Shown one piece after another: positions 1 to 48,056 of a stretch of 48,056 nucleotides of DNA. Origin of the DNA: Akkermansiaceae bacterium (GTDB lineage Bacteria > Verrucomicrobiota > Verrucomicrobiia > Verrucomicrobiales > Akkermansiaceae). Position 1 is the stretch's first letter, and each line of letters begins with the position of its first letter. The stretch is from the NCBI GenBank assembly GCA_025362955.1, contig JANYFB010000114.1:1-48056 (forward strand), written 5' to 3'. The position numbers and the translations under genes are program-made. Under the pieces are notes generated by a model. The model made no database searches. It was not told where the DNA came from and was given only the letters and a program-made list of their open reading frames with translations.

Positions 1-131
1 GCCATGAAAAGCACTTCGCCGAAATGATGCCGTTTGTTACCGCCCGTGCGCGGGTCTTCAATGACAGAGAACGAAGCGATGCAGGCGGGTAAGCCGCTAG
101 ACCAGTCGGATTTGTTAGGATTGCGAGGCAT
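1..131 (-). mobile_element. ISAs1-family (H-repeat-like) transposase, N-terminal part, running off the left edge of the window
   Basis: Minus-strand reading from ATG at 131: MPRNPNKSDWSSGLPACIASFSVIEDPRTGGNKRHHFGEVLFMA...; the FSxIxDPRxxxxKRH pattern is typical of the ISAs1 transposase N-terminus. Confidence 0.7.
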
Positions 132-308
132 CCGGCCATGACGTGACCACTAGATATGGTGTACAAGCCCTAAATGTCATGGTTTACAAACTATTTTTGT
201 GGCTCTCCCTAGCTTGATCGCCGTGGGAATAGGGTAGGAACTAGGACGTCTGGCTAGAGTCGTCTTTTCCCATGTAATCGCTTAGAAAAAATTAGGGCTA
301 AACAAAGG

Positions 309-485
309 GGCCGCGTCTGGCAGAAAGACTGCCACCGTCACCGGCGCACCCACATCGCCCAGAACCTGGCGCTCACCCGCAACGCCCTGTTGGCGATCAT
401 CCCGTCTGATGAAAACCACAACCTGCCATCTCTGATCGTCGACTACCAAGATCACAAGCAACTGGTCATCGATCTCATCCTATAA
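309..485 (+). pseudogene. Remnant of the C-terminus of an ISAs1-family transposase
   Basis: Plus-strand frame GRVWQKDCHRHRRTHIAQNLALTRNALLAIIPSDENHNLPSLIVDYQDHKQLVIDLIL*; resembles the ISAs1 C-terminal motif (EDxxRxRxxHAxxNLAxxRxxALNLL); no start or catalytic core upstream. Confidence 0.6.
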
Positions 486-616
486 GCCAGTCCGTGCCCA
501 TGACCTCTCCAGCCAAACGCTCCAAGGAGGGCTATTTTGCGTCATTTCCCTCTCTCACGACGACAAGAGGCGATCTCCTGAGCTGAACTTACGAGCGCGC
601 GGGCAAAATGAGTGCC

Positions 617-890
617 CTAGGAAACGATTTTTTTTGAGCCGACGACCTTGATGCGTCCAAACGTCTCGACTGCGGCTCCGTTCGGAATCGTCACAACGAC
701 CTTGTCAGTTCCAAGGGGCGGAGTATTCGGAGCGATGTTACCGGGCTGCTGGTGGTGGCAGGAATTGGCACATCCGCCCAGCCAGTGAGGTCGCTGCCGT
801 ATTGGACTACCTGAGTCGTATCATCTTCCGACTCGTTACGGCGATCATTGGACACTAAAAGCACCCGAAGGTGGTATGAAGATGCCTAAA
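617..890 (-). pseudogene. Frameshifted C-terminal remnant of a large surface/secreted protein
   Basis: Minus strand: DDTTQVVQYGSDLTGWADVPIPATTS, then a frame change to PGNIAPNTPPLGTDKVVVTIPNGAAVETFGRIKVVGSKKIVS*; resembles C-termini of large Verrucomicrobia repeat proteins; no intact ORF. Confidence 0.45.
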
Positions 891-933
891 GTGACATTCG
901 CATCGACCCTAATCCACCATCCAAGATCCCACT

Positions 934-3078
934 CTATTGCTCGACCGTTTGGATGATTTCTCGGTAAACCTCCACCTCGTCCGTCGGCACCCGTTTCAGC
1001 TCCGGGTCTTTATCGAGATCCACGAAATAAAGGCCGAAATCCGTGTTTGGATCGAAGGCGTGGCCCCACTCGCGGTTTGAGGTGATGGACCAAAAGTTAT
1101 ACCCCTTCACGGGCACGCCGTCGGTGATCGCCCGCTCGACTTGGGCGACGTGGGTGCGGAGATATTCCGTCCGAGAAATACCGTTTGCACTCGGCACGCT
1201 GCCATTTTCCACAATGAAAAGTTCCTGCTCCGGAAACCACCGATGGAAACGCCGCAACGCATGGTAGAGACCCTGCGGCCACACCGGAGCGTGGAGGAAA
1301 CGCCCGTGCGCCGCCTCTTCTAACATTCGGTAACACCCAAGCTTCCACGTCGGTAGGCCCCAGTAATAGTCCAGCCCGACGAAGTCCTGTGCCCCCACGG
1401 CCTCCTCCGGGCAAAGCTCCACTGGCAAGCGCCCGGAGGTTCCGAGGTACCACCAGTTTGCGTTCGCGATCATCGTCGTCGTCCCCCAGAATCGCCATGC
1501 CCAGTTGAGCCAACCGACCTTGGTTTCTAGCACTTTCAGCCGGTGGCTTGGCTCTAACGGGACGATTTCGAGGCGATTTTCATCGTGAAAAAGTTCGAAT
1601 GCGATCCGGCGCGCCAAAAGAATTTCCAGGCCCTGATGGGTGCCGGGTTGCGACATTCCTGGAGCGTCGGTCCGGATCCCGACCCGGATTTTTCCCCGGC
1701 GCCGCACTTGTCGGACATCACGGCTTTCCAGCAGGTCGTGGAAATCGTCATCTTTACCAACCAGCACCTCGCGCAGGGAAACGGGCCGGCGCGCCTTTGC
1801 CACCGGTCCGGCAGGCGAAATTCCGGGCGATTCCACGACTGCCATCACTTCTAACTGAAACGCCGCCACGGCTCGGTTTACCCGTCCCAGCAATTGCTCG
1901 TGACCGTGAGGCGCGACTACCACGTATGCCTCATCGCTCAATCCGGTCACCAGGAATCGCAGGCCGTCCGTATTTTGCAGCCCATGGGGAATCAGGAAAA
2001 ATGCGTCGCCATACAGTGCGTCCACGGTGCCAGCCCTAAGCGCGTCACGGCCCTTATCGTAGTCGCTGAAAATTTTCTTTCCGCAACCTCGCGGCAAATC
2101 CCTGTCCCACGAAACCGGCTGATTTCCCACCGCGATCACACCGACTTTTCTACCACCAAGCGAGCCGATTCCCTCCCCCTCGTAGCTGGCTGCCACCAGC
2201 ACCGCCTTGCCCGTGCGCAGGTAGGGATCGCTGATTTCAAAGCGCGTTTGATCGCCATCCGTCACCCCGCCGATCACGAGATCCACGTCGCCTTTTTCGC
2301 TGACCAGAGCGCCGCTGGTGGTGAATTTGAACAAGGCCTCCGTCATGCCCCGGTGGCAGGCGCCCCAATCCATCAGCATTTGCAGCCATGTCGGGAAGCC
2401 AGTGACCATTGGATTCACCCCGACTTTGGCCTCGGGTCGCCGGCCTTGGATCACTGCCCGCGCCCGGGCATTTGCGAGGAAAAGTCCGGGGATCAATTTT
2501 CCCACCGCCTCGGCCTCCGCATCCACGTCCGAGCCACGCGGCAGCCCCGGCGGCATGTAGTAACGGCTCTGCCACCACGGCTTGATGTAGCCAAACGTGA
2601 GCTGGCTCGGCTCGTTGAAGGTGATCCAGTAGTCCACCAGATCCCCTAACGCCGCAGCCACTTCGTCTGCATATCTCGCGAAAAAATCAGGGAATTTTTC
2701 ACCAATCAAGCCTCCGTGATCGCGCTCCAGCCAGATTGGCCAGACGAAGTGATGCAGCGTGAGCATCACTTTCATCCCATGGCTGCGGACGCACTCCGCC
2801 ACTTTCCGATAATGGGCCAGCGAGTTTGCATCGAAACATCCCTCTGCGGTTTCCACCCGCGCCCAAGCGATCGAAAAGCGGAACAATTTGCAGCCCAGAC
2901 CCGCCGCCGCGGCGATGTCCTCCTCATAGCGATTCCCGAAATCCGTCGCTCTCCCGCGCGGCGTCAGGCCTTGGCAGCGTTCCCAAAGATCCCACACGTC
3001 CTCCCGCGCCGGATCATGGGCCTCCACCTGATGATCGGCATTCGCCGTGCCGAAAAGAAATCCCTTTGGAAAAGCCAT
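934..3078 (-). CDS. Glycoside hydrolase family 1 (beta-glucosidase-like) with an internal family-3 solute-binding-protein domain
   Basis: GH1 N-part (FLFGTANADHQVE..., acid/base motif TFNEP) and C-part (DFVGLDYYWG, nucleophile motif FIVENG, GYNFWSITSNREW); the middle about 260 aa is SBP_bac_3-like; start chosen at MAFPKGF. Confidence 0.85.
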   Translation of the reverse strand: MAFPKGFLFGTANADHQVEAHDPAREDVWDLWERCQGLTPRGRATDFGNRYEEDIAAAAGLGCKLFRFSIAWARVETAEGCFDANSLAHYRKVAECVRSHGMKVMLTLHHFVWPIWLERDHGGLIGEKFPDFFARYADEVAAALGDLVDYWITFNEPSQLTFGYIKPWWQSRYYMPPGLPRGSDVDAEAEAVGKLIPGLFLANARARAVIQGRRPEAKVGVNPMVTGFPTWLQMLMDWGACHRGMTEALFKFTTSGALVSEKGDVDLVIGGVTDGDQTRFEISDPYLRTGKAVLVAASYEGEGIGSLGGRKVGVIAVGNQPVSWDRDLPRGCGKKIFSDYDKGRDALRAGTVDALYGDAFFLIPHGLQNTDGLRFLVTGLSDEAYVVVAPHGHEQLLGRVNRAVAAFQLEVMAVVESPGISPAGPVAKARRPVSLREVLVGKDDDFHDLLESRDVRQVRRRGKIRVGIRTDAPGMSQPGTHQGLEILLARRIAFELFHDENRLEIVPLEPSHRLKVLETKVGWLNWAWRFWGTTTMIANANWWYLGTSGRLPVELCPEEAVGAQDFVGLDYYWGLPTWKLGCYRMLEEAAHGRFLHAPVWPQGLYHALRRFHRWFPEQELFIVENGSVPSANGISRTEYLRTHVAQVERAITDGVPVKGYNFWSITSNREWGHAFDPNTDFGLYFVDLDKDPELKRVPTDEVEVYREIIQTVEQ

Positions 3079-3383
3079 GAATGCACGGCCTTTGCAACCG
3101 TTCGGCGGCGCGGGGTCAAGGTCCATTCACCTGCCATCAAGGAAACGCCGCCTTCTTTTTTGTCAGGGTTTTCGCGACCGTATCCAAAAAAGAAGCCGGC
3201 GGAAATCGAGGTGGGGGGAACTCGATTTGCGCCGACTTTTTTGAATCGGGGGGATTATTTCAAACTCGGGGGGAGTGTTGGTTTGTCACTGTCCGCTCCT
3301 CGGGGGGAAGGGGTGCTCGCGGCGACAGGAAAAGTAATATCCCATTTCCGGCCACATGGATACTACGCGATGACGTTAGATTG

Positions 3384-3935
3384 TTAGGTGGGCTGATTTT
3401 TCCTGAAACAATCCACGGTGTGGTCGTTCACCATGCCGACTCCTTGCATGTAGGCATACATCGTGGTGCTGCCGACGAAGTTGAATCCGGCTTTTTTCAG
3501 CGCCTTGGAAAGCGCATCCGACTCGGGCGAGCGGGAGATGAAATCATCGAGTGATTTCCGGTCATTCACGATGGTTTTTCCACCCGTAAAACTCCATAGC
3601 CAGTCCACGGGATCATCGAGTTCTAACCAAGCCCGGGCATTCTGGCGGACGGATAGAATTTTTCCACGATGACGGATGATCCCGGGATCTAGCAGGAGTT
3701 TTTCTAACTGCGCGTCGGTCATTTTCGCTACCTTCGCGGGTTCAAATTGGTGGAAGACCTGCCGGTAGCGCTCGCGCTTTTGGAGGACGGTCCACCACGA
3801 GAGGCCGGCTTGTGCGCCTTCAAGGCAGATGTTTTCAAACAAATAACGGGGATCGCGCGAGGGGACGCCCCACTCGGAATCATGGTATGCGACGTAGAGC
3901 GGATGTTGGAGCGGGAGCCACGGACAGCGGGTCAT
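3384..3935 (-). CDS. tag: DNA-3-methyladenine glycosylase I
   Basis: MTRCPWLPLQHPLYVAYHDSEWGVPSRDPRYLFENICLEGAQAGLSWWTVLQKRERYR... matches the Tag family; start moved to the internal ATG at 3935. Confidence 0.9.
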   Translation of the reverse strand: MTRCPWLPLQHPLYVAYHDSEWGVPSRDPRYLFENICLEGAQAGLSWWTVLQKRERYRQVFHQFEPAKVAKMTDAQLEKLLLDPGIIRHRGKILSVRQNARAWLELDDPVDWLWSFTGGKTIVNDRKSLDDFISRSPESDALSKALKKAGFNFVGSTTMYAYMQGVGMVNDHTVDCFRKNQPT

Positions 3936-4028
3936 GGCAGTATTTTCGCGATCCAAAGATGGAACGCAATCCCGTCTTGCCGCCCGCCGCCGCGCCTGCT
4001 TCCCTTCGCGCCCCAACCTTTCAATTAC

Positions 4029-5402
4029 ATGGCCAACAAAGATGTCACCGATCCCGCCCGCATGGAAAAGATCGTGTCGCTGTGCAAACGCCGCGGCTTC
4101 ATTTTCCAAGCGGGAGAGATCTACGGCGGACTCAACGGCTGCTGGGACTACGGCCCGCTCGGTGCGGAGCTGAAGCGGAATTTGAAGGATTATTGGTGGC
4201 GCAAGACGGTGCAGGAGCGCGATGACGTGCTCGGTATGGACGGCGCAATTCTAACGATGGAGCAGGTGCTGGTTTCGTCGGGGCATGTGGGTGGATTTTC
4301 GGATCCGATGGTCGATTGCAAGACCTGCAAAGGTCGTTTCCGGGCGGACAATCTCGAAACATTTGAATGCAAGGAAAAGCCCAGCGTTTGCCCTGGCAAA
4401 TCGCCCAAGTGCGAACTCACGGAGCCACGGGAATTCAATCTCATGCTCCAAACCAATTTCGGCGCGACCGGCGAGCAAATCGCCTATCTCCGCCCGGAAA
4501 CCGCGCAGTCGATTTTTTGCCAATACAAGAACGTGCTCGATTCTAACCGGGTGAAACTCCCCTTCGGAATCGCACAAATCGGCAAGTCGTTTCGGAACGA
4601 GATCAACCCTAGGAATTACATCTTCCGCTCGCGCGAGTTCGAGCAAATGGAAATTGAGTATTTCTGCCATCCTGACGACGGCCTGCGCCTAACAGATGAG
4701 TGGCTGGCAGAGCGTCTCAAATTCTACGGCGAGATCGGCATCCCGCGTGAGAAGCTCCACATCCTCGACATCCCGGATGGCGAGCGCGCGTTCTATTCGA
4801 AGAAGACCTACGACATCGAATACGAATTTCCGTTCGGCATCCAGGAACTCGAAGGTGTCGCCTATCGGACGGATTACGACCTCGGCGTTCATGAAAAAGG
4901 TTCCGGTAAGTCGCAGTTGTATTTCGACGAGGAAACGAAGGAAAAATTCCTGCCGCACGTCGTCGAGCCATCCGCCGGTTGCGACCGCACGGTGCTCGCG
5001 CTCATCTGCGAAGCCTTCGACGAGGAATCGCTAACAGACGACAAGGGGAAAGAGGATGTCCGCACCGTGCTGCGGTTCGTCCCTCGCATGGCTCCGATCA
5101 AGGTCGGTATTTTCCCGCTGTTAAAGAAGAACGAGGAGCAGGTTCGCATTTGCAAAGAAATCCAGAAAACGCTCCAGCCGTGGATGACCGTTTTCTACGA
5201 CGACGGCGGTGCACTTGGCCGCCGCTATCGCCGACAAGATGAGGTCGGCACGCCATTTTGCGTGACCGTAGATTTCGAAACCCTCGGAGAGCAAGGCGAC
5301 GAGTTGAAAAACACCGTCACCATCCGTCACCGCGACTCGATGGAACAGGAGCGCATGCCCATTGCCGGTCTGTTAGCCTGGCTGCTAGAGCGTGTCCGAT
5401 AA
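4029..5402 (+). CDS. glyS: Glycyl-tRNA synthetase (single-chain, alpha2 type)
   Basis: MANKDVTDPARMEKIVSLCKRRGFIFQAGEIYGGLNGCWDYGPLGAELKRN...; class II motifs (FRNEINPRNYIFRSREFEQMEIEYF); start set at 4029. Confidence 0.92.
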   Translation: MANKDVTDPARMEKIVSLCKRRGFIFQAGEIYGGLNGCWDYGPLGAELKRNLKDYWWRKTVQERDDVLGMDGAILTMEQVLVSSGHVGGFSDPMVDCKTCKGRFRADNLETFECKEKPSVCPGKSPKCELTEPREFNLMLQTNFGATGEQIAYLRPETAQSIFCQYKNVLDSNRVKLPFGIAQIGKSFRNEINPRNYIFRSREFEQMEIEYFCHPDDGLRLTDEWLAERLKFYGEIGIPREKLHILDIPDGERAFYSKKTYDIEYEFPFGIQELEGVAYRTDYDLGVHEKGSGKSQLYFDEETKEKFLPHVVEPSAGCDRTVLALICEAFDEESLTDDKGKEDVRTVLRFVPRMAPIKVGIFPLLKKNEEQVRICKEIQKTLQPWMTVFYDDGGALGRRYRRQDEVGTPFCVTVDFETLGEQGDELKNTVTIRHRDSMEQERMPIAGLLAWLLERVR

Positions 5403-5540
5403 ACAGGCCGGGCGGGCCACAAGCTCTGTTTTTGACGGTTAGATTCCGGGGTGCTTGCTTGTCTCGCCTGGTTCTCCCACCCCGCTTCGTCATTCGCAGG
5501 ATATGGCTCTGCTGGATGAAGCGGGAATCCATATCTTTTG

Positions 5541-5635
5541 CAGAACCTTTGATGTGGTGGCACGGCAGCGCAGGACTGACTGAGCAAAGCGAACGAGGGA
5601 GCTTATCCACCGTTACCACCCACGACGTGTTCTGC
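5541..5635 (-). repeat. attC-like recombination site
   Basis: Ends gcagaac (5541-5547) / gttctgc (5629-5635) are perfect 7-nt complements; inner arms gtggtggcacgg / ccgttaccaccc pair imperfectly. Confidence 0.75.
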
Positions 5636-6049
5636 TTCTTGGATTTCTTTTCGGGCTTGGGCGAAGGTAATCCAGTGCGTGATCTCTGGTTCGTAAAACG
5701 TCCGCTTGACTGGCTTACCACTCGATAAATCCGTCATGACCTTGGAGTTCAAAACTAGGGTTCCATCCTTGGAGACATTGTAGTCCCTTACGCACTTGGT
5801 CGGTGCAAACTCCTCGGTCGTCTGCTCGTAGCCATTGACTATGGTGAAATCATAGGTGGCGTGGCGAAGCAATCCGTCCGGTCCGTAGGTGTAGGCGAAC
5901 CGACCTGCCCAATCTCCCGACGGCGTGGCAATCTCCCTCGATATTGTGGTGTCTTCATACGACCCATTGCCGACCGATGCTCCCGGTTCGGGTTTGCAGC
6001 TTAAGCAGCTTAGTGCCACAGCAGACAGCGCAGGTGGAATGCTCTTCAT
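5603..6049 (-). CDS. Putative lipoprotein of unknown function (cassette E)
   Basis: MKSIPPALSAVALSCLSCKPEP...; lipobox-like LSCKP; stop codon lies inside the downstream attC, as is common for cassette genes. Confidence 0.6.
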   Translation of the reverse strand: MKSIPPALSAVALSCLSCKPEPGASVGNGSYEDTTISREIATPSGDWAGRFAYTYGPDGLLRHATYDFTIVNGYEQTTEEFAPTKCVRDYNVSKDGTLVLNSKVMTDLSSGKPVKRTFYEPEITHWITFAQARKEIQEAEHVVGGNGG

Positions 6050-6053
6050 TTTT

Positions 6054-6185
6054 GCAGAACGATGAGCGCATGCACCCCTACCAGCGGAGGCGCACGTCGA
6101 TCACGGGGGTAAGGTTGTAACTACGGTGCGTCATATAAACAGGGCGGCTGGTAGTGTTAGGGGTTGTCATGGCGACTTGTTCTGC
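6054..6185 (-). repeat. attC-like recombination site
   Basis: Ends gcagaac (6054-6060) / gttctgc (6179-6185); arms gcgcatgcacccctacca / tggtagtgttaggggttgtcatggc pair imperfectly. Confidence 0.75.
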
Positions 6186-6230
6186 CCTCCTGAATTCAGA
6201 AAGTTTCGCTCTTGAACTCGCCCCTCTTCC

Positions 6231-6587
6231 TTACTTCTTATCGGTTTCGGGTTCTGATGCGTCGATGAGCCATTGCGTATTGATCCACATCTCCTTGGTG
6301 GTTCCCTTCTCCATCTTGGGTGGGGGTTGCGGCTTGTCACTGGCTGGTGAATTCGGTTGTGGTGGTGGCACACTCGACATGAAAAGTTGAGTGTATTCGA
6401 CAAGGATCCAAGAGCCTTCACCCTTGCGAATAACCTTAATCTGGCCAACTCCCCGTCGGGCAGTCTCAGGCCAAGTCACGTTGTAGATTCTTCCCGGCGT
6501 GGGGAATTTTTCGTTCTCGGCCTGGGCCACTAGTCCAGTTGCTGCCATGATCGCAAAAACTGCGACTTTTGAGATTGAAGATTTCAT
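6231..6587 (-). CDS. Small secreted protein of unknown function (cassette D)
   Basis: MKSSISKVAVFAIMAATGLVAQAENEKFPTPGRIYNVTW...; clear signal peptide; located between two attC-like sites. Confidence 0.6.
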   Translation of the reverse strand: MKSSISKVAVFAIMAATGLVAQAENEKFPTPGRIYNVTWPETARRGVGQIKVIRKGEGSWILVEYTQLFMSSVPPPQPNSPASDKPQPPPKMEKGTTKEMWINTQWLIDASEPETDKK

Positions 6588-6598
6588 AGGTGTATAAT

Positions 6599-6687
6599 GC
6601 AGAACGTCTAGCTCATCCACGGCGGGGAGGGAAGCCCAAATTCAAACAGGAGCGTTACCCGCCGTTGCCACCCACAACCTGTTAGCC
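6599..6687 (-). repeat. attC-like recombination site
   Basis: Ends gcagaac (6599-6605) / gttagcc (6681-6687); inner arms acggcgggg / cccgccgt pair. Confidence 0.65.
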
Positions 6688-6884
6688 GTTGACAATGTCG
6701 TGCATCGGCATGCCTTTAGCGGCGAAATAATCCCTGCCCATGAAGAAGAATTTCGTATGCTGCGAGCATCGCAAATCCGATGACTTCGATCCATCCTGCA
6801 ATTCGGATGCACCCGGTTGGCACGCGGGTTGCCTCGCGGACTAGAAGGTAGGCTACTCCTAGCGCAATGTTCGTCGCTTACATG

Positions 6885-7070
6885 TCACTCGCATCGGGAA
6901 ACCCTCTGTGGATAGGAAATTGGCCCGCCGCCGGCACAAAAGAAGAAAAAGACGAAAAGTATCGGCGCACCGAAAAGCATCAAGGCCTCTCTGATCGGAA
7001 CTGAACGAACTTGAGGCCTCGTACCTACAAAGCAAATCGCCACGGAAACGATTGTCACCACTAGCACCAA
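6885..7070 (-). CDS. Possible small membrane protein (cassette C), likely truncated or frameshifted
   Basis: VLVVTIVSVAICFVG...ALMLFGAPILFVFFFFCAGG hydrophobic ORF; hydrophobic coding continues downstream in another frame (TNIALGVAYLLVREATRVPTGCIRIAGWIEVIGFAMLAAYEILLHGQGLFRR*); start codon uncertain. Confidence 0.3.
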   Translation of the reverse strand: MVLVVTIVSVAICFVGTRPQVRSVPIREALMLFGAPILFVFFFFCAGGGPISYPQRVSRCE

Positions 7071-7181
7071 CGGCGAATAGAGGTTGGATGACAGATACTA
7101 GTGCAGCGTTTTGTAAGTAACTGTGCATTCGGCATAGTATATGCTATGATGAAATCATGGCCCGTTTCGTTAAGCTGGAAT

Positions 7182-7667
7182 TCAACTTGACGCGTTATCG
7201 CCGGTTGCCTCGCACGGCTTGTTAGCGGTTCCGATTTGCGCGTGTGCCTCTCCAGCTCCGACCACTACAACTGCCCCAGAATGAAACTGAAACGCACGGA
7301 ACCAGTCCTCTTCTGGAACGGCATCGGAAGAAAACACACCACTCTCCATGCAGCCGGACCAAACGCCGTCAGGCCAACCAGCTTCCCTCCAATATCCCGC
7401 GTGCCACAAACAATCGTCCTCAGTGAGAGGCATCTCGGGATCTCGCGGGCGAAACTCGAATCGTGCAACATCTCGGTATTCCAGCTCGACCTCAGATGGT
7501 GAATCAAGAGTAACCCAGTCTCCAGGGCTAAGAAGCCATCGCAACATCAACACGCGATCCACAATAGAGTAGTCGAGGCCGACAAAATCATAGTTGTTGT
7601 GTAGATCTAGCTCCTTACCACCAACGATGAGGTAAATGGAGTTCTTGAGTGTAAAGTGGTCTTCCAT
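7182..7667 (-). CDS. Hypothetical protein (cassette B)
   Basis: 161-aa ORF MEDHFTLKNSIYLIVGGKELDLHNNYDFVGLDYSIVDRVLMLRWL...; C-terminal NKPCEATGDNASS is translated from the attC half-site. Confidence 0.55.
   Translation of the reverse strand: MEDHFTLKNSIYLIVGGKELDLHNNYDFVGLDYSIVDRVLMLRWLLSPGDWVTLDSPSEVELEYRDVARFEFRPRDPEMPLTEDDCLWHAGYWREAGWPDGVWSGCMESGVFSSDAVPEEDWFRAFQFHSGAVVVVGAGEAHAQIGTANKPCEATGDNASS
7183..7227 (-). repeat. Truncated attC-like site (R''-L'' half only)
   Basis: Minus strand CGCTAACAAGCCGTGCGAGGCAACCGGCG; R'' CGCTAAC complements the start of cassette B (TTAGCG at 7674-7679); no matching 3' arm found. Confidence 0.5.
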
Positions 7668-7673
7668 TTTTTA

Positions 7674-7802
7674 CGCTAACGTCCAAGAGCACGCAACCCC
7701 TCTAGCGGGGCCGGGCGTTGAGACGGTGGTTAGGGTTCATGTTACGGGTGATATTTCCGACAGTGCGGCTAGTGGGGGTTGCTGTGCCTCGCCTTGTTCG
7801 GA
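7674..7802 (-). repeat. attC-like recombination site
   Basis: Ends cgctaac (7674-7680) / gttcgga (7796-7802); arms agagcacgcaacccc / ggggttgctgtgcct pair imperfectly. Confidence 0.75.
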
Positions 7803-7827
7803 ATCTTCATCTTTGGGTCTGCGATCG

Positions 7828-8190
7828 TTATTCTAGAGTATATTCTCGCTTCAGGACTTCAGTGACAAATTCGGTGTATTCAGTCTTCTTTCCTCCGGAC
7901 TTTCGATATTCAAAACCAAGCAGCCATAAGGGAGCCAACTTGTTGTTGAAATTCTCGATGGTTTTCGCATGTTGGACAGCTTCGTGCCAAATTCGGTACT
8001 TCGTCTTTGGGTTCGAGTCAGCAAACCCTTTGGTATGAAACTCAGGATCGTCTTTGAACTTGAGAAGGTCCTGATATAACGTTTTGGCGGCTTCGTTCGG
8101 AGCCAGCTTGAATATGCGATCAGAATAGGGATCAGCATGTGCAAAAGTGGTGATGCCACACAAGAGTATGATAAGGACTGCGATCTTCAT
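7828..8190 (-). CDS. Small secreted protein of unknown function (cassette A)
   Basis: MKIAVLIILLCGITTFAHADPYSDRIFKLAPNEAAKTLYQDLLKF...; signal peptide; start at the internal ATG (8190). Confidence 0.6.
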   Translation of the reverse strand: MKIAVLIILLCGITTFAHADPYSDRIFKLAPNEAAKTLYQDLLKFKDDPEFHTKGFADSNPKTKYRIWHEAVQHAKTIENFNNKLAPLWLLGFEYRKSGGKKTEYTEFVTEVLKREYTLE

Positions 8191-8500
8191 ATTTTTTCCG
8201 AACAGTTTTATTCGTAGCATCTGCTGACGTGATATCCGGCATGGGACTACTTTGAGGAAACTGTCAGCATTCCTCGATTTGACAAGGATTTAATGGATGG
8301 CGGGGGGGGTATATCAAAGGGCTTCAGCGGACGGTCCGCAGACGACAGGCGCTAGCAGATATCAACGGGCGGGTGGGTTTCAGACCGCGGTCCAATTCTG
8401 AAGCGAAACATAGGAATCCGCCTGGCTGATAGGAGCTGCAGGTAGAATGAATTCATAACTCCCTCTGCCAATTCGGACATACTCACAGGGGTACGCTTTT

Positions 8501-8908
8501 CTATTTTTCAAACCACTCTCTCGGCGGTGCGATCACCCGCAAACCATCAATCCGTTTAAAATGCGCGTCGGAGGTCAGCACCGCAGCGCCGATTGCTATC
8601 GCACTCGCAGCGATGACTACGTCGGTCCCCGGGATGACCAAACCCTTGCGATCCAGCTTCCAAGCCAGCGCGGCCGCTTCATCCCAGAGCCGGTTAGAGG
8701 AGGGGATATTGACCATCACGTCCATGAAATCGTTGAGACTGCGGTAAGCTTTCGGTGATTTTACCCCACGAAGCACCTCCACCCGCACCATTCCGCAGAT
8801 CGCGAGATTGCGAATGCCAGCCCAGCGGTAAAGCCATGGTGCCGGGTCACCGTGATGCTTCATCAGGCCGATGAAGACATTGCTATCCACCAAGATTTCA
8901 CTTTCCAT
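8501..8908 (-). CDS. vapC: PIN-domain toxin, VapC family
   Basis: MESEILVDSNVFIGLMKHHGDPAPWLYRW...IPGTDVVIAASAIAIGAAVLTSDAHFKRIDGLRV; PIN acidic residues; overlaps the antitoxin ORF by 11 nt. Confidence 0.8.
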   Translation of the reverse strand: MESEILVDSNVFIGLMKHHGDPAPWLYRWAGIRNLAICGMVRVEVLRGVKSPKAYRSLNDFMDVMVNIPSSNRLWDEAAALAWKLDRKGLVIPGTDVVIAASAIAIGAAVLTSDAHFKRIDGLRVIAPPREWFEK

Positions 8909-9164
8909 ATTTCGTGGGGTTTTCGGCGACTTTGCTGCTCAAGGGATCATAAGCCGACAAGTTTTTGGGGTCGTAGCCGGGGAAGAGGGCGTCTTTCCAC
9001 TCCTCGGGTGCCAATCCTAAGCCCTCAGTGCCGAATTTACGAAACCGCGTCTTGCGATCCAACTCGCGCAACGCCATTTCGACCGCCTCGGTCTTACTTT
9101 CGTAGTCATAGTCAGCCATGACGCGTTTCAATAAATCCTCATCAATATGCATGGTCATTTTCAT
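8898..9164 (-). CDS. vapB: VapB-like antitoxin (ribbon-helix-helix type)
   Basis: MKMTMHIDEDLLKRVMADYDYESKTEAVEMALRELDRKTRFRKF...; directly upstream of and overlapping the PIN toxin. Confidence 0.75.
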   Translation of the reverse strand: MKMTMHIDEDLLKRVMADYDYESKTEAVEMALRELDRKTRFRKFGTEGLGLAPEEWKDALFPGYDPKNLSAYDPLSSKVAENPTKYGK

Positions 9165-9261
9165 GCCATACTGAGTATGGCATCCCGCGCCACCTGTCGA
9201 GCATTTTTCTCAATTTTCCTCACTTCTTGATTCTTTGAAACCTCCCCATCACTCTCCGCCC

Positions 9262-11757
9262 ATGTCTGAGCCAGCACTCACGCCGATGATGGCCCAATAC
9301 CAATCCATGCGACGCTCCTTGCCCGCCGACATCATCCTGTTTTACCGGCTCGGCGACTTTTACGAAATGTTCTTTGACGACGCGAAAGCCGCCTCGCCGA
9401 TCATGAACGTCGCCCTCACCAAGCGCGGCGGCACCCCGATGTGCGGCGTTCCCTATCATGCTGCGCAGGGCTACATCGCGCGCCTGCTCAAGGCGGGAAA
9501 ACGCGTCGCCATCGCCGAGCAAACGTCCGAACCCGTCGCCGGAAAACTCGTCTCCCGCGAGATCGCCCGCATCCTTACCCCGGGCTCCATCGATGACGAA
9601 GCGCTCCTCGACAACCAGCGCCCGAACTACCTCGCCGCCGTCTGCCGCCACGGGAAATCCGCCGGCCTTGCGTGTGTGGACCACACCACCGGCGAGTTCA
9701 CCATCGCTGAATTTTCCGATCTCGGTCTGCTGGAAGACGAACTCGCCCGCATCGCCCCGTCGGAACTGCTCATTCCTGACCACCAGACCGCCGAGTTTGG
9801 AAAATTGGCGAACTGTCTTGTTTACGAAGGCTACACCTTTCTCCCCGAGCACGCCACCCAGCTCCTCAAGGATCATTTCAACGTCCACTCGTTAGACGGC
9901 TTTGGTTGCGCGAATCTCCATGCCGCCAGCGGTGCCGCCGGAGGAGTCCTCCACTACCTCATCCACCAACTCCGCCGACCCTGCGGACACCTCCACCCGC
10001 CGCATGTTAGGGAAAGTGCCGATCACGTCCTGATCGACGCCGCTTCCCAGCGCAACCTCGACCTTGTGGATTCCCGCTCGGGAAAGGCCCACACCCTGTT
10101 AGGAGTTCTCGACCGCACCGCCACCCCGATGGGCGCACGCCTGCTCCGCGACTGGATTCTTCATCCTCTGCGTGACCTCAATACTCTAACTGCCCGTCAG
10201 GATCTCATCGCTGCCTTTCTAGCAGAACCTTATATCCTCTCAAAATGCCGCGAGTCCCTCAAAGGCATTCGTGATATCGAGCGCACCACTTCCCGCCTGT
10301 CCCAAGGCTCGGGAAATGCCCGAGACCTCCAGTCCCTTTCCATCTCCCTCTCTCAAATTCCCACGCTCAGGCAGGACCTGTCCTCCCTCTTCCAATCTTC
10401 AATCAACAATCTTCAATCATCAATCCTCCCCCGCCTCCACGAGTTCCAGGAACTCACACAAATGCTAACCGCCGCCCTAACCGACGAACCGCCGTCCCAC
10501 CTCCGCGACGGGGGCGTCATCCGCGATGGCTGGTCACCCGCACTTGACGAACTTCGCAACGCCTCGCGCGGCGGCAAGGACTGGATCGCCCGCTTGCAAG
10601 AGGACGAACGCAAACGCACCGGCATCGACTCGTTGAAAATCAAATTCAACAATGTCTTTGGTTACTTCATCGAGATCACCACCAGCCATCTCGCCAAAGT
10701 ACCGGACGACTACACCCGCAAGCAAACCATGTCCAACGCCGAGCGCTACATCACCCCCGCGCTCAAGGAAATGGAAAACAAAGTCCTTGGTGCCGAGGAG
10801 CGTTCCAAGCAGTTAGAAAATGAACTTTTTCTCGAACTCCGCGCCCGCGTCGTCACCCACCTGCCCACGCTCCAAGAAACCGCTGCCGCCGTCGCGGAAA
10901 TCGACGTGTTATGCGCCCTCTCCGAAGTCGCCCAATACCACCGCCACTGCCGCCCGCTCCTCAATCACGAAAGAGGCTTCTTCGTCACTAACGGTCGCCA
11001 TCCGGTGTTAGAACAAACCCTAACTGACGTTAAGTTCGTCCCCAACGACACCGAACTTGATCCCGATACCGCCCGCCTCCAAATTCTAACCGGCCCAAAT
11101 ATGGCCGGCAAATCCACCTACATCCGCCAAATTGCGCTCATCGCCGTCATGGCGCAGATCGGTGCCTTCGTCCCTGCCGAGTCCGCTACTTTAGGTCTAG
11201 TAGATCGCATCTTCTGTCGCGTCGGCGCGTCCGACGATCTCTCACGCGGCCAATCCACCTTCATGGTCGAAATGAGCGAGACCGCCCTCATCCTCAACCA
11301 CGCGACTGATCGATCACTCGTCATCCTCGACGAAATCGGCCGCGGCACCGCCACCTTCGACGGTCTCTCCATTGCCTGGGCCGTCGCCGAGCATTTGCAC
11401 GACAGTATCGGCTGCCGCACCCTGTTCGCCACGCACTACCACGAGCTAACGGATCTCGCGAATACCCGTCCTGCTGTGGCCAACTACAACGTCGCCGTGA
11501 GAGAGTGGAACGAGGAAATCATTTTCCTCCACAAAATCCTACCCGGTGCCGCGGACAAATCTTACGGCATCCAAGTCGCGCGTCTAGCAGGCCTGCCAAA
11601 ACCTGTCGTCGAGCGCGCCAAATCCATCCTCTCCCACCTCGAACTCCACTCCGTGAAACCCGAGGCCAAAACCCAAGGCCCCAAAGCCAAAAACACCAAC
11701 CAGCCTTCACTGCCGCAACCCAACGCGCCGCAGATGGACCTGTTCTCCGAGTTCTAA
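9262..11757 (+). CDS. mutS: DNA mismatch repair protein MutS
   Basis: TPMMAQYQSMRRSLPADIILFYRLGDFYEMFFDDA...; Walker A GPNMAGKSTYIRQ, DEIGRGTATFDGLSIAWA, FATHYHEL. Confidence 0.95.
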   Translation: MSEPALTPMMAQYQSMRRSLPADIILFYRLGDFYEMFFDDAKAASPIMNVALTKRGGTPMCGVPYHAAQGYIARLLKAGKRVAIAEQTSEPVAGKLVSREIARILTPGSIDDEALLDNQRPNYLAAVCRHGKSAGLACVDHTTGEFTIAEFSDLGLLEDELARIAPSELLIPDHQTAEFGKLANCLVYEGYTFLPEHATQLLKDHFNVHSLDGFGCANLHAASGAAGGVLHYLIHQLRRPCGHLHPPHVRESADHVLIDAASQRNLDLVDSRSGKAHTLLGVLDRTATPMGARLLRDWILHPLRDLNTLTARQDLIAAFLAEPYILSKCRESLKGIRDIERTTSRLSQGSGNARDLQSLSISLSQIPTLRQDLSSLFQSSINNLQSSILPRLHEFQELTQMLTAALTDEPPSHLRDGGVIRDGWSPALDELRNASRGGKDWIARLQEDERKRTGIDSLKIKFNNVFGYFIEITTSHLAKVPDDYTRKQTMSNAERYITPALKEMENKVLGAEERSKQLENELFLELRARVVTHLPTLQETAAAVAEIDVLCALSEVAQYHRHCRPLLNHERGFFVTNGRHPVLEQTLTDVKFVPNDTELDPDTARLQILTGPNMAGKSTYIRQIALIAVMAQIGAFVPAESATLGLVDRIFCRVGASDDLSRGQSTFMVEMSETALILNHATDRSLVILDEIGRGTATFDGLSIAWAVAEHLHDSIGCRTLFATHYHELTDLANTRPAVANYNVAVREWNEEIIFLHKILPGAADKSYGIQVARLAGLPKPVVERAKSILSHLELHSVKPEAKTQGPKAKNTNQPSLPQPNAPQMDLFSEF

Positions 11758-11913
11758 AAATTGGAGTGCGGGATTCTTTCACTGCCCTAACAGAGCAAGG
11801 CGGAGCTAATTTTCGCTCTCCAAGACGGCGGGAAGACACCCGTGATTCATCGCTCTTTCTCTTCATCCGATGGAAATTGACCAACCAATAGACCTACTCG
11901 AACATATGGAACT

Positions 11914-13815
11914 GTGTGTTTTAAAACCCTTTTGCTATCGTTGGCCATCGCAGCATCCGCGCCCGCCAGGCCGTGGAGTGACGATGTGATGTATTTCGCA
12001 CTGACCGACCGGTTCTGCGATGGGGATTTAACTAACAACATCCCTCCCGGCTGCGATCCGTCGCTCTACGATGCCTCGCAGGAAAACATCAATCTCTATC
12101 AGGGCGGCGATTTGCGTGGTATCGAAAACGCGCTCCAAGCGGGCTATTTCAACGATCTCGGAGTGACCGCGCTATGGCTTTCGCCCGTGGTGCGGAATGT
12201 CTGGCGTTCCGGCTATGATTCGGGCGGCTGGAAGACAGGCTATCATGGCTACTGGGCGCAGGATTGGCTCGACATCGACCCACATCTCACCAGTGCCTTC
12301 TCTCTAACCGGCGCACCCTATTCAAATGATGCGGAGGGTCGGATGGAGCATTACCGGGACTTGGTGAGACTGGCTCACGCCAAGGGCATTAAGGTGATTC
12401 AGGATGTGGTGCTGAACCATGCCGGACCGGTGTTTTACTACGATGCGAACGGCGACGGTGTTTTTAATTTGGAAAACAAGGAAGAATGGGTGCAGCCATT
12501 CAAAAAGGACGGCTTCTACGCGAACACAAAATGGGCGGACGTCCCGAAATGGAATGCGGAAAAAACCCAACCCGACGGACCACGCGAAATGTTAGGTGTG
12601 AGAATTGCCACCAAAGGCACGCTTTCACAGCTCGCCAGCTATGGCCGCAAGGGTTATTCCCAAGACAGCCTCGGCAAGTCGGATGGGGAGGAAGTCACCT
12701 GCGATTTCTTCTCGCTGCGGGATTTCTGGACGGACCCGAAAGGCGAATACTTCGACGCGCTGGTGGACGAGTTCGTGGAAATCTATCAATTCTATCTAAA
12801 CACGGCTGGCGTGGATGGTCTGCGGATCGATACGATGAAGCATGTGCACCCCGGATTTTGGGATGCTTTCACGGCACGCTTGAGAAAACGGCTGGGTGAC
12901 GCAGCCGCAGAGAAAATCCTTTTCGGCGAGGTCTATGATGGGAATCCGGCGCGACTCGGCCAATACACTTGGCGTTCCGACTGGGCGCAACACCCGGAAC
13001 CAGCGCTGGACTCCGTGCTGGATTTCAATTTCTGCTTCAATGCCCGCGAGTATCTCCGGCATCCGGGAAGTCAGTTTGGTTCCCCGGCGGCACTCGAAAA
13101 ATCCCTGCTAACACGTACCGGAGCGGATGAAAGCCACCACCCATTTTACAACCCAAATCCCGGCGCGGACGGGTTGAACTCGCAGCAGAAAATCATTACA
13201 TTTATCGAGAATCATGATGGCCTCAACCGTTTCCGCGTCGCGGGAATCACCGAGCAGCGAAACCGTCTCGCCCAAGCTTTGGTGATGACCTTGCCGGGAA
13301 TTCCCTGCCTCTATTATGGCACGGAATTTGATCTGCTAGATAGCCAAGGGAAAACCGGCGAGGACGGCGAGACGGGACGGATGATGTTTTATCGTGACCG
13401 TGGCGGGCCTACGATGAAGGATGTAAAATCCTGCCCGGCATTTTCCGAAATTTCCCGCCTCGCAGGCCTCCGTGCCAAGCTGCCAGAGCTGAGGACCGGC
13501 AGGCTGATTCCGTTATGGGTGGACAACGCATCGAGTGCCGAGGATGACGGTGTCTTCGCATTCGCACGCGCCTCGGAAGACGGGGAGTCCTTCGCCGTGG
13601 TCGTGGTGAACGCTTCCGACTCGGAGCGGGTGACTTCCGATGGAGCGGATCAAATTCACCTGCCCGCAAGTTTGAAAACGGCGGGAAAAATACTCCGACC
13701 CGTTCTAACGACGGGCATGGGTAAAGCGCCGCCGGATTTTGCGGCGGACGGTCCGTTGCGGCTCCCAGTGCCGGCATCCAGTCTGGTGGTTTACAAAGGA
13801 ACCCGCGCGGAATAA
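11914..13815 (+). CDS. Secreted alpha-amylase family protein (GH13)
   Basis: Signal peptide; YFALTDRFCDGD, VIQDVVLNHAG, GLRIDTMKHV, ILFGEVYDG, FIENHDGLNRF motifs; likely GTG start. Confidence 0.88.
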   Translation: MCFKTLLLSLAIAASAPARPWSDDVMYFALTDRFCDGDLTNNIPPGCDPSLYDASQENINLYQGGDLRGIENALQAGYFNDLGVTALWLSPVVRNVWRSGYDSGGWKTGYHGYWAQDWLDIDPHLTSAFSLTGAPYSNDAEGRMEHYRDLVRLAHAKGIKVIQDVVLNHAGPVFYYDANGDGVFNLENKEEWVQPFKKDGFYANTKWADVPKWNAEKTQPDGPREMLGVRIATKGTLSQLASYGRKGYSQDSLGKSDGEEVTCDFFSLRDFWTDPKGEYFDALVDEFVEIYQFYLNTAGVDGLRIDTMKHVHPGFWDAFTARLRKRLGDAAAEKILFGEVYDGNPARLGQYTWRSDWAQHPEPALDSVLDFNFCFNAREYLRHPGSQFGSPAALEKSLLTRTGADESHHPFYNPNPGADGLNSQQKIITFIENHDGLNRFRVAGITEQRNRLAQALVMTLPGIPCLYYGTEFDLLDSQGKTGEDGETGRMMFYRDRGGPTMKDVKSCPAFSEISRLAGLRAKLPELRTGRLIPLWVDNASSAEDDGVFAFARASEDGESFAVVVVNASDSERVTSDGADQIHLPASLKTAGKILRPVLTTGMGKAPPDFAADGPLRLPVPASSLVVYKGTRAE

Positions 13816-13908
13816 TAGGAGTCCGAAATTGATTTCGCGCGAGTGCTATATCCATCTCGCTTGAAATTTGATGAGTGAATTCTCGCAGAATCAATTTCGC
13901 GCTCCAAT

Positions 13909-15657
13909 TCAAGAGGCTGCCACATCATCGATTTTCCACGATCCGGAACGATCAAGTGTTAGAAGTCGGTCGTGAAAGGCGATCAAGGTCTCACGGTGGC
14001 CCACGCTGATGAAGCCGATTCCCGATTCTTTAATCTGCTGATAGAGGAGTCTTTGATTTTCCTCGTCAAGCGCACTGGTAGCCTCGTCCAGGAAAGCAAA
14101 TTTCGGCTTGCGGAGAAACAGCCGCGCGAAAGCGATGCGCTGCTGCTCGCCGAGTGACAACATGTTGTTCCAATCCACGACCCGATCCAGATCGCCTTCC
14201 ACACGCTCCAGCACATCGGATAGATTGACGGCCGCGACAACAGCAAGAATTTCCTCATCATCGGCTCCGCGATCGGGATACGGGTATAGCAATTGCTCGC
14301 GCAGGCAGCCTTCCACCATGTAAGGCCGCTGCGGAAGGAACATCAGTTGGTCGGCAGCGGGGCGCTCTAACAATCCGCAGGCGCCAGGCCATAATCCGGC
14401 GATCGTCCGGAGGACGGAGCTTTTTCCCGTGCCGCTGGCCCCCATGATGATAAGGCTTTGGTTGCCTTGGAGTTCGAAGGAGAGTTTTTCAACGAGGGTT
14501 TTCATGACCACCGGGGTGCAGATGGTCAGGCCCTCAAGTTTCACGGTCTGGCTATTTTCCTCGGGTTTGTTCGTTTTCTCAAAAGCGATGCGCTGTTCCT
14601 CCGCGTCATGCTCATCGAGTTGGTCCCACAAACTGCCGAGACGCTGGACACCTGCGAGGTAGGCGCTCAATCCGCCGAACTGGGTGATGATGAGCGAAAT
14701 CGCCGTCAACACGGTGCCAAACGCTCCAGCCGCTTGGGTGACTACGCCGAACTCCACCTGCCCGCGCATATACATTGGCGCAACCACCAGAATTGGCAGG
14801 ACGAGCGCGAGATAATTGTAGCTGTTGGTGAAAAATCCAAGGTTCCGATTGCGGATGATGATCAAACGCATGTTGGCGACCGCTGCTGATAGACGATTGA
14901 ACAAATCCAAGTGCTCGCGTTTTTCACCTCGATAGAATGCGATCGACTCCGCGTTATCCCGCACCCGGACGAGGGAATAGCGAAAATCCGCCTCCTTTTC
15001 ATATTGATGATAATGAAGTCTAACCAACCTACGACCGATGATGATGCTGATCATCGTCCCCGCCAGCGCATACACCACCAGCATCGTAACCAAGGTGCCG
15101 GAAATCATCCAAAGCACCCCGATGAATCCAACCAGCGTCACCAGAGAGTTAAGGGCAATCAGCAGAAATGAGAGCGAACTCACCGTAAAATTTCTAACAT
15201 CCTCACTGATCCGCTGGTCTGGGTTATCCACACTTTCCGATCCGCGCAGGCGAAAATAGGCGCGGTTGTTAAAATAACGTTTCACCAGATGTTGGGCCAT
15301 CCATTCCCGCCATAGCAGGGCCAGCCGTTCTTCGACCCAGCGGTAGTAAACTCCAATGGGAATCGCGAGGCCGAAGCTGCCGAGATACCAACCGAGAGCC
15401 TTCCAATACGCGGCGGAATCTTTATGCGTGATGGCCGTCATGAAGTCACGCCCCGCATAGCTCATGAGCACCTGAATCGCCCCCACGGATAGTGCTAGCA
15501 GGAGCAATGCAATGAGAAATCCTCGTGCTTTGCGTCTGCGCTCCGAGGCGAAAAATGCCTTGGAAATCACCCTGAACTGGCGGCAGGTGGTCTGCAACGT
15601 CTGACGATTTTCGCCCGAATCTTCCGCGTTTGAATTTTTAGTAGCGGGTTTGTCCAC
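13909..15657 (-). CDS. ABC transporter, fused permease/ATPase, SbmA/BacA/YddA-like
   Basis: N-terminal membrane domain with WREWMAQHLVKRYFNNRAYFRL...NPDQRISEDVRNFT; C-terminal ATPase GASGTGKSSVLRTIAGLWP, LSLGEQQRIAFARLFL. Confidence 0.87.
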   Translation of the reverse strand: MDKPATKNSNAEDSGENRQTLQTTCRQFRVISKAFFASERRRKARGFLIALLLLALSVGAIQVLMSYAGRDFMTAITHKDSAAYWKALGWYLGSFGLAIPIGVYYRWVEERLALLWREWMAQHLVKRYFNNRAYFRLRGSESVDNPDQRISEDVRNFTVSSLSFLLIALNSLVTLVGFIGVLWMISGTLVTMLVVYALAGTMISIIIGRRLVRLHYHQYEKEADFRYSLVRVRDNAESIAFYRGEKREHLDLFNRLSAAVANMRLIIIRNRNLGFFTNSYNYLALVLPILVVAPMYMRGQVEFGVVTQAAGAFGTVLTAISLIITQFGGLSAYLAGVQRLGSLWDQLDEHDAEEQRIAFEKTNKPEENSQTVKLEGLTICTPVVMKTLVEKLSFELQGNQSLIIMGASGTGKSSVLRTIAGLWPGACGLLERPAADQLMFLPQRPYMVEGCLREQLLYPYPDRGADDEEILAVVAAVNLSDVLERVEGDLDRVVDWNNMLSLGEQQRIAFARLFLRKPKFAFLDEATSALDEENQRLLYQQIKESGIGFISVGHRETLIAFHDRLLTLDRSGSWKIDDVAAS

Positions 15658-15865
15658 GTTCCGTGATTCTAGTCGCCCACCCCATCAATGCACCTCATTT
15701 ATTAGACAAAAAAAGTGCTGCCAGGGAATCTGCGGCAAGTCCGGACAAACTACCGTTGCTCCGATCAAGGCCTGGCGGGGTTCGCTTGCCGAACCTCCAC
15801 GGCCCCTGACAGCCCGGAGAGACAAAACCAGCACGGCGGATTCCGCAATTCATTTTTCGATCCGC

Positions 15866-16333
15866 TTATTTGAAAGCGTATTGAAGGACGTAATGAGCGC
15901 CATTTGAAGTGCTGTTATACATGGTCACTTTGATGTAGTAGGTGCCTGACCATTTCGGAGTCACGCTAACCACGGCGAGGTCACTGGTATCACCATCAGC
16001 ACCCACACGATTGCCATTTTCGTCATACACGGTCAGATCTACATCGTAGGCATCCTCGCAACCAGCGGCGACTAGCGTGTAATCGTTTCCGGCGGAGAGA
16101 GTGGTTGCGATGACCACGCTTTGGCCGCGGCGCAGAAGACCTGATGAAAAGAAATCGCGAAGTTCGTAGCCGTTTTCCTTAAGTTTAAGAAAGAGGGAGG
16201 CGGCGGTGATCCTGGCGCCTTGCACGGACGCCATGGATGCCTGCCACGGGATCACAGTCACGAGCATTGCGGCCGTCATGCATTTCAGCGTCCGGGAGCT
16301 GAGAAACGGGAACTTTGAAAAAATGGTTTTCAT
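15866..16333 (-). CDS. Secreted protein of unknown function (possible pre-peptidase C-terminal-like fold)
   Basis: Signal peptide; ...GNDYTLVAAGCEDAYDVDLTVYDENGNRVGADGDTSDLAVVSVTPKWSGTYYIKVTMYN. Confidence 0.55.
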   Translation of the reverse strand: MKTIFSKFPFLSSRTLKCMTAAMLVTVIPWQASMASVQGARITAASLFLKLKENGYELRDFFSSGLLRRGQSVVIATTLSAGNDYTLVAAGCEDAYDVDLTVYDENGNRVGADGDTSDLAVVSVTPKWSGTYYIKVTMYNSTSNGAHYVLQYAFK

Positions 16334-16352
16334 GAGAATAGAGCGGGGGAGA

Positions 16353-17177
16353 CTAGGGTTTGGTGACGGGTTTGCCTGCGAGCGCGGTCAAGCCTTCCTT
16401 CGCAGCAAGCGCAATTTTTTCCACGGACTCTTTTGCAATATCCGCATCTTGGGCGACGGAGGTGAGTTTTGAAATTTCGAGAAGCGCGGCCGCCGCCTTG
16501 CCCGAATCCTCAACGGTTCCGGGGGAGAGCTTGAGCACCATTTGCGCCAAATGCGCGGCAAGCTCGGGTTGGCGGAACAGGCGAGAAGTCGTGCCGTTGT
16601 ACGACTGGGCGATTTCATTCGCTGCCAAGCCAAAGCCCCGGAGCCACCCGGACGCTGAGGCCACGGTGACAATCTCGACATCACCGTCGCGAACAAGGTC
16701 TTTCAGAAGTCGTGTGCGAAAACTGTCTGCTGCTGTGGATGCTTCAGACCAGTTTCCCGCATTGACCAGGGTGCCGATGTTTTTGCCCTCGGCGATGATC
16801 GCTTCATCAGCTCCAAGTTGGGTGGCGATTTCGAGAAGAATTTTGCCGTTGGCTTTAACCCGAACCGCGTCTTTGGCATAGAGACTGATGAATCCATCGG
16901 CCAGACAAATGCCAAGCTGATGGGCTTGGGCGGCATCTGAAGATTTGGGAGGCACTGGCGAAACTTCGCCAAGAGCGGCCGTGAGTTTCTTCATGTCAAT
17001 CTTGCCATCCGCAGCGCGCAGCATTTCGCCCGGTGTCGGAAGATTGAACCGATCCTGGGCGGTTTGTCGGGACGCTTCGTCGAGAGGAGTGCTGTCCTTT
17101 TTGACATCCTCAGCCATTCCGATTCCGGAAAATGCCATGCTGGATGTGAGGGCGAGGTAAAATATCGGGTTTCTCAT
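16353..17177 (-). CDS. Secreted hypothetical protein
   Basis: 274-aa ORF with signal peptide MRNPIFYLALTSSMAFSGIGMAEDVKK; same strand and adjacent to 15866..16333. Confidence 0.6.
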   Translation of the reverse strand: MRNPIFYLALTSSMAFSGIGMAEDVKKDSTPLDEASRQTAQDRFNLPTPGEMLRAADGKIDMKKLTAALGEVSPVPPKSSDAAQAHQLGICLADGFISLYAKDAVRVKANGKILLEIATQLGADEAIIAEGKNIGTLVNAGNWSEASTAADSFRTRLLKDLVRDGDVEIVTVASASGWLRGFGLAANEIAQSYNGTTSRLFRQPELAAHLAQMVLKLSPGTVEDSGKAAAALLEISKLTSVAQDADIAKESVEKIALAAKEGLTALAGKPVTKP

Positions 17178-17359
17178 GGTGGGGAACTTTAACTGATAGG
17201 GACAGAACTTCGGCTTTCGGCTTCGGTGATCACAAGGGATACTTGTCGAAACGCCGTCCGAGCTGTCAAATCCAAACTCGGAAACTTTGGCTGATAGATT
17301 CTCCAGCTCGTTAGGCTCATCCCGGACGGGAGGTATTCGCTCCGAGCATTATTTCAACT

Positions 17360-19153
17360 TCAATGCGCAGGGCCTTGGTGTTCTTGGATGTATTCCTGTT
17401 TGAGGCCAAGGGCTTCAGGAGCGTGGAGCACTAACATTTTCATTCGCACGTCGGTGGGCACCGTTTTGCGGGTGGCTTTGGAAACGACGATCATGAGCGT
17501 GATGGCTAACGGCACGGTCCAGATCGCAGGCTGCTCGCAGAGAATCCGGAGGAGCGGATGCGCTGCCCAAAACTTATTGAATGGTGCGAACCCAGCAAAA
17601 ATTTCACCCATCTTCCCTTTGTCGAGAGAGAGGTTGCTGACATTCGTCGCAGCGGCGGCGAAGAGCGCGCAAAGGCCACCAGCGAGCATTCCTGTCGCGG
17701 CCCCTTTCATGGTCATGCCACGCCACCAGACACTCATGAAGAGCAGAGGAAAATAACTGGCGGCGGCAATGGCAAAGGCTTGGCCAACCATGAACGTAAT
17801 TTCTAATGGCTCAACGAAGCAGCCGAGAATCACGGAGATGCTCCCGATGAGCACCGCGCACCATTTGAACATTGTCATCCGTTCTTCTGGAGTGGAATTC
17901 GGACGAAGCATACGACCGTAAACATCATGGGCGAGAGCTCCTGTCATGGAAACGAGTAGTCCGGAAAAGGTACTCATGAAAGCGGCGAAGGCTCCGGCAC
18001 AGGTGATACCGCTAAGGATGGAGCCAAGGACGCCATTGTGCATCAAGGTGGGCAGTCGAAGGACCACAGCATCAGTGCCTTTGACCCCGGCGAGGCCAGT
18101 GTAAAGGGACGGCATAAGATTTCTGCCCAACACACCGAAGACTGGCGGGAAGACGTAGAAAATGCCGATGAGGATCATCACCCACATCGTCGTTTTCTTC
18201 GCCGCGACGCCATCTGGATTTGTATAAAATCTAACGAGAATGTGCGGTAGTCCAGCAGTGCCACACACGAGTCCCACCACCAGTGAGAAGGTGTAGAGTA
18301 GTGCGTAAGGTTTTTTGTTTTCCTTAATGAACGCCTCGCGCTGGTCGGCTGGAAGTGCATCAGCCGCGGTCTTGACAGCCTTGGTTGTGAGGGGGCCAAA
18401 TGGAGCGAGCCAAGCATCGTCCTTGGGAGCTTTTTCAGGGAGCGGCTGGCGGGCCAGTGAGGCTGGATCGGTGGACTGGACGATGGCAGTCTGGGCAGCG
18501 GATTGATTCAACGAAAGATTTTTCCCGTAACCTCCATAGAGTGAAAGCAGGACGAAGACAGGCACGGAAATGGCGAACATTTTAATCCAATACTGCACCG
18601 CCTGAATGAGTGTGATGCTTTTCATACCGCCTAGTGCGACATTGAGCGTGATCACTGCACCCACCGCGACGACACCGACCCAATACGGGAGACCGGGTAA
18701 GATATAGGCCAGCGTCGTTCCCGCGCCTTTCATCTGCGGCATGGTGTAGAAGAACCCGATGAAGAGGACGAAGCACACGGCGATGCGGCGGAAAAGCGGC
18801 GAGTCGTAACGCCCTTCGGCAAAATCGGGAATCGTGTAGGCTCCAAAACGGCGGAGTGGACCCGCAATGAAAAGTAACAGAAATAAATATCCGCAAGCAT
18901 AACAGACGGGATACCACAATGCATCATAGCCGGATGACATCACCATCCCGGCGATGCCCATGAAGCTTGCAGCGCTCAGATACTCTCCAGAGATAGCGGA
19001 TGCGTTCCAGCCCACTGAAACGGAGCGGCCGGCGACGAAAAAGTCGGAAGCGGATTTAGAGGATTTCGCAGAGCGGAAACCCATCACGATGGTCACCACC
19101 ACGGTGATGGCCGAGAAGGCGAGAATCCAAGGGTCGATGTGTGAAAAGTCCAT
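17360..19153 (-). CDS. actP: Sodium:solute symporter, cation/acetate symporter (ActP) type
   Basis: SASDFFVAGRSVSVGWNASAISGEYLSAASFMGIAGMVMSSGYDALWYPVCYACGYL...; paired with a DUF485 gene. Confidence 0.88.
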   Translation of the reverse strand: MDFSHIDPWILAFSAITVVVTIVMGFRSAKSSKSASDFFVAGRSVSVGWNASAISGEYLSAASFMGIAGMVMSSGYDALWYPVCYACGYLFLLLFIAGPLRRFGAYTIPDFAEGRYDSPLFRRIAVCFVLFIGFFYTMPQMKGAGTTLAYILPGLPYWVGVVAVGAVITLNVALGGMKSITLIQAVQYWIKMFAISVPVFVLLSLYGGYGKNLSLNQSAAQTAIVQSTDPASLARQPLPEKAPKDDAWLAPFGPLTTKAVKTAADALPADQREAFIKENKKPYALLYTFSLVVGLVCGTAGLPHILVRFYTNPDGVAAKKTTMWVMILIGIFYVFPPVFGVLGRNLMPSLYTGLAGVKGTDAVVLRLPTLMHNGVLGSILSGITCAGAFAAFMSTFSGLLVSMTGALAHDVYGRMLRPNSTPEERMTMFKWCAVLIGSISVILGCFVEPLEITFMVGQAFAIAAASYFPLLFMSVWWRGMTMKGAATGMLAGGLCALFAAAATNVSNLSLDKGKMGEIFAGFAPFNKFWAAHPLLRILCEQPAIWTVPLAITLMIVVSKATRKTVPTDVRMKMLVLHAPEALGLKQEYIQEHQGPAH

Positions 19154-19170
19154 GAGTCGGTGAAAAAATG

Positions 19171-19491
19171 TTAGTTTTTGCGCTTGTTACCCTCGGCGGC
19201 GTTTCCGACCTCGGCATTTTCCAAAGCCATCGAGCGGGTGATAAAGATGCGGGCGATGATCCAGACGTATGGAAAAAATAACACGCCTAACACCAGCCAG
19301 CTCAGAGTGAATCCTGCCACTCGCTGTGCCATGAAATCCGGCGCTAGGTAATTGAGCAAGGGCAGCCCGAACAACACCAACAGGAACGCGGAGGCGCAGC
19401 AGATGGAGAGCTTGAGCTGGCGTTTCATCAAGCCGTTGAGGAATTCCTCGCTGTGGATGAAGTCGGTTTCCTTCGGTGGGATCGGGGACAT
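19171..19491 (-). CDS. DUF485 small membrane protein (YjcH-like)
   Basis: HSEEFLNGLMKRQLKLSICCASAFLLVLFGLPLLNYLAPDFMAQRVAGFTLSWLVLGVLFFPYVWIIARIF; upstream of the acetate-type symporter. Confidence 0.8.
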   Translation of the reverse strand: MSPIPPKETDFIHSEEFLNGLMKRQLKLSICCASAFLLVLFGLPLLNYLAPDFMAQRVAGFTLSWLVLGVLFFPYVWIIARIFITRSMALENAEVGNAAEGNKRKN

Positions 19492-19735
19492 CGGATGGAT
19501 CGGTTATTCAAAAAACATGACAACAGGAATCCACGCGCCTCCCGTCAAGAACCATTTCCGGTCGCGGAGAATTCAGGAACGAAAAGATCCCGCCTGCCAG
19601 AACTCATTCCAGAAAAAGGAAGTTCTGAATGACCCTATACGGATTTTGTCAGTCCAGTTCTTTGCGGCTCCGAGGGATCTCACCAATTTATGAAATGCCT
19701 CTTGGATTTCTGAAGGCGAAAAAACGACCAATCCT

Positions 19736-21268
19736 ATGAAAACAAAACCAACTATTCAAACAACCACGCGCACTGCAAGTGGGCTTACATACACGACCGG
19801 GTTCGCCCTAGCAGTTGTATCGTTACTCGCTTCAGCGAACACCCTGAAGGCATCGAGCCACAGCGATGCTCCACTCATCAAACTCGATCCTCAAGCGAAT
19901 CTCACTGATGTTTACGCTTTTGTCCGGAAACGGCCAACTGGCGAAAAGGTGCTGGTCGTGGAAGTCAACGTCCATCCGTTTTGCGAACCTGGAGATGGAT
20001 TGATGTTTGACGCTTTTTCCTCTGATGCCCTTTACAGCATCCATATTACCGACCCAAACACAGGAGTGGATGACCAACGGTATGATTTTCATTTCTCGGA
20101 TGTGAGTCCTGAAAAAAATGGATACAAGAATGTGGATACCATCCTCCGCTATGGACGGGGCAGCGAAATCGGCCCCATCGAAACCGTGGGAGACGCCCGC
20201 CAAAACTTCACTCAGTCCTATCATGTGACCAAAGTAGTGGGCGATGTATCCACACAGCTTGACGAAGGCGTGAAATTGCTCGTGGCCCCTCCCAACGTCG
20301 GTAACAATACCACTCCCAAATATAACGATGCCGATGGCAATCCAATCTCAGGCGCTACCGCCCGTGCGGAGCTGGACCCCTATACGTTTCAGACCACCTA
20401 CGATCTCGCCGGCGGAAACACTGTTTTCTGCGGTATGCGCGATGACAGTTTCTTTGCTGATATTCCCGGCGTTGCAGATTTGTTAAACTCGCGGATTTTG
20501 GATAATAACGGTTCCCTCTCAGATGGACTCGGGCAGGATGGTAAAGGGGTGGACGGATTTAAAGGCTACAACGTTCTCCACTATGCCATTGTGATCCCGA
20601 TCAGCCAATTGAAGCAGGTCAAATATACCGGCGCCCTTCAACCCGAAAGCAAAGGTGTGGGTGTCTATGCGTCAGTGAGTCGTCCACGTTTCACCATCCG
20701 CCGTGAAATCGGGCCGAACAAAGACTCAGGATCCTGGGTCCAAGTCAATCGCTTGGGTAATCCGCTATTTAACGAAGCACTCGTGGCAATGATTGACAAA
20801 GATACGTATAACCGGACCTCCCCAACATCGGACGCGACCTTGTTCGCCAAGTATGCCAATACGCCCGAATTGGCGGCTTTGATTAATGCAACCTATTCCA
20901 CCAATTTCCAAACCGACAACCGTGCGGATCTCGTGGGAATCTTTATTCCGGATGTAATCCGGGTGAATACCACCACCGACGCGGTGCGGACTCCGGGTGA
21001 AGACGGGTTTAAGCGCTTGAGTTTCATCGGCGGGGACACCATTGCTAACAGCAATGGCGATCAGATCCCATCCGGCTGGCCGAATGGTCGCCGCTTCGGG
21101 GACGATGTGGTTGACATCGCGCTTACCGCTCTTGCGAGTGGCCCTTCATTCAGTACCATCACGATTGTCGGGGACAACGTCAATGGGAATGATGAGCGTT
21201 ATAATCAGACTTTCCCCTACGCGGCTACTCCACATTCTGGGACTAATAATAAGAAAGATTCCAAATAA
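19736..21268 (+). CDS. DUF4331 domain-containing secreted protein
   Basis: ASSHSDAPLIKLDPQANLTDVYAFVRK...; typical DUF4331 start (SHREAPLI...DPxADxTDxYAF-like). Confidence 0.85.
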   Translation: MKTKPTIQTTTRTASGLTYTTGFALAVVSLLASANTLKASSHSDAPLIKLDPQANLTDVYAFVRKRPTGEKVLVVEVNVHPFCEPGDGLMFDAFSSDALYSIHITDPNTGVDDQRYDFHFSDVSPEKNGYKNVDTILRYGRGSEIGPIETVGDARQNFTQSYHVTKVVGDVSTQLDEGVKLLVAPPNVGNNTTPKYNDADGNPISGATARAELDPYTFQTTYDLAGGNTVFCGMRDDSFFADIPGVADLLNSRILDNNGSLSDGLGQDGKGVDGFKGYNVLHYAIVIPISQLKQVKYTGALQPESKGVGVYASVSRPRFTIRREIGPNKDSGSWVQVNRLGNPLFNEALVAMIDKDTYNRTSPTSDATLFAKYANTPELAALINATYSTNFQTDNRADLVGIFIPDVIRVNTTTDAVRTPGEDGFKRLSFIGGDTIANSNGDQIPSGWPNGRRFGDDVVDIALTALASGPSFSTITIVGDNVNGNDERYNQTFPYAATPHSGTNNKKDSK

Positions 21269-21313
21269 TGGGGCTGATTCTCCCTGCTGACAGATAAATT
21301 CCCCCCCATATCA

Positions 21314-21352
21314 ATAAGAGCTGGCACGACTCGGGTCGTGCCGGTGTCTTAT
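21314..21352. terminator. Strong two-part hairpin between the DUF4331 and TPR genes (terminator or attenuator)
   Basis: ATAAGA-gct-GGCACGAC-tcgg-GTCGTGCC-ggtg-TCTTAT: 8-bp perfect inner stem plus 6-bp perfect outer stem. Confidence 0.6.
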
Positions 21353-21380
21353 CTATATTATCATTTTTAGTTATCATTTT

Positions 21381-22784
21381 ATGAATCCATCCATGAATAA
21401 ACTCCGAGCCATCTTTGCAATCATTTTTGGTATGGTTGCGATCTGGACAGTCTCGCTTTCCAGCAAGCCTGTGAATCCCGCCATCACCCCGACCGAAAAG
21501 GCTGAGGATCCGGTGGGAATAAGTGCGAATGAGATTCTCGACAAGCTCCCCGCGACGGAATCGAAAACGGATACGGACAAAACCCTCACCGCGATGATCG
21601 GGAAGGTCCGTGCCGAACCGGACAAAAGCTACCGATGGGTAGCCCTAGGAGATGTTCTAGCGCAAAAGCTGCGCGACACCACCGATCAAAACTATCTCGC
21701 TCACGTGGAATTGACCTATCTCCAAGCGCTCAAACTGGACCCCAAGGACAGTGATGCAATGACTGGAATGTCATGGGTCACAGGGAACAGGCATATCTTT
21801 GACCAAAGTATCCACTGGGCGGAAAAAGCCCTGGCCATCCAGCCCAACCATGTCGCCGCCTTCGGTATTCTGGGTGATGCGGCCTTAGAGCTTGGTGACT
21901 ATGACAAAGCTTTCGATTGCTATCAAAAAATGGCGGACCTCCGCCCAGACCTTTCATCATGGAGTCGGGCTGCCTATCTCATATGGGTGACGGGTGATTC
22001 TAAGAAAGCGATCTGGCTGATGGAAAAGGCGATCAAGGCAGGCGCACCCTTCGGCGAGAACACCGCATGGTGCCGCGCCAAGCTTGCAATGATGTACTTC
22101 CACAGCGGTGAATTGTTAGCTGCTAAGGAATGTCTTGAACCTGTTTTGACAAAAGACACTCACAATCCCCATGTGCTTTTGGCGGCTTGCAAAATCGCGG
22201 CGTCGAACCACGACTACCCGGCGGCGCTCGCCTACTGCGACAAGCTTCTCGAAGCTGGACCCAATCACGAAGCATTGGTCATCGCGGGTGATTTACATTC
22301 GGCAATGGGCGAGTTCGCTTTGGCCCAAGCTTATTATGAAAAAGTCATGAAGCTCCACGCCGCGCAAGATGCCAAAGGGGCTCATGATCACATGCAAATG
22401 GCGCGGTTTTACGCAGACCATGATCGGCATCGGATTGACGCGATCAGATTAGCAGAAGAGCATCAAAACACTCACAACGTAATGGAAGCCGACGTCTTGG
22501 CGTGGGTCTATTTTAAAAATGGCAACCTCTCCCGTGCCAGCGTGGTGATGAGGCTTGCCTTGAGCCAAAACACTCCAGATCCAGAGATCCTCTATCACGC
22601 TGGTATGATCGCCGCAGCTACGGGTGACAAGCAGGCCGCTAGAACTTATCTCGAACAGGCGCTTGCATGGAACCCCGCATTTAACGTGATCCAAGCTCCA
22701 ATCGCTCGGAAGGCTTTGAATGCCCTGATGGCGGAGGATCTAACGACTACGGATCATGCCAATTCCGCGATCTATGGACCCTGA
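21381..22784 (+). CDS. TPR-repeat protein with N-terminal membrane anchor
   Basis: Hydrophobic N-terminus; repeated TPR pattern (ALAIQPNHVAAFGILGDAALELGDYDKAFDCYQKMADLRPD...). Confidence 0.8.
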   Translation: MNPSMNKLRAIFAIIFGMVAIWTVSLSSKPVNPAITPTEKAEDPVGISANEILDKLPATESKTDTDKTLTAMIGKVRAEPDKSYRWVALGDVLAQKLRDTTDQNYLAHVELTYLQALKLDPKDSDAMTGMSWVTGNRHIFDQSIHWAEKALAIQPNHVAAFGILGDAALELGDYDKAFDCYQKMADLRPDLSSWSRAAYLIWVTGDSKKAIWLMEKAIKAGAPFGENTAWCRAKLAMMYFHSGELLAAKECLEPVLTKDTHNPHVLLAACKIAASNHDYPAALAYCDKLLEAGPNHEALVIAGDLHSAMGEFALAQAYYEKVMKLHAAQDAKGAHDHMQMARFYADHDRHRIDAIRLAEEHQNTHNVMEADVLAWVYFKNGNLSRASVVMRLALSQNTPDPEILYHAGMIAAATGDKQAARTYLEQALAWNPAFNVIQAPIARKALNALMAEDLTTTDHANSAIYGP

Positions 22785-22815
22785 TTGCTGCCGTTCAACT
22801 CCGCGTGATTACTCC

Positions 22816-23502
22816 TCAATCCCGGTGCGGCGCTAGCCATGAGCGTTTGGGAGGAGTGACATGAGGTGGCCTGAGATACATGGGCTGCGGAGGCGCTAAC
22901 ACCCAACGGTCGCGGGTCTCATCACTTGCTGATTTCCATGCCTGCCAAAGCCGCTCTGCATTTGGAAACTCAAGTAACACCTGCCTGCGAAGATCGGGAG
23001 CTAGGGGAAATCGACCGGATTCCTCGAATGAAAAAACCGGGATGCCTTCAGTCATCGCTTTTGTCACAATCATTTCGAGGCCACTTGCATCGGTGAGTTC
23101 TGGCTCGGACGCCAAGCTGGATTTCTCCACCTTGGCCGTCCAAAAACTTCCGCGCCGCGCATCGCCGATGGCCAAGCAGGCGGCACCATTCCGGGCGCAG
23201 GGCACGGCAAGAATCGAAGGCACTGTGACCGCTGGACATGACAGGGCGATGGCTACTCCTTGCCCCGCCGCGATTCCCACGCGAGTCCCACTATAGCTTC
23301 CCGGTCCGCTGCCAATGAGCACCAGTCCGATCTCGCCCCGATGCCGCGCATCCAGCAGTTCCTTGAGTGGGGAAAATAGGACCGCGTTGTGGCTGCGGTC
23401 ACTGGTAAATTGCCGTTGCTCGACCCGACCGTCCGGCCCGATGATGGCCAGTGACGCGTGTGGTGTGGATGTCTCAAAAACCAAAGTAAACCTGCCTGCC
23501 AT
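22816..23502 (-). CDS. tsaB: tRNA threonylcarbamoyladenosine biosynthesis protein TsaB
   Basis: LVFETSTPHASLAIIGPDG...GLVLIGSGPGSYSGTRVGIAAGQGVAIA. Confidence 0.88.
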   Translation of the reverse strand: MAGRFTLVFETSTPHASLAIIGPDGRVEQRQFTSDRSHNAVLFSPLKELLDARHRGEIGLVLIGSGPGSYSGTRVGIAAGQGVAIALSCPAVTVPSILAVPCARNGAACLAIGDARRGSFWTAKVEKSSLASEPELTDASGLEMIVTKAMTEGIPVFSFEESGRFPLAPDLRRQVLLEFPNAERLWQAWKSASDETRDRWVLAPPQPMYLRPPHVTPPKRSWLAPHRD

Positions 23503-23558
23503 GCCGCGATGCTAGCGACCTCACTCTAACCCACCAGTCGGAACCGGCGGTCACGATC

Positions 23559-23879
23559 TCAAAGATGCGGAGTCACTTTGGTCTTCAACGATTGTATCAA
23601 TGCTGGGTCCATGTAGGCATAGTCATCGGGAATCCCTAACACCACGACACGCTGACGGTTCAGGTAGCGTTTGAATTTCCGATTCAGCTTGTTCCGATGC
23701 TCCTTCTCCATCACGAAGATGATGTCTGCCCATTCGACTTGCTCTGGGGAAAGTGGAACGACAGCGTCGTTATTTAAGCCCGCAGAGTCCACTTCGATGC
23801 CGGGCATTCCCGCGAAGACTGTTTCTGCGGTGGGGCTACGAAGTTTATTTTGGGAGCAAATGAAAAGCAGGTGCTTCAT
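23559..23879 (-). CDS. Low-molecular-weight phosphotyrosine phosphatase-like protein
   Basis: MKHLLFICSQNKLRSPTAETVFAGMPGIEVDSAGLN...WADIIFVMEKEHRNKL; C(X)5R-like loop CSQNKLR; start moved to 23879. Confidence 0.8.
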   Translation of the reverse strand: MKHLLFICSQNKLRSPTAETVFAGMPGIEVDSAGLNNDAVVPLSPEQVEWADIIFVMEKEHRNKLNRKFKRYLNRQRVVVLGIPDDYAYMDPALIQSLKTKVTPHL

Positions 23880-24733
23880 TTTTCCGCAATGATGAACTTG
23901 CGGTCGCGCATCCATTCATAAAATCGGTCAATCCACCCATCGACGGGGGCAGTTTTTCCGGCGCGATGTCCGAAGCCGTGGCCGCCGCTGGAGTAGAGGT
24001 GGAGCTCGACGGGCACGGCGGCGGTTTTGAAATCCAAATACACTTTCAGCAGCCCTTCGGAAATGTCGCGGCGGTCGTTAGCGGATGCTGCTAGAAATGC
24101 GGGAGGGGATTCTTTAAAGGGAACGATCCGCACAGTGCGACCTGGATAGATGAGAGCTTGGAAATCCGGCTTGTCGCTGAGGCGGTCAAGGGGATCAGCA
24201 GCATCCGATTTTCCAGCATCGAAATTCATGCTGGAGATCGAGCAGACTTCACCACCGGCGGAAAAGCCCATCACGCCGAGGGCCGCCGGGTTGATATTCC
24301 ATTCAGTGGCGCGGCTGCGGATGAGGCGGATGGCGCGGTGCATATCGCCCACGGCATCACGATCCACGGTGTAGGTGGAGCCGGGTTCCTCAGCCAGACG
24401 ATATTTGAGAACGAAGGCGGCGATGCCGTGATCTGCTAACCATTCGGCGACGTTCGAGCCTTCGTGGGTGGTGCAGAGAAATTTATGACCCCCGCCTGGA
24501 GCGACAATGACGGCGGCTCGGGTGGCTTTTTCCTTGGAAGGCAGATAAGGGGTGATACTGGGCTGGTGGATATTAGAAATCTGTTGCTCACCGCTGCTTG
24601 AAGTGACTACAACTTCCGGCGTGTTTTTCCCTTCAGAGCCGGGTGCGCCGTCGGGCCAGAGGAGGATGGATGCGGGGAGATCAGCGGCAGAGAGGAATTT
24701 TGCTAGAGCGAGGAAGAGGAACAAGGTTTTCAT
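23876..24733 (-). CDS. Secreted alpha/beta hydrolase (acetyl-esterase-like)
   Basis: Signal peptide MKTLFLFLALAKFLSA; VIVAPGGGH, GVMGFSAGGEV; start moved to 24733. Confidence 0.82.
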   Translation of the reverse strand: MKTLFLFLALAKFLSAADLPASILLWPDGAPGSEGKNTPEVVVTSSSGEQQISNIHQPSITPYLPSKEKATRAAVIVAPGGGHKFLCTTHEGSNVAEWLADHGIAAFVLKYRLAEEPGSTYTVDRDAVGDMHRAIRLIRSRATEWNINPAALGVMGFSAGGEVCSISSMNFDAGKSDAADPLDRLSDKPDFQALIYPGRTVRIVPFKESPPAFLAASANDRRDISEGLLKVYLDFKTAAVPVELHLYSSGGHGFGHRAGKTAPVDGWIDRFYEWMRDRKFIIAEK

Positions 24734-24779
24734 ATCAGAGAAGAATCGTGGTGTTCCGGCGAGACGCCGCAACGCTATT

Positions 24780-26141
24780 TTAGATGGAAGAAAGGCGGCC
24801 GGTGCTATCACCGAAGCGGCTGAGGGCGGGGACGCCCATTTGGTCGAGCATGTTCAAGTAGAGATTGCACATGGGAGTCGCCGGAGTTTCCAGGTAACGC
24901 CCCGTATTGAAGGTGCCACCCCCATTTCCGGCGAGAACGACGGGGAGATTGGCATGGGTGTGACGATTTCCATCTGAATTCCCGCAACCGTAAACGATCA
25001 TGGAATTGTGCAGGATCGACTTGCCGTCGGCATCATGTTTCGCCTCTAACAAAGTGAGGAACTCCGCAAATCGGTCCGCATAGAACCGGTCAATCAACGC
25101 CACTTTCTGAATGAGATCCGCTTGGTCGCGATGGTGCGAGAGGATGTGGTGGCCCTCCGCAATCTCGATTTCCGGGAAAGGGCGGTTGCTTCCGTCATGG
25201 GCAAGTAACAGCGAGGCGACGCGGGTGGAATCGGTTTCAAATGCCAAGGCGAGCATTTGAAACATCACGCGGATGTATTCATCGTAGGCTTTGGGAATGC
25301 CATCGGGAGTCGGCATGTTAGGGTCGGGAACATCGGTGAAGGTTTCAGCGGTGACGATGCGTTCCTCGATCTCGCGGACACCAGTTAGATACTCATCCAT
25401 TTTCGCCTTGTCGCGATGCGTGAGTTTGCTTTGCACGGATTTCGCGTCGTCCATGACGAAGTCGAGGATCGAGCGTTGCTGAGAGCGGCGCTGGAGAAGG
25501 CTGGCTCCGCGTTCTCCGTGGGCACCCGCTCCAAAGAGGCGCTCGAAGACTTTGCGCGGATTGGATTCCGGAGAGAGCGGTGAGGTGGCTGTGCGCCACG
25601 CGAGGTTGGATTCGTAGGCGCAGGAGTAACCGGAATCACAGCTGCCGGATTTCCGGGAGGCGTCGCAGGAAAGTTCGAGCGAGGAAAAGCGGGTGAGCTT
25701 GTCGATCTGTTGCGCGGCAATCTGGTCCACTGAGACGCCTGCGAGGATGTCGCTGCCAGCGGTTTTTTTTACGCGCACACCGGTTAGAAACGTGCCGTTA
25801 GCGCGGGCATGGTCGCCGGCTCCGTCGTTTCCGGCATTCGCATTAAGGTGTTCAAGGCCGGAAATGACCTGGACGCGGTGGCGCAGCGGTTCTAACGGGG
25901 CAAGGGTGTTGCCAAACGCGAAATTTTTGCCACTGCCGACGGGGGTCCAGTTTTTCTGGATCGCTCCATTCGGGAAATACACGAAGGCCATCCGCAGGGG
26001 CGCACCGGAGGCTGTAGTGGCGAATGCGCGAGTACCTGCGGCAGAGGCGCTGCTTGGCAGGAAGGCTTCGAAGGCAGGAAGGGCGAGGCAGGCTCCCATT
26101 CCCCGGAGGAAACCGCGGCGATGTGTGGTGGCGGGATTCAT
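24780..26141 (-). CDS. DUF1552 domain-containing protein
   Basis: HRRGFLRGMGACLALPAFEAFLP Tat-like signal; pairs with the DUF1592-type gene with a 4-nt overlap. Confidence 0.85.
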   Translation of the reverse strand: MNPATTHRRGFLRGMGACLALPAFEAFLPSSASAAGTRAFATTASGAPLRMAFVYFPNGAIQKNWTPVGSGKNFAFGNTLAPLEPLRHRVQVISGLEHLNANAGNDGAGDHARANGTFLTGVRVKKTAGSDILAGVSVDQIAAQQIDKLTRFSSLELSCDASRKSGSCDSGYSCAYESNLAWRTATSPLSPESNPRKVFERLFGAGAHGERGASLLQRRSQQRSILDFVMDDAKSVQSKLTHRDKAKMDEYLTGVREIEERIVTAETFTDVPDPNMPTPDGIPKAYDEYIRVMFQMLALAFETDSTRVASLLLAHDGSNRPFPEIEIAEGHHILSHHRDQADLIQKVALIDRFYADRFAEFLTLLEAKHDADGKSILHNSMIVYGCGNSDGNRHTHANLPVVLAGNGGGTFNTGRYLETPATPMCNLYLNMLDQMGVPALSRFGDSTGRLSSI

Positions 26142-28669
26142 GGTGTGGTGCGGTGACGTTTTTGAAATGCGGGAGACTCGATGATGCCTAGGATGAGCGT
26201 GGAAAACTTACCGTTGGACTGTTCCAGATTTTCCACGACGGCATCCACCGTGGGAATATCGCAGGGTTCCGGCCCGCGCCCAAGGGCGTAGGTGAAAAGT
26301 TTTTCCGTGAGGCATTGGTAATAGTCGCGACGGCGGGCGGTGACGAGGAGATGCTTGAGTTCGCGAACATCGGCGAAAGGCTCGCCGGTGATGAGTTTGC
26401 CCGCGACGGGTTCGAGAGGGATTCCCTGATCCTTGTCCCGCCAGGAGCCCATTGCGTTGAAATTTTCAAGAGCCAAACCGAGTGGATCCATGCGGTTGTG
26501 GCAAGATGAGCAGAGCGGTTGTTCGCGGTGGAGAGCGAGAGCCTCGCGGAGGGTAAGATTGCCGCCATCATGGTTTTTTTCCGATGCTTCCAACGATGGA
26601 ATGTTAGGCGGGGGCGGTGGCGGCGGAGTGCCGAGGATGTTGTCCAAGATGAAAAGCCCCCGCTTTACCGGAGAGGTTCGAGTGGGATTGGAAGTCACTG
26701 CGAGGACAGTGCCCATGGTGAGCACGCCGCCGCGCGGGCTGTCCGGCGGGAGTTTGACAAGCCGCATTTCTTTCCCGGAAACATCGGGCACACCGTAGTG
26801 TTTGGCCAGTTCCTCATTAAGATAGGTAAAGTCGTTTTCGAGTAATTCTAACACGCTGCGATCATCGCGTAAGAGATGGCGGAACATCATTTCCGCCTCG
26901 CGCCGCATAGCGTTGCGGAGGGAGGCGCTGAACTCGATGCGTTTGCCGTTGTTTCCAAATTTCGCGCGGAATTCGGCCATCTCTTTACGCAGCGACTCTA
27001 GTTTCACCGTGTCATGGGCTTTCTCGGCGGCGTCGATGGATTGGTTGAGTCGTTGCCGCAGTTGAAATCTTCCCTGCATGTCCTTCTCCTGACCGGAATC
27101 CCGGGCGAGGACGATCCGGGCATCAATGCTCACGCTTTCAACATCGCGCGTCTGAAGCCATTGACCGGCGAAGTTTCTCACGAACTCGCCGGAGCGGTCA
27201 TCCGCAAGCATCCGCGCGACTTGAGTGGATAGATTTTGCCGGAGTTCGCCCCGTTCTGCTAGCTGATAGAGAGTTTCGTCGGGCATGGTGGACCACAGAA
27301 AATAGGAAAGCCGGGACGCAAGAGCATATTCGTCTAACAACGGATGGGCCTTGGGATCGTTTTCCGGCAGGGTCTCTTCCATGCGAAAGAGGAACCGAGG
27401 CGAGGCGAGCACCGCCGTGATGGCCTTGCCGATGCCATGCGGGAAGGTGCCGCCAGGCGGCGCGGCCGAGGCGAGGGCAAGCGAGGTGAGTTTCGTGATT
27501 GTCGCTTCGTCCACTGGGCGGCGGAAGGCCCGTGTCGTAAAACGCCGCAAAATTTCTGCGGCGTAGCGCGCCTGTTCCGCCGGGTCCGCCGGAACATCCT
27601 CGCGGGAAAAAAAGCGGCTATAATTTTCCGGATGTCTCGCATAGGCGGATTCTAACGGACCGATCAACGTCACCCCATCCAATTTCAAATCCACGTTGGG
27701 AGCGCCGTCGCCGGGTTTCTCCGCAGGCTTTTGGTCCTTGCCCACCAGTGGCTCCAGGGTCAGCCGCACCGGGTAACTTCCCGCCGCCCACTTGACCTCA
27801 ACGGAGGGTTTCACCGCGAGGAAATCAAACCATTTCAGCTCCTGTCGCGCGACCTCCTTGCCATCAACCGACCATGTAAAATTCGCACGGCCGGGATCAT
27901 AGGCGAACGAGCCATGGACGCTGGAGTTGAGCACGACCCGATAGGTTCCTGGCTCGGTGATTTTCAACGTGGCCGTTAAGTCTGCGGCGTCATAAAGCGA
28001 TAACCGGTCTCGTCCGGAGCCATTTCCAGAAAATTGCTCGGTTGGAAGCGTGCGCTCCGGGGTCACGCGGCTTTCCATCGGCACCGCCTTGGCGACGATG
28101 GTTTCCGCCGCCTGCATGTATTTTTCCAGCAGTAGAGGCGAGGTTGTCAACGCGTCGGCGATGGTGTCGAAACCGTAGCCCGTGTCGTCCGCCGGAAATT
28201 CCTCGTCCGTGCGGAACTCGGTGCCCATTAGATCGCGGATGGTATTCTGGTATTCCACGCGGTTCAGGCGGTGCAGTGTGACGCGACCGGGATCGGGATA
28301 TTGCGGGTCAAGCTTGAGCGGGCCGCGCTTGATCCACTCGGCCAGTGTGGAAAGTTCCTGGGACGTCAGACGTTCCTTTTTTGCGGGCGGCATCAGTCCC
28401 GAGCGGACATTTTTCAGCGCGTGGACCCAGAGATCCGTTTGGTCCATCATGGCCGCAGTCGAGCCAAAGCTGTCAAAACTGACCTTACCCTTGTGTTCGC
28501 CGTCGCCATGGCAGTCGTAACAATGATCTTCGATAATAGGCAGAATTTCCTTCTCGAACCTTGCCGCTTGGTCCGTCTCCGCGTGGCCCGTTCGATACAA
28601 AACTATCGAGCAAAGGCCGCAGAAAACCCGCGTTCGCCAGAGGAGTGAGTAAGAAAAAAACGGGCGCAT
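26138..28669 (-). CDS. DUF1592/DUF1588/DUF1587/DUF1595/DUF1585 multi-domain protein with planctomycete-type cytochrome c motif
   Basis: HCYDCHGDGEHKGKVSFDSF CxxCH; ...LHRLNRVEYQNTIRDLMG; CSSCHNRMDPLGLALENFNAMG. Confidence 0.87.
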   Translation of the reverse strand: MRPFFSYSLLWRTRVFCGLCSIVLYRTGHAETDQAARFEKEILPIIEDHCYDCHGDGEHKGKVSFDSFGSTAAMMDQTDLWVHALKNVRSGLMPPAKKERLTSQELSTLAEWIKRGPLKLDPQYPDPGRVTLHRLNRVEYQNTIRDLMGTEFRTDEEFPADDTGYGFDTIADALTTSPLLLEKYMQAAETIVAKAVPMESRVTPERTLPTEQFSGNGSGRDRLSLYDAADLTATLKITEPGTYRVVLNSSVHGSFAYDPGRANFTWSVDGKEVARQELKWFDFLAVKPSVEVKWAAGSYPVRLTLEPLVGKDQKPAEKPGDGAPNVDLKLDGVTLIGPLESAYARHPENYSRFFSREDVPADPAEQARYAAEILRRFTTRAFRRPVDEATITKLTSLALASAAPPGGTFPHGIGKAITAVLASPRFLFRMEETLPENDPKAHPLLDEYALASRLSYFLWSTMPDETLYQLAERGELRQNLSTQVARMLADDRSGEFVRNFAGQWLQTRDVESVSIDARIVLARDSGQEKDMQGRFQLRQRLNQSIDAAEKAHDTVKLESLRKEMAEFRAKFGNNGKRIEFSASLRNAMRREAEMMFRHLLRDDRSVLELLENDFTYLNEELAKHYGVPDVSGKEMRLVKLPPDSPRGGVLTMGTVLAVTSNPTRTSPVKRGLFILDNILGTPPPPPPPNIPSLEASEKNHDGGNLTLREALALHREQPLCSSCHNRMDPLGLALENFNAMGSWRDKDQGIPLEPVAGKLITGEPFADVRELKHLLVTARRRDYYQCLTEKLFTYALGRGPEPCDIPTVDAVVENLEQSNGKFSTLILGIIESPAFQKRHRTTP

Positions 28670-28872
28670 TTTGAAGGAGGAATTGGCGAAAGTTCGTCAG
28701 GGAAAGATGGTCCGCGAAAAACTACGGTAATTGCGGCGGCGATCATCCAGTAGTTTTCATTTTAACCCGAATGAATTATCACTCTGACGAGAACCCTGAA
28801 ATGACCGGATTGTTGCAATTTCCGCAGGATTTCTGGCTTCACGCGTAAGACAGGTAAGCTAAGTTCGGGCAG

Positions 28873-30123
28873 ATGAAATCGGATCGGGTAGTCATTGTGG
28901 GCGGCGGAGTCATCGGGCTTTGCTCGGCCTACTATGCGCTGAAACGCGGTTTTGCGGTCACTGTGATCGAGTGGGAAGCGGCGGGTGGCGACAACTGCTC
29001 GATGGGGAACGCGGGCATGATCGTCCCCAGCCATTTCACCCCACTCGCCGCGCCCGGAATGATCACTAAGGGGCTGCGCTGGATGCTAAATCCAGAGAGC
29101 CCGTTCTACGTACGACCCCGGCTCAATCTCGATCTAATGCGCTGGGGTTGGCTGTTTTATCGCCATTCGACCGAGCGACACGTCGCCGCTTCGCGCGAAC
29201 TGTTGCGCGATCTCAATTTGGAAAGTCGCCGACTATTTGCAGAATTGGCCGAGATGGAGGACTTCGGTTTGGTGAAGCGCGGATTGCTGATGCTTTGTAA
29301 AACGCAGAGGGGACTCGACGAAGAATCCGATGTGGCCATCGAAGCACATGAAATCGGCCTGCAAGCCGAAGTTCTGGATGCTGCTGCGACGGCGAGGCGA
29401 GATCCCTCAGTCACCATGGATGTCGCGGGCGCAGTCTATTTTCCACAAGACTGCCACTTGAACCCTAGCCGTTTCATGGCCTCGATCCGGCGGAGGATCA
29501 TTGAGGCGGGCGGAGTAATTGAAAGTGGCGTGAAAGTGGATGGAATCGAAATGGGAAATGGCCAAGTCGTCGCCTTGAACGGGAATGGGCGGCGATTCGT
29601 TGGGGAAAAATTCGTGATCGCAGGAGGCTCGTGGACGGCAGATTTGCTGAATTCCGTGGGCGTGAAGCTGCCGCTCCAAGCGGGAAAAGGTTACTCTCTC
29701 ACCCTCCCCGCGCCGCCGGAACTGCCGCAGCTATGCTCGATTTTCGCCGAGGCAAAAGTCGCCATCACCCCCATGGACGGCAGCCTGCGTTTCGGCGGCA
29801 CCATGGAAGTCGGCGGGCTTGACCTCTCCATCAATTCCGCCCGAGTGCGCGGCATTATAAAGTCTGTTCACGACTATTTCCCGAAATTTTCGGAACGCAA
29901 CTTTGATGGTGTAAAACCTTGGTCAGGTCTGCGTCCGGTCTCGCCCGATGGAATCCCCTACCTCGGACAAGTGCGGGGCGTGACGAATCTGTTAGTCGCG
30001 AGTGGCCACGCCATGATGGGCCTGAGCCTTGGCCCGGTCAGCGGTCGGCTGGTCGCGAATCTCCTCGCGGGCGATGCGCCATTTCGGTCACTTGAGCGTT
30101 TATCGCCGACGAGATTTTGTTAA
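28873..30123 (+). CDS. FAD-dependent D-amino-acid dehydrogenase family, probable cis-4-hydroxy-D-proline dehydrogenase
   Basis: VVIVGGGVIGLCSAYYALKRGFAVTVIEW...; heads an operon with hydroxyproline epimerase, deaminase and aldehyde dehydrogenase homologues. Confidence 0.83.
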   Translation: MKSDRVVIVGGGVIGLCSAYYALKRGFAVTVIEWEAAGGDNCSMGNAGMIVPSHFTPLAAPGMITKGLRWMLNPESPFYVRPRLNLDLMRWGWLFYRHSTERHVAASRELLRDLNLESRRLFAELAEMEDFGLVKRGLLMLCKTQRGLDEESDVAIEAHEIGLQAEVLDAAATARRDPSVTMDVAGAVYFPQDCHLNPSRFMASIRRRIIEAGGVIESGVKVDGIEMGNGQVVALNGNGRRFVGEKFVIAGGSWTADLLNSVGVKLPLQAGKGYSLTLPAPPELPQLCSIFAEAKVAITPMDGSLRFGGTMEVGGLDLSINSARVRGIIKSVHDYFPKFSERNFDGVKPWSGLRPVSPDGIPYLGQVRGVTNLLVASGHAMMGLSLGPVSGRLVANLLAGDAPFRSLERLSPTRFC

Positions 30124-30194
30124 TCCACCTCAGGAGATCGCTTAGTTTTCCTATACGAACTCGGAAGCGCCCGCTAGAGCATTCGCCCAGACCC

Positions 30195-31151
30195 ATGAGC
30201 CAGGCACCACTTCATGTCATTGATTCGCACACGGAAGGCGAGCCAACGCGGGTCGTCATTTCCGGTGGACCGGATCTTGGCTCGGGGACGATGGCTAAAA
30301 AAGCGCAGCGTTTCCGTGAAAATCACGACGAGTTACGCAGCGCCGTTTGCGACGAACCTCGCGGCCATGAGGCAATGGTCGGGGCGCTCCTCTGCGAACC
30401 GAACGAACCGGATTGCGTCTGCGGGGTGATTTTTTTCAACAATCTCTCCACGCTAAATATGTGCATCCACGGCACCATCGGCCTCGCCGTGACGCTGGCG
30501 CATTTAGGGAAAATCGGGGTTGGAGCACATCGCATCGACACGCCAGTCGGGGTGGTCGTGGCGACCTTGCGCGACGATGGCTCGGTGGAAGTGGCGAATG
30601 TTCCGAGCTATCGGAAAGCCGCCGCCGTCTCGGTCGAAGTTCCCCGATGGGGTGTGGTGCAGGGAGACATCGCATGGGGAGGGAACTGGTTTTTTCTTAT
30701 CGAAAACCAAGGTCCGAAAGTCGATTTCACCAACCTCGATGCGCTTACAAATTTCACCTCCCTCGTCCGCCAAGAGCTGGGCAAACAAGGTATCACGGGT
30801 GACAACGGGATGGAAATCGACCACATCGAAATTTTCTGCCCGCCAAGGGATCCGACTCTAGCAGATAGCCGCAACTTCGTCCTTTGCCCCGGAAAAGCCT
30901 ATGATCGCTCCCCCTGCGGCACTGGCACTAGCGCCAAACTCGCCTGCCTCCACGCCGACGGAAAACTCAAGCCCGGCGAAATCTGGCGGCAAGCCGGTAT
31001 TCTCGACACCGTCTTCCAAGGCAGCGTCGATGAACTCCCCGATGGTAAAATCACCCCCCGCATCTCAGGCCGCGCTTGGGTTAATGGCGAGAGCACTTAT
31101 CTTTTCAACTCCGGCGATCCATTTCGCCACGGCATCCCCTCACCCATCTAA
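30195..31151 (+). CDS. Proline racemase family, probable 4-hydroxyproline 2-epimerase
   Basis: HVIDSHTEGEPTRVVISGGPDL...STLNMCIHGTIGLAVTLAHLGKI...SPCGTGTSAKLACL (catalytic Cys pair); start at 30195. Confidence 0.87.
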   Translation: MSQAPLHVIDSHTEGEPTRVVISGGPDLGSGTMAKKAQRFRENHDELRSAVCDEPRGHEAMVGALLCEPNEPDCVCGVIFFNNLSTLNMCIHGTIGLAVTLAHLGKIGVGAHRIDTPVGVVVATLRDDGSVEVANVPSYRKAAAVSVEVPRWGVVQGDIAWGGNWFFLIENQGPKVDFTNLDALTNFTSLVRQELGKQGITGDNGMEIDHIEIFCPPRDPTLADSRNFVLCPGKAYDRSPCGTGTSAKLACLHADGKLKPGEIWRQAGILDTVFQGSVDELPDGKITPRISGRAWVNGESTYLFNSGDPFRHGIPSPI

Positions 31152-31161
31152 CATTATCATC

Positions 31162-32067
31162 ATGAGCATCCCATGGAAGGGCGTCATGCCCGCGACACTC
31201 ACCCAATTCAACGCCGATCTCACCATCGACCACGGCCTGATGACCGAGCATGGGAGATGGCTGATAGAAAACGGCTGCACCGCCATTGTCTGCCACGGTT
31301 CACTCGGCGAAGGCGCGACGCTTTCGTTCGATGAAAAACTCGCGCTGCAAAAGACCTACGTCGCCGCGCTGCCTAACACCCCGATTATTCCCGGCGTCGC
31401 CGCGGTTTCCACCAAGGAAGCCGTCGATATCGCCAAGGCCGCGAAAGACAACGGCTGCCGTGGCTTGATGGTCCTCCCGCCCTATCTCTACGCCTCCGAC
31501 TGGCGGGAAATGAAGACTCACATGAAGGCCGTCATCAACGCGACCGACCTGCCCTGTATCATCTATAACAATCCGATCGCCTACAAAACCGACTTCATCC
31601 CCGCGCAGATCAAGGAACTCGCCGACGAATGCCCGAACGTGGAATCCGTCAAGGAATCCTCCACCGATGCCCGGCGCGTCGCTGGCATCCGCGAACTTTG
31701 CGGCGACCGCCTCACCCTTGGTGTCGGCGTTGATGACTGCGCGTTGGAAGGAGCCGCGATGGGTGCGAAATTCTGGATCACCGGCGTCGGCGGCGCGTTC
31801 CCGAAGCACAACGTGAAACTCTGGAACCTCGCCACCTGCGGGAAAATCGAGGAGGCCATGCCGATCTATCATTGGCTGCTGCCGATGCTTCGGATGGACA
31901 CGGTCGTGAAATTCGTCCAGCTCATCAAGCTTCAGCAAACCCTCGCCAGCGGCGGAAAACTCGGCAACAACCTCGTCCGCCCGCCACGCCTCGAACTTGC
32001 CGGGGCCGAACTTGCGGAAGCCACCGCAATCATCGAGAAAGCTCTCGCGACCGCGCCTGAAATTTAA
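31162..32067 (+). CDS. Dihydrodipicolinate synthase family, probable 1-pyrroline-4-hydroxy-2-carboxylate deaminase
   Basis: MSIPWKGVMPATLTQFNADLTIDHGLMTEHGRWLIENGCTAIVCHGSLGEGATL...; function assigned from operon context; start moved to 31162. Confidence 0.82.
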   Translation: MSIPWKGVMPATLTQFNADLTIDHGLMTEHGRWLIENGCTAIVCHGSLGEGATLSFDEKLALQKTYVAALPNTPIIPGVAAVSTKEAVDIAKAAKDNGCRGLMVLPPYLYASDWREMKTHMKAVINATDLPCIIYNNPIAYKTDFIPAQIKELADECPNVESVKESSTDARRVAGIRELCGDRLTLGVGVDDCALEGAAMGAKFWITGVGGAFPKHNVKLWNLATCGKIEEAMPIYHWLLPMLRMDTVVKFVQLIKLQQTLASGGKLGNNLVRPPRLELAGAELAEATAIIEKALATAPEI

Positions 32068-32079
32068 CAGGCTCCCTTC

Positions 32080-33642
32080 ATGACCACCTCACTTCTCGGC
32101 ACCTCCTTCATCGGCTACTCGCGCTCCGCCGGCACTGAGCCTTGCGGCAACGCGGTCCAACCCGGCACCGGCTCCAAGCTCGAACCTGCCTATCTAACTG
32201 CCACCCCTGATGAAGTCGATCATGCCATGGCCCTCGCCGCCGCCGCGTTTCCCGTTTATTCCAATCTATCAGGAAAAAACCGGGCCGTATTCCTGCGGGC
32301 CATTACCACGGAAATCGAAACCGTCGTCGATGACATCGTCGAGCGCGGCATGTTAGAAACCGCCTTGCCCGAACCGCGTCTTCGCGGCGAAACAGCCCGC
32401 ACCACCGGTCAACTCCGGATGTTCGCCAATCTCATCGAAGAAGGCTCTTGGGTGGATGCCCGGATCGACCGCGCCGATCCCGACCGCAAGCCGATCCCAA
32501 AAGTCGATCTCCGCTCGATGCTGCGTCCGTTAGGCCCCGTCGCCGTGTTTTGCGCCAGCAATTTCCCGATGGCCTACTCCGTGGCTGGCGGTGACAGCGC
32601 CTCCGCTCTCGCAGCGGGCTGCCCGGTCATCGTCATCGCCCACGCCTCGCATCCGGGAGTCGCGGAAATTGTTGCGAACGCCGTGATCCGCGCCGCCAAG
32701 CTGACCCACATGCCGGAAGGCGTTTTCTCCGTGCTCTACGGCGGCGGGCGCAAGGTCGGTCAAGCCGTCGTCAAGCATCCCGTCACCCAAGCCGTAGGCT
32801 TCACCGGCTCCCGCGCGGGAGGCACTGCCTTAATGGACTCCGCCGCCAGCCGCAAGCAACCGATCCCTGTTTACGCTGAGATGAGTTCGGTGAACCCGGT
32901 CGTCATTCTTGCCGGTGCGCTGGAACGTGGCGAAGAAGCTCTAGCAGAAGCATTTTTCGGATCGCTCACCCTCGGCGTCGGCCAGTTCTGCACCAATCCC
33001 GGCCTCGTTTTTCTTGCTAATGGAAATGGCGAGAAATTTCTAACCAAACTTAAAACCCTGATCGAAGCGGGCACCCCCGGCATGATGCTCAACGCGGCGA
33101 TCTGCCAGTCCTTCGCCGATTCCACCGCCGCCTTCGCCGCAACGCCTGGCGTAGAAACCCTCGCCCGCTCCACCGCCGAAGCCGGCCCCGGCCAAGGCGC
33201 CCCCGCCGTCTTCATCGTCTCTATCAGCGACTTCCTCAAAAACGAAGCACTCCAGAGCGAGATGTTCGGTCCCGCCACCTTGATCGTGCGAGGATCGTTA
33301 GAGGAAATCGAAGCTGCCATCCCGCACCTCGAAGGCCAGCTCACCGCCAGCCTCCACGCCACCGATGCCGAACTCGCTGCAAACTCCAGCCTCATCCACG
33401 CCCTACAAACCCGCGCCGGCCGCCTCATCTTCAACGGCTTCCCCACTGGCGTGGAAGTCTGCAACAGCATCGTCCACGGCGGCCCCTTCCCCGCCACCTC
33501 GGACGGACGTAGTACTTCCGTCGGCACCATGGCGATCTTCCGTTTCTGCCGCGCCGTCGCCTGGCAAAGCTTCCCCGATGCCGCGCTGCCCGCCGAACTC
33601 CAGGAAGCGAATCCCCTAGGGATCAAAAGAATCATGGGTTGA
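32080..33642 (+). CDS. Aldehyde dehydrogenase, probable 2,5-dioxovalerate (alpha-ketoglutarate semialdehyde) dehydrogenase
   Basis: ALDH fold motifs (VFCASNFPMAYSVAGGDSASALAAGCPVIVIAHASHP, VGFTGSRAGGTAL, GVGQFCTNPGLVF); last gene of the operon. Confidence 0.85.
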   Translation: MTTSLLGTSFIGYSRSAGTEPCGNAVQPGTGSKLEPAYLTATPDEVDHAMALAAAAFPVYSNLSGKNRAVFLRAITTEIETVVDDIVERGMLETALPEPRLRGETARTTGQLRMFANLIEEGSWVDARIDRADPDRKPIPKVDLRSMLRPLGPVAVFCASNFPMAYSVAGGDSASALAAGCPVIVIAHASHPGVAEIVANAVIRAAKLTHMPEGVFSVLYGGGRKVGQAVVKHPVTQAVGFTGSRAGGTALMDSAASRKQPIPVYAEMSSVNPVVILAGALERGEEALAEAFFGSLTLGVGQFCTNPGLVFLANGNGEKFLTKLKTLIEAGTPGMMLNAAICQSFADSTAAFAATPGVETLARSTAEAGPGQGAPAVFIVSISDFLKNEALQSEMFGPATLIVRGSLEEIEAAIPHLEGQLTASLHATDAELAANSSLIHALQTRAGRLIFNGFPTGVEVCNSIVHGGPFPATSDGRSTSVGTMAIFRFCRAVAWQSFPDAALPAELQEANPLGIKRIMG

Positions 33643-33652
33643 CCGGATGCTT

Positions 33653-34408
33653 TCAGCTTTGGAATGAAATCCGGCTGACTCCAGGTACCGCGCGGATCGC
33701 TCCGATCACTGAGTCAGAAAACGCTACCATCCCTTTCCTCTTATACCTCAGGTGCAGGGTGACATCGCAGCGGTCGCCATTCAAATCTTCCTCGCGGTCG
33801 ATTCCCTTTACCTTCACGCCTAACGAACTGAGGGCGTTCACGAGGTCTTCCACGGTACAGGCCGATGGGGCAAACGAGACAGCGAGGTCGGAATACCAGT
33901 CATTTTTGATCATCGACTCCATATAGGGGATGAGCACGAGAATAAGTACTGCACCGAGCGTCCCCACTAGTCCAACACCCACCGCCCCTGCTCCAAAAGC
34001 AAGGCCAATGATTGTGACGAACCAAAGTGTGGCCGCAGTCGTCACTCCGCGAACCATATGGTTGCTCTGGCGGATGATCACTCCGGCACCCAGGAAACCC
34101 ATACCTGATAGCACCCCGGCTGCAAGCCGAGCCGGGTCGGGATGCCAGCCGGTCGTGAGATCGAGGCCGGTAAATGTATGTCGGTAAAATTCGTCTGATA
34201 GAATCATCGCGGTGCACGCTGCTAAACAAACTAGCAAGGTGGTGCGTAAACCTGCCGCCCTGCCGTGGCGTTCTCTCTCAATTCCGATCAAAGTCCCCGC
34301 CAGAACGGCAAGACCCATGCGGATCAAAATATCTAAGGTGATCCCATTGAGAAAAAATTCTTGGAGGTCGATCTGCGGGAAGTTCATTGTCATGATATCC
34401 ATGACCAT
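33653..34408 (-). CDS. MgtC/SapB family membrane protein
   Basis: ILIRMGLAVLAGTLIGIERERHGRAAGLRTTLLVCLAACTAMI...GVLSGMGFLGAGVIIRQ. Confidence 0.88.
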   Translation of the reverse strand: MVMDIMTMNFPQIDLQEFFLNGITLDILIRMGLAVLAGTLIGIERERHGRAAGLRTTLLVCLAACTAMILSDEFYRHTFTGLDLTTGWHPDPARLAAGVLSGMGFLGAGVIIRQSNHMVRGVTTAATLWFVTIIGLAFGAGAVGVGLVGTLGAVLILVLIPYMESMIKNDWYSDLAVSFAPSACTVEDLVNALSSLGVKVKGIDREEDLNGDRCDVTLHLRYKRKGMVAFSDSVIGAIRAVPGVSRISFQS

Positions 34409-34563
34409 CAGCCTAATTCCATTCTGCGGCTTCCGAAAGGAGCACTTTGCGAACTAAGACTAATTCCAAGCCATTTGAACTAATCCCGTCACCCGACCCT
34501 TTCGAAGATTCTTTTGAGTGTCTCTGGACCGTTGCCCGGCGATAGAGTTCATTCAGCGCCGCT

Positions 34564-35763
34564 GTGAATCCCATCTCATCTTCTCCCTCCGTTCCGAACC
34601 CTGACCTTGAAATCAAGGATGCCCAACTGATATTCAACCGGGTGTGGAAGGAGCTTGAGCAGGATCCCGGTCGGGAGAGCTTACTGTTTCCCAAGGAATT
34701 AATCCTGTTAGGCGGTGCGCCCGGTTCCGGCAAAGGAACGAATACCGCCTTCATCCGTGAGGTCCGCGGCATTTCCGCACCGCCGATCGTGATCAGTGAG
34801 TTGCTGGATTCTCCAGACGCTCGGAAAATCAAGGCGGGGGGCGGGATGGTCGGCGACGAGGAGGTGCTCCGCTTGCTACTGCGCGAACTATTCAAACCTC
34901 AATTCCGCGACAGCGCCGTGCTCGACGGTTTTCCCCGCACCACCGTGCAGGTCGAGTGTCTCAAAATGTTCTACGACCAGATGATTTCGCTGCGCCGCGA
35001 GTTCTCTAACACGCCTAAAGCCCATCATTTCCGCCAGCCGATTTTTCACATCATGGTGCTCTTCGTCGATGAAGCGGAAAGCATTGACCGCCAACTCAAG
35101 CGGGGCCGCGAAGCCTTGGCGCGAAATGCTGAGGTCGTCCAATCCGGCGTCGGAAAACTGGAGGAAGAACGAAATACTGACTTCGATCCTGATCTCGCCC
35201 GCAACCGCTACCGCACGTTTAAGGAAAAGACCTACGACGCACTCGTCTCGCTCAAACAGATTTTCCACTACCATTTCATCAACGCCCAGGCACCGATAGA
35301 AATTGTTCAACAGAATATCATCAGCGAGCTTGAATACCAAAGTTCGCTCGAACTCGACCCCCGCACCTATGACACCCTGCGACTCATCCCGCTGGCCGAT
35401 GAAATTGTGATGCAGGCCCGCCAAGAACTCGTCAACCGCCTGGACAGCTATCAGATCGAGCACCCGCTCCTGCTGCAATCGGTCGTCGATTTCATCCAGG
35501 GGAAAATGATGCCCATCATCAAACGCTATGCCGTCAGCGGTCGCACGATGATTAATACCGAGGACACACTTTTCCTGAATCCTGTCGCCATTGCCATCCT
35601 TATCGACATTTTCTCGGAGCGAGGATTCCGCGCCAGCGTCGATATCCACCGCCAAGAGATTCCTGAACGCTTCGATCTAACGACGGGAAAAATTGAGATG
35701 CGGGAGAAGCGCGTTTTCCGCATCACGATCCTCTTCGCCGGCTCGAAAATCCGGCGTGGTTGA
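34564..35763 (+). CDS. Adenylate kinase-like nucleoside monophosphate kinase with a long C-terminal extension
   Basis: LLGGAPGSGKGTNTAFIREV P-loop; VLDGFPRTTVQVECL; about 150 further residues after the kinase core. Confidence 0.75.
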   Translation: MNPISSSPSVPNPDLEIKDAQLIFNRVWKELEQDPGRESLLFPKELILLGGAPGSGKGTNTAFIREVRGISAPPIVISELLDSPDARKIKAGGGMVGDEEVLRLLLRELFKPQFRDSAVLDGFPRTTVQVECLKMFYDQMISLRREFSNTPKAHHFRQPIFHIMVLFVDEAESIDRQLKRGREALARNAEVVQSGVGKLEEERNTDFDPDLARNRYRTFKEKTYDALVSLKQIFHYHFINAQAPIEIVQQNIISELEYQSSLELDPRTYDTLRLIPLADEIVMQARQELVNRLDSYQIEHPLLLQSVVDFIQGKMMPIIKRYAVSGRTMINTEDTLFLNPVAIAILIDIFSERGFRASVDIHRQEIPERFDLTTGKIEMREKRVFRITILFAGSKIRRG

Positions 35764-35815
35764 TCTCCGGGATGAGCAAACTCCCGTAGGAATTGACTCC
35801 GCTTCTTTGAAAAAT

Positions 35816-37303
35816 TCATCCGACATTCAAAACCATCTTGAAGCGCTGATACGCAGATTCCCAAGCTGCTGGTTTATCCGGTGTAAAGGTCTGGAACTCG
35901 AAAGAGCGGCGAATTAAATCCCGCCCGGCTTGGATGTCTGGCAAGTGGCCCGTGCCGATCATCTGGGTGATGACGTTGCCACAGGACGTGGCTTCCACCG
36001 GGCCTGCAACGAGTTTGATCCCCAGCGCATTCGCCGTCGCCTGGCTAAGGAGCTCGTTCTGGATGCCTCCACCTCCAGCGTGCAAACGATCAAACCCACA
36101 TCCTGTTAGTTGGCGGATGTGATCGTAAACCATCCGGTATTTCAGCGCCAAGGATTCGCTGGCCACCCGCAGCACCTGCCCCTTGTCACAAGGCACGGCT
36201 TGCCCGGTTTTCTCACACCAGGCTCGGATCTTGTCCGGCATTCCACCGGGACTCGCGAAGCTTGCGTCGTCCGGGTCGATAAATGCGGAAAACGGCGCGG
36301 CCTCCTTCGCCAGCGTCGCCATCTCCGCGTAGCTGAGTTTTTCCCCATCGAGATCCCACTGCCGTTTGCATTCCTGAATCAACCACAAGCCGCCGATGTT
36401 TTTCAAAAACCTAACACTTCCAGCCACTCCGAGCTCATTGCAAAACCCATGCTCTAACGCTTCCGGCGTGGTAATTGGCGCAAGCGTTTCCACGCCCATG
36501 ATCGACCATGTTCCCGACGAGAGCCAAAGATTCCCGCTTCCGCTCAGGGGAATTCCCGCGACTGCCGCCGCCGTGTCATGGCAAGCCGTGGCCACCACCG
36601 GAATCCCCGCCCGACCGATGACCCGGGCCACTTCGTCACGGATTGGCCCTAACACCGTGCCCGGTGTGACAATTTCTCCGAACAACCTGCGCGGCAGGGT
36701 TAGGGCGTCGATCAGCCCCCACGCCCAGTCTCCCGACTTCGCGTCGAGCAACTGCGAGGTGGAGGCGATGGTCTGCTCCACCGCCTGCCTGCCGGTCAGC
36801 CAATAGGCTAACAAATCTGGCACGAAAAGCAAGTGCTCGGCATTCATCAACGCCGGGCTTTTCCTCCGCGCCTCCGCTAGCAGATGAAGCGAGCTGTTAT
36901 AGAAATTCGTTTTTACCCCAGTTTGTGCATAGACCTCCGCCTCGGGCAGAATCGCGTGCATCGCTTCCGCCATGCCATCGGACCGAGGATCGCGATACTG
37001 ATGCGGCATTCCTAGCAGCTCTCCGTTAGAATCAACCAGCCCGAAATCACAGCCCCAAGTGTCAATGCCGATGGAGACGATGGATTCGCCATGCCGCTCC
37101 ACTGCCCGCCGCAGACCTTCGAGAATTTCCCGATAGAGTCCGACGATGTTCCAAAATGACCCGCCCGGCAGATCCGTCCCCGGATTGTCGAAACGATGGA
37201 CTTCCTCCAACTCCAGCGTGGAAAAATCCGTTTTCGCAGCGATCACGCGACCACTGCCCGCACCCAGATCCACAGCGATGAATACTTTTTTTCCTGAAGT
37301 CAT
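35816..37303 (-). CDS. rhaB: Rhamnulokinase-like FGGY carbohydrate kinase
   Basis: FIAVDLGAGSGRVIAAK...IGIDTWGCDFGLVDSNGELLGMPHQYRDPR...SGTWSIMGVET. Confidence 0.85.
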   Translation of the reverse strand: MTSGKKVFIAVDLGAGSGRVIAAKTDFSTLELEEVHRFDNPGTDLPGGSFWNIVGLYREILEGLRRAVERHGESIVSIGIDTWGCDFGLVDSNGELLGMPHQYRDPRSDGMAEAMHAILPEAEVYAQTGVKTNFYNSSLHLLAEARRKSPALMNAEHLLFVPDLLAYWLTGRQAVEQTIASTSQLLDAKSGDWAWGLIDALTLPRRLFGEIVTPGTVLGPIRDEVARVIGRAGIPVVATACHDTAAAVAGIPLSGSGNLWLSSGTWSIMGVETLAPITTPEALEHGFCNELGVAGSVRFLKNIGGLWLIQECKRQWDLDGEKLSYAEMATLAKEAAPFSAFIDPDDASFASPGGMPDKIRAWCEKTGQAVPCDKGQVLRVASESLALKYRMVYDHIRQLTGCGFDRLHAGGGGIQNELLSQATANALGIKLVAGPVEATSCGNVITQMIGTGHLPDIQAGRDLIRRSFEFQTFTPDKPAAWESAYQRFKMVLNVG

Positions 37304-37368
37304 TTTTTGAAATTGGACTTATGTCACATCGTTTTTCAACCCTATCCTGCTTGCAATGCCGAAACGGA

Positions 37369-38466
37369 CTAAGGCCGGAACAATAAGGGCGCGAAGTCAC
37401 GCAGATAGCCGCGCCAGACAGTCCATTCATGGGCTCCTTCGGTCACTGTCCAACGCTGGTGGACGCCGTGCTTCTGCAGAAGCTCATGAAATTGCTCCGC
37501 CTCCTTGAGTAAGTCATCGTCTTTTCCGATAGAAATCCACAGGAGCTTAACCTCGTCGTTCAGGCTTTTGTTCTTCAATCCCGCCCCCACGAGATCTTCC
37601 GCCGATGGGACGTAGGCACTCATGCCGCCAATATATGCGAACATTTCCGGATGATTGATTCCGATTTCTAACGATTGCATCCCACCCATCGACAGACCGT
37701 TGATCGCACGTCCTGCGGCTGTCGGAATCGTGCGGTAGCCTGAGTCCACTAGCGGCACCACCGAGCCAAGCACGTCCGCTTCAAACTTGATGAAGTTTGC
37801 CTTGTGATCGCCCTCCTCCTCTTGCAAGTCCGCATGTCCATCAGGCATCACTAACAACATCGGCACGGCTTTGCCCTCGGCGATGAGATTGTCCAAAATC
37901 AAATGGGCGCGCCCAAACTCCGTCCATGTCGCTTCTGTATCGCCTGTGCCGTGAAAAAGATAGAGAACCGGATAACGACGCCCCGCCTCCTGATCATAGC
38001 CGGGCGGGGTATAGACCCTTAATCGGCGCAAGCGCTTGAGGGACTGGGAATAGTAACTGTGCAAATGGACCGTCCCGTGGAGCACATTTCTCCATTGATA
38101 GAATAATGGCGTATCCGTGGTGATTTCCAACGAACTGGTATAAGGATTCCTTTCTGGTTTCACCGCCGGATTTGAAGGGTCGATCATTTGTTCGCCATCG
38201 ACCATGAAACTATAATCGTAAATTCCAGGATCAATCGGCCCCACCGTAACCGCCCAAACCGCTTGCGGACCTTTTTTCATTTCCACCATGGTGCGGTGGA
38301 TTCCCTTGAGTTTCACCGTCTTGGCGGTTGGGTCTTGGAAACGGAAAATCACGCGGCGGTCTTCGAGAATCTGAGGCGAATCTGGCGGCTCGTCTGCGGG
38401 TGCCTTTCCTAACATCAATACCACCGCCAAAATGGGCGCGAACCGAGCGATCATGAGCTTACTCAA
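37369..38466 (-). CDS. Secreted esterase (enterochelin/feruloyl esterase D-like alpha/beta hydrolase with N-terminal E-set domain)
   Basis: RVYTPPGYDQEAGRRYPVLYLFHGTGDTEATWTEFGRAHLILDNLIAEGKAVPMLLVMPDGH...INGLSMGGMQSLEIG. Confidence 0.83.
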   Translation of the reverse strand: MSKLMIARFAPILAVVLMLGKAPADEPPDSPQILEDRRVIFRFQDPTAKTVKLKGIHRTMVEMKKGPQAVWAVTVGPIDPGIYDYSFMVDGEQMIDPSNPAVKPERNPYTSSLEITTDTPLFYQWRNVLHGTVHLHSYYSQSLKRLRRLRVYTPPGYDQEAGRRYPVLYLFHGTGDTEATWTEFGRAHLILDNLIAEGKAVPMLLVMPDGHADLQEEEGDHKANFIKFEADVLGSVVPLVDSGYRTIPTAAGRAINGLSMGGMQSLEIGINHPEMFAYIGGMSAYVPSAEDLVGAGLKNKSLNDEVKLLWISIGKDDDLLKEAEQFHELLQKHGVHQRWTVTEGAHEWTVWRGYLRDFAPLLFRP

Positions 38467-38620
38467 GACCGATTTTCACCAATTTCCAGCTCTTTCGCGA
38501 GTTTGGCTTTCGTCATTGCCAAGCGGCGCGATTCAGTTTTCGCGGGACACGAGTGCTTTTTCTATCCGTCAAAGCATTTCCCTTGGCGAAATCCTCCTGC
38601 GGGATTAGAAAACCCGCGCC

Positions 38621-38728
38621 ATGACCCGCTCTTCCATCGAACTTGCCGCGAAGATTTACATCTTCACGCTGTCCTGCGTCTTCATTTGGGCAGTGACCAA
38701 AGTGCTCGCACAAATGGGTTTAATGTAA
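38621..38728 (+). CDS. Possible 35-aa single-pass membrane miniprotein
   Basis: MTRSSIELAAKIYIFTLSCVFIWAVTKVLAQMGLM*; one hydrophobic segment; lies in the gap between 37369..38466 and 38737..39303; no strong Shine-Dalgarno seen. Confidence 0.35.
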   Translation: MTRSSIELAAKIYIFTLSCVFIWAVTKVLAQMGLM

Positions 38729-38736
38729 TCTCGGGA

Positions 38737-39303
38737 CTATTTCCAATCCACGGGAATCTCGGCGATCCGACCGTTTTTATCGTCATACTTAATCAATCCG
38801 TGGTGGAGGGCATGTTCATGGACGAAGCGGGTAACCTTCACATCAAAGGCACAGTATTCGGCGATTTTTCGGAGCGGCTCGAATTCACCGGATTTCTTGT
38901 GCTCTTGCCACCAGCGCAGCGCGTCGAGTCCATCTGCGGTCTTGCCAGTGCCAAGTGAGGCGGACGCTACGGCATCGAGCTTGAGGCGAAATCCCACAAT
39001 TTTTTCTAACTCCAGCATCATATCGAGGTTGATTGTTTGCTCGGCCAACGTGTGAAAAACGTAGGGCTGGAGCACCGGATAATCGAACTGAAGATGATTC
39101 CAGCCCACGACGAGATCGGCCCGGACAAGTTCCTCGCCGAGCTTCTCCATCTCATTTTCCGCATAGATTTCATAAGATCCTCGCGCGGTGCTATAGGTGA
39201 CGCCGACCGACACCTGCATTTTGTCCTTATGCATGGAACCTCCCACATCGCCGAAGCTGCGCTGCGTTTCCAAATCGAAATAGACGATATTTTTCCCGGC
39301 CAC
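38737..39303 (-). CDS. RNase H-like/DEDD exonuclease domain protein (YprB-like)
   Basis: NIVYFDLETQRSFGDVGG...DLVVGWNHLQFDYPVLQPY...EYCAFDVKVTRFVHEHAL pattern of DEDD residues. Confidence 0.65.
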   Translation of the reverse strand: MAGKNIVYFDLETQRSFGDVGGSMHKDKMQVSVGVTYSTARGSYEIYAENEMEKLGEELVRADLVVGWNHLQFDYPVLQPYVFHTLAEQTINLDMMLELEKIVGFRLKLDAVASASLGTGKTADGLDALRWWQEHKKSGEFEPLRKIAEYCAFDVKVTRFVHEHALHHGLIKYDDKNGRIAEIPVDWK

Positions 39304-39400
39304 GGCTTCTTGTAACGGGCGGGGCGGCCCTCCGGCAAGCCGGATGCTTCGATGGAGAGTGGAATGAGTCCAACAGAACTGGCGAGAAAAAGGACTGGAT

Positions 39401-40663
39401 TCACTCTTCTCGCTTTTTCACGGCCGTCCCGTCCTTCACGGAATCCGGGGGATGGAGTAGCACTTCATCCCCAGCTTGTAAGCCCGATAGAATTTGCGTG
39501 AAGCGCCCGTCGGAGTGACCTGCTTCGATGGAGGTGAGCATCGCCCTGCCAGCATGATAGAGGTAGGCTTTCCACGCATTGCCCTCGCGAAACAAGGCTC
39601 CGGCAGGGACGACCGGAACCTTATCAGAATGCCAAACGGCCACGCGGACCTCGACTCGGAATCGGTCTCCCAAGGTCTTTGCCGCGTCCGGGAAATTCAC
39701 GAGTTCGCTGAGCACAATGACTCGTTGCTCCTCGACGCCGAGGGCAGAAATTTTCGTGAATGCGGCGGGTTCCACTCGCCGCACTCGACCTGTTAGCGCG
39801 GTTTCCCCGCCCCATTGTTCAATCTCCACCGCGTCGCCAGGATGGATGGTCACGGCATCGCGCGAGAGAATTTCCGCCTCAATTTCGAGATCGTTAGGAT
39901 CCCCAATTTCTAAAATCTGCGTGCCCGGCGAAACGACCATTTCGCTCTCTTGCATGACCTTGAGCACGCGCCCGGAAACTGGGGATTTCACCTCTATCAG
40001 ATTTCCCGAGCTGTTGGATGCGGGTCGATCCAAGGCGGCACGGGCTTGGGCGAGTTCATAGTCGATCACCTGAAGCGCAAACTCACCTGCCCGGACTTCG
40101 GCGGCCCGCATCGACGCTTCGCCTTCCATCTTGTCGCGGTCTGCTTGGGAAACGGTGCCTTCGCGGGTGACCGAGCGGAAGCGCTCGCGGTCGGCCTGCG
40201 CCATTTTTGAGATGGCACGTTTCGCTTCAAGGGATTCGGCGGCCTGCTTGCGGGATGCTTCGCGCATGGAGACAACCGCCTCCGCCTCGGCGCGCGCCCG
40301 TGGATCCAGTAAGGGCGGAGCGACGGGCTCGATTGTGGTTAGAAGTGTGTCACCTGCCTTGACATCATCACCTGGCTTGAGGGCCAAACGGCGCATTTTT
40401 CCTGCAAGAGGAGCTGCGACCACATAACGATTTCTAACACGAGTTTTGCCTTCCTCGGAAACCCGGACGGTCAGCGGTCCCAGAGCAACGACTCCGGTTT
40501 CAATGACAACCGGCTTCGGCCACAGACCCCAAACGATCAAGGCTAGAAGTATGAGGCAGCCCAGCCAGGGCAGGGCGCGTTTGAGTAAATTCTTCCCCGA
40601 TGGATTGCGCTTGGTTTCCCACGGAGCGCTGCCTGCGGAACTATCGGAGTCGGGAGTGGCCAT
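39401..40663 (-). CDS. Efflux RND/HlyD-type periplasmic adaptor subunit
   Basis: N-terminal TM helix; VVAAPLAGKMRRLALKPGDDVKAGDTLL; IEVKSPVSGRVLKVMQESEMVVSPGTQILEIGD. Confidence 0.85.
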   Translation of the reverse strand: MATPDSDSSAGSAPWETKRNPSGKNLLKRALPWLGCLILLALIVWGLWPKPVVIETGVVALGPLTVRVSEEGKTRVRNRYVVAAPLAGKMRRLALKPGDDVKAGDTLLTTIEPVAPPLLDPRARAEAEAVVSMREASRKQAAESLEAKRAISKMAQADRERFRSVTREGTVSQADRDKMEGEASMRAAEVRAGEFALQVIDYELAQARAALDRPASNSSGNLIEVKSPVSGRVLKVMQESEMVVSPGTQILEIGDPNDLEIEAEILSRDAVTIHPGDAVEIEQWGGETALTGRVRRVEPAAFTKISALGVEEQRVIVLSELVNFPDAAKTLGDRFRVEVRVAVWHSDKVPVVPAGALFREGNAWKAYLYHAGRAMLTSIEAGHSDGRFTQILSGLQAGDEVLLHPPDSVKDGTAVKKREE

Positions 40664-40824
40664 GAGTGCTTGCAACTGGTCATAATCGAGATGGAGGCAA
40701 GTTTCAAGACGCCAACCCCGTCGGGTGTGCTTCGCCTAAACCACGGGCGCGGTGAGTCGGCGAAACCTGTCCTTTCGATCCCCTATCAGCCGGGAAGTCG
40801 CACTACCTTCCAGTGACGAATTTT

Positions 40825-43515
40825 TCAATAAGTTTTCAGCCACTCGATGACGTCGGCCACATCCTGCGCGGTCATTCCAAGCTGATCCGCACCGAGCATC
40901 AACGACCGATCCATGTCCTTGCGACTGGCAATTTGATTTTTCGGAACCCGCTGGGTGGTGCCGCCGGTGGAGATGATGATGACAGGATCACCGTCGGCGA
41001 TGATGTGTCCGTCGATCCATTTTCCATCCTTGAGATTGATCGCCGTCCCTTCGAAGCCGTGGGATATGTCTGCCGAAGGTGTTACAATCGACTTGGCGAT
41101 GACTTCAGGCGGTTGGCGACTGGCAAATCCTTTGAGGGCAGGGCCGTAATCAGGACCAGCTTCACCGATTTTGTGGCACATGATGCAGCGTCCGGCAGCG
41201 AGCTTTCCGCGTGCCGCGTCCCCTTTCAGTGCCAACACATCGGCAGGGGTAAACTTGGTGGTGGCGGGTTTTTCAGGGACCGTAATCTCCACGAGTTGGG
41301 CGGCTTTTTCTAGCAGGCCGTGTTTTTCCATCTCTGCGCGAAGTCCCATGGAAGACCATTCCCCATCACTGAGATTTTTGAGCCACCACAAGGCCTGATC
41401 CCTAACAGCCGACCCCTTGGCGGCGAGCTCCATGAGCGCATCCGCAGAAACCCGTGAAGTGATGAAGGCGATGGAATCGACCGCGAACTTGCGCTGCTCG
41501 GTAGTTAGATTCTCGGCTGTAGCGCGAGTTTTCAGAGAAGGCACGGCGGCCTCCGGCATCAACCGCCAAGTGAGACGGGCGAAGGTATCCGACCACTCGC
41601 CCGGTGCGCCGGGTTGCATTTTCTGGCCGATTGCTTTCCAAAGCTCCTCGGCATTGTGCCCCGCTCCAATGCCGAGCGAGTCCAGATAGGCGCGATCTTT
41701 TCCATCGTATTGGATTGCCACCGCCACCAGAACATCGCGTGCTTCCTCGAATTTGCGATATCGCATGGACAACGCCGCCTCCGCACGGACTTCGGGCGCT
41801 GGGTCGTTAGAAAGTTTGCGGGCGTAAGGCAAATCGTCGATCACACCATCCGTCCGCCGGATTGCCCGGAATGCCGTTAGACGCGTGGCGGCATCCTTGC
41901 TAATAATCAGAGAGCTCAACTTCGCCATTCCTTTTTCGCCAAGATACGGCATCAACCAAATCCCCCGGGATGCGACGTAGGGATTGGGGTCTTCGAGGAC
42001 TTTCGCCACGGCATCATAAGCGGCGGCTCCTGCGGATTTCAGCTTCTGATAGCCAAGTGAACGGACATTGACGGTCGGAGATTTCAAGGCAAGGATAGCG
42101 CCTTCCATGGTGCCGAGATCGACCTTGGGCAGGACCGATTTGAAGCCTTTCGGGGCGATGCGATAAATAATCCCCGAGGCAGCTTCGTCCTGAGTATCGT
42201 GACCACCGACGCGAGGATCGGTCCAATCCGCCACGTAGAGCGCCCCATCAGGACCGACACAGACATCGGACGGGCGGAAGGTGAATTTGAGGGTTTCCGC
42301 CTCAGGAGAGTCGGCCTTCTTTTTCACGCCGCCGGTGAAGTCGGCACCATCGAAATTTTTCTCGGGATTCGTGGTTACGAAATCGTTGCGGTCGAACTTG
42401 AAGTCCGCGCCGTCCAAGGCGGGCTGATAGGAGAAAATCACATTGCGGGCTGGCTCGCAGGAGAACAGCGTGCCGGTGTATTTTTCACCGAGAGCACCAT
42501 TTTCATAGAAGGCGATTCCCGTGGGCGAGCCACCGCCATAGACATCGCCCGCAGGCATGGTTCCGGGATTTTCCTGCCGCCACTCGGCCACCGCCGTCTT
42601 TTGGCCCGGGCGCTTGTCGGCGTTCCAATCGCGTTTGCCATCTTTGGAAAAATAGCCCGCATTTCCGTGTTCGATAATGTGGGTGACGCGGCAGGCTGGT
42701 GGATCATCGTTGTCGTTTTGGAAAACGTAGCCGCGTGAGTTGATCGTCTGTTCATACGAGTTTCTGTAGCCGTTTCCGATCACCTCCGCGTGGGTCGCAT
42801 CTGGGTTCATGCGGACGGTAAATCCGCCCACATACACGAAACCATCATCGCTTTTCTGCCCCGCGACGGACTTGGTATCGACCGGCCATTCGCCGCCGCC
42901 GCTTTTATAATAGGCGCCGCCGACACGGAAGGTTTTGCCGGACTTATCGGTGAAGATACCATCCGTATTTCCTTGGTTGAAATACCACTTCCCGTCCGGT
43001 CCGGCAGTAAGCGAGTGCAGCGAGTGGTCGTGATTTTTTCCGTTGAAACCCGTGAGTAAAACCTCGCGGGTGTCGCCGGATGCAGGGTCGAATTTTCCGT
43101 CACGGTTCACGTCCGTGAGCTTGAGCAAATTCGGCGGCTGGGAAACGATAACCACATTGTCGAACACCGCGATGCCAAGTGGAGAAACAAGTTCTGGATC
43201 CTGCCAGAAGACCTTGGAACTGTCCGCTTTTCCATCGCCATCGGTGTCTTCAAGAATGACGACACGATCACCCGCCGCTTGACGCCCGGCTTTGTTGCGG
43301 TAATTCACTCCCTCAGTAACCCAGACCCGTCCTTTGTGGTCGATGTCCATGTTCGTTGGGTTGAAAAGTGCGGGCGAGGTCGCCCAAGGAGTGATTTCCA
43401 AACCCTCCGGCAGCACAAATGAAGCGAGCGGCATCGCCGGTGGCTCTTGGCTCGGGGCCCACGCATGGGCGAAGGAAGCAGTCGCAAGGATCAAGAAGGG
43501 TTGGAAGACTTTCAT
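40825..43515 (-). CDS. PVC-type heme-binding CxxCH protein with N-terminal propeller and HEAT repeats
   Basis: Signal peptide; FNPTNMDIDHKGRVWVTEGVNYRNK...; HEAT-like middle; RCIMCHKIGEAGPDYGPALKGF...VIEWLKTY. Confidence 0.88.
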   Translation of the reverse strand: MKVFQPFLILATASFAHAWAPSQEPPAMPLASFVLPEGLEITPWATSPALFNPTNMDIDHKGRVWVTEGVNYRNKAGRQAAGDRVVILEDTDGDGKADSSKVFWQDPELVSPLGIAVFDNVVIVSQPPNLLKLTDVNRDGKFDPASGDTREVLLTGFNGKNHDHSLHSLTAGPDGKWYFNQGNTDGIFTDKSGKTFRVGGAYYKSGGGEWPVDTKSVAGQKSDDGFVYVGGFTVRMNPDATHAEVIGNGYRNSYEQTINSRGYVFQNDNDDPPACRVTHIIEHGNAGYFSKDGKRDWNADKRPGQKTAVAEWRQENPGTMPAGDVYGGGSPTGIAFYENGALGEKYTGTLFSCEPARNVIFSYQPALDGADFKFDRNDFVTTNPEKNFDGADFTGGVKKKADSPEAETLKFTFRPSDVCVGPDGALYVADWTDPRVGGHDTQDEAASGIIYRIAPKGFKSVLPKVDLGTMEGAILALKSPTVNVRSLGYQKLKSAGAAAYDAVAKVLEDPNPYVASRGIWLMPYLGEKGMAKLSSLIISKDAATRLTAFRAIRRTDGVIDDLPYARKLSNDPAPEVRAEAALSMRYRKFEEARDVLVAVAIQYDGKDRAYLDSLGIGAGHNAEELWKAIGQKMQPGAPGEWSDTFARLTWRLMPEAAVPSLKTRATAENLTTEQRKFAVDSIAFITSRVSADALMELAAKGSAVRDQALWWLKNLSDGEWSSMGLRAEMEKHGLLEKAAQLVEITVPEKPATTKFTPADVLALKGDAARGKLAAGRCIMCHKIGEAGPDYGPALKGFASRQPPEVIAKSIVTPSADISHGFEGTAINLKDGKWIDGHIIADGDPVIIISTGGTTQRVPKNQIASRKDMDRSLMLGADQLGMTAQDVADVIEWLKTY

Positions 43516-43621
43516 AACTTGGGTTGTTCTTGGGGATGCTATTACCGGCTTTCAGCGGGTCAACTATCAACAAATCCACGCCCTGCTTTGACAATCCGCA
43601 ACCCGCTGGCTATCGAAACCC

Positions 43622-44983
<1,362 letters not shown>

Positions 44984-44997
44984 TCCATTTCTACTCC

Positions 44998-47907
44998 ATG
45001 GCCGATATTCATATTCATAAACTCCGCTCCCACACCAAGAACGGCGAATTCATCGTCAGTGCGCGAGTCGCAGGTGACGATGTTTGGTTCTCGTCCAAGG
45101 ATGTGGAATTGCGAGCCATCCCGGAGGCATTTCTATCCGCATTTCTGATAGCTGCACAGCTTCAGGGGGACCGCCTTTGTTCCGAGAAAGGAGTATGCCG
45201 CAGTTGGTTGGATAATGCCGAAAAACTCCTCCCGGTCACCGCCGATTTGTGGCACCTCAAGGCCCAGACCCCATTCGCCCCGTCTGGAACTCGTGTGACG
45301 GAGTGGAAGGGCAACAGGAAAACCGCGCTGTTCTTCACCTGCGGCACGGACTCATTCCACACTCTGCTAGACCACAGCCCCAAGCCTGACGCATTGATCA
45401 GCGTGTTTGGCTACGACATTGCATTGCACAACCAAGCCCGGCAGGACGAAGCGACAAGATCCCTACAGGATGTCGCCAGATCCCTCGGCATACCTGTGAT
45501 CCAGATTAAGACCAATCTCCGCCAGCACCCCTACTTCAACAAGGCGAAATGGGGCCAGACCCAAGGAAGCGCTGAGGCTGCGGTCGCCCATCTGCTGGAA
45601 CCTTTCTATCAAGACTTCACCCTGAGCTCCAGTAGCCGAATTTCCGAGCCGCAGCCCACTGGATCGAGCTGCCAAACCGACTATTTTTTAGGCTCCAAAA
45701 TAATCAGCTTCCACAAGTGGGGCTCAGACCTCTCACAAGCGGAAAAAATGGAACGGATCGCGGATCACCCGCTAGTCAGACAGCACCTGCGTGTCTGCTG
45801 GCAGACCACGGAACCCGCCTCTAACTGCGGTCGATGCGCAAAGTGCGTGGCCGCCCTGGTTTCTCTAACTTGGGCGGGAAAGTTCGACCTGCTGAAAAAT
45901 CGTTTCCAGGAGATCCCGTCCCTGCCGGAAGCGGTCGCCAAATGGAAACTCGATCCTATCCAATCACCGGATGAACTTGATGCCGTCTATCTGCGGCCCG
46001 AACGCCTGCCGGAACCTCTCCGGGCAGCAATTATCAGTCGCCGCACCTCGTTGCTACGTACGATTCATTCACAGGAAGTTTTGCAATCGTTTCCTCGGCA
46101 CCAACTGTTGGAGGATCGCGTTTTTAAGCCGCTGATGAACCTGTCAAAAGATCATCAGGTCTATTACCACAAAGTTCCCGGAAACGTCGGCGACGACCTG
46201 ATCCACGCTGCAGCGCACCAGTTGTTCCAACGATTCGGCATTACCCTCACGGATCGCCTGGAGGAGGCCGATCAAGTCGTCATGTGCGGCGGCGGAAGCA
46301 TTGGCATCTGGGAGGGATGCGCGAAGTTACGCGAGAAGATTTACGCTCATTGTGAGGCCCGGAGCATTCCCGTGATCCTTCATCCTCAGAGCGTTGGAGG
46401 TGCCGGAGAAAAAATTCCCGAAATTGTCCGCCATCGGTTTGTCAGAGAGTGGGACAGTCTGCCCGCGATGCCCGGTGCCCGACTCATGCCTGATTTGGCA
46501 CTTGGATATCGCTTGGACCGTAATTATGGAACTCCTTTGTTTGATCGCGGGATTTTCCTCCGCAAGGATCTTGAAGGGCGTTTTTCGAACTATCCCGGAA
46601 ACATTGGCGATCCTCCCCATCTGGTTCCCCGAGATTTGCAGGATTATTTCCAGCTCGCTGCCAGCTACCGTCATTTGGTAACGGACCGGTTGCACTTCGC
46701 CATTGCGGGGCTTTTGCTGAAACGCCGCGTTACGCTGCTTCCCAACCATTACCATAAGAATCGGAGTATGTGGGAAACCTGGCTGAAGGATCTTGGTTGT
46801 GAATGGGCTGAAAGCCCAGAACTCGCCTTTGAGAATATTTCTGATACGAAGCCCCTCCCCTACCTCCAGCCGAAATCCTGCCGCCTTGGGATGGTCATGT
46901 GTGTTCATAACGAAGAAAAACTCATCGAAATCAACCTCCGCTACCACCATGCGATAGGGGTGGATGTCGCGTATCTTTTTCTTGATCGTTGCACGGACCG
47001 GACCGAGGAAATTGCCCGCAAATTTCCTTGGGTCCAGATCATTCACCGGGACACCCCGGACGACCCGCATTTTTTCCGAACCCATCAGGTCGCTTGCATG
47101 GACGATGCCTTGCAACTGGCCCGCATTGACGGGTTGGATTGGCTGTTGGGAATCGATGCCGATGAGTTTGCCTTTGCAAATTACGCGGTCGAAGAAGGCA
47201 CACTCAGCGAGCACAATCTAGAACTTCTCCCGCCCCCGCTTCGAGATTCACCACAGGCTCGACGCTGGTTGCGTGCGAATTTGAAATGCTTGCTAGTGGA
47301 CGTTTCTCCCGACATCGATCAAATTTTGTTAGCAACTAGAGAGGCATTGCCATTGCGTTTGCCTGAGGCATCCCCTTTCTGGCGGCAGGAATTTTTTATC
47401 GCCGACGGCGAATACCCTGGAGAGGTTCTTGATCCTGGCACAGGCACCCCTCGGAAGCTGCAGCAGTGGCTCGGACACCGCTTGGGAAAACCCATCATTC
47501 GTACATCGGCTAAGGCTCAGGCACTCAATGCGCATTTGTGGACGAAATGGCAGGGGGCGCGGACTCCTAATTTTGCTTGGGAGTTCCCACTTCCAACGCT
47601 ACGACGCGGCTGGCATGCTCACTACCTCTGTATCGATCCGGCGATTTGGCTGAAAAAATTTCAGGATGTCGCGCGTCATCATGAAGTCTGGCCGAATGGT
47701 TCGCCGGTGCCCTTTCCGAAATTGGAATGGAGCCGTGCAGCCAAAAACTGGAGTGAGACGGATGCGGAAAAATATCTTCGCGAAGGCGTGCAGATCTCCC
47801 GGATCACTGCGGAGAAATGGACCCGCGAACTGAAGGGGGTGATCCACCATCCGATACTCGGCGGTATGCTTGATGAGGTAATGGCTGTCACCATGGCTAT
47901 CGCCTGA
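44998..47907 (+). CDS. Three-domain protein: PP-loop ATPase-like, polysaccharide pyruvyl transferase-like and GT2/GT92-like glycosyltransferase domains
   Basis: N: TALFFTCGTDSFHTLLDH and SNCGRCAKCVAALVSL; middle: YYHKVPGNVGDDLIHAAAHQLF, MCGGGSIG, YRHLVTDRLHFAIAGLLLKRRVTLLPNHYHKN; C: LGMVMCVHNEEKLIEINLRYHHAIGVDVAYLFLDRCTDRTEEIAR, WLLGIDADEF. Confidence 0.72.
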   Translation: MADIHIHKLRSHTKNGEFIVSARVAGDDVWFSSKDVELRAIPEAFLSAFLIAAQLQGDRLCSEKGVCRSWLDNAEKLLPVTADLWHLKAQTPFAPSGTRVTEWKGNRKTALFFTCGTDSFHTLLDHSPKPDALISVFGYDIALHNQARQDEATRSLQDVARSLGIPVIQIKTNLRQHPYFNKAKWGQTQGSAEAAVAHLLEPFYQDFTLSSSSRISEPQPTGSSCQTDYFLGSKIISFHKWGSDLSQAEKMERIADHPLVRQHLRVCWQTTEPASNCGRCAKCVAALVSLTWAGKFDLLKNRFQEIPSLPEAVAKWKLDPIQSPDELDAVYLRPERLPEPLRAAIISRRTSLLRTIHSQEVLQSFPRHQLLEDRVFKPLMNLSKDHQVYYHKVPGNVGDDLIHAAAHQLFQRFGITLTDRLEEADQVVMCGGGSIGIWEGCAKLREKIYAHCEARSIPVILHPQSVGGAGEKIPEIVRHRFVREWDSLPAMPGARLMPDLALGYRLDRNYGTPLFDRGIFLRKDLEGRFSNYPGNIGDPPHLVPRDLQDYFQLAASYRHLVTDRLHFAIAGLLLKRRVTLLPNHYHKNRSMWETWLKDLGCEWAESPELAFENISDTKPLPYLQPKSCRLGMVMCVHNEEKLIEINLRYHHAIGVDVAYLFLDRCTDRTEEIARKFPWVQIIHRDTPDDPHFFRTHQVACMDDALQLARIDGLDWLLGIDADEFAFANYAVEEGTLSEHNLELLPPPLRDSPQARRWLRANLKCLLVDVSPDIDQILLATREALPLRLPEASPFWRQEFFIADGEYPGEVLDPGTGTPRKLQQWLGHRLGKPIIRTSAKAQALNAHLWTKWQGARTPNFAWEFPLPTLRRGWHAHYLCIDPAIWLKKFQDVARHHEVWPNGSPVPFPKLEWSRAAKNWSETDAEKYLREGVQISRITAEKWTRELKGVIHHPILGGMLDEVMAVTMAIA

Positions 47908-47945
47908 TCCGACTTCCAAGTTTGTCAGATCCGCCTTATCCCAGC

Positions 47946-47982
47946 AAAAAAAGAGCCCGGCTCCAATTGCTTGGAGCCGGGC
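47946..47982 (-). terminator. Rho-independent terminator of a minus-strand rRNA operon
   Basis: Perfect 12-bp stem GCCCGGCTCCAA-ttgc-TTGGAGCCGGGC next to an A run on the plus strand (T run on minus). Confidence 0.88.
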
Positions 47983-47985
47983 ATA

Positions 47986-48056
47986 TACCTGGCGACGACC
48001 TACTCTCACAAGACCTATCGTCTCACTACCATTGGCGCTGCGGCGTTTCACTTCCG
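47986..48056 (-). rRNA. rrf: 5S ribosomal RNA, 3' part, continuing beyond the window
   Basis: Plus strand cctggcgacgacctactctcacaagacc...cactaccattggcgctgcggcgtttcacttc is the reverse complement of the 5S 3' region (GAAGTGAAACGCCGCAGCGCCAATGGTAGTG...GAGAGTAGG...CCAGG). Confidence 0.9.

Follow-up and report, generated by a model that had tools for sequence, protein, structure and literature searches.

Can a bacterial glycosidase carry, within its catalytic barrel, a solute-binding protein (SBP) whose halves stand in reversed order, and if so, what could such a domain be doing there? The question is raised by a single open reading frame on the minus strand (positions 937-3078) of the window, i.e., the whole stretch of 48,056 nucleotides of Akkermansiaceae DNA analyzed here, which encodes a protein of 714 amino acids (P0001). 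The first-pass annotation had described this gene as a glycoside hydrolase family 1 (GH1) enzyme with a circularly permuted family 3 SBP inserted in the barrel. Its coordinates are correct, the gene lying on the minus strand, and the residue numbers that it gave for the insert (276-535) correspond to 260-519 in the 714-residue numbering used here, because they were counted from an alternative in-frame ATG at 3126, which adds 16 residues and yields a protein of 730 amino acids. Genomes of the same genus contain stop-free, full-length homologues of the 714-residue protein, with 63-81% identity over the whole length. The close relatives of the genome from which the window derives are Akkermansiaceae/Verrucomicrobiaceae (e.g., Luteolibacter and Haloferula), and the gene is the sole GH1 gene detected in that genome. 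Its parts, in the order of the protein and with positions of the window, are the following:

937-3078, minus strand: GH1 protein with permuted SBP insert; uninterrupted frame from the ATG at 3078 to the stop codon at 934-936
2395-3078, minus strand: GH1 N-terminal part, residues 1-228 (beta1-beta5), with the presumed acid/base E156 in TFNEP (PF00232 over residues 2-223; PDB 4r27 and others)
2302-2394, minus strand: extra helical segment before the insert, residues 229-259 (AlphaFold2 helices 230-240 and 243-254)
1834-2301, minus strand: C-terminal part of the SBP, which comes first, residues 260-415 (matching residues 125-275 of the L098 SBP and 67-221 of AncQR; AlphaFold2)
1930-2217, minus strand: lobe 2 of the SBP, about residues 288-383 (from the alignment; deleted in L045, L046 and L047)
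1726-1833, minus strand: linker between the native C-terminus and the native N-terminus of the SBP, residues 416-451 (about 36 residues; in large part at a pLDDT below 50)
1519-1725, minus strand: N-terminal part of the SBP, which comes second, residues 452-520 (matching residues 68-124 of the L098 SBP and 8-47 of AncQR)
937-1518, minus strand: GH1 C-terminal part, residues 521-714 (alpha5 and beta6-beta8), with the presumed nucleophile E624 in VENG and E670 in NREW

With respect to the enzyme, the GH1 identity seen in the first reading is borne out, with the Pfam family Glyco_hydro_1 (PF00232) matching in two stretches at 176.8 bits (E = 6.8e-52), far above the gathering score of 22.6 bits; the second stretch covers window positions 946-1284, within the GH1 C-terminal part. 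The AlphaFold2 model has the (beta/alpha)8 fold and matches GH1 structures (TM 0.71 to 4r27, by target length), and in Foldseek the whole-protein model aligns with these structures with the insert showing as a gap. Outside the insert, the protein has the fold, the acid/base and nucleophile, Q17 and the NREW Glu in common with the GH1 beta-glycosidases 4r27 (BGL167), Thermotoga BglA, and Gan1D, whereas the beta5-alpha5 loop, longer by approximately 290 residues, sets it apart from all of them. We observe that Q17, H110, N155, E156 (FNEP), E624 (ENG), W663, E670, and W671 are invariant in 26 sequences, and, following established knowledge of GH1, we take E156 to be the acid/base, E624 the nucleophile, and E670 the Glu of the N-x-E-W motif. 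Given the invariance of the catalytic residues, the protein is most likely an active beta-glycosidase. A Glu in the N-x-E-W motif of GH1 enzymes fits a non-phosphorylated glycoside, phospho-glycosidases having a different residue there. The N-terminus, read by eye, shows no signal peptide, in agreement with the earlier claim; GH1 starts at residue 2, and the stretches that homologues carry upstream are short and unconserved, which leaves no space for one.

The reversed order of the SBP halves is visible in several comparisons of the insert. In its native order, with the larger half placed first, the insert of the window protein scores 23.3-25.7 bits against SBP_bac_3 (PF00497), below the Pfam cut-off of 26.4 bits, and only when its halves are re-ordered does the score rise past the cut-off, to 34.4 bits (E = 2e-8), as a single collinear alignment. 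The native-order inserts of some homologues score better against the same family (best E = 3.7e-8), and after re-ordering, 6 of 9 members match it (best E = 7.3e-11). A profile of nine re-ordered inserts is collinear with solved amino-acid-binding proteins (the ancestral protein AncQR, 4zv1, E = 3.8e-26), whereas the native-order profile falls onto AncQR in two swapped pieces (profile 206-242 on chain residues 8-47, and 7-156 on 67-221). Among the unpermuted relatives of the insert that we detected, the closest is an ordinary family 3 SBP from a sister genome (L098:446-1324), of which residues 125-275 are matched by insert residues 8-155 and residues 68-124 by insert residues 208-264. The two halves meet exactly at 124/125 of this ordinary SBP with nothing lost, and the re-ordered insert gives a single merged alignment with it (E = 6e-20). 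Both the swapped halves and the single cut that had been proposed from the letters alone are upheld by these comparisons. A pair of tandem SBP remnants in place of a permutation is ruled out, because the halves complement each other and join at a single residue, with no stretch duplicated or missing. We therefore regard the anatomy, GH1 with an inserted permuted SBP, as settled. Once re-ordered, the insert is matched in both lobes by family 3 SBPs (PF00497; AncQR 4zv1, glutamine-binding protein, Enterococcus 5eyf, and 1xt8), from which it differs in having swapped halves, no signal peptide, and no transporter genes, and in sitting inside an enzyme. In the sister genome, the ordinary SBP gene is followed by apparent permease and ATPase genes (L098:446-2833).

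AlphaFold2, given 26 aligned family members, returned a GH1 barrel with an SBP-like insert (mean pLDDT 78, pTM 0.77), with pLDDT at about 80-90 over the greater part of the SBP and dropping below 50 in a large share of the linker. The insert folded alone reaches a pLDDT of 73 and a pTM of 0.71, and in Foldseek about 155 columns of this model align with glutamine-binding protein and its relatives (E = 3.8e-10), such a match being expected of a sequential aligner applied to a permuted chain. The predicted strands and helices fit a two-lobed SBP fold, except in L045-L047, in which lobe 2 is absent: residues 260-415 run through beta3 (DLVIGG), a hinge strand, lobe 2, the returning hinge strand, and the C-terminal helix, and residues 452-520 through beta1 (RRRGKIRVGI), alpha1, beta2, and alpha2. 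The helical segment at residues 229-259 has no counterpart in insert-less GH1 relatives. Alignment with these relatives, together with the secondary structure of the model, places the insertion site in the beta5-alpha5 loop of the barrel. The beta-alpha loops of a TIM barrel lie on its catalytic face, and the insert is therefore on that face as well. The permutation point is in lobe 1, in the loop between alpha2 and beta3 and away from the hinge, so that the lobes could close without displacing either attachment point, and a coupling through these points is not obvious. Both P432 and S434 of the linker motif P432-x-S434 are invariant in 26 sequences, the ones without lobe 2 included; such invariance in a poorly ordered linker (residues 432-437, window positions about 1768-1785) suggests a linker that is docked onto the barrel.

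Not all members of the family have kept the complete insert. In three homologues (L045:6754-8604, L046:1974-3845, and L047:8001-9860), the alignment shows a gap of about 85-87 residues in place of lobe 2, reaching from one crossing between the lobes to the other; permuted lobe 1 and the linker motif are still present, as is a complete GH1 with an intact active site. The residues kept even without lobe 2 (H393, P432, S434, R461-G462, and E485) belong to lobe 1 and the linker. The tree built from the GH1 parts has well-supported branches that cannot be reconciled with fewer than two changes of lobe 2, and on this basis lobe 2 was deleted independently in at least two lineages. An insert with a single lobe is unable to enclose a ligand, and because lobe 2 is lost while GH1 is intact, the enzyme is not dependent on flytrap closure in those lineages. 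The loss may be read either as a loss of regulation or as a sign of a structural role for lobe 1.

Pairs of related genes gave dN/dS values of about 0.06-0.26 for the C-terminal part of the SBP and mostly 0.03-0.27 for its N-terminal part (with one noisy 0.72 from a very close pair), next to about 0.02-0.16 for GH1. The insert is under purifying selection, and its amino acids change about twice as fast as those of GH1. Within the main clade, conservation amounts to 1.00 for RDLP, 0.84-0.86 for the hinges, 0.83 for the YDxxR segment, and 0.82 for the YGDA segment, compared to an insert mean of 0.70, the assignment of these segments to cleft or hinge being based on the SBP fold. Two further loops expected to line the cleft do not exceed that mean (beta1-alpha1, 0.62; beta2-alpha2, 0.56). 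The conserved cleft-facing loops of the main clade favor a working ligand cleft. As for the nature of the ligand, family 3 SBPs hold the carboxylate of an amino acid with a canonical Arg. In contrast, this Arg is not conserved in the insert, where its position falls on D276 or, with the gaps placed differently, on T278 and the nearby R279 is found in only 16 of 24 sequences, while the Asp of the YGD motif is common to the insert and family 3 SBPs and is invariant in two-lobed members. Because the canonical Arg is unconserved, an ordinary alpha-amino acid would not be the best guess for the ligand. Two Roseibacillus members (L042 and L050) keep lobe 2 and are missing the GNQP and RDLP motifs.

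The ligand-gating interpretation of the insert, already raised in the first-pass annotation, is partly supported by these comparisons. The reading that we prefer, and that we consider to be just short of evenly balanced, is that the protein is a beta-glycosidase of the cytoplasm, regulated through a Venus-flytrap domain that responds to a non-canonical ligand and that some lineages have lost. The enzyme would be a cytoplasmic retaining GH1 beta-glycosidase in which an SBP permuted at the alpha2-beta3 loop sits in the beta5-alpha5 loop on the catalytic face, with lobe 1 and the linker anchored to the barrel. The two-lobed insert would bind a small molecule, probably not a classical alpha-amino acid, via the conserved cleft (GNQP, RDLP, YDxxR, and YGDA), and the opening and closing of lobe 2 may alter access to the GH1 active site or the order of the loops around it. 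Coupling via surface contact with the active-site loops is more plausible than via the attachment points, and lineages without lobe 2 would then be unregulated enzymes. Conserved cleft loops and hinges, purifying selection, insertion in a beta-alpha loop, and the precedent of engineered SBP-enzyme switches speak for regulation, whereas the two lobe 2 losses, the unconserved Arg, the members L042 and L050 without the motifs, the cut in lobe 1, and the lack of linkage to transport genes speak against it.

Many of these observations would also be compatible with an insert that needs no ligand-driven closure and serves, mainly through lobe 1 and the linker, as a structural lid or as a specificity or docking/oligomerization module over the GH1 active site. 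Its position on the catalytic face, the unconserved ligand Arg, and the lobe 1 and linker residues that are kept where lobe 2 is gone all point in this direction; however, the cleft loops of lobe 2 are conserved above the insert mean in the main clade, a feature for which a pure scaffold would have no use, and we consider a purely structural insert rather unlikely.

The distribution of the gene across genomes bears on a further explanation. A scan of named genomes with peptide patterns from the query, which distant relatives would escape, gave 30 loci in Verrucomicrobiota records, and the same permuted insert recurs among homologues, with the full-length fusion present in 40 of 260 Akkermansiaceae genomes (one of them with an in-frame TAG) and full-length copies with both lobes spanning three genera. 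Further copies among the 260 genomes comprise 3 without lobe 2, 5 that are partial, and 2 short C-terminal remnants. Outside the Akkermansiaceae, no full-length fusion and only insert-less GH1 was found in 388 genomes sampled evenly across the phylum. In two sister genomes, only a C-terminal remnant is left (about residues 621-705; L015:1504-1761 and L016:1501-1746), which indicates gene loss. Across 28 loci, we observe no neighbor gene that is conserved beyond close relatives and no ABC permease/ATPase linkage or operon with the fusion gene. Elsewhere in the window, mutS (9235-11757) is directly followed by an alpha-amylase-family gene (11914-13815), and at 24780-28669 a DUF1552 (HXXSHH) gene adjoins a PSD/PSCyt gene (DUF1585/1587/1588/1592/1595 plus cytochrome c), a pairing of families without assigned function.

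Such a patchy distribution, with gene remnants in two genomes, would be expected of a tolerated passenger, i.e., a once-functional or accidental insert that folds autonomously, is kept only because mutations leading to its misfolding harm the enzyme, and is now eroding. The two deletions of lobe 2, the drift of the linker, and the remnants could be taken as signs of such erosion, as could the roughly 2-fold faster amino acid evolution of the insert relative to GH1, but both lobes are kept in the 40 full-length copies from three genera, dN/dS is low, and conservation clusters at the cleft, and we regard a mere passenger as improbable. An assembly or annotation artifact (a chimera or a frameshift join), for which the fragmentation of the source assembly into 352 contigs could be cited, has a negligible probability and is rejected because the same architecture recurs across independent genomes, 40 overall, including complete single-contig genomes (G004, G140, G141, G158, and G182) and named isolates (Luteolibacter marinus, Haloferula, and Roseibacillus).

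Protein engineers routinely build switches by combining circular permutation with domain insertion. Among the engineered SBP-enzyme insertion switches (XynA-XBP chimeras, PMC4896006 and PMC4536891; reviewed in PMC6335823), the xylanase-SBP insertion chimera XynA-XBP271 responds to xylose with an increase in activity of about 3-fold (PMC4896006), which shows that the principle of a ligand switch is feasible. Like the window protein, these chimeras join an SBP and a glycoside hydrolase by insertion; they differ in that the enzyme was inserted into the SBP, whereas the window protein is a candidate switch in which a natural permuted SBP is inserted into the enzyme. Open-access full texts, incompletely covered and therefore weak evidence of novelty, yielded only engineered sensors and switches and no natural precedent. 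That the regulated beta-glycosidase we prefer is in fact a natural ligand-switched enzyme, with a permuted Venus-flytrap sensor in a TIM-barrel glycosidase and desensitized relatives without lobe 2, is a tentative proposal that we hold at somewhat less than even confidence. The two lobe 2-deleted lineages provide a ready-made natural deletion experiment on the role of the inserted sensor. If the proposal is true, evolution would have taken the same route of permutation and insertion as engineers and conserved its product across one bacterial family, and this would be a route by which the fold of a periplasmic nutrient receptor may become a domain of a cytoplasmic enzyme.
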